Shown here: positions 1 through 53,883 of the stretch, in pieces
Layout of the letters: each line of letters starts with the position of its first letter
Position numbering within the stretch: the first letter of the stretch is position 1
Assembly: GCA_002701365.1 (NCBI GenBank)
Contig: NZUK01000017.1
Span: 1-53,883, forward strand
Reading direction: 5' to 3'
Length of the DNA stretch: 53,883 nucleotides
Source: Flavobacteriales bacterium
GTDB taxonomy: Bacteria > Bacteroidota > Bacteroidia > Flavobacteriales > TMED113
Translations under genes and position numbers: made by a program
The notes under the pieces: generated by a model
Databases searched by the model: none
The model's input: the letters and a program-made list of their open reading frames with translations, nothing else
Told to the model about the DNA's origin: nothing

Positions 1-301
1 CAAAATGATGATCACCCTTTCCTGTTAAAATTGTAAGTGAACTCATTAAAGTCTGAGTGTTCCTGTGAAAAGAAGATGTTCCCGATCCACCCGAAAAAAG
101 TGTAACATCACCATAAGATCCTCTAAAATATAAATGTAATTTATTAGATTTTGAACTGGCAAGATGTCTTTCAACATTGATAAAGACTGAATTGATAACA
201 ACAAAAGTTCCACCATCAACATACATATTTAGTTTTCCAATTTTGTCTTGTCCAAGCCCAATCAATGGCAAAACCAATAATATTATATATAGATGTTTCA
301 T
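1..301 (-). CDS. Secreted protein of unknown function, cut by the left window edge
   Basis: Reading leftwards from an ATG at 301 gives 100 uninterrupted codons that run off the window, so the C-terminus is missing. The first 17 residues (MKHLYIILLVLPLIGLG) form a clear signal peptide, followed by Q-DKIGKLNMYVDGGT. The visible mature part is rich in Gly, Ser and Thr and alternates hydrophobic and polar residues (for example LYFRGSYGDVTLFSGG), which suggests beta structure. I do not recognise the family. An exact TAnnTTTG promoter element lies only a few bases before the ATG, so the transcript may have almost no leader. The gene follows a 38-bp palindrome that probably ends the preceding minus-strand gene. 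Confidence 0.75.
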   Translation of the reverse strand, partial: MKHLYIILLVLPLIGLGQDKIGKLNMYVDGGTFVVINSVFINVERHLASSKSNKLHLYFRGSYGDVTLFSGGSGTSSFHRNTQTLMSSLTILTGKGDHHF

Positions 302-305
302 GTTA

Positions 306-334
306 CAAATCTAATGAATTAAATCGTTATCAAT
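306..334 (-). promoter_or_regulatory. Bacteroidota-type promoter for the secreted protein at 1-301
   Basis: On the minus strand TAGATTTG (306-313) matches the Bacteroidota -7 consensus TAnnTTTG exactly. An ATTG at 331-334 sits 17 bases upstream, in the position of the -33 element (TTTG). Transcription would start around 300-302, right at the ATG at 301. Such short motifs occur by chance in AT-rich DNA, so the call is moderate. Confidence 0.4.
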
Positions 335-477
335 TTTATCAAATTAATCACTGGTTCCGTTACAATTATTTTTTGTTTTGAATATCTATATTGATTCAAT
401 TGACTGGATGAAACTGTAATTTTAAATTCAAAAATTTGTTTTGGTAAATCGAATTTTACCCTCTCTGAAAAGATAGT

Positions 478-515
478 TTAAAGACAGTTAGGCTTGCAAG
501 CCTAACTGTCTTTAA
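478..515 (-). terminator. 38-bp perfect palindrome, probable terminator of the DUF5684 gene
   Basis: Positions 478-515 form a perfect inverted repeat centred between 496 and 497, with arms containing AAAGACAGTTAGGC and its complement. It lies 23 bases past the stop codon of the minus-strand gene at 539-886 and before the minus-strand gene starting at 301, the usual place for an intrinsic terminator. The following minus-strand bases (AACTATCTTTTC) are only moderately T-rich. A bidirectional terminator or a dimer-binding site are alternatives. Confidence 0.6.
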
Positions 516-538
516 GTAATCTACTTTTTTCTATTTCG

Positions 539-886
539 CTATTTTTCTAACGGAATATATTTTGAGCTACCATAACCAAGCATTGGCACAAAAATAAAAC
601 CTAAAAAGATTATACCAACTGTATAACCTTCACTTTTGCCAAATCTTTTAACAAGTAAATTAATTGACCAAATTGACCAGATTAAACCTACATATGGAAT
701 CATCATTAACAATAACCACCACCAAGGCTTCCCAATAATTCTCAACCAAATTATTATATTATAAATCGGTACTAAAACCGCCCATCCAGGCTGACCAGCT
801 TTTTCATATAGTTTCCATATTGGAACTATAAATAACAAAATAATTACAACTAAATAAACAACTAACATTAAACCTAATGCTTCCAT
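539..886 (-). CDS. Small integral membrane protein, DUF5684 family
   Basis: The protein is 115 residues with about four hydrophobic segments. The signature is 'EKAGQPGWAVLVPIYN' followed by 'GKPWWWLLLMMIP' and a late 'GFIFVPMLGYG', which I recognise as the DUF5684 pattern; in some Bacteroidota this domain also precedes signal peptidase I. The role is not known; a small inner-membrane protein is all that can be said. The gene stands alone on the minus strand with a strong palindrome just past its stop codon. Confidence 0.7.
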   Translation of the reverse strand: MEALGLMLVVYLVVIILLFIVPIWKLYEKAGQPGWAVLVPIYNIIIWLRIIGKPWWWLLLMMIPYVGLIWSIWSINLLVKRFGKSEGYTVGIIFLGFIFVPMLGYGSSKYIPLEK

Positions 887-1202
887 AATTTAAAATATTA
901 TTGATTAATATATTTTAAATATATAAATATATTAAATAGTTGTTGGAACAATCATTCTAAATAGTTATGAATTTCTTTTGATTAAATTCAATCCTTTAAT
1001 TTGTAAAAAGTTGAATCTAAAGTTTATGATAACTATTATAGATCTTATATTTCAACCTGAAAATGGAATGCTTGGCAAAAAATATTTGAGCTAAAAGACG
1101 GCAGTGCAACATCTAATATTATCTATTCACTAAGTGGTGATTACTAGGTTCAAGACAATTATTTAATATCTTTGCTACTATACATAAGAAAATAAAAAAG
1201 TT
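887..1202. other. 316-bp intergenic region between divergent genes
   Basis: This AT-rich gap separates the minus-strand DUF5684 gene from the plus-strand membrane protein at 1203. No tRNA or conserved RNA fold is apparent. Near 1070-1147 one plus-strand frame reads WQKIFELKDGSATSNIIYS before a stop; it is only about 28 codons, has no start codon and is closed by stops on both sides, so it is at most a decayed gene fragment. A promoter-like TATCTTTG is at 1167-1174. Confidence 0.5.
1167..1174 (+). promoter_or_regulatory. -7 promoter element for the gene at 1203
   Basis: TATCTTTG matches the Bacteroidota -7 consensus TAnnTTTG exactly. Transcription would begin near 1178 and give a leader of about 24 nt. 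No good -33 element is visible. Confidence 0.35.
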
Positions 1203-1691
1203 ATGGATACTTTAAGTCACGCATTATGGGGACGAGGTTTTTTTGGATATCGAGGGCACCCTTATTGGAGTTTATTTTTTGGAGCTCTGCCAGATTTATG
1301 TTCTTTTGGTATTTTATTTATAATATCATTTATTAAAAACCTGTTTTTATCTGAAAATATTAATTATAGGAATATGGATTTACCAGAATGGCTATATAAT
1401 GCTTATGATATATCACACAGTCTATTAATTGCGGCAATTACAATTATGTTAGTGTATTTATACGGCAATAAAAAATTTGCGTTCGCAATGTTAGCTTGGC
1501 CTGCTCATATTTTATTAGATTTTCCTTTTCATACAGCAGATTTTTTTCCTACTCCTATTCTATGGCCATTAATCGAAGTAAAATTTAACGGCATATCATG
1601 GGCAACACCATATGTCTGGTTTTCAAATATTACAGGTTTAATAGTGCTATATATTTTTAGATTTCGTAATCGAAAAAAGATATTAAAATGA
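1203..1691 (+). CDS. Integral membrane protein resembling YdjM-type metal-dependent hydrolases
   Basis: The protein has 162 residues and about four membrane segments. It starts MDTLSHALWG, carries GALPDL near residue 30, an 'HSLL' near residue 72 and 'AHILLDFPFH' near residue 102. The spacing of His and Asp residues at membrane edges (DTLSHA, PD, HS, HxxxDxxxH) resembles the small membrane-bound metal-dependent hydrolase group (YdjM/DUF457-like), whose substrate is unknown. That family assignment is from motif resemblance only. The last 9 bases overlap the end of the convergent gene at 1683-2219. Confidence 0.6.
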   Translation: MDTLSHALWGRGFFGYRGHPYWSLFFGALPDLCSFGILFIISFIKNLFLSENINYRNMDLPEWLYNAYDISHSLLIAAITIMLVYLYGNKKFAFAMLAWPAHILLDFPFHTADFFPTPILWPLIEVKFNGISWATPYVWFSNITGLIVLYIFRFRNRKKILK

Positions 1692-2219
1692 TCCTAAGTA
1701 ATAATCATGACAATTAATTTCATCGCCATGCCTATCAAAACATTTTTCGTCTTTCCACCACCAAATACCATCTAAAGATTCTTCGCAATCAATCTCATCA
1801 CCACTTTCGGTAAAACATGTTTCAGATAATTTCCTTTGCAATATAAAATCAGTTTTTTGCCTTATCTGCCCGTTTTCATAATATGCTTTCCAGATTCCAT
1901 CTCTTTGATTATATTGAAAATGCCCCTCATAATCTAATTGACCATTTTGCCACCAACCTTTAAAAACCCCATGTTTTTTTCCATAATTATAGTATTCTTC
2001 AAATTCTAATTGACCATTTTCATACCACCATCTGTGAGTTCCGTGTTTTTTTCCATAACTATAACTTCCCTCAAATTCTAATTGACCATTTTGGTGCCAC
2101 GTTTTTTCAATAGCATCTTTGCCTATATCTTCTTTAGACAACAAAGTAACTTGACCCTGACCAAGTAAATGTGAAGATATTATCATAAAGAATAACAAAC
2201 TTAAATTTCTCATACGCAT
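1683..2219 (-). CDS. Secreted MORN-like / YwqK-type repeat protein
   Basis: The product is 178 residues: a signal peptide (about residues 1-21, ending near LLGQG) and then four to five tandem repeats of the form 'WxxNGQLEFEGSYSYGKKHG', seen near residues 41-125. This is the toxin-antitoxin YwqK/MORN-like repeat, which folds as short beta hairpins and occurs in many Bacteroidota exported proteins. The C-terminus has two short repeats 'GDEIDCEESLDG' and 'GDEINCHDYY' with four Cys. The cellular role is unknown. A second in-frame ATG lies two codons after the first. The end overlaps the convergent membrane-protein gene. Confidence 0.75.
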   Translation of the reverse strand: MRMRNLSLLFFMIISSHLLGQGQVTLLSKEDIGKDAIEKTWHQNGQLEFEGSYSYGKKHGTHRWWYENGQLEFEEYYNYGKKHGVFKGWWQNGQLDYEGHFQYNQRDGIWKAYYENGQIRQKTDFILQRKLSETCFTESGDEIDCEESLDGIWWWKDEKCFDRHGDEINCHDYYLGSF

Positions 2220-2259
2220 TTAGCTATATAAATCTTTTAATCAATACTACGGAGTATTT

Positions 2260-2541
2260 TTACTCGCCTGTTACAATAACTTCATAACCAGTAAAAATAT
2301 TCAAAAAGTTAGTTTGCTTAAGATCAACCGTTGATATTTTAGTAATACCTCCATTTTTAGCAGCTGTTTGAATACTTGCGTCAGCGTCTAAATAAAGATA
2401 CCCGAAAAAGCCTGATGCTTTTGCTGTTCCGACTTTCGATCCCACTGGGTTGCTAGTGGCACTAACAGGAAGAGTTAAACTACAACTTGTTATTAATAAT
2501 AGCACTGTAAACAATACACAGATAGCACGTAAATTTTTCAT
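2260..2541 (-). CDS. TRL-like family lipoprotein
   Basis: The 93-residue product begins with a lipoprotein signal peptide; the lipobox is LITSC, with Cys near residue 20. The mature part contains NPVGSKVGTAKASG, GYLYLDADASIQTAAKNGG and ITKISTVDLK, the signature of the TRL-like family. These are small periplasmic or outer-membrane lipoproteins of unknown function that are often induced by stress. A TAATTTTG promoter match lies on the minus strand at 2652-2659, which would give a leader of about 105 nt. A small AATACT/AGTATT hairpin (2243-2258) follows the stop codon. Confidence 0.8.
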   Translation of the reverse strand: MKNLRAICVLFTVLLLITSCSLTLPVSATSNPVGSKVGTAKASGFFGYLYLDADASIQTAAKNGGITKISTVDLKQTNFLNIFTGYEVIVTGE

Positions 2542-2651
2542 TTTTTTATATTATTTTTATCCTACTCTTTGGCTTTTCGGAATCGCCCCGTTATTTAATT
2601 GATCTCTGGACTTCAACAATTAACAATATTAAATAAAATACATATAAGAAA

Positions 2652-2659
2652 CAAAATTA
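2652..2659 (-). promoter_or_regulatory. -7 promoter element for the TRL-like lipoprotein
   Basis: On the minus strand the bases read TAATTTTG, an exact TAnnTTTG match. It is the only such match upstream of the gene at 2260-2541 and would produce an unusually long leader of about 105 nt. Confidence 0.3.
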
Positions 2660-2678
2660 TAAAGCACTATAAATAGAC

Positions 2679-2705
2679 GAGGGGGCTTAGATGCCCCCTC
2701 TTTTT
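2679..2705 (+). terminator. Strong hairpin plus T-tract, oriented forward
   Basis: GAGGGGGC (2679-2686), a 6-base loop and GCCCCCTC (2693-2700) form an 8-bp GC stem followed directly by TTTTT (2701-2705). By base composition this is the clearest intrinsic terminator in the window. The T-tract serves plus-strand transcription, yet both flanking genes are on the minus strand, so it may end an unannotated forward RNA. It could instead end the minus-strand gene at 2778-3254, although no T-tract follows on that side. Confidence 0.7.
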
Positions 2706-2777
2706 ATCAGAATAATACCCCCGTATAATTTGATATGTACAGTAGAAACGATTAAAAAAATAATTTATTGCATAATA

Positions 2778-3254
2778 TTATTCTTTATAATATATTTTTG
2801 ATCCATGACCTGTGTTCAGAATATAAAAATTATTATTTTTTGTTGAATTATATAATCTAACATTGAAAACTGCTTTTTTAAGTTTTGGCAAATACTTAAT
2901 TAAAGAAGATGTGAATTGAATATTATAATAATTGGCTACCTCTTGCTCTATTGTTTGCATAATAAAACTTCGTGGGGTTTTTAAAAATGGGAATTTAGGG
3001 TTAGTAAAGTATTCTACTCCCGAAACTAAAATGTCATCAACAAAAACTAATTCTTCAATTATGGTATTTTGAAGATTGAAAATTTTAGTCACCTTTTTAT
3101 TATCATCAATAATAAAATCGACTGCTTTAAAGTTTTTGTCATCTAATTGAATTTCAACAATTTGCTTATAATGTGTATTGTATCCAATGTCATAATGTTG
3201 AGAAAATACAATTTGAAACAATAATACTATACTACATGTAACGATTCTTATCAT
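2778..3254 (-). CDS. Secreted protein of unknown function, coupled to pth
   Basis: This 158-residue protein has a signal peptide (MIRIVTCSIVLLFQIVFS, then QHYDIGYN). The mature part is Lys/Asn/Ile-rich with no motif I recognise; 'FFLKTPRSF'-like segments suggest a small beta-alpha fold but nothing firm. Its start codon overlaps the stop of pth by four bases (ATGA arrangement), so it is translated from the pth-rplY-prs message. The pairing of an exported protein with translation genes may be only operon economy. Confidence 0.65.
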   Translation of the reverse strand: MIRIVTCSIVLLFQIVFSQHYDIGYNTHYKQIVEIQLDDKNFKAVDFIIDDNKKVTKIFNLQNTIIEELVFVDDILVSGVEYFTNPKFPFLKTPRSFIMQTIEQEVANYYNIQFTSSLIKYLPKLKKAVFNVRLYNSTKNNNFYILNTGHGSKIYYKE

Positions 3255-3814
3255 GAATTAAATTGTGACATTGTGTTATCTAATCCCAATATACAGAAAT
3301 TAACAATTGCATCTACAGCCAAATCAATAAAATTATCTAATTGTATTGATTCTTTATCCGTCCAATCACTAAGGACATAATTAGATTGGCTTCCTTTTTG
3401 AAACTTATTGCCAATACCAAACCTAAGGCGAGGATAATCAGATGTGCTTAATTTTTCTATAATATCTTTGTGACCATTATGTCCGCCATCGGATCCCTTA
3501 CTTTTTAATCTAATGTTACCAAATGGTAAATGTAAGTCATCTGTGAAAATCAATAAATTATTTAATTTGATTTTATTATGTAACATATGATATCTTACTG
3601 CCTTACCGCTCAAATTCATGAAAGTTGATGGTTTTAGCACATAAATCTGATGTCCTTTTATTTTAAATGCTGCCAGCTCTCCATATTTAACGAGTTTAAA
3701 ATCACTCTGAAATCGCTTAACAAGCAAATTGGCTATTCTAAAGCCTATGTTATGCTTAGTGTCATGGTATTTTTCACCTGGATTACCTAACCCAACTAAA
3801 AGGAATTTATCCAT
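3251..3814 (-). CDS. pth: Peptidyl-tRNA hydrolase
   Basis: The enzyme cleaves the ester bond of peptidyl-tRNA released from stalled ribosomes. The 187-residue length is normal. The N-terminus reads LLVGLGNPGEKYHDTKHNIG with the conserved Asn11 and the catalytic His21; STFMNLSG and FTDDLHLPFG (with the conserved Asp) follow, then the SDGGHNGHKDI loop. It lies 22 bases downstream of rplY in the order prs-rplY-pth, common in Flavobacteriia, and overlaps the next secreted-protein gene by four bases. Confidence 0.96.
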   Translation of the reverse strand: MDKFLLVGLGNPGEKYHDTKHNIGFRIANLLVKRFQSDFKLVKYGELAAFKIKGHQIYVLKPSTFMNLSGKAVRYHMLHNKIKLNNLLIFTDDLHLPFGNIRLKSKGSDGGHNGHKDIIEKLSTSDYPRLRFGIGNKFQKGSQSNYVLSDWTDKESIQLDNFIDLAVDAIVNFCILGLDNTMSQFNS

Positions 3815-3836
3815 ATTAGATTATATTAAAAAAATG

Positions 3837-4487
3837 CTATGATGAGCTATCTCCACTTTCAGTTGTGTTTTCATCACCTGATGCAGCTGTGTTTTCATCA
3901 CCTGCTTCAGTAGACGAAATTTCTTCTTCTTCTTCAACCGCTGCTCTGGCTGTTTTTACAGCTACAATTACATCATCAATATTGTTTAAGAATTTTATAC
4001 TATCCCGTGAAAGTTCATTAACTCTAATAGAAGTTCCTATTTTTAAGCTAGAAATATCTATTTCTATATTTTCTGGCAAGTTGCCAGGTAGAGCTTCGAT
4101 CAATAAGCGTCTCATATTAATAGCTAATCTACCTCCATTACGCACACCAATAGAATTTCCTATTATATCAACTGGCACATTTATTTTAACAACCTGATCA
4201 TCAAAAACACGCAAGAAGTCAATGTGCAAAATTTTATCTGTGACAGGATGAAACTGAATGTCCCCCATTATTGTTTTAAATGTTTTTTCACCTACCACAA
4301 CGTCTACTAGATAAACATTAGGTGTATATACAATTTTTCTGAATTCATTTTCATGCGCATAAAACTGTATAGGCTCTTCATTTCCTCCATAGATAACACA
4401 TGGAACATTTTGTTCCTTTCTTAATCGCTTAGCAAATTTTTTTCCCAAATCTACTCTCGCTATTCCTTTTATAGATACCGATTTCAT
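3837..4487 (-). CDS. rplY: 50S ribosomal protein L25 (general stress protein Ctc type)
   Basis: The 216-residue protein is the long L25/TL5 form: an N-terminal 5S-rRNA-binding L25 domain (about residues 1-92, with PCVIYGGNEEPIQFYAHENE) and a C-terminal TL5-type beta domain (about 95-185). It stabilises 5S rRNA in the large subunit. The tail after residue 185 is acidic and low-complexity (EEEEE, then GDENTAAS and GDENTTES), encoded by a 24-base direct repeat (3864-3880 and 3888-3904 share 17 identical bases). It sits 13 bases downstream of prs. Confidence 0.95.
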   Translation of the reverse strand: MKSVSIKGIARVDLGKKFAKRLRKEQNVPCVIYGGNEEPIQFYAHENEFRKIVYTPNVYLVDVVVGEKTFKTIMGDIQFHPVTDKILHIDFLRVFDDQVVKINVPVDIIGNSIGVRNGGRLAINMRRLLIEALPGNLPENIEIDISSLKIGTSIRVNELSRDSIKFLNNIDDVIVAVKTARAAVEEEEEISSTEAGDENTAASGDENTTESGDSSS

Positions 4488-4500
4488 ATTACTTTTTTTT

Positions 4501-5433
4501 TTAAATTATAAACTGTGAACTTATTGATTCATTTTTATTAATACTTTGAATAACATCAGCAAATAAATCCGCTATTGTTAATACTTTTATTTTTTCTATT
4601 TCTTTAATCATAGGTAATGTATCGCTAACGATTAACTCCTCTATTAAAGAATTTTGAATATTATCATATGCTTTACCCGACAAAACAGGATGGGTAGATA
4701 TTGCACGTACACTATTTGCTCCTAAATTCTTCATCATATTAGCAGCTTTAACTAAGGTTCCACCTGTGTCAATCATGTCATCAACTAAGACAACATCCTT
4801 GCCCTCAACATTACCTATTATTTTCATTTCCGCTACCTCATTAGCAACTTTTCTTTTTTTATAGCAAATAACTATATCACAATTAAAATGCTTAGCATAT
4901 GCATTTGCTCTTTTTGAACCTCCTACATCAGGAGAAGCAATAAGTAGATTTGGTAATTTTAATGACTGTATATATTTAATAAACACTGTCGATGCAAATA
5001 AATGATCAACTGGTACTTCAAAAAATCCCTGAATTTGATCTGCATGTAAATCAATAGTTATCAATCTTGTAGCTCCGGCTGAGCTAATTAAATTTGCAGA
5101 CAATTTTGCACCAATAGGAACTCTAGGCTTATCTTTTCTATCCTGCCTAGCCATGCCAAAATATGGTACAACGGCAATAATTTCCTTGGCTGATGCTCTT
5201 TTTGCAGCATCAATCATCAATAATAATTCTAATAAATTATCAAAAGGAGGTGGCGTAGACTGAACAATAAATACTTTTTGACCTCTTACGGTCTCTTCAA
5301 AGGATGGTTGAAATTCTCCATCACTAAAATTATTGAACACAACATTTCCCAAAGATGCTCCATAGGATCGCGCAATTTTCGCTGCAAGTTCGGTAGAGTG
5401 CCTTCCCGAAAATATTTTTACATTCTTATCCAT
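4501..5433 (-). CDS. prs: Ribose-phosphate pyrophosphokinase (PRPP synthetase)
   Basis: It makes PRPP from ribose 5-phosphate and ATP for purine, pyrimidine, His and Trp synthesis. Key motifs are FSDGEFQPSFEETVRG, the RQDRKDKPR loop, DLHADQIQGFF, and the PRPP-binding VVLVDDMIDTGGT. I place the start at the ATG at 5433 (MDKNVKIFSG, 310 residues), which fits the family; an upstream ATG at 5493 would add 20 unusual residues. A -7 match TAAATTTG on the minus strand (5481-5488) would start transcription after the upstream ATG, supporting the shorter form. First gene of the prs-rplY-pth operon. Confidence 0.96.
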   Translation of the reverse strand: MDKNVKIFSGRHSTELAAKIARSYGASLGNVVFNNFSDGEFQPSFEETVRGQKVFIVQSTPPPFDNLLELLLMIDAAKRASAKEIIAVVPYFGMARQDRKDKPRVPIGAKLSANLISSAGATRLITIDLHADQIQGFFEVPVDHLFASTVFIKYIQSLKLPNLLIASPDVGGSKRANAYAKHFNCDIVICYKKRKVANEVAEMKIIGNVEGKDVVLVDDMIDTGGTLVKAANMMKNLGANSVRAISTHPVLSGKAYDNIQNSLIEELIVSDTLPMIKEIEKIKVLTIADLFADVIQSINKNESISSQFII

Positions 5434-5480
5434 AAATCTATAAAATGTAATGTTCTTATTACTATATTTACTATAGCCTG

Positions 5481-5488
5481 CAAATTTA
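5481..5488 (-). promoter_or_regulatory. prs: -7 promoter element for prs
   Basis: The minus strand reads TAAATTTG, an exact TAnnTTTG match. It predicts a start near 5477 and a leader of about 44 nt to the ATG at 5433. Confidence 0.4.
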
Positions 5489-5495
5489 AGCAATT

Positions 5496-5538
5496 AATCT
5501 AAATTAACTCATTTAATTTGAAGTAATTAATTTAGATT
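5496..5538. repeat. 12-bp inverted repeat between prs and tRNA-Leu
   Basis: AATCTAAATTAA (5496-5507) and its exact complement TTAATTTAGATT (5527-5538) are separated by 19 bases. The repeat lies in the space between the divergent prs and tRNA-Leu transcription units, beside the prs -7 element. It could be an operator or a cruciform, or chance in AT-rich DNA. Confidence 0.4.
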
Positions 5539-5563
5539 TGCTCTAATTATCGCAGGGAATAAT

Positions 5564-5647
5564 GCCCAGATGGCGGAATTGGTAGACGCGCTGGATTCAA
5601 AATCCAGTTCTGGCAACGGAGTGTGGGTTCGATTCCCACTCTGGGTA
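5564..5647 (+). tRNA. tRNA-Leu (anticodon CAA)
   Basis: All arms can be folded: acceptor GCCCAGA pairs with TCTGGGT (5640-5646), the anticodon stem CTGGA/TCCAG encloses loop TTCAAAA with anticodon CAA at 5598-5600, a long variable arm follows (class II, as expected for Leu), and the T arm is GTGGG-TTCGATT-CCCAC. The discriminator base is A at 5647. The 3' CCA is not encoded (ACAA follows), so it is added after transcription. It reads UUG codons. The dCMP deaminase gene begins 14 bases downstream. Confidence 0.97.
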
Positions 5648-5661
5648 CAAAGCGAAGTAGA

Positions 5662-6102
5662 ATGTATACTAAAAAGAAACAAAACAGATACGATCAAGCA
5701 TATATGAAGATGGCAATAGAGTGGTCACAACTTTCTCATTGTACTAGAAAAAAAGTAGGAGCCTTAATTGTAAAAGATAATATGATTATTTCTGACGGGT
5801 ATAATGGCACACCCTCAGGCTTCGAAAATAAATGTGAATTGCCCAATAAAGAAACTAAATGGTATGTATTACATGCTGAAGGAAATGCAATATTAAAATG
5901 TGCAAAATACGGGCAATCTTGTCATGGTGCGAGCTTGTATTTAACATTGTCACCATGCAAAGAATGTAGTAAACTTATTCACCAGTCTGGGATTAAAAAA
6001 GTTATTTTTCACAAAGAATATAAAGACACTTCTGGAATTGATTTCTTAAAAAAAGCTGGTGTCGAAATATTACATCTAAGTAAACTAAACAACAAGATAT
6101 GA
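5662..6102 (+). CDS. comEB: dCMP deaminase family protein
   Basis: It deaminates dCMP to dUMP, feeding dTMP synthesis. The zinc site is seen as HAEGNAI (His and catalytic Glu) and PCKEC (two Cys ligands), with the substrate-site GYNGTPSGF upstream. With the ATG at 5662 (MYTKKKQNRYD) the length is 146 residues, typical of the family; an upstream in-frame ATG at 5623 lies inside the tRNA gene and is rejected. The stop overlaps the start of the S41 protease by four bases (ATGA), so the two are translationally coupled. Confidence 0.93.
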   Translation: MYTKKKQNRYDQAYMKMAIEWSQLSHCTRKKVGALIVKDNMIISDGYNGTPSGFENKCELPNKETKWYVLHAEGNAILKCAKYGQSCHGASLYLTLSPCKECSKLIHQSGIKKVIFHKEYKDTSGIDFLKKAGVEILHLSKLNNKI

Positions 6103-7676
6103 CAAACAATGTTAATTCATCTTTTTCAGGATTACTATGGAGTATAGTTATAATCCTTGTAGTAGTAAACTTTTATAATATAAAACCCTTTGCAGTTAAT
6201 AATAAACATGAGACTAAAAACACTATTAGCTCTATTCTGAATCAGATAGAAGAAAATTATGTCGATTCTATAAATATTGATTCCTTGATTGAAAATTCAG
6301 CACATCAGATACTAACAAACTTAGATCCGCATTCTATTTACATGAACAAAGACGACGTATCATCCTCGATGGAAATGATGCAAGGTAGTTTTGAGGGAAT
6401 AGGTGTAGAATTTTCAATACACAGAGATACTATCGTAATTGTTAATGTTATTCCAAATGGCCCCTCAGAAAAAAAAGGATTGCAATCCGGTGATCGAATT
6501 GTAATGATCGAAGATGAAAACGTTGCAGGAATAGGAATTACAAACCAAGGTGTTATTAGCAAACTAAGAGGCAAAAAAGGATCTAAGGTGCAAATTGGTA
6601 TTCAAAATCGGCGGGACACAAATATTAGATTTATTAATATCTTAAGAGGAAAAATTCCACTATTCAGTCTAGATGTTGCTTATGAAATAGCTCCCAAAAT
6701 TGGATATATTAAATTGAATCGATTTTCTGCAACAACATTTAATGAATTTAAAGACAGGTTGAAGGAGCTTCAAGATAATTATAATATAGAAAACCTTATA
6801 TTAGACTTAAGGGGTAATAGTGGTGGATATTTAGACCAAGCAATCGATATATTAAATGAATTTTTTGAAGGAGGCAAATTACTAGTTTATACAAAAGGTA
6901 AAGCTAGAAAAGAGCAAAAATATTATTCTAATTATTTCGGAAATTTTAAAACTGAAGATGTACATGTTTTAATTGACGAAGGTTCTGCTTCTGCTAGTGA
7001 AATTGTTGCAGGCGCGATCCAAGACCATGGAAGAGGTTTAATCATAGGGACAAGAAGTTTCGGAAAAGGATTAGTACAAGAACAAATACCTTTGGATAAT
7101 GGTGGGTTAATAAGATTAACTGTATCTAGATACTACACACCCTCTGGTCGGTGTATTCAAAAGCCTTATGCAGATGGCCATGATGATTACTTTAGTGAAA
7201 TGTACTTGCGTGAAAATTCACAAAAATCCGACTCTCTGCAAAAATTTACTACACTAGATGGCAGAGTAGTTTTTGGTGGTGGTGGTATAACGCCAGATTA
7301 TATAGTGCAATCAAAAACAGATTCTTTACCAACAAGCTTAGTCTATTTATATACAAGTGATTTTTTTAATGATTTAGCCTTCGATTACGTAGATAATTAT
7401 CGATCTAAAATGTCAAACCTACAGTCAATAGAATTTAAGATTTCTAATTTTGAAAAAAATAACATGTTACTGAAAATAAATAATTGGATTATATCTGAAT
7501 TAGGTAATAGTAACATAACCCAATTAAACAATGAATTTAATAATTATAGATCTCATATTATTGAAAGACTTAGCGCTTTGATTATTCGTCAATACTGGGG
7601 CTGGGAAGACATGCAAATATTTTTAAACCAAAATGATGAAATTATTTCAACTTCATTATCTTTGATTAAAAATTAA
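6099..7676 (+). CDS. C-terminal processing peptidase, S41 family
   Basis: A 525-residue membrane-anchored protease of the CtpA/Prc type: N-terminal membrane segment (about 10-30), PDZ domain (about 85-170, with GIGVEFSIH and LQSGDRIVMI), then the S41 catalytic core. The catalytic motif GSASASE spans 295-301 and the general-base Lys is Lys323 in FGKG. It acts in the periplasm, trimming or degrading exported proteins by recognising C-termini. A second S41 protease lies at 16468-18096. Order dCMP deaminase-S41 is a familiar flavobacterial pairing. Confidence 0.93.
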   Translation: MTNNVNSSFSGLLWSIVIILVVVNFYNIKPFAVNNKHETKNTISSILNQIEENYVDSINIDSLIENSAHQILTNLDPHSIYMNKDDVSSSMEMMQGSFEGIGVEFSIHRDTIVIVNVIPNGPSEKKGLQSGDRIVMIEDENVAGIGITNQGVISKLRGKKGSKVQIGIQNRRDTNIRFINILRGKIPLFSLDVAYEIAPKIGYIKLNRFSATTFNEFKDRLKELQDNYNIENLILDLRGNSGGYLDQAIDILNEFFEGGKLLVYTKGKARKEQKYYSNYFGNFKTEDVHVLIDEGSASASEIVAGAIQDHGRGLIIGTRSFGKGLVQEQIPLDNGGLIRLTVSRYYTPSGRCIQKPYADGHDDYFSEMYLRENSQKSDSLQKFTTLDGRVVFGGGGITPDYIVQSKTDSLPTSLVYLYTSDFFNDLAFDYVDNYRSKMSNLQSIEFKISNFEKNNMLLKINNWIISELGNSNITQLNNEFNNYRSHIIERLSALIIRQYWGWEDMQIFLNQNDEIISTSLSLIKN

Positions 7677-7687
7677 AATACTACACT

Positions 7688-8287
7688 ATGGCTTTTGAAC
7701 TACCAAAATTAAATTATGACTACAATGCATTAGCGCCTCACATTGATGAAAAAACAATGGAAATACATCATTCAAAACATCATGCAGGCTATACAAATAA
7801 TTTAAATAATGCAGTTTTAGGAACTGAATTCGAAAACAAATCAATAGAGCAAATTTTAAAAACCCCTAATTTACCAAATGCAATTAGAAACAATGGTGGA
7901 GGCTACTATAATCATTGTCTTTTTTGGGAAATTTTAAGTCCAAATCCACAAAAAGCATCTAACGATTTTATGGATTTGATAAATAAAAATTTTGAAAGCC
8001 TTGATACTATGAAAGAAAAATTTAATCAAGCTGCGGCAACGCGCTTTGGTTCTGGATGGGCATGGCTGTGTGCACAAAATGGTACATTAAGTATCTGTTC
8101 ATCTGCTAACCAAGATAACCCAATTATGAATAATAGCGATTGTAAGGGCACGCCTATTTTAGGATTAGATGTATGGGAACATGCATATTATCTTAATTAT
8201 CAAAACAGACGACCAGATTACATCTCTGCCTTCTGGAACATAGTTGACTGGAAGCGAGTTGAATCTAAATATCAAGCGTCTCTATAA
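7688..8287 (+). CDS. sodA: Superoxide dismutase, Fe/Mn family (Mn-type residues)
   Basis: It dismutates superoxide to oxygen and peroxide. The 199-residue protein carries the metal ligands in HHSKHHAGY, GGYYNHCLFW and LDVWEHAYYLNYQNRR. Gly in NNGGGYYNH and Gln in SANQDNP match the manganese-type arrangement rather than the iron type, though metal use cannot be read from sequence alone and cambialistic enzymes occur in Bacteroidota. No signal peptide, so cytoplasmic. Its last 23 bases overlap the convergent glycyl-tRNA synthetase gene. Confidence 0.95.
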   Translation: MAFELPKLNYDYNALAPHIDEKTMEIHHSKHHAGYTNNLNNAVLGTEFENKSIEQILKTPNLPNAIRNNGGGYYNHCLFWEILSPNPQKASNDFMDLINKNFESLDTMKEKFNQAAATRFGSGWAWLCAQNGTLSICSSANQDNPIMNNSDCKGTPILGLDVWEHAYYLNYQNRRPDYISAFWNIVDWKRVESKYQASL

Positions 8288-9770
8288 TACATTCTCTTAA
8301 TTTATCTACAGATACTCGTCTTTGTTCCATTGTATCTCGATCCCGGAATGTAACATTGTTATCATTTAAAGTTTCATGATCAATTGTAATGCAAATTGGT
8401 GTTCCGATAGCATCTTGCCGTCTATATCGCTTACCTATTGAATCTTTTTCTTCAAAATGACAAGAAAATTTTAATTTTAAATCATCGTATATCTTGCGGG
8501 CCCTATCACTTAATCCATCTTTTTTTATTAGAGGCAGAACAGCAACACTTACGGGAGCTAAATGTGGTGGTATCTTCAAAACTATTCTTGTTTCATTTTG
8601 CACATTTTCTTCTATAAAAGAACCACATAAAACAGATAAAAATAACCTATCTAAACCTACTGAAGTTTCAACTACATAAGGGACATAGCTTTTGTTCATA
8701 TTTGTATCAAAATATGACAATTTTTTCTTACTGAATTTCTGATGTTGTGACAAATCATAGTCTGTTCGCGAATGAATCCCCTCTAATTCTTTAAATCCTA
8801 TTGGAAATTTAAATTCAATATCACAAGCAGCATTAGCATAATGAGCTAAATTGGCATGATCGTGAAATTTATAGTCAGCGCGATATAAATTTAAACTTTT
8901 ATGCCATTCCATTCTTTGATCTTTCCAGTAGTTATACCATTTAAGTTCATCTCCTGGGGAAACAAAAAATTGCATTTCCATTTGTTCAAACTCTCGCATT
9001 CTAAAAATAAATTGTCTAGCTACAATTTCATTTCTAAAAGCTTTGCCAATTTGAGCGATTCCAAATGGAATTTTTTTTCTTGCACTTTTTTGAACATTTA
9101 AAAAATTAACAAATATACCTTGAGCCGTCTCCGGGCGCAAATATAGTTTACTGGCATCATCACTAACAGCACCTATTTTTGTATCAAACATTAAATTAAA
9201 CTGCCTTACATCTGTCCAATTGGAGGTGCCTGAAACTGGGCATCGAATCTCAAGTTCTTCTATAATTTCTTTAATACTCGACATATTATTATTTACTAAT
9301 GCCGTGCTTAGTTTTAATTTAACATCATCTATTTTTTTTGTATACTTAACAACTCGAGGGTGAGTAGCCACAAACTGTTCCAAATCAAAATTTGGGCTAA
9401 ATCTTTTTTGAGCTTTTTTTATTTCTTTGTCAATTTTTTGCTGATACTTTTCCATTTCGTCCTCAACTAAATTGTCAGCTCTATAACGTTTTTTAGAATC
9501 TTTATTGTCTACTAGGGGATCATTAAATGCATCTACATGGCCAGAAGCTTTCCATATTAAAGGGTGCATGAAAATTGCTGAATCAATTCCTACAATATTT
9601 TCATTCTCCTGAACCATGGACTTCCACCAATACTTTTTAATATTATTTTTTAACTCTACACCGAATGGTCCATAGTCATAAATGGCCGATAATCCATCAT
9701 ATATTTCACTAGATGGAAATATAAATCCATATTCTTTACAATGACTTATAATCTTTTTTAGATCTTGCAT
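8265..9770 (-). CDS. glyQS: Glycyl-tRNA synthetase (alpha2, class II)
   Basis: The 501-residue enzyme charges tRNA-Gly. It is the single-chain homodimer type (eukaryote/archaeal-like), not the bacterial alpha2-beta2 type. Visible motifs: YDGLSAIYDYGPFGVELKNN at the N-terminus, motif 2 region FRNEIVARQFIFRMREFEQM, ELEGIHSRTDYDLSQHQ, and motif 3 YVVETSVGLDRLFLSVL. The C-terminal anticodon-binding domain starts near residue 400 (LAPVSVAVLPL). It is monocistronic and convergent with sodA. Confidence 0.96.
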   Translation of the reverse strand: MQDLKKIISHCKEYGFIFPSSEIYDGLSAIYDYGPFGVELKNNIKKYWWKSMVQENENIVGIDSAIFMHPLIWKASGHVDAFNDPLVDNKDSKKRYRADNLVEDEMEKYQQKIDKEIKKAQKRFSPNFDLEQFVATHPRVVKYTKKIDDVKLKLSTALVNNNMSSIKEIIEELEIRCPVSGTSNWTDVRQFNLMFDTKIGAVSDDASKLYLRPETAQGIFVNFLNVQKSARKKIPFGIAQIGKAFRNEIVARQFIFRMREFEQMEMQFFVSPGDELKWYNYWKDQRMEWHKSLNLYRADYKFHDHANLAHYANAACDIEFKFPIGFKELEGIHSRTDYDLSQHQKFSKKKLSYFDTNMNKSYVPYVVETSVGLDRLFLSVLCGSFIEENVQNETRIVLKIPPHLAPVSVAVLPLIKKDGLSDRARKIYDDLKLKFSCHFEEKDSIGKRYRRQDAIGTPICITIDHETLNDNNVTFRDRDTMEQRRVSVDKLRECIIETLDI

Positions 9771-9922
9771 ATTAACATTAATTTAAATTATCACATTTAC
9801 ATTACTATTGATTAACTTACATAATAATAATTGTTTTGACCTAAAAAACAGAATTTTTTATCGTCAAATATTTATTTGAATTATAAAAATTTCACGTTGC
9901 AAGTCTATTATAAAAAAGTTAA

Positions 9923-9937
9923 TAACAATCGTTGTTA
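9923..9937. promoter_or_regulatory. Palindromic site upstream of the ribonucleotide reductase operon
   Basis: TAACAATCGTTGTTA is a perfect 6+3+6 inverted repeat about 70 bases upstream of the predicted nrdB transcription start. Its size suits a dimeric regulator. It does not match the NrdR box pattern I know, so the regulator, if any, is unknown. Confidence 0.3.
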
Positions 9938-9968
9938 AAAACTAAATAAATATATTTTGGGTTCTCTA

Positions 9969-9999
9969 TTGTAAATTTTAATTTAAAATTAAATCTTTG
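9969..9999 (+). promoter_or_regulatory. Candidate promoter of nrdBA
   Basis: ATTG (9968-9971) is followed, about 20 bases later, by AATCTTTG (9992-9999), one mismatch from the TAnnTTTG consensus. The predicted leader is about 76 nt, long compared with others in this window. Confidence 0.3.
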
Positions 10000-10078
10000 T
10001 CGACAGCACATACATAAGAACAGCTTGTGGTCTGCTCGCCCCCAAAAAATATTATATACATAATTGTTAACTATAACT

Positions 10079-11395
10079 ATGCAGAATATACAGATTGAAA
10101 ATATCTTTAAGAGGAACTTTGCCAAAAAACCATTTGAACTTGAAAAAATAACAGATGCTATTTTAAGAGCTATGATATCTGTAAAAAATGGCGATGTAAA
10201 AGACGCCGAAGCCGTTTCAATGGATGTATACAACGAGTTGTTAAGTAGAAAAAAAGAAAGCCCAAACTATGTTCCCAACGTAGAAGAAATTCAAGACTTA
10301 GTAGAACATAAGCTAATGCAAAGCAAATACTTAGATGTTGCAAAAGCATACATATTATATAGAAATACTCAAGCCAAAAAGCGCCAAAGAGATATGTTTG
10401 AAAAACGTATCAATTTAAAGCCTTATGAATATCCTGAATTATACGAATATGTTCCTGCTATCCGCCATTCATACTGGATTCATTCTGAGTTTAATTTTAC
10501 TAGTGACATACAAGATTTTAAAACTAGTCTCACTAATCATGAGTGTAGTGCGATCAAAAATACAATGCTTGCCATCTCACAAATTGAAGTTGCAGTAAAA
10601 AGTTTTTGGGGTGATATTTTTCAAAAAATACCTAAGCCTGAAATTGGTTCTGTTGGTGCAACTTTTGCAGAAAGCGAAGTTAGACACGCCGACGCATATT
10701 CACATTTGTTAGAAATCCTAGGCCTTAATAAGGAATTTGAAGTCCTGAAGAAAAAGCCTGTAATCATGAAGCGTGTAAAATACCTCGAAACTGCTTTGTC
10801 AAATTCAAAAAGTGAAAACAATCAAGATTATGCTGAATCTGTTTTACTTTTCTCATTATTTATTGAACACGTTTCATTATTTTCCCAATTTCTAATCATC
10901 ATGGCTTTCAATAAGCACAAAAATATGCTTAAAGGAATTTCCAACGTTGTAGAAGCAACTTCTAAAGAAGAACAAATTCATGGAGACTTTGGCATAGATT
11001 TAATTAAAATACTTAAGACTGAAAATCCTGAATGGTTTGATAAAGATTATGAAAACCGAATCCAAGACATGTGCAAAAAAGCCTTTGAGGCTGAGAGTGC
11101 AATTATTGATTGGATCTTTGAAGAAGGGGAGTTAGATTTTTTACCCAAATCGGAAATTAACGAATTTATCAAAGATCGCTTTAATCGATCTCTTGAAAGC
11201 ATTGGGGTTAATAAAATTTTTAAAACTGATGAAAACTTATTATCTAAAACTGAATGGTTTAATGATGAAATTATAGGAACTAAACATGGTGATTTCTTTG
11301 TTAAGCGTTCTATTAACTATAGTAAACGTACACAAAGTATAACCGGTGAAGATCTGTTTGTTAAAGATGAATCTGTCGAAAAATATCTTAAATAA
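10079..11395 (+). CDS. nrdB: Ribonucleotide reductase small subunit with N-terminal ATP-cone
   Basis: The 438-residue protein has two parts. Residues 5-100 are an ATP-cone (KRNFAKKPFELEKI through YLDVAKAYILYRNTQAKKR), the nucleotide-sensing domain normally found on the large subunit. The rest is a class I NrdB fold: predicted metal ligands Glu170, Glu200, His203, Glu263, Glu298 and His301, with Tyr207 in the E-x-x-H-x3-Y spacing of the radical tyrosine. I start at ATG 10079; an upstream TTG at 10064 is less likely. Known work on Leeuwenhoekiella shows that NrdB ATP-cones control activity through oligomerisation. nrdA follows after one base. Confidence 0.93.
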   Translation: MQNIQIENIFKRNFAKKPFELEKITDAILRAMISVKNGDVKDAEAVSMDVYNELLSRKKESPNYVPNVEEIQDLVEHKLMQSKYLDVAKAYILYRNTQAKKRQRDMFEKRINLKPYEYPELYEYVPAIRHSYWIHSEFNFTSDIQDFKTSLTNHECSAIKNTMLAISQIEVAVKSFWGDIFQKIPKPEIGSVGATFAESEVRHADAYSHLLEILGLNKEFEVLKKKPVIMKRVKYLETALSNSKSENNQDYAESVLLFSLFIEHVSLFSQFLIIMAFNKHKNMLKGISNVVEATSKEEQIHGDFGIDLIKILKTENPEWFDKDYENRIQDMCKKAFEAESAIIDWIFEEGELDFLPKSEINEFIKDRFNRSLESIGVNKIFKTDENLLSKTEWFNDEIIGTKHGDFFVKRSINYSKRTQSITGEDLFVKDESVEKYLK

Positions 11396-11396
11396 T

Positions 11397-13187
11397 ATGA
11401 AAAAACCAACGATACATAGAAAAGAGAAAAAAGATCAGTACCAGTTAAATAAAGAAGAGTTATTGAATGCGCGAAAAAAACAATTATTGACTAATAATAC
11501 CAAAAAAGAAAATAACTTTAATTGGCTAACCAAGCATAGTCGTGATTTTTTAGCTGCAGGATACATAGCTCCTGGAGTAAGCCCAGAGAATAGAATACGG
11601 GAAATTGCAGATAGAGCCGAGGAAATTCTAAAAATAGATGGTTATAGTGATAAGTTTTATCATTACATGTCCGAAGGGTTTTTCTCGCTGGCTTCACCAG
11701 TTTGGTCTAATTTTGGAAAAAAAAGAGGTCTCCCTATTAGTTGTTTTGGGTCAAATGTTTCTGATGATATGGGAAATATTTTATATACCCAGTCTGAAGT
11801 AGGCATGATGTCTAAACTCGGTGGAGGAACATCAGGATACTTTGGGCATCTAAGGCATCGTGGTGCGGCCGTCAAAAATAACGGACAGGCTTCTGGATCC
11901 GTCCACATAATGCAACTTTTTGAAAGTATGGTTGATGTTGTAAGCCAGGGCTCTGTAAGGAGAGGACGGTTTTCTCCATATCTTCCAATTGAACATAAAG
12001 ATATTTCAGAATTTTTAGACATTGGAACAGAGGGAAATCCTATACAAGAACTAACACATGGGGTAACTGTGACGGATAAATGGATGACTGAAATGATTCA
12101 GGGTGATATTGAAAAAAGAAATACTTGGGCCAAAGTTATACAAAGAAGAGGAGAAATAGGATACCCATATATATTCTTTAAAGACAATGCTAATAATGGG
12201 GCCCCTGATGTTTATAAAAAAGGTAATTACCAAATAAATGCAAGTAACTTATGTACTGAAATCATGTTACCATCAAATGATAATTGGTCCTTTGTATGCG
12301 TTCTTTCATCACTAAATGTATTACACTATGAAAAATGGAAGGAAACCGATGCCGTTGAAACAATGGTATATTTTTTAGATGCAGTAATTACAGAATTTAC
12401 TGAGAAGCTGGAAGCATATAGAGACTCAGAAGATAGAGACGATCAGCAAACATTTCTATTCATGGAACGTGCATATAACTTTGCAAAAGAAAACCGCGCC
12501 TTAGGTCTAGGAGTCCTGGGATGGCACTCATTATTACAATCGAAAATGCTTTCTTTTAACAGCCAAGAAGCCTTTAATTTAAACACTGAGATTTTTAAGT
12601 TTATCAAAAATCAATCATATAAAGCTTCAAAAGAATTAGCTAATATAATTAGTGAGCCCAAAGTTTTAAAAGGTCTCGGTAGACGTAATGCTACGTTAAA
12701 TGCAATTGCTCCCACAACATCATCTGCATTTATATTAGGTCAGGTTTCTCAAGGCATTGAACCGATATGGTCTAATATATATGTAAAAGATATTGCAAAA
12801 GTAAAAACAACCATTAAAAATCCTTTTTTAGTACAATTGCTAGATAAAAAAGGGGAAAATACAAAAGAAGTCTGGCGAAGTATTAGAGACTATGATGGAT
12901 CTGTACAACATTTAGATTTCTTAACAGAAGAAGAAAAAAATGTTTTCAAAACATATTCAGAAATTGATCAAATGGACATCATTTATCAAGCAGCAAATAG
13001 ACAAAACTATATTGACCAGGGACAATCTGTAAATATTATGGTTCATCCAGATACTTCAGCAATGGAAATTAATAAAATTTATATTACTGCTTGGAAACTA
13101 GGATTGAAGTCCTTATACTATCAACACAGCATGAACGCTGCACAAAAGTTTAAACAGAAAAAGTCTTGCGAAAGTTGTGAGGCGTAA
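11397..13187 (+). CDS. nrdA: Ribonucleotide reductase large subunit lacking an ATP-cone
   Basis: The 596-residue catalytic subunit reduces ribonucleoside diphosphates. Active-site cysteines are visible in LPISCFGSN, SNLCTEI (with the conserved Asn and Glu) and WSFVCVLSSLN; the redox tail ends in CESCEA. No ATP-cone precedes the catalytic fold, which starts around residue 35 (FNWLTKHSRDFL), consistent with the cone being on NrdB. The start chosen is the ATG at 11397, one base past the nrdB stop; an earlier in-frame ATG at 11346 is inside nrdB. The last 16 bases before the convergent neighbour hold no terminator. Confidence 0.95.
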   Translation: MKKPTIHRKEKKDQYQLNKEELLNARKKQLLTNNTKKENNFNWLTKHSRDFLAAGYIAPGVSPENRIREIADRAEEILKIDGYSDKFYHYMSEGFFSLASPVWSNFGKKRGLPISCFGSNVSDDMGNILYTQSEVGMMSKLGGGTSGYFGHLRHRGAAVKNNGQASGSVHIMQLFESMVDVVSQGSVRRGRFSPYLPIEHKDISEFLDIGTEGNPIQELTHGVTVTDKWMTEMIQGDIEKRNTWAKVIQRRGEIGYPYIFFKDNANNGAPDVYKKGNYQINASNLCTEIMLPSNDNWSFVCVLSSLNVLHYEKWKETDAVETMVYFLDAVITEFTEKLEAYRDSEDRDDQQTFLFMERAYNFAKENRALGLGVLGWHSLLQSKMLSFNSQEAFNLNTEIFKFIKNQSYKASKELANIISEPKVLKGLGRRNATLNAIAPTTSSAFILGQVSQGIEPIWSNIYVKDIAKVKTTIKNPFLVQLLDKKGENTKEVWRSIRDYDGSVQHLDFLTEEEKNVFKTYSEIDQMDIIYQAANRQNYIDQGQSVNIMVHPDTSAMEINKIYITAWKLGLKSLYYQHSMNAAQKFKQKKSCESCEA

Positions 13188-13202
13188 AAAAATAATTACA
13201 AA

Positions 13203-14384
13203 TTATTTAAACGCACTAATACCAGTAATATCATGACCCGTAATCAGTAAATGAATATCGTGTGTCCCCTCATAAGTAATTACTGACTCTAAATTCATCA
13301 TATGTCTCATAATAGAATAGTCACCTGTAATACCCATTGCTCCCAACACTTGTCTAGATTCACGAGCAATATTTAAAGCCATAGCTACATTATTTCTCTT
13401 AGCCATAGAGATCTGAGCGGTGGTAGCCTTGTTCTCATTTTTTAAAACTCCTAATCTCCATGTTAAAAACTGCGCTTTTGTGATCTCTGTGATCATTTCT
13501 GCTAATTTTTTTTGCTGAAGCTGAAAAGCGGCAATTGGTTTTCCAAATTGTTCTCTTTGCAAAGAATACCTTAAAGCTGTATCATAACAATCCATGGCTG
13601 CACCTATTGCTCCCCAAGCTATTCCATATCTAGCACTGTCTAAACAACCTAAAGGGGCTCCTAAACCGTCTTTGCCTGGTAATAAATTTGATTTTGGAAC
13701 TCTCACGTTATCAAAGATAAGTTCACCTGTTACAGATCCACGTAGGGACCACTTATTATGTGTTTCTGGTGCTGAAACCCCCTCCAATTGAGTTTCAACA
13801 ATTAGACCCTGAATTCTATTATTATCATTTTTGGCCCAAACTATAGCAATATCAGCAAATGGAGAGTTAGAAATCCATAACTTCGATCCATTAAGTAAAA
13901 AATGATCTCCCATATCCTTGAACTTGCTTTCCATGCCCCCTGGGTTAGAACCATGATTCGGCTCTGTTAAGCCAAAACATCCCATCATTTCTCCTGTAGC
14001 CAATTTGTTTAAATACTTTTTTCTTTGATCTTCTGTGCCATATTTAAATATAGGAAACATTACTAAAGAAGATTGAACTGATGCAGTAGATCTGATGCCT
14101 GAATCACCTCTTTCTAGTTCCTGCATAATTAAACCATAAGATATTTGATCAAGTTCTGCTCCACCGTATTCAGTTGGTATAAACGGTCCAAAACAACCTA
14201 ATGATCCTAATTGTGGAAGTATTTTATGAGGAAAAACACATGTTTGACATGCCTCTTCAATTATCGGAGAAATTTCTTTTTTAACAAACTCACGTATTGA
14301 TTTTCGTATTAAAAGGTGTTCATCTGATAACAACTCATCTAATAAATAATAGTCTGGTGATTTAAAATTATCTTGGTTAGCCAT
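13203..14384 (-). CDS. gcdH: Acyl-CoA dehydrogenase, glutaryl-CoA dehydrogenase type
   Basis: This 393-residue flavoenzyme probably oxidises and decarboxylates glutaryl-CoA to crotonyl-CoA in Lys/Trp breakdown. Signatures of that subfamily are STASVQSSLVMFPIFKYG, CFGLTEPNHGSNPG (FAD loop), GSKLWISNSP, and the catalytic Glu in TYEGTHDIHLLITG. Three domains of normal length are present. A minus-strand -7 match TATTTTTG (14404-14411) predicts a 16-nt leader. A general short-chain acyl-CoA dehydrogenase is the alternative, less likely given the GCDH-like motifs. Confidence 0.85.
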   Translation of the reverse strand: MANQDNFKSPDYYLLDELLSDEHLLIRKSIREFVKKEISPIIEEACQTCVFPHKILPQLGSLGCFGPFIPTEYGGAELDQISYGLIMQELERGDSGIRSTASVQSSLVMFPIFKYGTEDQRKKYLNKLATGEMMGCFGLTEPNHGSNPGGMESKFKDMGDHFLLNGSKLWISNSPFADIAIVWAKNDNNRIQGLIVETQLEGVSAPETHNKWSLRGSVTGELIFDNVRVPKSNLLPGKDGLGAPLGCLDSARYGIAWGAIGAAMDCYDTALRYSLQREQFGKPIAAFQLQQKKLAEMITEITKAQFLTWRLGVLKNENKATTAQISMAKRNNVAMALNIARESRQVLGAMGITGDYSIMRHMMNLESVITYEGTHDIHLLITGHDITGISAFK

Positions 14385-14403
14385 ATAGAATTTCTTTTGA
14401 AAG

Positions 14404-14425
14404 CAAAAATAATAATTTAGCTTTA
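14404..14425. promoter_or_regulatory. Divergent promoter elements for gcdH and the DUF4271 gene
   Basis: On the minus strand TATTTTTG (14404-14411) matches the -7 consensus and would give gcdH a 16-nt leader. On the plus strand TAGCTTTA (14418-14425) matches with one change and would give the DUF4271 gene a leader of about 12 nt. The two genes are only 57 bases apart, so their promoters are nearly back to back. Confidence 0.35.
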
Positions 14426-14441
14426 TAGAATAATATTAATT

Positions 14442-15098
14442 ATGCACATATTTTATATGAATTTTTATTTACACGATATATATACATTATCTCTTTTTCT
14501 GTCAACCATATTTTTCTCAACTATATTTTTTATAGACACAAAACGCATTTTACTATTAATAGAGTTATTCATCAATCAAAGATATAATATAACTTACCAT
14601 AGGAATACGCCCTTATTGTATCTTTTTTTTACTTTTCTTAACACCCTCTTTATTTGTTCCATTGTATTATCACTATTTATATTTACAAATAATGGGAATA
14701 GCATGACATTTTATACTGTGTTTAAAATTAGTTGCTGTTTAACACTACTGTTCTCATTCCGATTAATAATAACCCGAGTTATAGGGAATCTATTTGATAT
14801 AGACGATTATGCAAAGCGATATTGTGATCAATATGAAACCAGTTTATTTTTGTTAAGTTTAATATTCTTGCCTTTTATCTTATTCACTTCATATTACAAT
14901 GAAGGGGAATTAATATTAAATGGCTCAATATATATCTTTTATTTATTTGCATTATGCTACCTTTTACTAAAGATTATTTTACTTAAAAGATTAAATCTAT
15001 TTAAGATTAACTTTATGTTTTATAATATTTTGTACCTTTGTGGACTTGAAGTATTACCATATATAGGTTTTTTTAAACTATTAACGCTACTACATTAA
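14442..15098 (+). CDS. DUF4271 integral membrane protein
   Basis: The 218-residue protein has about six hydrophobic segments and ends FYNILYLCGLEVLPYIGFFK, the closing signature of DUF4271, a Bacteroidota family of unknown role that usually precedes hemD. ATGs at 14442 and 14457 are both possible starts. It leads a co-oriented run of six genes (DUF4271, hemD, rnpA, yidD, S41 protease, O-antigen ligase-like). A TACCTTTG near its 3' end (15033-15040) could serve as an internal promoter for hemD onward. Confidence 0.8.
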   Translation: MHIFYMNFYLHDIYTLSLFLSTIFFSTIFFIDTKRILLLIELFINQRYNITYHRNTPLLYLFFTFLNTLFICSIVLSLFIFTNNGNSMTFYTVFKISCCLTLLFSFRLIITRVIGNLFDIDDYAKRYCDQYETSLFLLSLIFLPFILFTSYYNEGELILNGSIYIFYLFALCYLLLKIILLKRLNLFKINFMFYNILYLCGLEVLPYIGFFKLLTLLH

Positions 15099-15120
15099 AA
15101 CACCAAAATTTGATTGTATT

Positions 15121-15858
15121 GTGAAGAAAAAAATCAAAATTTTAATATCCCAACCAGTTCCTGCGAGTGCAAATTCTCCATTTCATGATTTGGCAAAAAA
15201 AAGAAATGTTACCATTGCATTTAATCCATTTTTACAAATAGAGGGAGAAACGGTTAAAAATATCCGAATAAAGAAAATAAGTATACCCAAATATAATTCA
15301 CTAATTTTAACTAGTCGAAATGCTGTTAATCATTATTTTAGAATTTGTGATGAAATGCGTATTACAGTGCCTAACTCATTAAAGTACTTCTGTATTTCTG
15401 AAGCAGTATCTTATTATTTGCAAAAATACATTGCATATAGAAAGAGAAAAATATATTCTGCTAATAATAGTTACGAAGATTTAATTGAATTAATGGAAAA
15501 ACATGAGAGTGACAACTTCTTGTTAGTTTCATCTGATTTTATTAAACAAGATTTTATTACTGCACTAGATGAAAGTAAAATAAATTATAAAAGAGGTGTT
15601 TTTTTTAAAACTGTTCCAAATAATTTGGAAAAAATTAAAATAAATTCTTTTAACATATTGGTTTTTTACAGCCCTAAAGATATTGACTCATTATACCACA
15701 ATTTTCCAAATTTTCAACAAGAAAATACTAAAATTGCTGTATTTGGAAAATCTACAGAACAAGCGGCCATTGACGCAGGATTGAATGTTGATATATCTGC
15801 ACCAAATAAAAAGCATCCATCTATGAGCATGGCATTAGATGATTATCTTTCAAAATAA
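15121..15858 (+). CDS. hemD: Uroporphyrinogen-III synthase
   Basis: It closes the hydroxymethylbilane ring to uroporphyrinogen III in haem and sirohaem synthesis. The 245-residue sequence is divergent, as usual for HemD, but shows the family's conserved patches: ILISQPVPASANSPFHDLAK at the N-terminus, LILTSRNAVNHYFR, YEDLIELM, and VFYSPKDIDSL followed by KIAVFGKSTEQAAIDAGL near the C-terminus. The start is a GTG at 15121. It lies 22 bases after DUF4271 and 15 bases before rnpA; the DUF4271-hemD pairing supports the call. Confidence 0.85.
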   Translation: MKKKIKILISQPVPASANSPFHDLAKKRNVTIAFNPFLQIEGETVKNIRIKKISIPKYNSLILTSRNAVNHYFRICDEMRITVPNSLKYFCISEAVSYYLQKYIAYRKRKIYSANNSYEDLIELMEKHESDNFLLVSSDFIKQDFITALDESKINYKRGVFFKTVPNNLEKIKINSFNILVFYSPKDIDSLYHNFPNFQQENTKIAVFGKSTEQAAIDAGLNVDISAPNKKHPSMSMALDDYLSK

Positions 15859-15873
15859 TTATACCATCTTAAA

Positions 15874-16254
15874 ATGAAACTTGCTATTTTGAAAGACGAA
15901 AAAACTTTGTCAAGAAAATCTATTAATAATATTTATAAAACAGGTCAAAAGCTACGTAGTAAATCTCTAACTATCATTTGGATTAATTCGAAACCTCAAT
16001 CATCAAAAATAAAATTAGTAATTTCAGTTCCTAAAAAAAATATTAAAAAAGCAGTAGATAGAAATTACCTAAAAAGGATTATTAGAGAATCCTATAAAAC
16101 AAATAAGCCATTTATTAATGATTTAATCCAGGATCCTATCAAAATTATTATCATATATAATAAAACTACGCTTATAGAGTTTAATAAATTAGAAATAGAA
16201 TTGTTAACTTTATTTGAAATAATTTATAAAAAACAAGATGCAATTAATCAATAA
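15874..16254 (+). CDS. rnpA: Ribonuclease P protein component
   Basis: The basic protein subunit of RNase P helps the catalytic RNA process tRNA 5' ends. The 126-residue product is Lys/Ile/Asn-rich and carries the RNR motif KKAVDRNYLKRIIRES, the family hallmark, preceded by KLVISVPKKN. Its last 17 bases overlap yidD, an overlap seen in many bacteria. It is not next to rpmH here, unlike the classical oriC arrangement; this placement after hemD is common in Bacteroidota. Confidence 0.92.
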   Translation: MKLAILKDEKTLSRKSINNIYKTGQKLRSKSLTIIWINSKPQSSKIKLVISVPKKNIKKAVDRNYLKRIIRESYKTNKPFINDLIQDPIKIIIIYNKTTLIEFNKLEIELLTLFEIIYKKQDAINQ

Positions 16255-16456
16255 ATTAATTATTTATATAATTAAGTTTTACCAACTGACTATTTCTCCA
16301 TTCTTAGGGCAAAATTGTCGCCATCAACCTACATGCTCAAATTATTTTATTGGATGCATAAAAAAACATGGTGCTCTTTATGGATCATGTCTAGGATTAA
16401 AGCGCATTTTTAGTTGTCATCCTTTTAGTAAGTCAGGGTACGACCCTATACCTTAA
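16238..16456 (+). CDS. yidD: Membrane protein insertion efficiency factor YidD
   Basis: The 72-residue protein shows the YidD signature: an amphipathic N-terminus, YQLTISPFLGQNCRHQPTCS with its Cys residues, then a Cys-containing GSCLGLKRIFSCHPFSKSGY and a final DPIP. It associates with the inner face of the membrane and aids YidC-dependent insertion. It overlaps rnpA by 17 bases. Confidence 0.93.
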   Translation: MQLINKLIIYIIKFYQLTISPFLGQNCRHQPTCSNYFIGCIKKHGALYGSCLGLKRIFSCHPFSKSGYDPIP

Positions 16457-16467
16457 AATATTATGAT

Positions 16468-18096
16468 ATGAAAAAAATAAAACTAATAATTATTGTAGTC
16501 TTGTCCGCGGTTTTATCTACAAGCTTTTTATCTAATTATTTTGAAATAACTAAAAATTTAGAAATTTTCAACAACATATACCGAGAATTAGAAACATCTT
16601 ATGTGGAAAATATTAACCCTGGTGATTTGATGAAAAAGGCTATTGACCGAATGCTAGAAACCTTAGACCCTTGGACTGTATATATCCCTGAATCGGAAAT
16701 AGAAGATTTTCGTACACGGCATATTACGGGAGATTATGGTGGTATTGGTTCTGGCATACGAAAACTAGATGATTTTGTAGTTATTACAGAACCTTTTAAA
16801 AATTCTCCAGCTGACCTTTCAGGGCTAAAAATAGGTGATAAAATTGTGTCAATAAATGGAGAAGATATGGAGAAGGAAAGCACCGAGAATGTCAGCAACT
16901 TGCTTAAAGGAACTCCCGGCACTAGTGTAACAGTTACTATAGAAAGAAATAACGCCGTAAAAAAAATGGAGATAACTCGGGATAAAATTCACAACTCTAC
17001 AGTGCCTCATTATGAAATGATTGAAGATGAAATTGGATATATTAAATTAAATAAATTTCAAAGAAAATCAGCTCTAGAAATCAAAAACGCACTTAAAGAA
17101 TTAGATACATCATCCAATAATAATTTAAATGGATTAATCCTAGATCTTAGAGATAATGGAGGAGGTGTCCTTAGTCAATGTCTTGAAATAGTCAATTTAT
17201 TTATCCCAAAAGGGGACACCATGTTAATTGCCAAAGGTAAAGATGCAACATGGGACAAAGAATACATTTCCTCACAAGATCCCCTTTATGAAAATTTACC
17301 TATTGTTGTTCTAATTAATGAACGATCTGCATCTGCATCAGAAATAGTAGCTGGATGTCTACAGGACCTCGATAGAGGAATAGTTTTAGGAAAAACATCT
17401 TTTGGTAAAGGTTTAATTCAACAAAACAAGAAAATCGCCTATAACACACAACTCAAGGTTACAGTTGCTAAATACTATACTCCCTCCGGGCGCTGTATAC
17501 AAAAAATAGATACTGATGAAAAACAGCCTCATAATACTGATAGTTTACAAAGTGTATTTTTTACTAAAAACGGCAGAAAAGTATTCGGAGGAGGAGGCAT
17601 AGATCCTGACGTTGATATAGAGGAACAGGAAACCTTACCGATGTTAATCTCTTTGTTTCAGAAGAATTGTATTTTTAATTTTGGAAATCAATTTTTTGAA
17701 AGTATCAATTTTCCAGATTCCCCCAAAGAATTTGCTCTTTCAGATGATGAATATAATCAGTTTAAAAAATACTTAGAAAATAATAATTTTCCGTTTTCCA
17801 TGTACTCTGAAGAAGTGTTGAAAGAACTAAAAGAATCGCTAGAAAAAGAATCATATTTTGAAGATATGAAAGATGAATTCAAAATACTTGAAAAAAGTAT
17901 TTTGAATAATAAAAAACAAGATTTAATCCGCTACGAAGATGAAATTCGCGAAATAATAAGCAAAGACTTAATTCTTCGCCAGTTCTATAGAAGTGGAATG
18001 ATTGAATATAGCCTAAAAAATGATAACTTTATGGCTAAGGCTCTTGAGCTAATAAAAAACACAGATGAATATAACAACATTTTATCCGTTAAATAA
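16468..18096 (+). CDS. C-terminal processing peptidase, S41 family (second copy)
   Basis: A 542-residue CtpA-like protease: N-terminal membrane or signal segment (about 5-22), PDZ domain (about 90-170, with GGIGSGIRKL and GLKIGDKIVSINGE), and the catalytic core with RSASASE (Ser287-Ser291) and Lys314 in FGKG. It is a paralogue of the protease at 6099-7676, sharing YYTPSGRCIQK and VFGGGGI, with a longer, more charged C-terminus (many Glu/Lys after residue 420). It probably acts on periplasmic or outer-membrane proteins. Confidence 0.92.
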   Translation: MKKIKLIIIVVLSAVLSTSFLSNYFEITKNLEIFNNIYRELETSYVENINPGDLMKKAIDRMLETLDPWTVYIPESEIEDFRTRHITGDYGGIGSGIRKLDDFVVITEPFKNSPADLSGLKIGDKIVSINGEDMEKESTENVSNLLKGTPGTSVTVTIERNNAVKKMEITRDKIHNSTVPHYEMIEDEIGYIKLNKFQRKSALEIKNALKELDTSSNNNLNGLILDLRDNGGGVLSQCLEIVNLFIPKGDTMLIAKGKDATWDKEYISSQDPLYENLPIVVLINERSASASEIVAGCLQDLDRGIVLGKTSFGKGLIQQNKKIAYNTQLKVTVAKYYTPSGRCIQKIDTDEKQPHNTDSLQSVFFTKNGRKVFGGGGIDPDVDIEEQETLPMLISLFQKNCIFNFGNQFFESINFPDSPKEFALSDDEYNQFKKYLENNNFPFSMYSEEVLKELKESLEKESYFEDMKDEFKILEKSILNNKKQDLIRYEDEIREIISKDLILRQFYRSGMIEYSLKNDNFMAKALELIKNTDEYNNILSVK

Positions 18097-18109
18097 TTTC
18101 ATATAATCA

Positions 18110-19447
18110 TTGTTAGCAAATTATTTTTTAAATATTAAAACCCAAAATATTAATAATTTTTTATTATTAAGTTTCGCTTTTTTTATAAGTGTTTCAATAT
18201 ACATTACCGACTTAATAATTTTATTATTCATAATATCTTGGATCGTCAGTGGTAATTATAAAGTAAAAATTAAAGCAATTATTAAAAGCCCTTTTACATA
18301 TCCGTCAATAATATTTTTTTTTTACTTTATGTCAAGTTATTTGTGGGCTGAAAATTCAATATTTAATGATACAACTCAAAAACAATTTTTATTAATATTA
18401 TTACCTATTCTACTAACTTCAAACTTTAACCCTAAATACATTACAAAAGCTAAGTATGCTTTTTTAAGTGGACTTTTAATAAATATTTTTTTATCTATAT
18501 TCACAATCATTATGCCCCAAAACTCGTTTTTTAAAGACGGACACTATGAAAATACTTTTTTTGCACATGGATTTATAGATCATTTTGACTATTCCATTTT
18601 TTTATGTTTTGGTATTTTTATATTAACATCTCTATTAAATAAAAAAAATTGGCTTAAAATTAGTAGTATTATTATAATTTTTTTATGCGTATTATTAAAT
18701 TCATACGGGCGTGTTGGGATAATTTCTTTTTTTATATTTTTTCCAATAATTGTACTATTTTACACAGAATTTACATTTCAAAAAACTATTATATCCTTTG
18801 TATGTTTATTTATTTGCTTTTCATATTATCTTTTTCAACCTTTTCAAAATCGAGTTAATGAAACAATCAATAGTTTAAATTTAATATCTGAGGGAATGTC
18901 CTTAGAGGATAAAGTTCTTAAAGATGCAGAATTTATGGCTTTACAATCTGATAGTTTATCTATTGAATATTTTACACATCAAATTAAAAAAGATCGTGAA
19001 TGGCTAAATAAAATTAACATTAAACATTCCGAATATACAACGAGCTTGGGTAAAAGATATTTATATACAAAAAACTCCATTGACTTAATCTCCAAAAATT
19101 TATTTTTTGGCACGGGTGCTGGTGGATTCCAAAAGTTATATCAGTATAATTTTAATAATGTAATCCAAGTAAAACATCCTCACAATAATTTTATATTTAT
19201 AACAATTGAGCTGGGGTTAATAGGATTATTAATTATGTTAAATATATTTTATAGGAAAATTTTATTATTTGTTCAAAACCCTAAAAACTATTTTTTAGAA
19301 TTAATTTTTCCTTTGTTTTTTCTATTTATAATGTTATTTGATAATTATTTTTTAAATCACAATACACTAGCTTTTTACTGTTTGTTTTCAACAATTATTT
19401 ACTGGACTCATCATTCCAAAAAATATCCTACAAATGAATTCTTTTAA
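18110..19447 (+). CDS. O-antigen ligase family (Wzy_C-like) membrane protein
   Basis: The 445-residue protein has about ten to twelve membrane segments and one large periplasmic loop (about residues 245-335). The loop ends in a short stretch with GTGAGGFQKLY and HPHNNFIFITIELGLIGLL, the pattern of the Wzy_C/WaaL group that joins or polymerises lipid-linked sugar chains. No glycosyltransferase genes are nearby, so ligase versus polymerase cannot be told apart. The start is a TTG at 18110, 14 bases after the protease gene. The end overlaps alr by 20 bases. Confidence 0.8.
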   Translation: MLANYFLNIKTQNINNFLLLSFAFFISVSIYITDLIILLFIISWIVSGNYKVKIKAIIKSPFTYPSIIFFFYFMSSYLWAENSIFNDTTQKQFLLILLPILLTSNFNPKYITKAKYAFLSGLLINIFLSIFTIIMPQNSFFKDGHYENTFFAHGFIDHFDYSIFLCFGIFILTSLLNKKNWLKISSIIIIFLCVLLNSYGRVGIISFFIFFPIIVLFYTEFTFQKTIISFVCLFICFSYYLFQPFQNRVNETINSLNLISEGMSLEDKVLKDAEFMALQSDSLSIEYFTHQIKKDREWLNKINIKHSEYTTSLGKRYLYTKNSIDLISKNLFFGTGAGGFQKLYQYNFNNVIQVKHPHNNFIFITIELGLIGLLIMLNIFYRKILLFVQNPKNYFLELIFPLFFLFIMLFDNYFLNHNTLAFYCLFSTIIYWTHHSKKYPTNEFF

Positions 19448-20522
19448 TTCTTCTAGAGAGGGTAGCCATGATTTCATAAGGTATTGTATTTAATTCTTTT
19501 GCCAATTGCCAAATCGGTCTTTTTTCTCCAAAATAATAAATATCATCACCTTCATTAATATCGTTGATTGCAGAAAGATCAACCGTACAACTATCCATAG
19601 AAATATCTCCAATTGTTGGAATTAGATTATTATTATAATAAAATTTTAAAATTCCATTTCCCCAACTCCTCTGTAGGCCATCAGCATAGCCAAAAGGAAT
19701 AATCCCTATTTTGACTTTTCTTTGAGCAATAAAATTTCTTCCATAACCAATAGATTCACCTTTCTGAACATAACGTATTTGAGAAATAGAACACTTTAAT
19801 TCTGCAATACTTTTTAAGTCTTTATCTAATAGCCCGCCGTACAATGCAAGACCTACACGGATAAAATCAAATTTTTTAATACTGCCTATATTTCTGATCA
19901 ACCCAAACGAATTATGAATATGTGTATCTATTTTATAATTAAATTGCTTACTGAATTTTATATACTGATTTTGAAAATCATTTATCTGTCTCATTGAAAA
20001 CTCATCATCCTTAGATTTTTTAGCTGATGGAAAATGCGAATAAATAGATGAAATACTAATGTTTTTTGTGTTTTGTAACATTTGTATAACTCCTGGTATT
20101 TCTTGACTATTAAAACCCCAGCGATTCATACCAGTATTCAATTTGATGTGTATGGGAATTTTCTGTTTTTTCTTAGCTATACTACAAATTTTTAATAGAA
20201 TCGCATGGGAATAAACAACAGGTTCTAATTTATAATTAATAATTACCTCCAAATTTTGAACACCTGGGTTCATGACCATTATTCGACCTGTAATACCTGA
20301 TTTTCGTAAATTTATGCCTTCTTCAAAGTCTGCAACACCAAAAAAATTTACACCTAAATTTTGAAGCGCTTGGCTGATCTTAATATCACCGTATCCATAT
20401 GCATTAGCCTTTACCATAGCTATAATATTTTTTCCGGTTATTTGATGTTGAAGATGTTTGATGTTGGACGCTAAATAATTTTGATTAATATATAACCTCG
20501 TACCATATAAACCTGTTTTCAT
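19428..20522 (-). CDS. alr: Alanine racemase
   Basis: This PLP enzyme makes D-alanine for peptidoglycan. The 364-residue length is normal for a free-standing Alr; in some Bacteroidota it is fused to MurF, which is not so here. The PLP lysine is Lys38 in MVKANAYGYG, and the catalytic tyrosine is in SIGYGRNF; HIKLNTGMNRWGF and RVGLALYGG are also conserved. Its start overlaps the stop of tdk by four bases, so the two form an operon. Confidence 0.95.
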   Translation of the reverse strand: MKTGLYGTRLYINQNYLASNIKHLQHQITGKNIIAMVKANAYGYGDIKISQALQNLGVNFFGVADFEEGINLRKSGITGRIMVMNPGVQNLEVIINYKLEPVVYSHAILLKICSIAKKKQKIPIHIKLNTGMNRWGFNSQEIPGVIQMLQNTKNISISSIYSHFPSAKKSKDDEFSMRQINDFQNQYIKFSKQFNYKIDTHIHNSFGLIRNIGSIKKFDFIRVGLALYGGLLDKDLKSIAELKCSISQIRYVQKGESIGYGRNFIAQRKVKIGIIPFGYADGLQRSWGNGILKFYYNNNLIPTIGDISMDSCTVDLSAINDINEGDDIYYFGEKRPIWQLAKELNTIPYEIMATLSRRIKRIHL

Positions 20523-21055
20523 AAGCTGTAAGAATCAAAACATTTTTGACAGAGTGCCTCATACTGATCAGAAGCTCCCACTAAAATTTGACTGCTTGAA
20601 TTATCTGTAATTCGATGGGAATATGATGCTGGACTACTACACTTATTACACACTGCTTCCAGCCTAGTTACAGATTTAGCCATTCCTATAATTTGTTGCA
20701 TATATCCAAATGGTTGATTTAAATAATCTTTATCAAGTCCAGCGACAACAATTTGAATATTTTTAGAAACTAAGTAATTAATGTCCTCAATAATACTAGC
20801 GGGAAAAAATTGCGCTTCGTCAATCGCAATTAATTGTATATTATCTATTTCACTAAAAACATCTGAAACTTTTGAAACAGTTATAGCTTTTTTTTGCACA
20901 CCATCATGTGTCTCAATACTATTATTAATATTTCGAGTATCTATTTTTGGTTTAATTAATAAGTAGTTTTGATTAGTTTTGTTTAATCTATTTAGTAGTT
21001 CTGTGGTCTTGCCAGCAAACATACATCCCGTAATAACTTGAATATCTTTAATCAA
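20519..21055 (-). CDS. tdk: Thymidine kinase (type II)
   Basis: It phosphorylates thymidine for salvage. The 178-residue protein has the P-loop GCMFAGKTTELL, the Walker B-like AIDEAQFF with the catalytic Glu, the lasso-loop Tyr region near the C-terminus, and a zinc site formed by CNKC and CQKC. It lies upstream of and overlaps alr by four bases and is divergent from rsmI, with 44 bases between. Confidence 0.95.
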   Translation of the reverse strand: MIKDIQVITGCMFAGKTTELLNRLNKTNQNYLLIKPKIDTRNINNSIETHDGVQKKAITVSKVSDVFSEIDNIQLIAIDEAQFFPASIIEDINYLVSKNIQIVVAGLDKDYLNQPFGYMQQIIGMAKSVTRLEAVCNKCSSPASYSHRITDNSSSQILVGASDQYEALCQKCFDSYSL

Positions 21056-21099
21056 AACATATTAATTATATTGCCTAAATTAGTAATTTCATAATTAGT

Positions 21100-21774
21100 A
21101 TGGAAAAACTTATTCATATAATTCCCACTCCAATTGGCAATTTGGATGATATTAGTTTGAGGGCGCTTAAAATTTTAAGTGACGCTGACATAATTCTTGC
21201 AGAAGACACAAGGGTTACTAAAAAATTGCTTGTTCACTATAATATACAAACTAAAATGTTATCGTACCATGCATTCAACGAGCATAAGCGATTAAATAAA
21301 ATTATTAATGATATTGATAATGGGCTTCATATAGCCTTGGTTTCTGATGCAGGAACACCAGGGATTTCAGATCCAGGCTACCTAATAATTAGAGAGTGTA
21401 TAAAAAATGAAATACGAATTGAATGCCTGCCCGGACCAACTGCATGTATCCCCGCGCTTGTGCAATCTGGTCTTCCATGTGATAGATTTACATTTGAAGG
21501 ATTTTTACCACCAAAAAAAGGTAGAAAAAACCGCATTATAGAAATTAGTCAAGAAAGAAAGACAAGTATTATTTATGAATCGCCTCATAAAATCCTAAAA
21601 ACATTGAACCAATTTTATGAAATTTGTCCAGACAGAAAAATTGTAGTAATTAAAGAATTAACTAAGTTATTTGAAACAACTTATCGCGGTTCTATTAAGG
21701 AAGTTATTGATCAAATTTCATTGTCAAATATTAAAGGAGAATTTGTAATTATATTAGATGGTGAAAAAAAATAA
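21100..21774 (+). CDS. rsmI: 16S rRNA (cytidine1402-2'-O)-methyltransferase
   Basis: It methylates the ribose of C1402 in the ribosomal P site. The 224-residue protein starts IHIIPTPIGNLDDISLRALK and contains ILAEDTRVTKKLL, ALVSDAGTPGISDPGY and the SAM-binding CLPGPTACIPALVQSGLP, all typical of RsmI. The C-terminal domain found in longer RsmI proteins is absent, as often in this phylum. The last 17 bases overlap the DAHP synthase gene. Confidence 0.95.
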   Translation: MEKLIHIIPTPIGNLDDISLRALKILSDADIILAEDTRVTKKLLVHYNIQTKMLSYHAFNEHKRLNKIINDIDNGLHIALVSDAGTPGISDPGYLIIRECIKNEIRIECLPGPTACIPALVQSGLPCDRFTFEGFLPPKKGRKNRIIEISQERKTSIIYESPHKILKTLNQFYEICPDRKIVVIKELTKLFETTYRGSIKEVIDQISLSNIKGEFVIILDGEKK

Positions 21775-22504
21775 ACAAATAATTATTGCTGGTCCTTGTT
21801 CTATAGAAAAAAAAGAACAGTTATATAATCTTATGGAAAAGATTCATCATAATATTGATGTATTAAGAGCTGGTATTTGGAAGGCACGTACATCTCCAAA
21901 TGATTATCCGGGAATTGGAGAAATAGGTTTACCATGGCTAAAAGACATACAACAAAAATATAAGACTCCTGTTGCAATTGAAGTGGGAATAACCAAACAT
22001 GTTGAACTAGCTTTAAAACATAATATTAAAATTTTTTGGTTAGGTGCAAGAACAACTGCAAATCCATTTGCTGTACAAGAATTAGCAGAGTCTATGAAAT
22101 CACTAGATATTGAGCTTTGGATAAAAAACCCTATTATCTCTGATTTTAGACTCTGGATAGGGACAGTCGAAAGAATAAAAAAATTAGGAATTAATAATAT
22201 AAAAATAATTCACAGAGGCTTCTATTCAGATAAAAAAATTAATTATAGAAATGCGCCAAATTGGGAATTACTTAAAAAATTTAAAAATTATTTTCCAGAA
22301 TTGCCAATTTTATGTGATCCTAGTCATATTGCAGGACAAAAAAAATACATCTATGAAATTACAAAAAAAGCATTCTTGCAAAGAATAGATGGTTTAATGG
22401 TTGAAGTACATAATGAGCCTCATCATGCTCTAAGTGATAAGCTGCAACAATTAAACCCTAAAGAATTTGAAAATTTATTAATAAAATTAAACTATCCGGC
22501 CTAA
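21758..22504 (+). CDS. 3-deoxy-7-phosphoheptulonate synthase (DAHP synthase), stand-alone
   Basis: The enzyme condenses PEP and erythrose 4-phosphate, the first step of aromatic amino acid synthesis. Motifs: IIAGPCSIE, RAGIWKARTSPNDYPG, the metal and substrate sites WLGARTTANPFAVQE, IIHRGFYS, LCDPSHIAGQKKY and MVEVHNEPHHALSDK. The C-terminus stops about 20 residues past the last barrel motif, at 248 residues. Many Bacteroidota homologues continue into a chorismate mutase domain (total near 360); that part is missing. The start lies inside rsmI, and the end overlaps dnaG by 18 bases. Confidence 0.9.
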   Translation: MVKKNKQIIIAGPCSIEKKEQLYNLMEKIHHNIDVLRAGIWKARTSPNDYPGIGEIGLPWLKDIQQKYKTPVAIEVGITKHVELALKHNIKIFWLGARTTANPFAVQELAESMKSLDIELWIKNPIISDFRLWIGTVERIKKLGINNIKIIHRGFYSDKKINYRNAPNWELLKKFKNYFPELPILCDPSHIAGQKKYIYEITKKAFLQRIDGLMVEVHNEPHHALSDKLQQLNPKEFENLLIKLNYPA

Positions 22505-24355
22505 GTTTTGTTGTATTTTCTTCTCTACTTTACTAAGCTGTGAAAACTCTCTAACAACGTCATCACTTTCGTCCTGTTTAAGTTTAATAAGTAAGTACTG
22601 AATACGACTTTGAATACGTTTCAATTTAAATCTTAAAATTGATTCTTTTGTAACCTTATATAAGATATCTTGTTCCTGAACAACAATAATATCTTTTTCT
22701 GACCAACTACCTAACAAATGTGTTTCCCCAATTAGTGCGGCACTAACTAGCCGAAATTGTTCGTTGTCATGATTGATAAAATCATCTGCAGAAAAAGTCT
22801 GATTATTATTAATCCTATCTATTATATCTTGAAAAATTTGATTAAATAATGCGAAAGAAAAATCAAGATGTAAATACTTACTATCTTTTTGTAATTCACG
22901 AATAATAAATTCTGCAATAGAAATACTTGTATTATTAACCAAAATATTTGTGAATGAACCATAATTAATTAACAATCGTATTAACTGGATCTCCTCAGCA
23001 TGCTTTTTTTGAACACTTAATATGTTGAATTCAATATCTGATTCAGATACGATTGGCTTTTTTTTGTTTTTAAAATTAGATTCCGCTAAATAAGTTTGCA
23101 ACGAATTTTGTAAATCTACTTCTTTTAATTCTAATTTTTTAGAAGCCTGTCTTAAATAAAAAGTTTGCGCTATAGCATCTTGGATTAAAGAGATGGATTT
23201 AATAATACTATTTGTAGTATCAATTAGATCTTCAGCCTCATTACTTTTAGTTAATTTTTTCTTGAAATCAATAAAATCTAAAGTGTTTTCTTGAAAATAT
23301 ACGTTTATTTTTTCTGTATTATGACTAGTCATAAATGAGGCAGGATCTTCGTTGCTAGGCAACTGTAATATTTTAGGTTTCATTCCCTCTTTTAATATTA
23401 AGTCAATTGCTTTCATAGTAGCATTTATTCCAGCTTGATCAGAATCAAATAAAATAATGATGGTATCTGTAAATCTATGTATAAGTCTTATTTGATCCCT
23501 TGTTAAGGCTGTACCACAACTAGAAACTACATTTTTAATGCCAATTTGGAATAATGCCATTACATCAGTATAACCTTCAACAACATAACAAAAATCTAAT
23601 TTTTTTATATGATTCTTGGCAAGATGCATGCCATATAATATTTTACTTTTTTGATATAAATCTGAACTGTCTGAATTTAAATACTTAACAGATTTTTTTT
23701 TATCCTCCAAAACTCTTCCTCCAAAACCTAGAACCTCACCTGTCATGCCATGAATTGGGAACATAATTCGACCTGCAAATCTGTTGTGACCTTTCTCGTT
23801 TATTAAACGCATTTTTAATAAATACTTTGTGTTATATTGTGATTTTCTAGTTTGATCCATTAAACTAGAATCTCGTTTTGAACAATATCCCACTTCAAAT
23901 TCTTGAATTATAGAATTAGAAAAACCTCTAGAATTTAGATATTGTAAAGCGAGCGTATCTTTATTAAATAAATTCTTTGCAAAAATATTTTTAACAAAAT
24001 TTAACACAAGAATAGCAGCTTGTCTCTCATTTTCCTTTTCTTGTAATTTAGTATCCTGTTCAATATACTTAACTTCAATATTGTACTTTTTGGCTAGAAA
24101 CAATAAGGACTCAGGATAAGTATACTGTTCATGTTCCATTAAAAATGATATCACATTCCCTCCCTTCCCGGAGCTAAAATCCTTCCAAATTTCTTTACTG
24201 GGAGAAACAACAAACGAGGGGGTTTTTTCATCATTAAATGGGCTTAAGCCTTTATAATTAGCACCTGTTTTTTTTAATTTTACAAATTCTGAAATCACTT
24301 CTTCGATAATTGCAGTATTAAAAATTTCTTCTATTGTATCCTTGGAAATTTTCAT
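22487..24355 (-). CDS. dnaG: DNA primase with a degenerate zinc-ribbon
   Basis: It makes RNA primers at the fork. The 622-residue protein has an N-terminal zinc-ribbon-like domain (1-100), the catalytic TOPRIM core (about 245-345, with FCYVVEGYTDVMALFQIG and IIILFDSDQAGI) and a C-terminal helicase-binding region. In the ribbon, the four ligand positions usually held by Cys/His are Ser38, Asn41, Asp59 and Ser62 (GLSPFNDEKTPSF and WKDFSSGKGG), so zinc is probably not bound although the surrounding sequence is well kept. It is the last gene of the queA-ispD-rlmN-prenyl synthase operon. Confidence 0.95.
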   Translation of the reverse strand: MKISKDTIEEIFNTAIIEEVISEFVKLKKTGANYKGLSPFNDEKTPSFVVSPSKEIWKDFSSGKGGNVISFLMEHEQYTYPESLLFLAKKYNIEVKYIEQDTKLQEKENERQAAILVLNFVKNIFAKNLFNKDTLALQYLNSRGFSNSIIQEFEVGYCSKRDSSLMDQTRKSQYNTKYLLKMRLINEKGHNRFAGRIMFPIHGMTGEVLGFGGRVLEDKKKSVKYLNSDSSDLYQKSKILYGMHLAKNHIKKLDFCYVVEGYTDVMALFQIGIKNVVSSCGTALTRDQIRLIHRFTDTIIILFDSDQAGINATMKAIDLILKEGMKPKILQLPSNEDPASFMTSHNTEKINVYFQENTLDFIDFKKKLTKSNEAEDLIDTTNSIIKSISLIQDAIAQTFYLRQASKKLELKEVDLQNSLQTYLAESNFKNKKKPIVSESDIEFNILSVQKKHAEEIQLIRLLINYGSFTNILVNNTSISIAEFIIRELQKDSKYLHLDFSFALFNQIFQDIIDRINNNQTFSADDFINHDNEQFRLVSAALIGETHLLGSWSEKDIIVVQEQDILYKVTKESILRFKLKRIQSRIQYLLIKLKQDESDDVVREFSQLSKVEKKIQQNLGRIV

Positions 24356-25317
24356 TTATTTCTTTCAATTAAAAAATTTAATAATAGCATTATAGATTCT
24401 TTATAGCGGTTAGATTGAAATGATTGTAAAATAGATAATGCTTGTTGATGATAATTTTGCATATCATTCATCGCCTTTTTAATCCCTTTATATTTTTTGA
24501 CAATTTCAATTATCAAATCAATTTCTTTTTTTGAATTTCTTTTTTTTCTTAAAATTCTAAAAACTTGATTTTTCTCAAAAATAGTCATGTTACTTATCGA
24601 ATATAATAATGGCAAATTAATTTTACCTTCTTGAATATCATTGCCTTGACTTTTTCCACTACTAATAGAGTCAGAGTAATCTAAGACATCATCCCTTATT
24701 TGAAAGATTATCCCAATTATTAAGCCTAATTTTTTTAATTTTTCTAGAGTTATTTTATCGGCTAAAGCAGATATTCCGCCAGACTCAAAAGCACATTGAA
24801 ATAATGTTGCTGTTTTGAATGTAATGATCTCGTAATAATCTTGTTTGGTTAAATTTAGTTGTTTTGTTTTTTCTATTTGAATTAATTCTCCTTCCACAAT
24901 TTTTTGTACTGTTTCAGATATTAGACTTAATACATCATAATCTTGATTACTAACTGCTAAATCAAGACCCTTCGCTAAAAAATAATCGCCTGTTAGTACT
25001 GCTACTTTGTTTTTCCACGTACTATTAATGGAAAAAAGCCCTCTTCTTAATTGTGCATCATCAACAATATCATCGTGTACTAGGGTTGCGGTGTGTAATA
25101 ATTCTATTAAAATAGCTGCACGGTATGTTTTCTCTGTAATATTATTACATAAACCTGATGCAAGGATCGTACATATTGGTCTAATTTTTTTTCCTGAAGA
25201 TTTTGATATATACTTTGTTATGCTATATAAAGTGGAAGCTTTTGTTGATAATACATTATTAAATTGCTTATTAAACAATACAATATCTTCCTTAATTATT
25301 TTCTCAAATTGATTCAC
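24352..25317 (-). CDS. Polyprenyl diphosphate synthase
   Basis: A trans-isoprenyl synthase that builds the long chain for menaquinone. Conserved parts: SGKKIRPICTILASG, the first Asp-rich motif LVHDDIVDDAQLRRG, and the second IFQIRDDVLDYSDS, with the following KSQGNDIQEGKINLP. I prefer the GTG at 25317 (V-NQFEKIIKEDI; 321 residues), whose first bases overlap the rlmN stop in a GTGA arrangement; the ATG at 25347 would add ten residues inside rlmN. The stop overlaps the dnaG start by four bases. Chain length cannot be read from sequence. Confidence 0.9.
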   Translation of the reverse strand: MNQFEKIIKEDIVLFNKQFNNVLSTKASTLYSITKYISKSSGKKIRPICTILASGLCNNITEKTYRAAILIELLHTATLVHDDIVDDAQLRRGLFSINSTWKNKVAVLTGDYFLAKGLDLAVSNQDYDVLSLISETVQKIVEGELIQIEKTKQLNLTKQDYYEIITFKTATLFQCAFESGGISALADKITLEKLKKLGLIIGIIFQIRDDVLDYSDSISSGKSQGNDIQEGKINLPLLYSISNMTIFEKNQVFRILRKKRNSKKEIDLIIEIVKKYKGIKKAMNDMQNYHQQALSILQSFQSNRYKESIMLLLNFLIERNK

Positions 25318-26360
25318 GCTTGATTCTGAGTTGCGAGTTGTCCACATGCTGCACCAATATCTTCACCTCTACTTTTTCTTAATTTAACTAATACCTTTTT
25401 TTTCTCCAATATATTAATAAATAAATTGGTCGATTTAAGAGTTGATTTTTCATATGGTGTGTCTTCAACTTTATTATATTCAATCAAATTTACTTTACTT
25501 GGAACACTTGCACAAAAATTAATTAAATCATTTGCATCTTGAACAGTATCATTAAAACCTTTAAGGAGGATGTATTCAAAGGTTGGCTTAATACCTGTTT
25601 GTGAATAAAAATATTTTAACGATTCCTTAAGTTTTAACAAATTATTGGAGTTGTTAATGTCCATAATTTGACTTCTTTTTTTGTCTGTTGCTGCATGTAA
25701 AGATATAGCTAAATTAAAATTGGGATTTCTATCTGCTATGTACCTGATGATTTTTGTAATGCCAACAGTAGATACTGTGATTCGTTTACCTGACATGCCT
25801 AATCCTGATTTATTAGTTATATAGTAAATTGCCTTCAATACATTTTTAATATTTAACAAAGGCTCACCCATGCCCATAAAAACAATATTGGTAATGGGTT
25901 TTTTAAATTGATGCAAACTAAATTCATTAATTAAGAAAACCTGATCATAGATTTCTCCTGCAGTTAAATTGCGAAATAACTTTAATTTGCCTGTAGCGCA
26001 AAAATCGCAAGCTAAACTACATCCTGCTTGAGACGAGATGCAAGCTGTACGTCTATTTAGTTGAGGTATTAAAACACCTTCAACAACTTTGTTTTCTTCT
26101 AGTTGAAATAAAAATTTAACAGTTCCATCTTGACTAGTTGACTGTTTTAATACTTGAGTTTGCTTAATGTAAAAATGCTTTTTAAGTAATTCTCTTTCTT
26201 TTAAAGAAAGATTTGTCATGCTGTCAAAATTTGACTTGTGATGTTTCCATACCCAATCCCAAACCTGAGAAACTTTAAATTTTGGAATATCGTATTTTAA
26301 AAAAAAAAGTTCTAATTCTTCTTTTAAAGTATTTCTAATATTAAGCCTCACTTCTTTCAT
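25314..26360 (-). CDS. rlmN: 23S rRNA (adenine2503-C2)-methyltransferase / tRNA methyltransferase
   Basis: A radical-SAM methylase acting on A2503 of 23S rRNA and A37 of some tRNAs. The iron-sulfur motif CSLACDFCATG is intact, as are FMGMGEPLLN and the late Cys in the C-terminal GAACGQLA segment. At 348 residues the length is typical. It overlaps ispD and the prenyl synthase gene by four bases each, so translation is coupled throughout this operon. Confidence 0.95.
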   Translation of the reverse strand: MKEVRLNIRNTLKEELELFFLKYDIPKFKVSQVWDWVWKHHKSNFDSMTNLSLKERELLKKHFYIKQTQVLKQSTSQDGTVKFLFQLEENKVVEGVLIPQLNRRTACISSQAGCSLACDFCATGKLKLFRNLTAGEIYDQVFLINEFSLHQFKKPITNIVFMGMGEPLLNIKNVLKAIYYITNKSGLGMSGKRITVSTVGITKIIRYIADRNPNFNLAISLHAATDKKRSQIMDINNSNNLLKLKESLKYFYSQTGIKPTFEYILLKGFNDTVQDANDLINFCASVPSKVNLIEYNKVEDTPYEKSTLKSTNLFINILEKKKVLVKLRKSRGEDIGAACGQLATQNQA

Positions 26361-27109
26361 TGTATGTCTTTGTAAAATTGGTAAATTTTTTCACTAATAA
26401 AATAATCTAATTCTGTTGTTATTTTTATATTATAGTCAACGCCTTCTACTAATTTTACGCTATTTTTTTGATTTAAAAAATGTGTTTTTAATACTGAAAA
26501 GTCATCATGTAATTCTCTAAAAATTTGATCCTTAATTAAAGGATTTTTACTTTTATGCATTATATTAACATACGCTTTAAAGATAGCTTGGAATGTAAAG
26601 CATTGTGGTGTTTGACATAATAAATAGCTATCTCTATTCTTAGACTCATATATATTATTTTTGGAGGATATAATAGCATTTTTAATTCGTTCTGTTGGTA
26701 TCACAGCTGTAATCTCAGGTTTGTTGAAATTTTTTAAAAGATTAATAATAAAAGATTTCGTAACAAAGGGTCTTGCAGCATCATGTATGCAAACAATGCT
26801 ATTAGAAGTATCATTATTCTGAGCTATTGTTTGAAGACCTAAAAACGTTGTATCAAATCTTTCATTTCCCGCCTCATAAATTTCATGTTTTATTTTAAAA
26901 TTATGAGTTTCGCACAATAGTTTCCATGTATTAAAATGGTGTTTTGGAAGACCAACATATATTTTAATTTCCGCATTAACTGCATTAAACGCTTTGATGC
27001 TGTGCATCAACATCGGTATTTTATTTATCTCTAAAAATTGCTTTGGGAACTCTGTGTTATTTAACCTGGAGCCCTTCCCCCCTGCTAATATTAATGCATA
27101 GTGTGTCAT
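26357..27109 (-). CDS. ispD: 2-C-methyl-D-erythritol 4-phosphate cytidylyltransferase
   Basis: The third step of the MEP isoprenoid pathway, joining CTP and MEP. The nucleotide-binding loop is LILAGGKGSRLNNTEFPKQF, with later HDAARPFVTKSF and the TPQCFTF segment. The start is set at ATG 27109 (MTHYALILAGG, 250 residues); an upstream ATG at 27139 lies within queA and adds an unneeded extension. Its partner in the pathway, ispG, is also in this window (36953-38869), as is the polyprenyl synthase that uses the products. Confidence 0.93.
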   Translation of the reverse strand: MTHYALILAGGKGSRLNNTEFPKQFLEINKIPMLMHSIKAFNAVNAEIKIYVGLPKHHFNTWKLLCETHNFKIKHEIYEAGNERFDTTFLGLQTIAQNNDTSNSIVCIHDAARPFVTKSFIINLLKNFNKPEITAVIPTERIKNAIISSKNNIYESKNRDSYLLCQTPQCFTFQAIFKAYVNIMHKSKNPLIKDQIFRELHDDFSVLKTHFLNQKNSVKLVEGVDYNIKITTELDYFISEKIYQFYKDIQ

Positions 27110-27120
27110 TATAGGAAAAA

Positions 27121-28176
27121 TTAAAGTATAAGCATACAATCACCATATGTTAAGAATTTATACTTTTTATTTATAGCTTCTTTATACGCTTTCATAATTA
27201 ATTCATGTCCGCCAAAAGCAGACACAAGCATTAAAACAGTTGATTTTGGTGCATGAAAATTTGTTAATAATGTATTTGCAATTTCAAATTTATGAGGCGG
27301 AAAAATAAACTTATTTGTCCAGCCTTGATATGGCTTTAAAGTGCCAAAAGAAGAAACAGGTGTTTCAATTGCTCTCATTGTACTTGTTCCAATAGCGCAA
27401 ACTTTTCTTTTGGCGACAAGTCCCTTATTAATAACATCTATAACATCTGAATTAATAAAAATTTCCTCTGAATCCATTTTATGCTTCGACAAATCTTCTA
27501 CCTCAACTGCCCTAAAGGTGCCAAGCCCGATATGAAGAGTTACTTCAGGGATATGGACCCCTAATATTTCTAATTTTTTTAAGATTATTTTACTAAAATG
27601 TAATCCCGCTGTTGGAGCTGCAACAGCACCTTTATGTTTTGCAAAAACAGTTTGATAATTTTTTTCATCTTCAGCTGTAGGTTCACGATTAATATATTTT
27701 GGCAATGGTGTTTGACCTAATTTTTCAATCTTACTTTTAAACTCATCATAGGGGGCGTCATGCAAAAATCGCAATGTCCGACCTCTTGAGGTAGTATTAT
27801 CAATAACTTCCGCAATTAATTCATCATTTTCACCAAAATATAATTTATTTCCTATACGAATTTTACGAGCAGGATCTACTAAAACATCCCAAAGACGACT
27901 TTCTTTATTAAGCTCTCTCATGAGAAAAACTTCTATCTTAGCCCCTGTTTTTTCTTTATTTCCGTATAGCCTGGCAGGAATAACTTTTGTGTTATTAAAA
28001 ATCATTACATCGTCTTCTTGAAAGTAATCTAAAATGTCCGTAAATTTTTTATGTTCAATTTCGCCAGAATTTCTATGAATAACCATCATTTTAGAGTCAT
28101 CTCTATTTAATAATGGTTTTGTAGCTAATAGTTTTTCTGGTAGTTGAAAATCAAATTGAGATAGTTTCGGCTTCAT
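27121..28176 (-). CDS. queA: S-adenosylmethionine:tRNA ribosyltransferase-isomerase
   Basis: It transfers and isomerises the ribosyl group of SAM onto preQ1-modified tRNA, making epoxyqueuosine. The 351-residue sequence shows [15 protein letters not shown] at the N-terminus, [37 protein letters not shown] and the C-terminal [18 protein letters not shown]. It leads the five-gene minus-strand operon. A minus-strand TATATTTG (28206-28213) fits the -7 consensus exactly and predicts a 26-nt leader. No preQ1 riboswitch is apparent in the short upstream gap. Confidence 0.96.
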
Positions 28177-28205
28177 ATGAGAGTTAATCTATTATAAATG
28201 AATAG

Positions 28206-28213
28206 CAAATATA
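28206..28213 (-). promoter_or_regulatory. queA: -7 promoter element for queA operon
   Basis: The minus strand reads TATATTTG, an exact match to TAnnTTTG, 30 bases upstream of the queA start codon. No clear -33 element is visible. Confidence 0.4.
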
Positions 28214-28251
28214 CAAAAATATCATTGCACTTAAAGACTAGGCGAATAGTG

Positions 28252-28932
28252 TTAAAAACCATGCTTAATATCACTTAAATCTTTAGCATCTTTTAAATTA
28301 AATTGTCCTATATATGTTCTTTCTAAACTATGTAAATAGGCACCACATAATAACTTTTTGCCAATATCATAAGCTAGACTCCTGATATATGTTCCTTTAC
28401 CACATTTAACCTCAAATTTAATAAATGGAAGATTGAATTCTAATAAAGTTATTTTATGTATTGTTATGTTTCTTGGTTTCAATTTAATATCAGTATCTCC
28501 TCTTCTCGCTTTCTTGTATAACCTCTCTCCATTTATTTTTATGGCAGAAAAAAGGGGCGGAAGTTGATGTTGCGGGCCTTCAAATTCTTTAAATATATTT
28601 TGTATTTCTATTTCTGAGATATTACTATAGTCCTTGTGGTTTTTTTCACTTGTTTCAGAATCAAAACTATCTGTAACACAACCTAGTTTCATCATTGCAA
28701 CATATGTCTTATCTAAATTTTCAAACTGTTTTATGATTTTTGTCTTTTTACCTGTGCAAACGATTAATAATCCCGAAGCTTTGGGATCCAAAGTACCTGC
28801 ATGTCCAACTTTTAATTTACTAAGATTATGCTGTCTTTTTATTATACCGCGAATTTTTTTCACAACATCAAATGATGTCCATTCTAATGGCTTATTAACT
28901 AAAATGACTTTAGAGATATCATCTGTACTCAT
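28252..28932 (-). CDS. truB: tRNA pseudouridine(55) synthase
   Basis: It converts U55 in the T-loop of tRNAs to pseudouridine. The catalytic Asp is in KVGHAGTLDPKASGLL, the family hallmark; the N-terminal LVNKPLEWTSFDVVKKI and later GTYIRSLAYDIG are also conserved. The start at ATG 28932 (MSTDDISKVILVNKP, 226 residues) overlaps the uppP stop by four bases, which favours it over an upstream ATG at 28974 inside uppP. Last gene of the ftsX-DUF3098-uppP-truB operon. Confidence 0.95.
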   Translation of the reverse strand: MSTDDISKVILVNKPLEWTSFDVVKKIRGIIKRQHNLSKLKVGHAGTLDPKASGLLIVCTGKKTKIIKQFENLDKTYVAMMKLGCVTDSFDSETSEKNHKDYSNISEIEIQNIFKEFEGPQHQLPPLFSAIKINGERLYKKARRGDTDIKLKPRNITIHKITLLEFNLPFIKFEVKCGKGTYIRSLAYDIGKKLLCGAYLHSLERTYIGQFNLKDAKDLSDIKHGF

Positions 28933-29720
28933 AAAATAATAAAAACTAAAAATCCTAAACCAATTAAAATGCAATAAAATCCAAAATAATGTAAGCTATT
29001 ATTTTGTACAATTTTAATCATGTATCTGCACGCAAATAGACCGGAAAAAAAAGCTGTGAAAAATGCAATTAACAACCCCCTTATTTCATCGATAGTTATA
29101 ACTCCTGTTGTATAATTTATCATTTTAAAAATTGCTCCACCGATTATCGGCGCCAATCCCATAAGAAAAGAAAATTCAGCAGCTTTTTTTCTTTCAATTT
29201 TAAAAAAAATAGCAGTAGAAATTGTTGATCCCGACCTAGATATTCCTGGTAGAATAGCAATTGCCTGAGCTAAACCCATAAAAAAAGCATGTTTATAATT
29301 AATTTCATTCTGATTTTCTTTAATAAATACTGTAGAAATTAATAACAAACCCGTACAGACTAACATAATACAAACTAGGACAGTTGCATTATGAAACATA
29401 TTGTCTATGTAAGAATCTAAAAAGATGAACGTCAAAATTATCGGGATAGTGGAAAGTAATAATTTTAGACAAAATGAAACAGCGGATTTATCATATTGAA
29501 TAATTATGCCCCGAATTATATTCTTTATCCGACCTTGATAGACAAATATTGTACTTAGTGCTGTTGCAAAATGGACAGTAATCATTAATAACACAGGGTC
29601 ATTGTGTGCAACATTTGCAACATACTTAAACAACTCAATATGGCCACTACTACTAATAGGAAAAAATTCCGTTATACCTTGAATTAATCCAAGGATAAAA
29701 TACTTAAACTCTTCAATCAT
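28929..29720 (-). CDS. uppP: Undecaprenyl-diphosphatase
   Basis: An integral membrane phosphatase (BacA/UppP) that recycles the lipid carrier for peptidoglycan and surface sugars. The active-site regions GITEFFPISSSGH and LPGISRSGSTIS are both present, in a 263-residue protein of about seven to eight membrane segments. I start at ATG 29720 (MIEEFKYFILG); an upstream ATG at 29747 is inside the DUF3098 gene. It overlaps both neighbours, by 8 and 4 bases. Confidence 0.95.
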   Translation of the reverse strand: MIEEFKYFILGLIQGITEFFPISSSGHIELFKYVANVAHNDPVLLMITVHFATALSTIFVYQGRIKNIIRGIIIQYDKSAVSFCLKLLLSTIPIILTFIFLDSYIDNMFHNATVLVCIMLVCTGLLLISTVFIKENQNEINYKHAFFMGLAQAIAILPGISRSGSTISTAIFFKIERKKAAEFSFLMGLAPIIGGAIFKMINYTTGVITIDEIRGLLIAFFTAFFSGLFACRYMIKIVQNNSLHYFGFYCILIGLGFLVFIIL

Positions 29721-29937
29721 TATAAAATATTGATGCCATAACGCCAATGTAACTGATGATAATAATAATAGGAGCTATTATAATCCTTCTAGGAGCAAAT
29801 ATTTCAGGATTAAAATCGGTTAAATTATTAGAGCCTCCACCAATCATCAAAATAAATCCAAAGCATAATAAAACAAGGCTTATTAATAATACCCTATAAT
29901 TATTGCTTCCAAAAAGAAAATTAGGTTTTTTATTCAT
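29713..29937 (-). CDS. DUF3098 membrane protein
   Basis: A 74-residue protein with two membrane segments. The pattern FLFGSNNYRVLLISLVLL, then FILMIGGGSNN and IFAPRRIIIAPIII is the DUF3098 signature. The family is Bacteroidota-specific and almost always sits between ftsX and uppP, as here, which suggests an envelope or division role, but none has been shown that I know of. Confidence 0.85.
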   Translation of the reverse strand: MNKKPNFLFGSNNYRVLLISLVLLCFGFILMIGGGSNNLTDFNPEIFAPRRIIIAPIIIIISYIGVMASIFYND

Positions 29938-29946
29938 AATTATAAA

Positions 29947-30825
29947 TTAAATATATAATTCATCTGTTTTAAGATTTAAATATTTTCTTACACAAACCCA
30001 TGTGCTAAAAAATGATATTAAAATATTAATAATTGAACTAATCAGTAATATACATGCAACTTGATACCAAGTTATAAAATTTGCAATTTCTGGCATAGCG
30101 TCAATTAACAAAAGTAATGCTAGCGTGAGTAAAATACTTCCCATTGAACACGCAAAAACTGTAATGATTAAGTTAGTTAACATAAAGGGCTTTTGAATAA
30201 AATACTTTGTTGCGCCAACAAGTTGCATCGTTTTGATAATAAATCTCTTTGAATAAATGGTTAATCGAATATTGCTATTAATTAATACAAAAGCGATTAT
30301 AAAAAAGAATACTGCAAGGGTAAAAAATATAAGCCCTAATTTTTTAAAATTTCTTTCCAATAAAAAAATAATTTCCTGGTCATAAGCAACGTCATAAATC
30401 TGATCATACACAAGAAATTTATCAATTTGAGACTGAATGTTTAATGTCTCAATATAATCCGCATAATACTTCACTTCTATTATATTGTGCAAAGGATTTT
30501 CCTCTAATAAATCTAAAAAATCCTCTCCAATACTATTAATTAAATTTTTTGCTGATTCTGCTTTTGAAATATAATTAACTGACTTGACGCCATCTACTAA
30601 AATTAACGATTTAATTAACTGTTGCGTTTCTAACTCCTGTACTGAATCATTTATAATTAAATTGAAACTTACGCTCTCTTTTAAAAGTTTTTGCAAAGAA
30701 TTATAATTGATTGCTAAAACCCCTAACAATCCAATAATTAAAACTGCAAAAGTGGTTGCCAAGAATACCGAAATTTTTGAGTTTAATAATTTTTTTTTAA
30801 AAAAATTTTCTGCTAATAATGCCAT
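29947..30825 (-). CDS. ftsX: Cell division protein FtsX
   Basis: The permease half of the FtsEX complex, which couples cytosolic ATP use to cell-wall hydrolase activation at the septum. The 292-residue protein has one N-terminal membrane segment (about 17-40), a periplasmic domain (about 45-165) and three C-terminal segments with MQLVGATKYFIQKPF, a FtsX hallmark. No ftsE is in the window; in Bacteroidota ftsE often lies elsewhere. First gene of its operon, divergent from leuS. Confidence 0.92.
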   Translation of the reverse strand: MALLAENFFKKKLLNSKISVFLATTFAVLIIGLLGVLAINYNSLQKLLKESVSFNLIINDSVQELETQQLIKSLILVDGVKSVNYISKAESAKNLINSIGEDFLDLLEENPLHNIIEVKYYADYIETLNIQSQIDKFLVYDQIYDVAYDQEIIFLLERNFKKLGLIFFTLAVFFFIIAFVLINSNIRLTIYSKRFIIKTMQLVGATKYFIQKPFMLTNLIITVFACSMGSILLTLALLLLIDAMPEIANFITWYQVACILLISSIINILISFFSTWVCVRKYLNLKTDELYI

Positions 30826-30842
30826 ACTTTATTAAATACTAA

Positions 30843-30866
30843 ATTAAGTAAAATCATTTACTTAAT
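30843..30866. promoter_or_regulatory. 10-bp inverted repeat between divergent ftsX and leuS
   Basis: ATTAAGTAAA (30843-30852) and its exact complement TTTACTTAAT (30857-30866) are separated by ATCA. The site is 18 bases from the ftsX start and 40 bases from the leuS start, centred in the 80-bp divergent control region. An operator or a short hairpin in the ftsX leader are both possible. Confidence 0.4.
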
Positions 30867-30905
30867 ATCATATTAATTTATACATTTAATATTTATATAT
30901 ATTAC

Positions 30906-33677
30906 ATGGATTACAACTTTAAAAAAATTGAAGCAAAATGGATAAAGTATTGGAAAGAAGAAAATACTTATCTGGTTCAGGAAGATACTGATCAAAAAAA
31001 ATATTATATTCTAGACATGTTCCCCTATCCTTCCGGGTCAGGTTTACATGTGGGGCATCCCTTGGGATATATCGCTTCAGATATTTATACAAGATATAAA
31101 AACTTAAACGGATTTAATGTATTGCATCCAATGGGATATGATTCATTTGGTTTGCCTGCAGAACAATATGCCATTGAAACAGGTCAGCACCCGGAAACAA
31201 CAACTAAAAAAAATATTAAACGCTATAGAGAACAACTGGATAAATTAGGTTTTTCATTTGATTGGAGTAGAGAAATCCGAACTTCCGACCCTTCTTATTA
31301 CAAGTGGACTCAGTGGATTTTTAAGCAATTATTTAATTCATACTATTGTCATATAGAGAATAAAGCGTTTCCTTTATCAAAATTAATTGAAGAATTTGAA
31401 AGAAATGGAAATAATAATGTGAAGTCTCCATGTGATAACGACACACCTATTTTTAGTTCCGGTGAATGGGGAAATTTTAGTGAAAAGAAACAACAAAATA
31501 TTTTACTAAAATATCGGTTAGCTTACTTGTCTGATACATGGGTAAATTGGTGCCCAGAATTAGGTACTGTGTTAGCAAATGATGAAGTAAAAGATGGATA
31601 TTCTGAAAGAGGTAATTTCCCAGTTGAACAGAAAAAAATGCAACAATGGTCATTGCGGATTACTGCCTACTCAGACCGTCTTTTAGCTGATTTAGAAAAT
31701 TTAGATTGGTCTGATTCAATAAAAGAAATTCAAAAGAATTGGATAGGAAAATCTCAGGGAGCTACTGTTAATTTTTTAACAGAAGAAAATAAGATTAGTA
31801 TTGAAGTGTTTACAACAAGACCTGATACAATATTTGGGGTCTCTTTTTTAGTTCTTGCACCTGAACACCAATTAATTAATCAAATAACTACAGAGAAAAA
31901 TAAAATTAACGTGGAGCAATACCGGAAAATAGCTGGTTTAAAATCCGAAAGAGACCGACAATCCAATATTAAAAATATAACAGGTGTTTTTACAGGCTCA
32001 TATGCGTATCATCCTCTTACAAAACAAAAAATTCCAATTTGGATTTCTGATTATGTTCTAGCGTCATACGGATCAGGAGCAATAATGGGTGTTCCGTGCG
32101 GGGACCAAAGAGATTGGGACTTTGCAAAGAAATTTAAATTAAAAATACCAAATATCTTTAAAAATAATAATGTAAGTGAAGGTGCACAAATAGATAAAGA
32201 TGCAATTATTGCTAACTCTGATTTTTTAAACAATTTAAAAACAGATTTAGCGATTGAAGAAGCTGTAAAAAAAATTGAAGAACTGAAAATTGGAAAATCA
32301 AAAATAAACTATAAAATTCGTGATGCTGTTTTTAGTAGGCAAAGATATTGGGGAGAACCATTCCCTATATACTATAGTGATAATATACCCTTATTAATAG
32401 AGTCTGATATCTGCGTTAAATTACCTTTAGTTGATAAATACTTGCCAACAGAATCTGGTGATCCACCTCTTGCAAGGGCACAAAAAAAAGACTGGAATAT
32501 ATATATGGGTGATCGTATGGAATATAATACAATGCCTGGATGGGCTGGCTCATCTTGGTACTTTTTAAGATTTATGGATCCTAAAAATGACAAATGCTTT
32601 ACATCAAAAAAAGCAATGAATTACTGGGGGCAAGTCGATTTGTACATTGGTGGCGCCGAGCATGCCGTGGGCCATTTACTATATTCTAGATTCTGGACAA
32701 AGTTTCTATTTGACTTAGGGCATATTAATTTTGAAGAGCCATTTAAAAAGCTTATCAACCAAGGTATGATTTTAGGGCGATCAAGCTTTATTTACAGGGT
32801 AAAAAAAACTAATAAATTTGTAACGTACGAAGAGCGAGAGAAGTATGAAACAAGTAAAATGTATGTTGATATAGAACTTGTGGATAATGATATTTTAAAT
32901 ACTGAAAAATTTAAAAAGTGGCGATCTGAATTTAAAAATGCTGAATTTATACTAAATAAAAACGGGGATTATCTATGTGGATTTGAAGTAGAAAAAATGT
33001 CTAAATCTAAATACAATACTCAAACGCCAGATAAACTAATTGATCGTTTTGGCGCTGATACACTCAGGATGTATGAAATGTTTCTAGGACCGTTGGAACA
33101 ATATAAACCTTGGGATACAAAAGGAATTAATGGTGTGCATAATTTTCTAAAAAAATTCTGGAAACTAATCCATAATAATAAAAATGAATTTATTGTATCT
33201 GATTTAGATCCTACTAACGAAGAATATAAAATAATTCATGCGTGTATTAAAAAAGTTTCAGAAGATTTAAGTCGATTTACATTTAATACTGCTGTAAGCG
33301 CATTTATGATTTGCATTAATGAATTAACAAATTTAAAATGTAATAAAAGAAAAATAATCACACCTTTTATTATTATTCTATCACCTTACGCCCCTTATAT
33401 TACTGAAGAAATCTGGCAAAAATTAGGAAACAGTGACTCAATATATAGTGCTAATTGGCCTAATTTTGAAAAAAAATATCTAGAAGAAAAGAACTATACA
33501 TATCCTGTGTCTTTTAACGGCAGAATGAGATTCAAGCTAGACTTATCACTTGATTTAAGTAAAGATGAAATTGAAAAAATAGTATTATCTAACCCTAAAA
33601 CACAATCTTATTTATTAGAAAATAAAATTAAGCGAATTATAATTATTCCAAATAAGATAATAAATATTGTTTTTTAA
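30906..33677 (+). CDS. leuS: Leucyl-tRNA synthetase
   Basis: A 923-residue class I enzyme that charges tRNA-Leu. The HIGH motif is in PYPSGSGLHVGHPLGY, and the KMSKS motif in EVEKMSKSKYNTQTPD. The editing domain is recognisable around residues 290-430 (FTTRPDTIFGVSFLVLAPEH; YGSGAIMGVPCGDQRDWDFA). A lineage-typical insertion lies near residues 150-200. Its substrate gene family, tRNA-Leu, has one member in this window (5564-5647). A three-copy 21-bp tandem repeat begins 6 bases past the stop. Confidence 0.97.
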   Translation: MDYNFKKIEAKWIKYWKEENTYLVQEDTDQKKYYILDMFPYPSGSGLHVGHPLGYIASDIYTRYKNLNGFNVLHPMGYDSFGLPAEQYAIETGQHPETTTKKNIKRYREQLDKLGFSFDWSREIRTSDPSYYKWTQWIFKQLFNSYYCHIENKAFPLSKLIEEFERNGNNNVKSPCDNDTPIFSSGEWGNFSEKKQQNILLKYRLAYLSDTWVNWCPELGTVLANDEVKDGYSERGNFPVEQKKMQQWSLRITAYSDRLLADLENLDWSDSIKEIQKNWIGKSQGATVNFLTEENKISIEVFTTRPDTIFGVSFLVLAPEHQLINQITTEKNKINVEQYRKIAGLKSERDRQSNIKNITGVFTGSYAYHPLTKQKIPIWISDYVLASYGSGAIMGVPCGDQRDWDFAKKFKLKIPNIFKNNNVSEGAQIDKDAIIANSDFLNNLKTDLAIEEAVKKIEELKIGKSKINYKIRDAVFSRQRYWGEPFPIYYSDNIPLLIESDICVKLPLVDKYLPTESGDPPLARAQKKDWNIYMGDRMEYNTMPGWAGSSWYFLRFMDPKNDKCFTSKKAMNYWGQVDLYIGGAEHAVGHLLYSRFWTKFLFDLGHINFEEPFKKLINQGMILGRSSFIYRVKKTNKFVTYEEREKYETSKMYVDIELVDNDILNTEKFKKWRSEFKNAEFILNKNGDYLCGFEVEKMSKSKYNTQTPDKLIDRFGADTLRMYEMFLGPLEQYKPWDTKGINGVHNFLKKFWKLIHNNKNEFIVSDLDPTNEEYKIIHACIKKVSEDLSRFTFNTAVSAFMICINELTNLKCNKRKIITPFIIILSPYAPYITEEIWQKLGNSDSIYSANWPNFEKKYLEEKNYTYPVSFNGRMRFKLDLSLDLSKDEIEKIVLSNPKTQSYLLENKIKRIIIIPNKIINIVF

Positions 33678-33683
33678 AATACT

Positions 33684-33745
33684 AAAATTGATTAAAACGC
33701 AAGAAAATTGATTAAAAACGCAAGAAAATTGATTAAAAACGCAAA
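33684..33745. repeat. Three tandem copies of a 21-bp unit after leuS
   Basis: Units AAAATTGATTAAAACGCAAG (33684-33703, one A shorter), then a 21-base copy at 33704-33724 and another at 33725-33745, differing only in the A-run and the last base. They fill most of the gap between leuS and the DUF3108 gene. No hairpin or promoter motif is evident within the unit. Confidence 0.9.
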
Positions 33746-33793
33746 AAAACAAACAATAATCTACATAAATTATAAATAATAAAAACTAATTAA

Positions 33794-34606
33794 TTGGATG
33801 AATTAATTTCATTTTTTTGTAAAAAAAAGCTGCTTTTTTATGCTTTTTTATGCTTTTTTATGCTTTTTGGAGCAAAATCTTTTGTTTTTGGGGATTATTT
33901 AAATAAAGTGGACAGTAAAATTACACTAAACGAATCTTATAGATCTGGTGAGAAATTAAAATATAAAATATCTTATGGCAAACAAAATAAAAAAAGCGGG
34001 GGACTAATCGCAGGCAACGCAACATTAACCGTACATGAAGTTGAACTCAATGACAATCAGCTCTTTCAACTCAATGCCTTTGGAAAAACCACGAGATTTT
34101 TTAGTATCTTTCTTAAGGTTAATCACCGCTACCAATCTTTTATAAAAAATTCAACCATGCAAACTGTTAAATCTAGCATGAATATACAAGAGGGCAACTT
34201 TAAAAACTCTGTTGAAACTGTTGTAAATGAGCACAAGTCAATACTATCATCATCAAGCAATGACATTCTTGGCTCTTTATATCGATTGCGGTCCACGCCC
34301 AATTATAAAATTCTGAATTTAGATACCATTTTTTTTTCATACTATTATAATAAAGATATTTATGAATCTTATGTTGTAAACTATGGTGAGGAACTTATTG
34401 AGACAAAGTTTGGCAAATTAAGAACCATTAAACTTTTAACAAAACTTGAAAAAGGACGCTTATTTAAGGAAAACACGGAAGCTATTGTTTGGGTTACAAA
34501 TAATGCCCTCCATATTCCAGTTAAATTAGAAATACCAATTCTTGTTGGATCTATTTATGTCAACCTAGTGTCTTATAGCGGCACGTTATATAATTTAAAT
34601 GAATAA
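33794..34606 (+). CDS. DUF3108 exported protein with a repeat-containing signal peptide
   Basis: The 270-residue protein begins with a signal peptide (SFFCKKKLLFYAFLCFFMLFG), then a beta-rich DUF3108 domain: YRSGEKLKYKISYG, HRYQSFIKN, RTIKLLTKLEKGR, and a closing IPVKLEIPILVGSIYV. DUF3108 proteins are periplasmic and of unknown role. The only start that keeps the full signal peptide is a TTG at 33794, directly after a stop codon; an in-frame ATG at 33860 would lose it. The hydrophobic core is encoded by 10-base repeats (33831-33868). It is followed by the dioxygenase and M23 genes, a common flavobacterial trio. Confidence 0.8.
   Translation: MDELISFFCKKKLLFYAFLCFFMLFGAKSFVFGDYLNKVDSKITLNESYRSGEKLKYKISYGKQNKKSGGLIAGNATLTVHEVELNDNQLFQLNAFGKTTRFFSIFLKVNHRYQSFIKNSTMQTVKSSMNIQEGNFKNSVETVVNEHKSILSSSSNDILGSLYRLRSTPNYKILNLDTIFFSYYYNKDIYESYVVNYGEELIETKFGKLRTIKLLTKLEKGRLFKENTEAIVWVTNNALHIPVKLEIPILVGSIYVNLVSYSGTLYNLNE
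33831..33868 (+). repeat. 10-bp tandem repeat inside a signal-peptide coding region
   Basis: TGCTTTTTTA occurs three times in a row (33831-33860) and a fourth time as TGCTTTTT (33861-33868). As the unit is not a multiple of three, the copies are read in three different frames (LLF, YAFL, CFF, MLF), and gain or loss of a unit would shift the frame between the TTG start and the rest of the DUF3108 protein. ATG triplets arise at each junction (33840, 33850, 33860), one per frame. Confidence 0.9.
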
Positions 34607-34679
34607 TTGATTTATGTGCTGCTTATTTCATTTAATTCTTTATATTTAATTCTCTCATTTATAATGATCTTCTGCAAAG

Positions 34680-35657
34680 ATGAAAGACGAAAAATTATTA
34701 AAAAAAATAGCTCAACTATCAGAAAAATACTCCGCCACAGGCCAAGATATTTATTCCTTCTTAGAAGGTCTTCTATATTCTGACTACATGGGCTACTGGG
34801 ATTATATTCATCTGGATACATTATTATCTTTACAAAATCCTAAAACTGACTTTCCCGATGAACAAATATTTATTATTTATCACCAAATAACAGAGTTATA
34901 CTTTAAGCTTTGCCTGTCTGAACTTGAGCAAATAAATAAAAACGGTAAAAAAATACTAGACTCCGGTGAAGACCTAGGATGGAACGAAAAACTATCTGTT
35001 GAATTATTTATTGATAAACTTCAAAGAATAAATCGCTATATAAAACATCTGATCCATTCTTTTGAAATAATGGTCAGTGGCATGGAAAAAAATCAATTTC
35101 TGAAATTTCGGATGGCCCTTTTACCCAGTAGTGGGTTTCAAAGCGTTCAATATAGAATGATCGAAATAAGATCTACTGATATTGAAAATTTAATTGCTCA
35201 TAAAAGTTCTAGAAATACACAATCTATTAATGCTAAATTTGAAAACCTCTATTGGAAACTTGGAGCACGCGACCTAAAGTCTGGCAAAAAAAGCTATACA
35301 CTATTACAATTTGAAAAGAAATACCAAGAACGTCTTCTTAAACTGGCAAACAAAGCTCAGAACATGAATCTATGGCAAAAATATATCTCCCTCAGCAAAG
35401 TCAATCAAAAAAATGAAAAATTAATTCAACTGATGCGAGAGTATGATGTAAATATTAACGTAAACTGGAAACTTGCCCACTATAAGTCAGCTGCTAAGTA
35501 TTTAAAGAAAAGTCATAAAGACATTGCTGCAACCGGCGGAACTAATTGGCAAAAATATCTACCTCCTACATTTCAAAAAATTATTTTTTATCCGAAGCTA
35601 TGGACAACAAAAGCAAAACAAGAATGGGGGAAGGAGTGGGTTAAATCTATTATATAA
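34680..35657 (+). CDS. Tryptophan 2,3-dioxygenase family protein
   Basis: A predicted haem dioxygenase that opens the indole ring of tryptophan to N-formylkynurenine. Of the residues known from Xanthomonas TDO, all can be matched: the substrate His68 in IIYHQITELYFK, Tyr158/Arg159 in SGFQSVQYRMIE, the haem-ligand His267 in WKLAHYKS and Thr285 in ATGGTNW. Length, 325 residues, is slightly above bacterial TDO. It lies between DUF3108 and an M23 lipoprotein, with its stop codon directly abutting the M23 start, so its neighbours are envelope genes and not kynurenine-pathway genes. Confidence 0.85.
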   Translation: MKDEKLLKKIAQLSEKYSATGQDIYSFLEGLLYSDYMGYWDYIHLDTLLSLQNPKTDFPDEQIFIIYHQITELYFKLCLSELEQINKNGKKILDSGEDLGWNEKLSVELFIDKLQRINRYIKHLIHSFEIMVSGMEKNQFLKFRMALLPSSGFQSVQYRMIEIRSTDIENLIAHKSSRNTQSINAKFENLYWKLGARDLKSGKKSYTLLQFEKKYQERLLKLANKAQNMNLWQKYISLSKVNQKNEKLIQLMREYDVNINVNWKLAHYKSAAKYLKKSHKDIAATGGTNWQKYLPPTFQKIIFYPKLWTTKAKQEWGKEWVKSII

Positions 35658-36956
35658 ATGAAGTACTTTATTTTTTATTTTTGGATCTTTTCTTTTATTC
35701 TTGGCTGCAATTCTAATAAAGAAAATACTTCTGAAAAGAATCAAACTGTACAAGATCTTCAAGAACCAACATACACATATAATATAAATACTGATAGCCT
35801 ATATGTTCTAAAAGAAACAGTGCGGAATGGGCAAAGTGTCGGTCAAATACTAAACAAGTACCAAGTAAGTTTTTCAGATATAGATAAAATTGCAAAATTA
35901 TCAAGAAGTATCTTTGATCTAAGAGATGTTAAGGCTGGTGGAGATTATACAATTATTTTTAGAGACTCTTCACTATTTAGCCCATTGTACTTTATATATG
36001 AAATAAACAAGGTAGATTATTTCGTTGCAGAATTACACGATTCAATAAAAGTCTACCAAGATCAAAAAGAATTAACTATAAAAGAAAAAACTGGATCTGG
36101 TGTAATTACTTCGTCTTTATGGTATGCAATGGAGGAAAGTAATCTTTCAGCCAAATTAGTTAATATATTAGCTGATGAAATATATCCTTGGACAATTGAT
36201 TTTTTCAGACTAAATAATGGCGATAAATTTAAAGTTGTTTACGATGCAAAATATGTTGATGGAGAATTTATTGGTGTAGGAAAAGTTCATGCAGCATTAT
36301 TCCAAAATAATGGGGAAGACTATTATGCTATTGCATTTAATGAAGTTGGGGGATTTGAAGACTATTTTGATGAGACTGGCAAGAATTTAAGAAAGTTTTT
36401 TTTAAAGGCTCCCGTCTCCTTTACTAGAATTTCTTCTAAATTTACTAATAAACGAAAGCATCCTGTAACAGGTAGATGGAAGGGGCATTTTGGAACAGAT
36501 TTTGCAGCTCCTATTGGCACACCTATATATAGCACTGCTGACGGGATAGTTGTAGAAGCTTCTTATACAAAATACAATGGATACTATGTGAAAATTAAAC
36601 ATAACTCCACGTACACTACTCAATACTTACACATGGACAAATCCACTAAAAAACTATGGGGCAAAAAAGGTATAAAAAGGGGCAAAAAAGTTAGACAAGG
36701 AATTGATATTATAGGCTATGTTGGGCGAACAGGACAGGCAACAGGGCCACATGTTTGTTATAGATTTTGGAAAAATGGCAAACAAGTTGATCCATTTAAA
36801 ACAGCCTTGCCTCCATCTGATCCAGTTAAAAAAGAAAAAAGAGAAGAATTTAACCAAATTAAATCTATTTGGGTAAGTAAACTAAATGCGATTAGCTATC
36901 CTGATGAATATATTGATCTTGACTCAATAGGTGAAATTACAATGATTTCATATTAA
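35658..36956 (+). CDS. M23 family metallopeptidase lipoprotein
   Basis: A 432-residue envelope peptidase that likely cuts peptidoglycan crosslinks. The lipobox ends at Cys17 (SFILGC). A LysM-like or OapA-like N-terminal region (about 50-130) precedes the LytM domain: zinc ligands His277 and Asp281 in HFGTDFAAP, then QYLHMDKS, and the final motif TGPHVCYRF with His365 and Cys367. The usual motif is HxH; the second position, normally a zinc ligand, is Cys here. The last four bases overlap ispG in convergent orientation. Confidence 0.88.
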   Translation: MKYFIFYFWIFSFILGCNSNKENTSEKNQTVQDLQEPTYTYNINTDSLYVLKETVRNGQSVGQILNKYQVSFSDIDKIAKLSRSIFDLRDVKAGGDYTIIFRDSSLFSPLYFIYEINKVDYFVAELHDSIKVYQDQKELTIKEKTGSGVITSSLWYAMEESNLSAKLVNILADEIYPWTIDFFRLNNGDKFKVVYDAKYVDGEFIGVGKVHAALFQNNGEDYYAIAFNEVGGFEDYFDETGKNLRKFFLKAPVSFTRISSKFTNKRKHPVTGRWKGHFGTDFAAPIGTPIYSTADGIVVEASYTKYNGYYVKIKHNSTYTTQYLHMDKSTKKLWGKKGIKRGKKVRQGIDIIGYVGRTGQATGPHVCYRFWKNGKQVDPFKTALPPSDPVKKEKREEFNQIKSIWVSKLNAISYPDEYIDLDSIGEITMISY

Positions 36957-38869
36957 GCTTCTAGCCAATCGCCATTATCTTTAATCAACTGTACTAATTC
37001 ATCAAGCGCATCCTCGGTGTTAATATTTCTCTTTACCATTTCCTGTTTTTTATATAAACTTACTTTATCTGGGCCTGTCCCCACATATCCGTAATCTGCA
37101 TCTGCCATTTCTCCAGGGCCATTCACAATACAGCCCATTACCCCTATTTTTAGGCCTTTTAAATGAGATGTTTTTCTGCGAATTTTGGCAGTCGTTTCTT
37201 CTAAGTCAAATAGAGTCCTACCACAAGAGGGGCATGAAATATACTCTGTTTGTGATATACGTTTTCTTGAGCCCTGTAAAATATCAAAAAGTAAATTATT
37301 AATAAATTGTGGTGGTAATTTTGAATTAAAAATCGATACTCCATCCCCTACGCCATCTAAAAGCAAGGAGCCAAAATCGATTGAAGCAGCAATTTGCACC
37401 TTGTCTTTATTTATAGAATTATAATCTTTACTTATAATAACAGGGTTAAAGATGTTTTGAGATTGTAGTATATTTATAATTTTTCTATACTCATATACAG
37501 TGTTCAACCTTTTACTATTTAACCATAACACCACAGTATTATCTGATCTAATTTTGCATAAAATATTCTCATCTAAAGTATCTACATGTATGTCTAGAAA
37601 ATTTAACTTACTCGAAAAATCTGTGTTGTTCAGATAATCTTGTATAGATAATTTTGGATATCCCTTTTTTGAAAATCTCCAAGCCTTGTAATTCGTTACA
37701 ACACCCAATGTTCCAGGAATTTCAAAATCTACAACACTATTGCCAATAAATATATAATCACAGGCTCTATCGCTAATGTGCCACTTGTCTAATTTACTTG
37801 AGTATCTATATCCGAGTGGCAATAAGTCAGTAGTTCGAATTGTAGTTTTTTTAGATATATCAGATATCACAATAGGATGATTGTTGCCACCAATATTTAA
37901 TACGGAATTTGTTTTCCTTGTATTACCACCAATATTGACTGTGTCCTTATAGTTTTTTAAGGTTGATTGTTTATTAATTTCGACATTTTTTATGTGGTCT
38001 ATAATATGTTGTGCAACTGGCATCTCTTCCTCTGGAGGTTCGGTTAAAGAAACTCGAATAGTGTCTCCTATTCCGTCCATTAATAAGGATCCAATTCCCA
38101 TGGCAGACTTTACTCGGCCATGACTTCCTTCTCCAGCCTCAGTAACACCCAAATGTATGGGATAAAACATATTTTCTTGATGCATTTTTTTAATCAAAAG
38201 CCTATACGCTTCAATCATAACAAGTGGGTTACTTGCCTTCATAGATAATATAATTTGTTTAAATTTTTCTTTTTCACAAATTCTTACAAACTCTAAGGCT
38301 GATTCCACCATTCCCAAAGGAGTATCTCCGTATTGGCTCATGATTCTGTCTGATAAGGAGCCATGATTTGTACCTATTCTCATAGCTGTTTTATATTTTT
38401 TACACGTTTTAATTAAAGGTGTAAATTTATCTTCTATTCTTTTAAGTTCATCAGCATACTGTGTTTTAGAATAATTATGTATTTGAAACTTTTTTTTGTC
38501 TGAGTAGTTCCCAGGATTAATCCTAACTTTTTCTACAATTTTAGCCGCTTCTATAGCGGCATTTGGTGTGAAATGAATGTCTGCAATTAATGGAACATCA
38601 AATCCCCTCTTGAGCAATTCGTTCTTAATATCATACAAATTTTTTGCATCCTTAATACTTGGCGCTGTTAAACGAATTAATTCACATCCTTTTTTTATCA
38701 TTTTTACAGATTGATCAACCGAAGAACGCGTATTCATTGTGTCTGTGGTAGTCATTGATTGAATTCGAATCGGGTTACTACCACCTATCCCAATATTTCC
38801 AACAACTACTTCATTTGTTCTCAGGCGTCTAAAATGTGTTGGTCGATATAAATTATTATTGTCTGTCAT
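36953..38869 (-). CDS. ispG: 4-hydroxy-3-methylbut-2-enyl-diphosphate synthase, long Bacteroidota form
   Basis: The penultimate MEP-pathway enzyme, an iron-sulfur reductase. The 638-residue protein is the long form: N-terminal TIM barrel (1-280, with IGGSNPIRIQSMTTTDT and ADIHFTPNAAIEAA), a large middle insertion (about 290-540), and the C-terminal cluster domain with CPSCGRTLFDLEE and GCIVNGPGEMADADYGYVG. It ends the ldcA-rluB-kinase-hemW-cyclase-ispG run and its ATG abuts the cyclase gene stop. Confidence 0.95.
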   Translation of the reverse strand: MTDNNNLYRPTHFRRLRTNEVVVGNIGIGGSNPIRIQSMTTTDTMNTRSSVDQSVKMIKKGCELIRLTAPSIKDAKNLYDIKNELLKRGFDVPLIADIHFTPNAAIEAAKIVEKVRINPGNYSDKKKFQIHNYSKTQYADELKRIEDKFTPLIKTCKKYKTAMRIGTNHGSLSDRIMSQYGDTPLGMVESALEFVRICEKEKFKQIILSMKASNPLVMIEAYRLLIKKMHQENMFYPIHLGVTEAGEGSHGRVKSAMGIGSLLMDGIGDTIRVSLTEPPEEEMPVAQHIIDHIKNVEINKQSTLKNYKDTVNIGGNTRKTNSVLNIGGNNHPIVISDISKKTTIRTTDLLPLGYRYSSKLDKWHISDRACDYIFIGNSVVDFEIPGTLGVVTNYKAWRFSKKGYPKLSIQDYLNNTDFSSKLNFLDIHVDTLDENILCKIRSDNTVVLWLNSKRLNTVYEYRKIINILQSQNIFNPVIISKDYNSINKDKVQIAASIDFGSLLLDGVGDGVSIFNSKLPPQFINNLLFDILQGSRKRISQTEYISCPSCGRTLFDLEETTAKIRRKTSHLKGLKIGVMGCIVNGPGEMADADYGYVGTGPDKVSLYKKQEMVKRNINTEDALDELVQLIKDNGDWLEA

Positions 38870-39619
38870 TTATTTTTTTTGAAGTTCAAAAAGTAAAGGG
38901 CGACTTGGCGAAGCGTCATTTTGAAAAGGAACGAATTGAAGGTTTAACAAATAATATCCATCTGCAACTTCATTAGGAACATATATTAATTCTGTAATTG
39001 TACTACCATTTCGTTTTTGTGCTGGCAAACCCCAAAAAGCTTTATGGGCAGACAATTTACCTTCATCTTTCTCCCTATCAACAGACGGCAAGTCTATTAA
39101 AAGATGCTTAATATTTAAGTTCGCTATGTGCTCTGCTGCACTTTTTAACAAAAACGGAGGATTAGTATTTGAATAATTCTTTGAAATCTTGTTTTCTGTA
39201 TTTGGTAAAGTTCTAATAACTAACGCATCAATATTTTCATTTTTCAGCAATTTTTGATCTATGATTGATCTTGTGATTACACAATCTTTATTATGTTTTT
39301 TGGGCATTATGCTAATTAATTTAGCAATGAAAAAAAATTGTCTTAACTCATTGTTTAATGACTCTTTATCCTTTGTAATGTGACCAAGACATTCTGTGTG
39401 TGTTGCGTGCGCATGAGGATTAAATAAAATATTGTTAAAATTGACTGCCGAACCCGCCTCTACATCACCAATCCAGCCATCTAGGCTTACTGGACTAATT
39501 GAAACATCTGGCATATTCCAGGCGCCAACCCCACCCGACTTAATTGGTATAGAAATATCTATAGGTCGCATTAAATCCGAAGTGTATTGATGATTATTAT
39601 GTGTTATACTTACTAACAT
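38870..39619 (-). CDS. Cyclase family protein (kynurenine formamidase-like fold)
   Basis: This 249-residue protein resembles the cyclase/KynB metal-hydrolase family. The N-terminus reads PIDISIPIKSGGVGAWNMP and the metal-site segment is FNPHAHATHTECLGHIT, a variant of the HxGTHxDxPxH pattern; a second conserved block is HLLIDLPSVDREKDEGKLSAHKAFWG. The substrate is unknown. Because a tryptophan dioxygenase-family gene lies 3.2 kb away, N-formylkynurenine is one possible substrate, but the genes are on opposite strands and the motif differs from true KynB. Confidence 0.7.
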   Translation of the reverse strand: MLVSITHNNHQYTSDLMRPIDISIPIKSGGVGAWNMPDVSISPVSLDGWIGDVEAGSAVNFNNILFNPHAHATHTECLGHITKDKESLNNELRQFFFIAKLISIMPKKHNKDCVITRSIIDQKLLKNENIDALVIRTLPNTENKISKNYSNTNPPFLLKSAAEHIANLNIKHLLIDLPSVDREKDEGKLSAHKAFWGLPAQKRNGSTITELIYVPNEVADGYYLLNLQFVPFQNDASPSRPLLFELQKK

Positions 39620-39627
39620 ATTGAATG

Positions 39628-40755
39628 TTAAATTAAAAATAAATTTTCTGAAATACTATCAGCAAACAACATTCCTTTTTCTGTTAACAGTATTTTATCG
39701 TTATCAAATTTTACTAACTTTTGATTCGCTAACCTTGAGAGCTCTAAATCGAAAGAATCTCGTTCAAGTGAATTCATAAGGGCATATACGTATTTTTTAC
39801 TTATTCCTCTACTTGTACGAATGCGTGTTAATATATATTCATTTAATGTGTTTTTTCTTGATAATAATTCACGTGTATAGAAGGTGTCTCCAGATTCTAC
39901 TTTATTACAATAAGATACATTATTTTTTACATTCCATTGTCGACTATATCCGTTGAAAGAATGAGCTGATGGACCAACTCCCAAATAATTAGTTTTGTTC
40001 CAGTAATTTTGATTGTGTTTGGATTCATGTCCATTTTTAGAAAAATTAGAAATTTCATAGTGTTGATATCCATTGTTAATTAATAAATGGCGTGCTATCA
40101 AAAATTGCTCTTGACCAGTCTTGGAGTTCAATGCTTTATATTTTTTATTTTTTATGTAAAAATATAATGGTGTTTGTTTTTCTACAGTCATACAGTAGGA
40201 AGAAATGTGCGGAATATCAAATTTTATAGCTGTTTGCAAGTTATTAATCCAAGATTGGTTATCTAATACTGGATAACCATAAATCAAATCTATGCTGAAA
40301 TCATGAATACTTGATTCTCTTAAACAGCGAATCGCCTTTAAACTTTGATCGTTAGTGTGTGATCGATTCATGTAGTTTAAATCTTTGTTTCTAAAAGATT
40401 GAACACCCAAGCTAACGCGGTTAAACCCCAAAGAATACCAATCCTCGACTATCTGTCTATTAATATCGTCCGGATTAGCCTCAATTGTACATTCAACAGA
40501 TTGTGATAGTTTGAAATTACTCCGAATTGTTTGTAAAACAGAACCTATCGACTCTAAATCAATTAAAGAAGGTGTGCCTCCTCCAAAATATATGGTCTGA
40601 ATTAAATCTTCCTGTAAATAATTTTTTTGAATTACTAATTCTTGGTTAATAGCATTAACAACTCTTTTTTTTGTCTTTAAAGAAGTTGAAAAATGAAAAT
40701 CACAATAATGACATGATTGTAAACAAAAAGGAATATGAACATATATTCCTGCCAT
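39628..40755 (-). CDS. hemW: Radical-SAM haem chaperone HemW
   Basis: The 375-residue protein starts MAGIYVHIPFCLQSCHYCDF with the CxxxCxxC cluster (and the extra HemW Cys in the usual CxxxCxYC-D-F). Other landmarks: TIYFGGGTPSLI, ECTIEANPDD, FNRVSLGVQSF, IDLIYGYP, and the C-terminal winged-helix part. HemW delivers haem to membrane cytochromes and is often mistaken for coproporphyrinogen oxidase HemN, whose extra N-terminal part is absent here. It lies 8 bases upstream of the cyclase gene. Confidence 0.92.
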   Translation of the reverse strand: MAGIYVHIPFCLQSCHYCDFHFSTSLKTKKRVVNAINQELVIQKNYLQEDLIQTIYFGGGTPSLIDLESIGSVLQTIRSNFKLSQSVECTIEANPDDINRQIVEDWYSLGFNRVSLGVQSFRNKDLNYMNRSHTNDQSLKAIRCLRESSIHDFSIDLIYGYPVLDNQSWINNLQTAIKFDIPHISSYCMTVEKQTPLYFYIKNKKYKALNSKTGQEQFLIARHLLINNGYQHYEISNFSKNGHESKHNQNYWNKTNYLGVGPSAHSFNGYSRQWNVKNNVSYCNKVESGDTFYTRELLSRKNTLNEYILTRIRTSRGISKKYVYALMNSLERDSFDLELSRLANQKLVKFDNDKILLTEKGMLFADSISENLFLI

Positions 40756-40757
40756 TT

Positions 40758-41894
40758 TTATTTGTTTAATGAAATCCTAATTACTGTTTCCTTATCTGGA
40801 ATGGAGCTTAAAACTTTTACTTTCCCCTTGTGATAATCTTGAATAATTCTTTTAACTAAAGACAGTCCCAATCCCCACCCTCTTTTTTTAGAAGTGTATC
40901 CCGGCTCAAATATTTCTCTAAACATTGTTTTTTTTATACCCTTTCCATTGTCAATGACATCAATTATAACCTCATGTTCTAATTCTTGAAGGCGAACTAA
41001 TATACTTCCTTCTTGCGCAATTGCATCTATAGAGTTTTTAAGCATATTTTCTATTACCCACTCAAATAGCTCAATATTAATATCGGCCTTCAGGCTTTTC
41101 TTACTTGTCTTCAAATTAATTGAAACCTCTGAGGATGCTCTTTTTTTAATATAATTAATTGAATCGTCTAAAACACGAACTAAATTAACTTTCTCTAACT
41201 TAGGCAAAGAACCTATTTTTGAGAATCTTGATGCAATAACGGTTAACCTACTAATATCCTTTTCCATTTCTTTTACAACAGACAAGGCCCCTTTTTTATT
41301 TTTTAAATGCTCCAGCCACCCAACCAGTGAGGAAAGCGGTGTTCCTATCTGATGTGCCGTCTCTTTTGCCATACCTGTCCAAACCTTATTTTGTTGTGCA
41401 ATTCTAGCATTACTGAATGCAAAATATGCAATCAACATAAAGGCACCAATAATTAAAAAGATAATAAGCGGAAAATACTTTAATCGTTGTAGTAATTTAG
41501 AATCTTTGTAATAAATGTATTCCGTGCTACCATTTATTAACTCAATTTCAATCGGAGGATATTTTCTTTTCATCAACTCTAATTCACTTTCTAAAGATCC
41601 TTTATTATTTTGTTTAACATTTCTATGAGCTATAATCTCTCCAAATTCATTAATCTGAATAGCTGGCACAGTAGTATTATTATTAACAACCTCAAAAACA
41701 AACCCAACATCATAGTCCAAATTATTTATATCTGATAATTCTTTCGTTGCCTTTGCCCATAAAGCTACTTTCTTTTTTTCTTCAATTTTAAATTGATTAG
41801 CAAGGGTATTAGTATACCACAAGGTTGAGGATACAATGATAAAAGCAAATAAAAGCAATAATTTAGACACAAGATTGTTAGAGTAGAATTCCAT
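40758..41894 (-). CDS. Membrane sensor histidine kinase, orphan
   Basis: The 378-residue protein has two membrane segments (about 11-30 and 140-160) around a small periplasmic sensor domain of about 110 residues, then dimerisation and ATPase domains. The phospho-acceptor His is in MAKETAHQIGTPLSSL; the N box is ENMLKNSIDA, G1 DNGKGI, F FEPGYTSK and G2 GWGLGLSLVKRI. No response regulator is next to it: neighbours are hemW and a pseudouridine synthase. Input and target are unknown; this kinase class is common in core Flavobacteriia operons. Confidence 0.9.
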   Translation of the reverse strand: MEFYSNNLVSKLLLLFAFIIVSSTLWYTNTLANQFKIEEKKKVALWAKATKELSDINNLDYDVGFVFEVVNNNTTVPAIQINEFGEIIAHRNVKQNNKGSLESELELMKRKYPPIEIELINGSTEYIYYKDSKLLQRLKYFPLIIFLIIGAFMLIAYFAFSNARIAQQNKVWTGMAKETAHQIGTPLSSLVGWLEHLKNKKGALSVVKEMEKDISRLTVIASRFSKIGSLPKLEKVNLVRVLDDSINYIKKRASSEVSINLKTSKKSLKADINIELFEWVIENMLKNSIDAIAQEGSILVRLQELEHEVIIDVIDNGKGIKKTMFREIFEPGYTSKKRGWGLGLSLVKRIIQDYHKGKVKVLSSIPDKETVIRISLNK

Positions 41895-41920
41895 AACACA
41901 AAATTAATAAAACAAGATTA

Positions 41921-42643
41921 CTATAATGTTTTAAAAAAGTTTAATTCTTTTGAAGTTAACATTCGCCACTTACCTAATGGTAATTTTTTTTTTGTTAAAA
42001 TTGAATACATACATCTATCTAACTTTTGAACTTCATATCCGAGAAAGCTAAAAATTCTTCTAACAATTCTGTTTTTACCTACATGTATTTCTATTTGCAA
42101 ATTGCGCTTACTATCATTCAGGTAATTAAGTTTGTCTGCCCGAATAAATCCGTCGTCTAAATGTAGACCTTGTATGAGTTTTAAAAAATGTGGTTTACTT
42201 AAATTTTTATTCAAAAAAACGTTATATGTTTTTTTGACTTTATACTTAGGGTGCATTAATTTCTTTGCTAGAATTCCATCATTTGTAAATAATAATAACC
42301 CCGTTGTTTCTTTGTCTAGTCTTCCAACTGGAAATAGCCGTTCTTGGCATGCATTGTTAATTAGCTCCATAACAGTTGATCTATTCTTCTCATCTGACAT
42401 GGTAGTAATATATCCTTTTGGCTTATTTAATAACAAGTACTGGTTTGTTTCAGTATATATTGTTTGGCCATCAACCTCAACACAATCCGTTAATCGAACC
42501 TTGTGGCCTAGCGCTACTATGACTTTTTTATTAACTCTAACAAGCCCCTGTTGAATTAAACTATCCGCCTTTCTTCTTGAACATATTCCGCACATTGCAA
42601 TAAATCTATTCAATCTAACTTCTTCAATAATCTGTTTATCCAT
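41921..42643 (-). CDS. rRNA pseudouridine synthase, RsuA/RluB/E/F family
   Basis: The 240-residue protein has an N-terminal S4 RNA-binding domain (about 8-65; RLNRFIAMCGICSRRKADSL) and the catalytic domain with the Asp motif PVGRLDKETTGLLLFTNDG. C-terminal NRIVRRIFSFLGYEV is also typical. Closest in layout to RluB (23S U2605), but the target base cannot be decided from sequence alone. It overlaps the LD-carboxypeptidase gene by 8 bases. Confidence 0.9.
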   Translation of the reverse strand: MDKQIIEEVRLNRFIAMCGICSRRKADSLIQQGLVRVNKKVIVALGHKVRLTDCVEVDGQTIYTETNQYLLLNKPKGYITTMSDEKNRSTVMELINNACQERLFPVGRLDKETTGLLLFTNDGILAKKLMHPKYKVKKTYNVFLNKNLSKPHFLKLIQGLHLDDGFIRADKLNYLNDSKRNLQIEIHVGKNRIVRRIFSFLGYEVQKLDRCMYSILTKKKLPLGKWRMLTSKELNFFKTL

Positions 42644-43541
42644 TTAATTGATATTCCATTTTTGAAAAATTTATACTTACATTTAATTGAATTCTTGAGC
42701 CAATAATAATTGGACGATTATTAATTCCATGTCCAACAGGAAAATTAAATGCTATTGGGTAATTATATTTTGACACAATACTGTGAATAGTTTGATAAGC
42801 TGTTTTGCCAAAAGGCAATTGATTGTCTAATGATTTTGTTATACCGCCTATAATTAAGCCTTTTATTTTTTTAAAAACCCCAGCTCTATCCAGCATGTAA
42901 ATCATGCGCTCTATTCTATATAAATACTCATCAACATCCTCAATAAATAAAATTGAATCTTGATTTAATTTACTAAATGAATTCGAACCTATTAGGCTAC
43001 ATAAAATTGAAAGATTGCCGCCAATAACTACGCCAGAAGATTGACCTAGATTGTTAAACTTATGATAATCAAATTTTATGTTGCTAAATTTTCCGCGAAG
43101 CGCATCAAACAAAACTAGCAAGTCAGATTGTTTTGTTGACTTAAAATTATATGGCATTGGGCCGTGAATAGAATTAATCCGATACTTTTCATAAATATGC
43201 ATTAAAAAAATAGTGATATCACTGAATCCTACTAACCATTTGGGTCTTTTTTTAAAAGAATCAAAGTCGATTTGATCTATAATTTGTATTGAACCATAAC
43301 CCCCTCTTGCGAAAAATATTGCTTTTGTCTCATCATCATCTAATACTCTTTGAATACTGTTTATTCGATCTTGTTTAGTCCCTGCAAAAACATCTTTTTG
43401 ACAAAACAATTGTTGATTGAAACGAACATCAAAACCACTTGATTTAATTATATTAACTGCTGTCACAATGTCTTTTTCAATCACAAATTTAGCTGAAGCA
43501 ACTATTTCAATTTTGTCTTTATTTGACAAAAAAGGCGGCAT
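42636..43541 (-). CDS. LD-carboxypeptidase (S66 family)
   Basis: A serine peptidase that trims the terminal D-Ala from muropeptide tetrapeptides during wall recycling. The sequence has [39 protein letters not shown] and, later, [10 protein letters not shown] and [13 protein letters not shown], matching the Ser-His-Glu S66 fold. I prefer the ATG at 43541 ([14 protein letters not shown], 301 residues), which aligns with the usual PPFLxxxD start; an ATG at 43568 would add nine residues. Its promoter region would be the 61 bp shared with metG. First gene of a six-gene minus-strand operon. Confidence 0.88.
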
Positions 43542-43602
43542 TATAGAACTCAAACTATTTATTTTCATTCTTTTAGTATATTTTTACACAATATACAAAA
43601 CT

Positions 43603-45288
43603 ATGTCTGATACATCTAGATTTACGATAACAGCTGCACTGCCATATGCAAATGGTCCAATTCACATTGGGCATTTAGCTGGTGTCTATATTCCTGCAGA
43701 TATTTTTGCTAGATATAAACGACAAACGGGGGGGAATGTTTTATATGTTTGTGGATCTGATGAACATGGTGTGCCAATTACTATTACTGCAAGAAAAAAT
43801 AATACTCAGCCTAAAGAAGTAATTGACAAATACCACACAATTATTAAAAAAGCTTTTTTAGATTTTGGTATATCATTTGATATTTATAGCCGAACGTCTG
43901 ATCCTCTTCACCACTCGACTGCTTCTGCATTTTTTAAAAAACTTTACGAAAAAGATTGTTTTATTGAAAAAACATCTAAACAATACTATGATGAAAAAGA
44001 GCAAACTTTTTTAGCTGATAGATATATCAAAGGAGACTGTCCTATTTGTAATTTTGAAGAAGCTTATGGAGATCAATGTGAAAAGTGTGGAACAAGCTTA
44101 GAGCCATCGGAGTTAAAAAACCCACAGTCTGTTTTAAGTGGAGGCAAATTAATAAAAAAGCCTACAAAACATTGGTACTTACCCTTGGACAAATATGAAG
44201 ACTGGTTAAAAGAGTGGATATTAATTCAACAGCCCAAAATATGGCGAACTAATGTTTTAGGCCAATGTAAATCTTGGATTGACGATGGTTTAAAGCCACG
44301 AGCTGTAACCAGAGATTTGGACTGGGGAGTCCCGGTTCCTGTAAAAAATGCGGATGGCAAAGTTTTATACGTTTGGTTTGATGCTCCAATAGGATATATT
44401 TCTGCTACAAAAAAATGGGCGGCAGAAAATAACACAAGCTGGAAGCCATATTGGACAAGCCCTGAAACTGAATTAATTCATTTTATCGGTAAAGACAATA
44501 TCGTTTTTCATTGTATTATTTTTCCAGCAATGCTAAAAGCGCACGGACAATATATATTGCCAACAAATGTTCCGGCAAATGAGTTTTTAAATCTTGAGGG
44601 AAAGAAAATATCTACCTCTAGGAATTGGGCTGTTTGGCTACATGAGTACTTGGTGGAATTTCCTGATAAACAGGATGTGCTTAGATACGTACTTTGTTCA
44701 AACGCCCCTGAAAACAAAGACAATGATTTTACATGGAAAGACTTTCAGGCAAAAAACAACAATGAGCTCGTAGCAATTCTAGGAAATTTTATTAATCGTG
44801 TATTTGTTTTATGTCACAAGTACTGGGACGGGAAAACGCCCCCAAGAAATAATACTAAACAAATTGATGACGATGTTTTGCAAAAAATAAAAAATGCTCC
44901 AGACATAATTGGTGATTATATTAATCAATATAAGTTTAGACGGGCTATTAATGAATTTATGAATCTAGCAAGAATTGGTAATAAATATCTTGCGGACACT
45001 GAACCTTGGAAATTGTTTAAAGAAAATAACGGTAAAGAAAGGACTGAAACAATATTAAATGTCTCTATACAACTAATAGCTACTATGTCAATTTTATGTG
45101 AGCCATTTATGCCATTTACATCTACAAAAATTAGCGACATGATTAATTCTAAAAATAAAACATGGAATAATGCTGGAGACATTAATATGATTTGCGATGG
45201 GCATATACTAACACCTCCTAGCCTTTTATTTGACAAGATTGAAGATGATGATATTGAAAAGCAAGTTCTTAAACTTAAAAATACTTAA
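43603..45288 (+). CDS. metG: Methionyl-tRNA synthetase, short form
   Basis: A 561-residue class I enzyme. The HIGH-like motif is in [15 protein letters not shown], the zinc knuckle in [20 protein letters not shown], and the KMSKS loop is the variant [12 protein letters not shown]. The start is the ATG at 43603 ([15 protein letters not shown]); an upstream ATG at 43417 is within the divergent ldcA-like gene. Many Bacteroidota MetRS proteins are about 680-700 residues with a C-terminal tRNA-binding domain, which is absent here; the protein ends soon after the anticodon-binding helices. The next gene follows after 3 bases. Confidence 0.95.
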
Positions 45289-45291
45289 ATA

Positions 45292-45900
45292 GTGAAACAT
45301 CTTGTAGCCCTTTGTAGTATTTGGATGTTCTTAGGTTTATCTTACTCTCAAGAAGATGTTTTATATAATTTACGTGGCACCCATTATAGCGAGTCGAAAC
45401 AATCTATGACTAGTTGTAATTTAGAGTTTAGATATAACTGGAAAAAAGATGTCCTAATCCTAATCATCCATGAAGACTCGTCAATGTATGCTGGTTATTT
45501 ATTCACAGAAGAGGAAAGAGACTCTATAAATTTTATGATCAATAAATACTTAAAATGGCATAAAACCGCAATGGACATGGACACAGAGGTTGACAAAGCA
45601 ATTCATGAAATATATTTAACTGGATTTTTTAGTGACTATAATTCTAAAAAAAAACATAGCAATGGGCATACTTTGTTTAAAACATATTTTTTATCCCAGG
45701 ACTTAGGTTGGCATCAACTTGTTCTGAAATTTGGGACAATTGAAGACCGCAAAAATAAATCTAAACGATTTAAGCCTAAAAATATTTATCTAAATAAAGA
45801 TCAAGTGTTAGCGTTTCAAAAAGCATTTCAAAAAAATTATTTAACAAATTTTAAGAAGGAGAAAGAAAAACAGAAACGCATTAGAAAACTCTTTAAGTAA
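45292..45900 (+). CDS. Secreted protein of unknown function
   Basis: This 202-residue product starts at a GTG three bases after metG, with a signal peptide ending near GLSYS (about residue 19). The mature part contains SCNLEFRYNWKKDVLILIIHEDS and a very basic C-terminus (KNYLTNFKKEKEKQKRIRKLF). I do not recognise the family. It is the first of a run of exported proteins extending to the window end, and it may be read from the metG transcript. Confidence 0.7.
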   Translation: MKHLVALCSIWMFLGLSYSQEDVLYNLRGTHYSESKQSMTSCNLEFRYNWKKDVLILIIHEDSSMYAGYLFTEEERDSINFMINKYLKWHKTAMDMDTEVDKAIHEIYLTGFFSDYNSKKKHSNGHTLFKTYFLSQDLGWHQLVLKFGTIEDRKNKSKRFKPKNIYLNKDQVLAFQKAFQKNYLTNFKKEKEKQKRIRKLFK

Positions 45901-45925
45901 AAAATGAATATATTGTAATTTATTA

Positions 45926-46585
45926 ATGAGATTATTTAATTTTTTATTTTTACTACCCATTATAATCCTTGGTCAAGAATTTAATCCTGGGCTACTATCT
46001 ACAGTTGCAAATCCTCTTTGCTTTGACTCATCGGTAAATTTAAATTTTGAAACTGTGCCAACTGGAGGATTTGATGATAATTACACTTATCAATGGCAAA
46101 AATCATTAGATCAATCTAACTGGTCAAATATTGCAAATGCTAATAGTATGGCATATGCCACCGAACTTCTTACATCTGACACACATTACCGAGTCCTCGT
46201 TTCAAATCAAGAAGTTACTTTAACAACAAACGAAATATCGGTTTGGATTCTTCCTCCTCTTGATCCAGGTGTTTTAGCAAAGCCTGAAACATCTTGTGAG
46301 GGAGACGAAATACTATTAGATTTTTCTACCGGATCTTCTGGGGCTGAGTGGAATTGGGGTGGATTTTTAGAATTTGAATATCAATGGGAACAACATAATT
46401 CACAAGGCAAACCGTTTACATCTTTAAATAGTAAAGGATGGTTTGACGTTGGTGGTGACTGGAATATTTATAGCACAAATTTATCTCCGGGATATTATTA
46501 TTTCCGATGCTTAATTACATCTACTTATGGTTGTGGATCTATGTACACAAATACTATCATGTTAAAAGTTGAAGACTGCAACTAA
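45926..46585 (+). CDS. Secreted Ig-like/PKD-like domain protein
   Basis: The 219-residue protein has a signal peptide (MRLFNFLFLLPIIILG) and two Ig-like beta-sandwich repeats: residues about 20-110 (YTYQWQKSLDQSNWSNIANA, HYRVLVS) and about 115-215 (FEYQWEQHNSQGK, YYFRCLITSTYGCG). The pattern 'YQWQKS...WSNI...YRVLVS' is common in Bacteroidota adhesive and gliding-associated proteins. No C-terminal type IX sorting domain is seen; the chain ends VEDCN. It might be a surface partner of its neighbours. Confidence 0.75.
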   Translation: MRLFNFLFLLPIIILGQEFNPGLLSTVANPLCFDSSVNLNFETVPTGGFDDNYTYQWQKSLDQSNWSNIANANSMAYATELLTSDTHYRVLVSNQEVTLTTNEISVWILPPLDPGVLAKPETSCEGDEILLDFSTGSSGAEWNWGGFLEFEYQWEQHNSQGKPFTSLNSKGWFDVGGDWNIYSTNLSPGYYYFRCLITSTYGCGSMYTNTIMLKVEDCN

Positions 46586-46704
46586 TAGTAGCATCTAATC
46601 TAATAATTGACATTACAATAAAATCTATTAAGGTCTCTTGAAAATAAAGTAAATCTAAAAATCACCATTTATACGAATAGTTGTTTCAAAAAATAATTCT
46701 TAAT

Positions 46705-47325
46705 CTATTTTATGTTATAAGGCATTTTTTTACTAGCATTTCTCATGAGAGCATCAACCAATGACGATGGCGTAGTTAATAAACCGCCTTGAAGTTTGTG
46801 ATCATATTGCCATAGTAATGATTTATCTTCACAATTTTTAATAGCTATAGAAACAATTGCCTCATTTGTAGCACCATAAACTCCCGTCAATAAGCCTAAC
46901 GCTAATGCTCCGCCATTAGACATGGGCTTGGATAAATAAAAATTCGAAATTATAATTCCATCAACATTTAAAGCTCTGCAAATCTCCTCAGTAGCAAGTT
47001 CTTTAATATTGGTGTCTCCAAATGCTTTTTTATATTTAGAGTTGGTCTCGGAAATATCTTGGAAATTTACATTAAAGTTGTGTGAAGACTTTCTTGTTAA
47101 CATCCATTTATATATTTCTTGTTGAAATTCATAAGCATTTGATTCTGCTGATGAGTTCAAAGCATTCAGATCATCATTTTTTCTGGCTTTATACGAAACA
47201 TCTGACTTTAATATAGCAACAGTTTGATGATTCTGTGCAATTTGATCTCCATTAGGAGCCAAGTATACTGAAGCACAACTTGATAGTAATATTAATGCCA
47301 AGATAAGAATAGTGTAATTTTTCAT
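46705..47325 (-). CDS. Lipoprotein of unknown function
   Basis: The 206-residue product has a lipobox LLSSC with Cys at about residue 17. The mature part shows NHQTVAILKSDVSYKARK, RALNVDGIIISNFYLSKPM and a Gly/Ala-rich hydrophobic stretch (SNGGALALGLLTGVYG), then LLWQYDHKLQGGLLTT. The layout recalls GNA1162/DUF799-type lipoproteins thought to act in outer-membrane or export assemblies, but I cannot assign it firmly. It stands alone on the minus strand in a plus-strand run and is divergent from the large LRR protein. Confidence 0.7.
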   Translation of the reverse strand: MKNYTILILALILLSSCASVYLAPNGDQIAQNHQTVAILKSDVSYKARKNDDLNALNSSAESNAYEFQQEIYKWMLTRKSSHNFNVNFQDISETNSKYKKAFGDTNIKELATEEICRALNVDGIIISNFYLSKPMSNGGALALGLLTGVYGATNEAIVSIAIKNCEDKSLLWQYDHKLQGGLLTTPSSLVDALMRNASKKMPYNIK

Positions 47326-47422
47326 GTTAAAAAAATTTATAAATTATATTATATATCTCCAATTTATAAAACATTATTGAATTAGTCGAATTCTGTCTTA
47401 GTCAAATTATTCTTAAAAAGAT

Positions 47423-47430
47423 TATATTTG
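47423..47430 (+). promoter_or_regulatory. -7 promoter element for the LRR surface protein
   Basis: TATATTTG matches TAnnTTTG exactly; a TTAG about 21 bases upstream may serve as the -33 element. It predicts a start near 47434, which leaves a leader of about 17 nt for the ATG at 47452 but only 5 nt for the one at 47440. Confidence 0.4.
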
Positions 47431-47451
47431 ATGTAACTAATGCCCCTTGAT

Positions 47452-50400
47452 ATGAAAAAAATATTTTTATTTATCATGATATCATATTGTTGTGTTGCTC
47501 AATCAGATAATGTATGCGACTCAATATCTATCACAATTAATGACTATGATTCAATTAATAACACTGTTAATATTCAAGTTAATGTGGAATACTATTCTTC
47601 TTACATTTTTCCATATGCCGGATTTATGATTACCAACGAAACCGATGATATAATTGCTTCTGAATCATTGGAATCTGCTGCCAATGTATACGGATTAAGT
47701 TCTGGCATGTCAGAAAATAGAGTTCTAGATCTAAATGGGAACGCTTCACTGACTGGGAGTAGCACTATACATTTAGTAAGTTATTTATTTGCCGGAACAC
47801 CAATCGTAGAGTGTTCATGGCCATTTTATTATCCAGAGATGTTTACGAACATACCTGATGATAATTTTGAACAATACTTAATAAGCGAAGGCCTGGACAA
47901 TACCCTGGATAATTACGTATTAACTAACAATATTAATTCTGTTACAGAACTTGAATTATCCGGCTTAGAGATATTTGATTTAACTGGGATTGAAGCATTT
48001 ACTGCATTAGAATCATTAAATTGTTCTGAAACAGAGTTATCTGAATTAAACATAGATAACAATAATTTATTAACATATTTAAATTGTTCGTCTACAAATA
48101 TATCTGATCTAGATTTAGACAATAATACATCTCTTTTAAATTTAGACTGCAGTAATAATAGTATACTTGATCTGGATTTGAGCAGCAATAATTCAATCAT
48201 AAATCTAGATTGCAGTAATAATAATATATCTGATCTAGATTTAAACAATAACTTATCTATGCAGAGTATTTCATGTAATCAAAACAACTTGTCTCAACTA
48301 GACCTCTCAAGTAATACTTTATTAAATAGTATTTTTTGTCAAAATAATAATATTGAATGCGTTCAAGTTGCTAGTCTTATATATGCTAATATAAATACAC
48401 AGGATTTCATTAAAGATGATTCTGCTATATGGTCTGAAGATTGCAATTATCCACCTGCAACACCTTTTCAAGGTATTATAGTAGAAGAAATTGAAAACAA
48501 TAACAATGTCGATGGACAAACGTATAGATTATATGCTAAAATTAATGAAGGTCGACTCAATGGATATTGGGCAAATGAAAATAATGATTCATATATTCAA
48601 TCATCTACAAACTTTTATGTTGATCAAGCTAATTTGTGGGGTAATTTGCCAGATGAAATCGAAAATAAAAAAGTGCAAAGAGGTATAGATACTACCATTT
48701 TTGACAATACTCCTTCGTCTGAATTTACTAGTTGGCTCACATTAGGTGACAGTTATAATTCAGGAACAACAACGTGTCCATATAATGCTGTGTTTCACAA
48801 ATCCCAAAATTTTAACCTTGGTGTAAGTGAAGATGGTACTGAATACTTATTGAAATATAATGGGACCGATGGAGAGTCTGGATTTGTTAAACTCGCTGAA
48901 ACAAACTACAATTATATAAATAGCAATTACATGTATTATAGTTCCGATTCCGAAAATGGATGGTTCCCATATGCCGGAAATCCTAATGGATTGGTTCAAG
49001 GGGAATACTGCGAAAGCACCGTTGCTTACCCTGATGAAAATAATTTAGTATTATTATTTCAAATGACAACTACTGGTTCGATTTGTGGATTAATTAACCT
49101 AGAGGGAGAGGATGCTAATGGAAACCCCTGGAGCGAAAGTGGAATAGATTTTTTAATTGCAAACGGAAATTTAACAAACTGTGATGGCGAATGCATCACG
49201 GACCTTGATGATGACCTAATTTGTGATGAAATTGATGAATGCGTTGGTGAATTTGATGAATGTGGTACTTGCAATGGCAATGGACCCGAATTATACTATG
49301 ACTGCAACTGGAATTGTATCAATGATGCTGATGGGGACGGTTGGTGTGATGAAATAGAAATAGAAGGTTGTTTTGACCCTGTGTCTTGTAATTATAATTT
49401 ATTAGCAACTGACATTATATGTATATATCCTGAAGAGGGATTTGATTGCGATGAAGTCTGTATACTAGACCTAGACGAAGATGGTATTTGTGACCCCATT
49501 GATGAGTGTGTTGGTGAATTTGATGAATGTGGTGATTGCAATGGAAATGGACCAGAATTATATTATGACTGCAACTGGAATTGTATAAATGATTCTGATG
49601 GTGATGGAACATGCGATGAATATGAGATTATCGGATGTATGGACTCAAATGCCTGCAATTATAACAGTGCTGCAACTGATGATGATTTATGTGAATATGC
49701 CAATACATGTGCCTATGGAAGTGGGACGTGGATGATGGAAAATTATCCAGGGCCTGAAGCAACTATTTATGCTACAGGAGAAAATTGGTCTTTAAGTCCT
49801 ACTACCCTATCTTATGAAACAAGTAATATTGGTTGGTATACTGCTGTTTTTGAAGATGGACAATTAATATCAGACTGTTACACTGGACCTGTTAATATTT
49901 ATATTGAATACAATACGTCTATTGACTCACTGGGATCAACAAGTATTATAGGTGATATTATTTTTACAATATCAAATAGTAGTGGAGCTAGTGCGGTTAG
50001 TGTTACCACAGTAAGTTCACTAGATCTATTAACCGGCACTATTTCAGGGGGAATAGAGTCTTTTAGCTGCGAAACATGCTCAGGTGAAACAGATGGGACT
50101 GGTTTTATTATAAATAACGACACCAATAACAATGGTGTTTGCGATGATGATGAAGCCTTCGGATGCACATATGAAATGGCTTGTAATTATCTTGATGTAG
50201 CAATTACTGATGATGGTAGTTGTGAATTCCCTGGCGATGAATGTATTTTACCAGGTAGTTTAGGGCCTGACTTTGATTATGGTATTTTTAACTCCGACTG
50301 TGAGTGTGTTGAAAACAATACTGGCCTAATTGAGCAAGTTTCTTCTAAAAGAATTATTGCTATTATAGATGTTCTTGGCAGGGCTCAAGCCGCAGACAAT

Positions 50401-50466
50401 AAAGGCATGTTATTTTTATATATTTTTGATGACGGATCCATTGAAAAAACATACATAACTAAGTAA
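47452..50466 (+). CDS. Large secreted LRR and Cys-rich repeat protein with type IX-like C-terminus
   Basis: A 1004-residue surface protein. Order: signal peptide (MKKIFLFIMISYCCVAQ), N-terminal domain (about 20-130), LRR segment (about 135-310; cap NFEQYLISEGLDNTLDNYVLT, then 21-residue repeats like LDCSNNNISDLDL), a beta domain of unknown type (about 340-575), two near-identical 89-residue Cys/Asp-rich modules (DECVGEFDECGTCNGNGP), further GCxDxxACNY modules, and a C-terminus IDVLGR...FLYIFDDGSIEK resembling a type IX sorting tail. Likely bound to or released from the outer surface; ligand unknown. The start at 47452 is preferred over 47440 by the promoter position. Confidence 0.85.
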   Translation: MKKIFLFIMISYCCVAQSDNVCDSISITINDYDSINNTVNIQVNVEYYSSYIFPYAGFMITNETDDIIASESLESAANVYGLSSGMSENRVLDLNGNASLTGSSTIHLVSYLFAGTPIVECSWPFYYPEMFTNIPDDNFEQYLISEGLDNTLDNYVLTNNINSVTELELSGLEIFDLTGIEAFTALESLNCSETELSELNIDNNNLLTYLNCSSTNISDLDLDNNTSLLNLDCSNNSILDLDLSSNNSIINLDCSNNNISDLDLNNNLSMQSISCNQNNLSQLDLSSNTLLNSIFCQNNNIECVQVASLIYANINTQDFIKDDSAIWSEDCNYPPATPFQGIIVEEIENNNNVDGQTYRLYAKINEGRLNGYWANENNDSYIQSSTNFYVDQANLWGNLPDEIENKKVQRGIDTTIFDNTPSSEFTSWLTLGDSYNSGTTTCPYNAVFHKSQNFNLGVSEDGTEYLLKYNGTDGESGFVKLAETNYNYINSNYMYYSSDSENGWFPYAGNPNGLVQGEYCESTVAYPDENNLVLLFQMTTTGSICGLINLEGEDANGNPWSESGIDFLIANGNLTNCDGECITDLDDDLICDEIDECVGEFDECGTCNGNGPELYYDCNWNCINDADGDGWCDEIEIEGCFDPVSCNYNLLATDIICIYPEEGFDCDEVCILDLDEDGICDPIDECVGEFDECGDCNGNGPELYYDCNWNCINDSDGDGTCDEYEIIGCMDSNACNYNSAATDDDLCEYANTCAYGSGTWMMENYPGPEATIYATGENWSLSPTTLSYETSNIGWYTAVFEDGQLISDCYTGPVNIYIEYNTSIDSLGSTSIIGDIIFTISNSSGASAVSVTTVSSLDLLTGTISGGIESFSCETCSGETDGTGFIINNDTNNNGVCDDDEAFGCTYEMACNYLDVAITDDGSCEFPGDECILPGSLGPDFDYGIFNSDCECVENNTGLIEQVSSKRIIAIIDVLGRAQAADNKGMLFLYIFDDGSIEKTYITK
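49192..49725 (+). repeat. Tandem 267-bp in-frame duplication within the LRR surface protein
   Basis: Two 89-codon units (49192-49458 and 49459-49725) encode nearly the same Asp/Cys-rich module, including DECVGEFDECG-CNGNGPE and LYYDCNWNCIND. Differences are mostly silent or conservative within the core. Asp-rich DxDxDG stretches (DADGDGWCD, DSDGDGTCD) look like calcium-binding thrombospondin-3-type repeats. Confidence 0.85.
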
Positions 50467-50467
50467 C

Positions 50468-51061
50468 ATGCGATTACAATTATTTTTTCTGCTTATCCCC
50501 TTTTTGTCATATAGTCAATTATCGTTAGATGATCTATTAACGTTGTTTGAAACAAATGAAAAACAACAAAATGCTCTACTTGATCATTGCGAATTAAATT
50601 ATACCATAGACGAAAAGGTTAAATTAAAACATTTTATTGACCATTACCACCACAAATCAGAATGGAGATATTATTCTAGAACATTTGAGTGTGATAAAGC
50701 TATGTATCAAATAGAATTACAGGATGCGTTAATTATGGATGAAAATTGGTATCAAACTATTATAATTCAGACTCCTAAAAATGGTACTTACTATCAACGT
50801 CTTTTAACTAGTATTAAATCTTCTTCTGCATTTCAGGGACTTGTTACCTGGGAGACCGCTTCTAGGCAGGAGGAACCTGGGATGCGTTATTTTTTAGCTA
50901 ACACAAAAAGATCTAAAGTGTATCAAGGTTTTTTTATTTCCATCTTACCTTACTCTAATATTGAGTGCCTAGGACAGGATTGTATCGAAATTCGTATTAG
51001 TGCAAAGGGTTGGGAGCATTCGTATGACATGTCTAAACAATTACTAGACAAACTAAAATAA
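50468..51061 (+). CDS. Small secreted protein between the two LRR proteins, unknown function
   Basis: The 197-residue product begins two bases after the large LRR gene, so it is translated from the same message. A signal peptide (MRLQLFFLLIPFLSYS) precedes a mature domain with LLDHCELNYTIDEKVKLKHF, HKSEWRYYSRTFECDK, NWYQTIIIQTPKNGTYYQRL and a closing SAKGWEHSYDMSKQLLDKL. The even spacing of aromatic and charged residues suggests a compact alpha/beta domain. I do not recognise the family. The layout suggests an accessory or partner role for the LRR proteins. Confidence 0.72.
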   Translation: MRLQLFFLLIPFLSYSQLSLDDLLTLFETNEKQQNALLDHCELNYTIDEKVKLKHFIDHYHHKSEWRYYSRTFECDKAMYQIELQDALIMDENWYQTIIIQTPKNGTYYQRLLTSIKSSSAFQGLVTWETASRQEEPGMRYFLANTKRSKVYQGFFISILPYSNIECLGQDCIEIRISAKGWEHSYDMSKQLLDKLK

Positions 51062-51067
51062 TTCATT

Positions 51068-52705
51068 ATGAAGAAATATATTCTTATTTGTATAATTCCA
51101 ATCCTGTCATTTGCACAAGAAACAACATTTATATTAGATTCTAATTTTGAACAACTTCTAATTGATTGGGGATATGATGAAACCCTAGATAATTATGTTT
51201 TAACTGAAAGTATTGATACTATTACAACACTTGAAATAGCTGGTTATGAAATTTCTGACTTAACAGGCTTAGAAGATTTTTCTAATCTGACCTATTTATA
51301 CTGCTACTCAAATAACTTGTCTGAACTAAATGTATCAAATAATGTACTGTTACAACATTTATATTGTAGCAATAATAACTTATCTGAATTAGAATTATCT
51401 AATAATGCTGCCTTAACTTATTTATCATGTGACAATAATAATATAAGCGCACTAAACTTATCTAACAACCCTGAACTTGTATCTTTCATTTGTTTTGATA
51501 ATAATATCTCTGAATTAAATTTATCTAGCAATCCGGAGCTAACAACTGTTTCATGTGACAATAATAATTTATCGGGAATAGACTTGTCCAACAATCCTAA
51601 TCTAACATATTTAAATTGCTTTAACAATAACATCTCCGAACTAGACTTATCCACTAGTAATCTATTATCAGATTTATATTGCTACTCTAACAACTTATCT
51701 GAATTAGACATTTCAAATAATACTCAGTTAAAAAATATTAACTGTGCTTCTAACAATTTATCATTTCTAAATACATCCTTTAACGCCATGCTAACATATT
51801 TAAATTGTAGCTGGAATGATTTATCAACAATAAGTGTGGGGAATAATACTCTACTAAACCATTTATCTTGTTATGGAAACATGATATCTGAATTAGACCT
51901 GTCTAATAATACCGCATTAACTGATTTATATTGTTATTTAAATAATCTTTCTAATCTAAATGTCTCTAATAATAACCAATTAAATAATTTATGGTGTTAC
52001 GATAATAATATCGATTGCGTAGAAGTCTGGGATTTAAATAATGCTATCTACTCTCAGTCATGCGAAAGTGATAATAATTGCTTTAAAAAAGATGACGATA
52101 CTGTTTGGTCATTAAATTGTAACTGCCCGCAAGATGAAGTCTCATTGACACTATATTGGGAAAATGGTTTAAATACAAATTTTAATGTTGAAGGTGATAT
52201 TAATGGTTTGCTCTTCTCGGACTCATTGACGACTGATAGTGGGTTTTTAACTGCTTGCTGGCCTATTAACTTGCAGGCTGATTGTTTCACCATTGACATT
52301 GAAAGTAACGAAGATTTTTTGTGGCAATTTTATTCACAAGATATACTAATTTTAGAAGGTACTAATGAAACCATAGTGTTTGGAGTAGAGTGTGCAAATG
52401 GTTGTATGGATATAAACTCTTGTAACTACGATTTAAATGCATTAGTTGATGATGGGTCTTGTTTAAATCCGGGAGACGAATGTGTTTTAGAAGAAAACAC
52501 TGGTGATGATTTTGAATATGGGATTTTAGACGAAAATTGTGATTGCATAAATACATTAAACATTTTTGAAGAGCCTAAAAAAACAAAACAATTATTAAAT
52601 ACGATTGATGTTTTAGGTAGACAAAGCAATCAAGTAATTCCAAGTACTAAAATACTATTAAACATCTATCATGATGGTAGTGTAGAAAAATTATATAAAT
52701 TTTAA
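51068..52705 (+). CDS. Secreted leucine-rich-repeat protein with Cys ladder and type IX-like C-terminus
   Basis: A 545-residue paralogue of the larger protein upstream. After a signal peptide (MKKYILICIIPILSFAQ), the cap NFEQLLIDWGYDETLDNYVLT leads into about 12 LRRs of 21 residues (LTYLSCDNNNISALNLSNN), nearly all with Cys or a similar small residue at one fixed position. Then come a small beta domain (about 355-440), a GCMDINSCNYDLNALVDDGSC module, PGDECVLEENTGDDFEYGI, and a tail LLNTIDVLGRQ...LLNIYHDGSVEK as in the upstream protein. It starts 6 bases after the previous gene. Confidence 0.85.
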   Translation: MKKYILICIIPILSFAQETTFILDSNFEQLLIDWGYDETLDNYVLTESIDTITTLEIAGYEISDLTGLEDFSNLTYLYCYSNNLSELNVSNNVLLQHLYCSNNNLSELELSNNAALTYLSCDNNNISALNLSNNPELVSFICFDNNISELNLSSNPELTTVSCDNNNLSGIDLSNNPNLTYLNCFNNNISELDLSTSNLLSDLYCYSNNLSELDISNNTQLKNINCASNNLSFLNTSFNAMLTYLNCSWNDLSTISVGNNTLLNHLSCYGNMISELDLSNNTALTDLYCYLNNLSNLNVSNNNQLNNLWCYDNNIDCVEVWDLNNAIYSQSCESDNNCFKKDDDTVWSLNCNCPQDEVSLTLYWENGLNTNFNVEGDINGLLFSDSLTTDSGFLTACWPINLQADCFTIDIESNEDFLWQFYSQDILILEGTNETIVFGVECANGCMDINSCNYDLNALVDDGSCLNPGDECVLEENTGDDFEYGILDENCDCINTLNIFEEPKKTKQLLNTIDVLGRQSNQVIPSTKILLNIYHDGSVEKLYKF

Positions 52706-52717
52706 AAACTTAATCTT

Positions 52718-53883
52718 ATGAAAAACCTTTTTTTGTTAATTCTTATTCCTTTTATGAGCTTCGGGCAATGCGAGGATGGCGAGTCTTCAATAGTTTTTTC
52801 TACTACTACTGCAGAGTGGGCGTATGAAATGGCTTGGGGATTGTGGGATTATGACACTTGGATGGTAGGAGATCCAAGTCCTGATAATGCTATAGTAGCA
52901 TTTCAAGGAACCGATAATTATGAAACAACAAGTATTCAAGCCTGCGTACCTAGCACTGGCTGCTATATGATCGCCGCTTATGATAGTTATGGTGATGGAT
53001 GGAATGGTGGTAGTTTGCTGGTTAATATTAATGATTCTAAGAGTCCCCAAAGCTATGAAATGAGTGATGGAACATGGGCATATTGGAACTTTGAGCTTGA
53101 AATTAAATCTTGCAACTGGGAAATTCCTGGTTGCACTAACCCAGAAGCTGCAAATTATAATAGCTTAGCAACAATAGACAATGGCTCATGTATCGTTCCT
53201 GAGTTTTTTGAGTGGGATAAGCAACAAAGAGAATACTTTTTATATATTCCTGATAATTTGCCTGAAGATGCGCCATTAGTATTTGTTTTACATGGTTACT
53301 GGGGAGAAGGTTCAGATATGTTAGGATTGTTTGAAGAACAAGCAAATAATTTTGAATTTGCTGTTTGCTACCCAACCGGATTAGAGGATAATTATGGTAC
53401 AAACCACTGGAACTCCAACTTTAATGAAATCATGACTAGTGTTGATGACTTGGGATTCTTATCAAATTTAGCCATCAAATTACAGCAAGATTATAATTTG
53501 AGTCCTGAAAAAACTTTTGCATGCGGGATGTCAAATGGAGGCTATATGAGTTGGTCTTTAGCTTGTAATGCTCCTGAAGTATTTAAAGCCATTGCTTCTG
53601 TAACTGGAACAATGAGCGGTCCTGATTGGCAAGCTTGTAACCCATCCGCTTTAGTCCCTGTTATGCAAATTAGCGGAACATCTGATGACGTTGTTCCTAT
53701 AGATGGATCAATGGGCTACTTAGACGAGGGATGGGGCGGCGCTCCGGATATATATACAGTTATGGATTATTGGAGCGATTTACATGGATGCTCTGAAAAC
53801 GAAACAACTAATTGGCAATTTGATTACTCTACAGACCTAACTTCTTATTTTAGTTGTGACTATAATACATCTACAGAGCTTCG
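52718..53883 (+). CDS. Secreted esterase (PHB-depolymerase/feruloyl-esterase-like), cut by the right edge
   Basis: The ATG at 52718 opens 388 codons that run off the window. Layout: signal peptide (MKNLFLLILIPFMSFGQ), a beta domain with CYMIAAYDSYGDGWNGGSL (about 75-110), a GCTNPEAANYNSLATIDNGSC module (about 135-158), then an alpha/beta-hydrolase: oxyanion HGYWGEGS (His192), nucleophile Ser272 in GMSNGGYMS, and acid region SDDVVPIDG (Asp323/324). The catalytic His would be past the edge. This resembles the secreted LpqC/PHB-depolymerase group; the substrate is unknown. It likely belongs to the LRR gene run. Confidence 0.85.
   Translation, partial: MKNLFLLILIPFMSFGQCEDGESSIVFSTTTAEWAYEMAWGLWDYDTWMVGDPSPDNAIVAFQGTDNYETTSIQACVPSTGCYMIAAYDSYGDGWNGGSLLVNINDSKSPQSYEMSDGTWAYWNFELEIKSCNWEIPGCTNPEAANYNSLATIDNGSCIVPEFFEWDKQQREYFLYIPDNLPEDAPLVFVLHGYWGEGSDMLGLFEEQANNFEFAVCYPTGLEDNYGTNHWNSNFNEIMTSVDDLGFLSNLAIKLQQDYNLSPEKTFACGMSNGGYMSWSLACNAPEVFKAIASVTGTMSGPDWQACNPSALVPVMQISGTSDDVVPIDGSMGYLDEGWGGAPDIYTVMDYWSDLHGCSENETTNWQFDYSTDLTSYFSCDYNTSTEL

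What the first reader, a model, noticed from the sequence alone, without database searches (positions are those of the whole stretch)
33831..33868. 10-bp tandem repeat in the signal-peptide codons of a DUF3108 protein: possible phase switch
TGCTTTTTTA is repeated almost four times between the TTG start and the mature protein. Because 10 is not divisible by 3, slipping by one copy shifts the frame. Checking the upstream frames by eye, losing one copy meets a stop before the repeat, and gaining one copy leaves no usable start (the only ATG there, at 33798, is followed by a stop two codons later). So only the present copy number (or one differing by three) makes the full signal peptide. An in-frame ATG at 33860 would make a leaderless cytoplasmic form, so a slip could switch the protein between exported and retained.
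Basis: partly seen in the sequence, partly recalled or inferred. Interest (0 to 1): 0.55.

Follow-up and report, generated by a model that had tools for sequence, protein, structure and literature searches.

The report
Helix-phased A/T-tract element at gene start
The repeat is real, but it is one piece of a roughly 200-base stretch in which runs of A or T recur once per turn of the DNA helix; related marine bacteria keep that rhythm at the same gene start even where sequence, repeats and signal peptide differ, so it looks more like DNA architecture than an on/off switch.

Summary
The 10-bp array (33831-33868, 3.8 perfect copies) is real and lies in the signal-peptide codons of a TTG-started DUF3108 gene. 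The frame arithmetic is right for losing a copy, wrong for gaining one: every third in-array ATG is in frame. Comparison points elsewhere. In all 11 family genomes that hold the gene (12 searched), A/T tracts around the leuS-DUF3108 junction (about -80 to +140) are phased at 10-10.75 bp; these 11 sites are the top 11 peaks in 1.17 Mb sampled. This includes five species without near-perfect repeats, and it persists although block DNA is barely more alike than shuffled DNA (68% vs 66%). 68 orthologues outside the family lack it. Codon choice and Phe-rich signal peptides are tuned to it. Units of 10 or 21 bp (one or two turns) look like one way of building it. Best reading: a helix-phased A-tract (curved or wrapping) DNA element, probably a nucleoprotein site at this operon boundary. 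Partner and function are unknown; wedge models disagree on net bending. A phase switch is not excluded, but no copy-number data exist.

The parts
33680..33900 (.). Helix-phased A/T-tract element (about 200 bp), in two arms
   Evidence: Peak 120-bp window 33778-33897 and 200-bp window 33676-33875, both the best of 759 kb sampled; AA/TT autocorrelation 0.50 against 0.23 for the next locus. The two-block fit splits at about 33774 with phase difference 164 degrees.
33684..33749 (+). Upstream (A-rich) array, 21 bp x3.2 = two helical turns per unit; non-coding gap after leuS
   Evidence: TRF; the unit occurs only here in the genome at up to 2 mismatches
33831..33868 (+). Downstream (T-rich) array, 10 bp x3.8 = about one helical turn per unit; inside signal-peptide codons; ATGs at 33840, 33850 and 33860
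   Evidence: TRF, sequence, frame table
33794..34606 (+). DUF3108 gene (PF11306), TTG start, predicted signal peptide MDELISFFCKKKLLFYAFLCFFMLFGAKS (by eye; no signal-peptide predictor was available)
30906..33677 (+). leuS, upstream neighbour; a LeuS C-terminus precedes DUF3108 in all 11 family genomes that have the gene
34680..35657 (+). tryptophan 2,3-dioxygenase family gene, downstream neighbour
   Evidence: PF03301
35658..36956 (+). M23 peptidase gene, downstream neighbour
   Evidence: PF01551

Best explanation
The tandem repeat is part of a roughly 200-bp DNA element, straddling the leuS/DUF3108 boundary, whose A/T tracts (4 or more bases) recur once per helical turn (10-10.75 bp). SHOWN: the phasing is conserved in all 11 family genomes that have the gene, independent of repeats, of coding status and of sequence; synonymous codons and amino acids of the signal peptide are biased towards it. 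INFERRED: the unit of selection is DNA shape, i.e. an intrinsically curved or easily wrapped DNA scaffold for a nucleoid protein or gyrase-like wrapper, which most probably tunes transcription of the DUF3108 operon or anchors local chromosome structure. Duplicating one (10 bp) or two (21 bp) turns extends the element without losing phase, which would explain why arrays with these periods arose in several species; in coding DNA such arrays survive only when they also keep the frame.
For: A-tract periodogram over the leader: mean R 2.1-2.2 at P=10 and 10.5, each of the 11 above the background 95th percentile at some P of 10-10.75; background mean 0.77-0.79. Density-matched background windows with leaders excluded have no 10.5 peak. 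The top 11 amplitude peaks of 1.17 Mb are the 11 leaders, 52.0-67.9; next 45.5. Top locus also in 160 kb of G001:C16 and 200 kb of G003:C3 and in 759 kb of G000. AA/TT autocorrelation oscillates through lags 10, 20-21 and 30-31 in the leader and is flat in both flanks. 0 of 68 non-family leaders exceed 33.7. Observed phasing exceeds the mean of synonymous recodings in 11 of 11, p<0.05 in 8 of 11, Stouffer z 5.8. Phe in the first 35 aa 7.5 against 3.4 in 362 other signal/TM-like ORFs, p=8e-7. Block DNA identity 0.68 against 0.66 shuffled.
Against: Net bending is model-dependent. In the Bolshoy-type wedge model (parameters recalled, small-angle) the leader is outside the top ranks in most genomes (G000 rank 60, G001 rank 171 at 120 bp); an AA-wedge-only model ranks it first in 7 of 11 at 80 bp and 6 of 11 at 120 bp. 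In G010 another locus beats the leader on autocorrelation, 0.26 against 0.23. Amplitudes of about 50 occur at unrelated loci in two non-family genomes. The best windows were chosen to maximise the signal, so its permutation p values are optimistic; G002 gives p=0.13 in the tract/gap permutation. No protein, transcript or phenotype is known.
Confidence: 0.62

Rival explanations
1. Slippage-prone contingency locus: copy-number changes of the 10-bp array switch the DUF3108 protein between exported, poorly exported and leaderless forms.
For: Non-triplet unit in coding DNA; in-silico ON/OFF states; G002 and G008 carry comparable non-triplet arrays in the same codons. The arrays are perfect although the species' proteins are only about 46% identical, so copies must turn over on evolutionary time. 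Near-perfect arrays in 6 of 11 DUF3108 leaders against 5 of 880 other leaders.
Against: No variation data. Five of 11 orthologues have no near-perfect array yet keep the helical phasing. Arrays upstream of or at the start codon mostly do not alter the frame. 3.8 copies of 10 bp is a short array. A signal-peptide array with a period other than 3n is absent in 8 of 11.
Confidence: 0.18
2. Promoter-type tuning: the phased tracts act as UP-element or curved-promoter DNA, and unit gain or loss shifts axial alignment as a rheostat for DUF3108 operon transcription.
For: Element sits at a gene start. A T-tract rheostat that works by axial alignment is known at H. pylori sabA (PMC4081817, abstract and outline seen). 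Curved DNA is often associated with promoters (PMC3940949, passages).
Against: No exact Bacteroidetes-type promoter match at the element in any of 11 genomes, at best 9 of 10 letters at scattered places (motif recalled); sigma-70-like sites no more than in shuffles, 3 against a mean of 5.6. The element extends about 100-140 bp into the gene, and in G008/G010 DUF3108 overlaps the leuS stop.
Confidence: 0.35
3. Family-specific strong gyrase-like wrapping site: two helically phased arms around a central node, as in the E. coli gyrase motif.
For: The E. coli gyrase motif has two 47-bp arms with 10.75-bp periodic GC content around a 36-bp centre, and strong sites such as Mu SGS exist (PMC6379681, passages). 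Here two arms with a phase offset of 152-171 degrees in magnitude are fitted in G000, G001, G002, G004 and G005.
Against: Arms are further apart and the whole is longer (about 200 bp against 130 bp). The fit gives 114 degrees in G006, 58 in G007 and -170 in G003 with a weak left arm; G008, G010 and G011 are essentially one block. No cleavage motif was tested.
Confidence: 0.15
4. Conserved mRNA leader structure (A-rich arm pairing with U-rich arm) that controls translation.
For: In G002 and G006 parts of the A-rich and T-rich blocks are mutually complementary by eye (sequence).
Against: Folding energies of the 11 leaders are not below dinucleotide shuffles: z from -1.77 to +1.22. No Rfam match at E<=1.
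Confidence: 0.04
5. Neutral by-product of AT-rich signal-peptide codons and replication slippage.
For: Phe (TTT) and Lys (AAA) codons give T and A tracts; GC of the block is 0.19.
Against: Density-matched A-tract-rich windows of the same genomes show no 10.5-bp periodicity; other leaders rarely have arrays (5 of 880); the phasing covers non-coding gaps and exceeds synonymous recoding.
Confidence: 0.08

Closest known systems
A-tract clusters / intrinsically curved DNA of bacterial nucleoids (Tolstorukov et al. 2005, seen only as a reference; PMC3940949 passages; PMC3431218 listing)
   Same: A/T runs phased at 10-11 bp over 100 bp or more, coding or non-coding
   Different: Known clusters are described as a genome-wide statistical signal; here one locus far above the sampled background is kept at one gene junction through a family and shapes a signal peptide
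E. coli gyrase motif and strong gyrase sites (PMC6379681, passages)
   Same: Two helically phased arms with a centre; indirect readout
   Different: Longer, wider arm spacing, in several species a single block; no gyrase data
Simple-sequence-repeat contingency loci, e.g. H. pylori sabA T-tract rheostat (PMC4081817, abstract and outline)
   Same: Repeats at a gene start of an exported protein; T-tracts; phase/axial alignment
   Different: 10- or 21-bp units, part of a larger phased element; no demonstrated variation
DUF3108 (PF11306) exported proteins
   Same: Family hit E=2.6e-21; Burkholderia members described as outer-membrane beta-barrels with a YmcC fold, PDB 3FZX (PMC4364669, passage)
   Different: The profile of these Flavobacteriales sequences matched no solved chain at E<=1

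Membership tests
DUF3108 (PF11306) | Pfam profile score above gathering cut-off | tested here: met
   76.8 bits against cut-off 26
Phase-variable SSR contingency locus | Non-triplet repeat in the reading frame with in-silico ON/OFF states | tested here: met
   the +1/+2 states keep an in-array ATG
Phase-variable SSR contingency locus | Copy number varies within a population or between strains | not testable with these tools
   no reads; one genome per species; the viral-contig scan gave nothing and genome contigs gave one congener
A-tract cluster / curved DNA | A/T tracts phased at 10-11 bp above matched background | tested here: met
A-tract cluster / curved DNA | Predicted net curvature extreme for the genome | tested here: inconclusive
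   AA-wedge model rank 1 in 7 of 11 at 80 bp; Bolshoy-type model not
A-tract cluster / curved DNA | Anomalous gel mobility or cyclisation | not testable with these tools
   needs bench work
Strong gyrase site | Two ~47-bp arms of 10.75-bp periodicity about a ~36-bp centre | tested here: inconclusive
   two arms with near-half-turn offset fitted in G000, G001, G002, G004, G005, but longer, and not in all genomes
Strong gyrase site | Gyrase binding or cleavage | not testable with these tools
   no data
oriC or terminus | GC-skew switch at the locus | tested here: not met
   no consistent switch at the locus in G001:C16, G003:C3 or the window; noisy 5-kb steps

The most novel reading that the evidence does not exclude
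A chromosomal DNA-wrapping landmark, anchored at one gene junction through a bacterial family, is under selection for helical phase strong enough to rewrite the protein it overlaps (Phe-rich signal peptide, tuned codons) and to recruit one- and two-turn tandem duplications repeatedly; it may be a dedicated site for a nucleoid protein or gyrase.
Probability: 0.3. Interest if true: 0.82.

Novelty: new variant of a known kind. Interest (0 to 1): 0.6.

Why it matters
The role of helically phased A-tracts in bacterial chromosomes is described as unclear (PMC3940949, passages). Here is one locus where the signal is outstanding in the DNA sampled, conserved by position and not by sequence across a family, and where coding sequence gives way to it. 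That makes the question testable at a single site: what binds it, what happens if the phase is broken while the protein is kept, and why repeats of 10 and 21 bp keep arising there.

Tried and rejected
RNA leader structure: rejected. oriC/ter: no consistent GC-skew switch. Sigma-70-like and Bacteroidetes-type promoters, terminator: nothing above chance or exact. Using the 3-prime end of the A-run as reference point, to see whether the two arms would come into phase: no, the tract centre (or slightly beyond) is best. Natural experiment in G009 (family member without a DUF3108 hit): its best match to part of LeuS is only 34% identical, E=1.8e-8, so the junction is probably missing from that assembly and it says nothing. 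Relatives in viral contigs: none. Solved-structure search with the family profile: none at E<=1. Papers on flavobacterial phase variation: one unrelated hit. Structure prediction was not run, as the protein fold does not decide the question.

Errors of mine: locus L028 was labelled G028 but is a duplicate of G027; it was dropped before the count of 68. One search stopped with a script error after printing two genomes and was repeated. One search read minus-strand loci in the wrong orientation; one search repeated them correctly. Background did not exclude the leaders themselves; one search did.

Full report
OBSERVATION. The array is as described: 33831-33868, unit TGCTTTTTTA, 3.8 copies, 100% matches. 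It lies in the 5-prime codons of a 270-aa ORF that starts with TTG at 33794 and ends at 34606; the protein is DUF3108, PF11306, E=2.6e-21. A 23-base stretch of the array is unique to this place in the whole genome. A second array, 21 bp x3.2, lies at 33684-33749 between leuS and the gene, also unique at up to 2 mismatches.

FRAME LOGIC. With one or two copies fewer, only the ATG at 33860 is in frame, giving a leaderless form. With one or two copies more, an in-array ATG three units upstream is in frame and gives a hydrophobic leader without the lysine-rich n-region; with three more the full leader returns. The TTG frame is supported by alignment with relatives, e.g. FFKKK before the hydrophobic stretch in G004.

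RELATIVES. The family holds 12 genomes; 11 have the gene, each behind a LeuS C-terminus. Near-perfect arrays (>=95% match, >=2.4 copies, score >=50) lie in 6 of these 11 leaders: G000 21 bp and 10 bp; G001 10 bp x6.5; G002 10 bp x3.5 and 10 bp x4.5; G004 12 bp x2.4; G006 21 bp x4.9; G008 11 bp x2.7. Among 880 other leaders in 1.17 Mb sampled from the same 11 genomes there are 5 (all 11 orthologues are in that set of 891, Fisher p=3e-10, which ignores relatedness). Outside the family 0 of 68 leaders (67 genomes, of 87 non-family genomes with a match) have an array with score >=50. G001 is a marine MAG, Flavobacteriales bacterium SAT135.

WHAT IS COMMON. Periods of 10, 21 and 11 bp suggested the helical repeat. 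Taking every A-then-T run of four or more as a tract, all 11 leaders show a periodogram peak at 10-10.75 bp (R 2.2-3.5 at the best period), including the five without near-perfect arrays; tract-rich background windows average 0.77-0.79 there. With leaders excluded and tract density matched, background has a slight dip, not a peak, near 10.5 bp. In 120-bp windows the top 11 peaks of all 1.17 Mb are exactly the 11 leaders (52.0-67.9; next 45.5). It is the top locus in 160 kb of G001:C16 and 200 kb of G003:C3 and in 759 kb of G000. AA/TT autocorrelation, which needs no tract definition, oscillates through three periods in the leaders and is flat in both flanks; in G000 it scores 0.50 against 0.23 for the next locus among 24,994 windows. 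Exception: in G010 the leader is second in 20 kb (0.23 against 0.26). Non-family leaders reach at most 33.7, median 23. Two non-family genomes have amplitudes of about 50 at unrelated loci, so amplitude alone is not exclusive to this element.

ANATOMY. The element runs from about -80 to +140 of the start codon; in the window about 33680-33900. In G000, G001, G002, G004 and G005 it is fitted as two arms whose tract centres differ in phase by 152-171 degrees; G003 gives -170 with a weak left arm, G006 114, G007 58 in the fit (though its local phases at -60 and +40 differ by about 200), and G008, G010 and G011 look like one block. Coding and non-coding parts both take part: the leuS-to-start gap ranges from -4 to 116 bp.

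SELECTION. Pairwise DNA identity in the block is 0.68 against 0.66 for shuffled blocks, so the phase is kept while the sequence turns over. Observed phasing in the first 141 coding bases exceeds the mean of 1000 synonymous recodings in 11 of 11 genomes, p<0.05 in 8 (G000 0.052, G008 0.093, G004 0.317), Stouffer z 5.8 treating genomes as independent. Recodings in turn exceed residue-shuffled versions, so the amino acids carry part of the phase. Phe count in the first 35 residues is 7.5 against 3.4 in 362 other signal/TM-like ORFs, Mann-Whitney p=8e-7.

MECHANISM. Phased A-tracts are the classical signature of curved DNA (PMC3940949, passages), so the most likely job is a curved or easily wrapped scaffold for a nucleoid protein, affecting transcription at this boundary or local chromosome structure. 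Shown: phasing, conservation, codon and residue bias. Inferred: bending, binding, regulation. Against simple bending: a Bolshoy-type model with recalled parameters does not single the site out (G000 rank 60, G001 rank 171 at 120 bp), while an AA-only wedge model ranks it first in 7 of 11 at 80 bp and 6 of 11 at 120 bp. PMC7537859 (abstract only) argues that much genomic periodicity is selected without bending. The two-arm form recalls the gyrase motif (PMC6379681, passages), but length and spacing differ.

ROLE OF THE REPEATS. A 10-bp unit is about one turn and a 21-bp unit two turns; duplicating either extends the element in phase. In the non-coding gap that is free. In codons a 10-bp unit is tolerated only in steps that keep the frame, and the array in G000 is now in frame. 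Because the arrays are perfect while the congeners' proteins are only 45-46% identical, copies must turn over in time, so frame-changing slips can be expected; whether they are used is unknown.

NOVELTY. Helix-phased A-tract clusters are known. I found no description of one conserved at a gene junction through a family and overriding a signal peptide; searches: DUF3108 (4 papers), phased A-tracts with promoter and coding region, A-tract clusters with nucleoid, DNA curvature with start codon and orthologous, curved DNA with Flavobacteri. The library is partial and only listings were seen for most hits.

Noticed in passing
window 48097-48251 and 51425-51651: Longer tandem arrays (63 bp and 126 bp) in two ORFs; the second ORF (51068-52705) is a leucine-rich-repeat protein (PF12799), the first (47440-50466) has no Pfam hit.
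   Followed up: partly
window 34680-35657 and 38870-39619: A tryptophan 2,3-dioxygenase family gene and a putative cyclase gene (PF04199; kynurenine-formamidase-like is my guess) lie 3 kb apart, possibly a tryptophan breakdown set.
   Followed up: no
L005, L006 and window 33794: All three members of the genus (G000, G001, G002) start DUF3108 at TTG with no upstream in-frame ATG, while the other family members have ATG; in G001 and G002 the TTG lies in an array of AAAATTGA-containing units.
   Followed up: partly
L011, L013: In G010 and G008 the DUF3108 ATG overlaps the leuS stop codon (gap -4), suggesting one transcript.
   Followed up: no
L039 1-147; L045 11478-11569: Arrays (12 bp x12.2; 21 bp x4.4) at contig ends of the same genome, probably where assembly broke.
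   Followed up: no
L215 6662, L212 8251, L216 11494: Phased A-tract peaks at unrelated loci in two non-family genomes (an intergenic stretch after a kynurenine-3-monooxygenase-like ORF, a start region of a 1178-aa ORF, and inside a tilS-like ORF; names by eye).
   Followed up: partly
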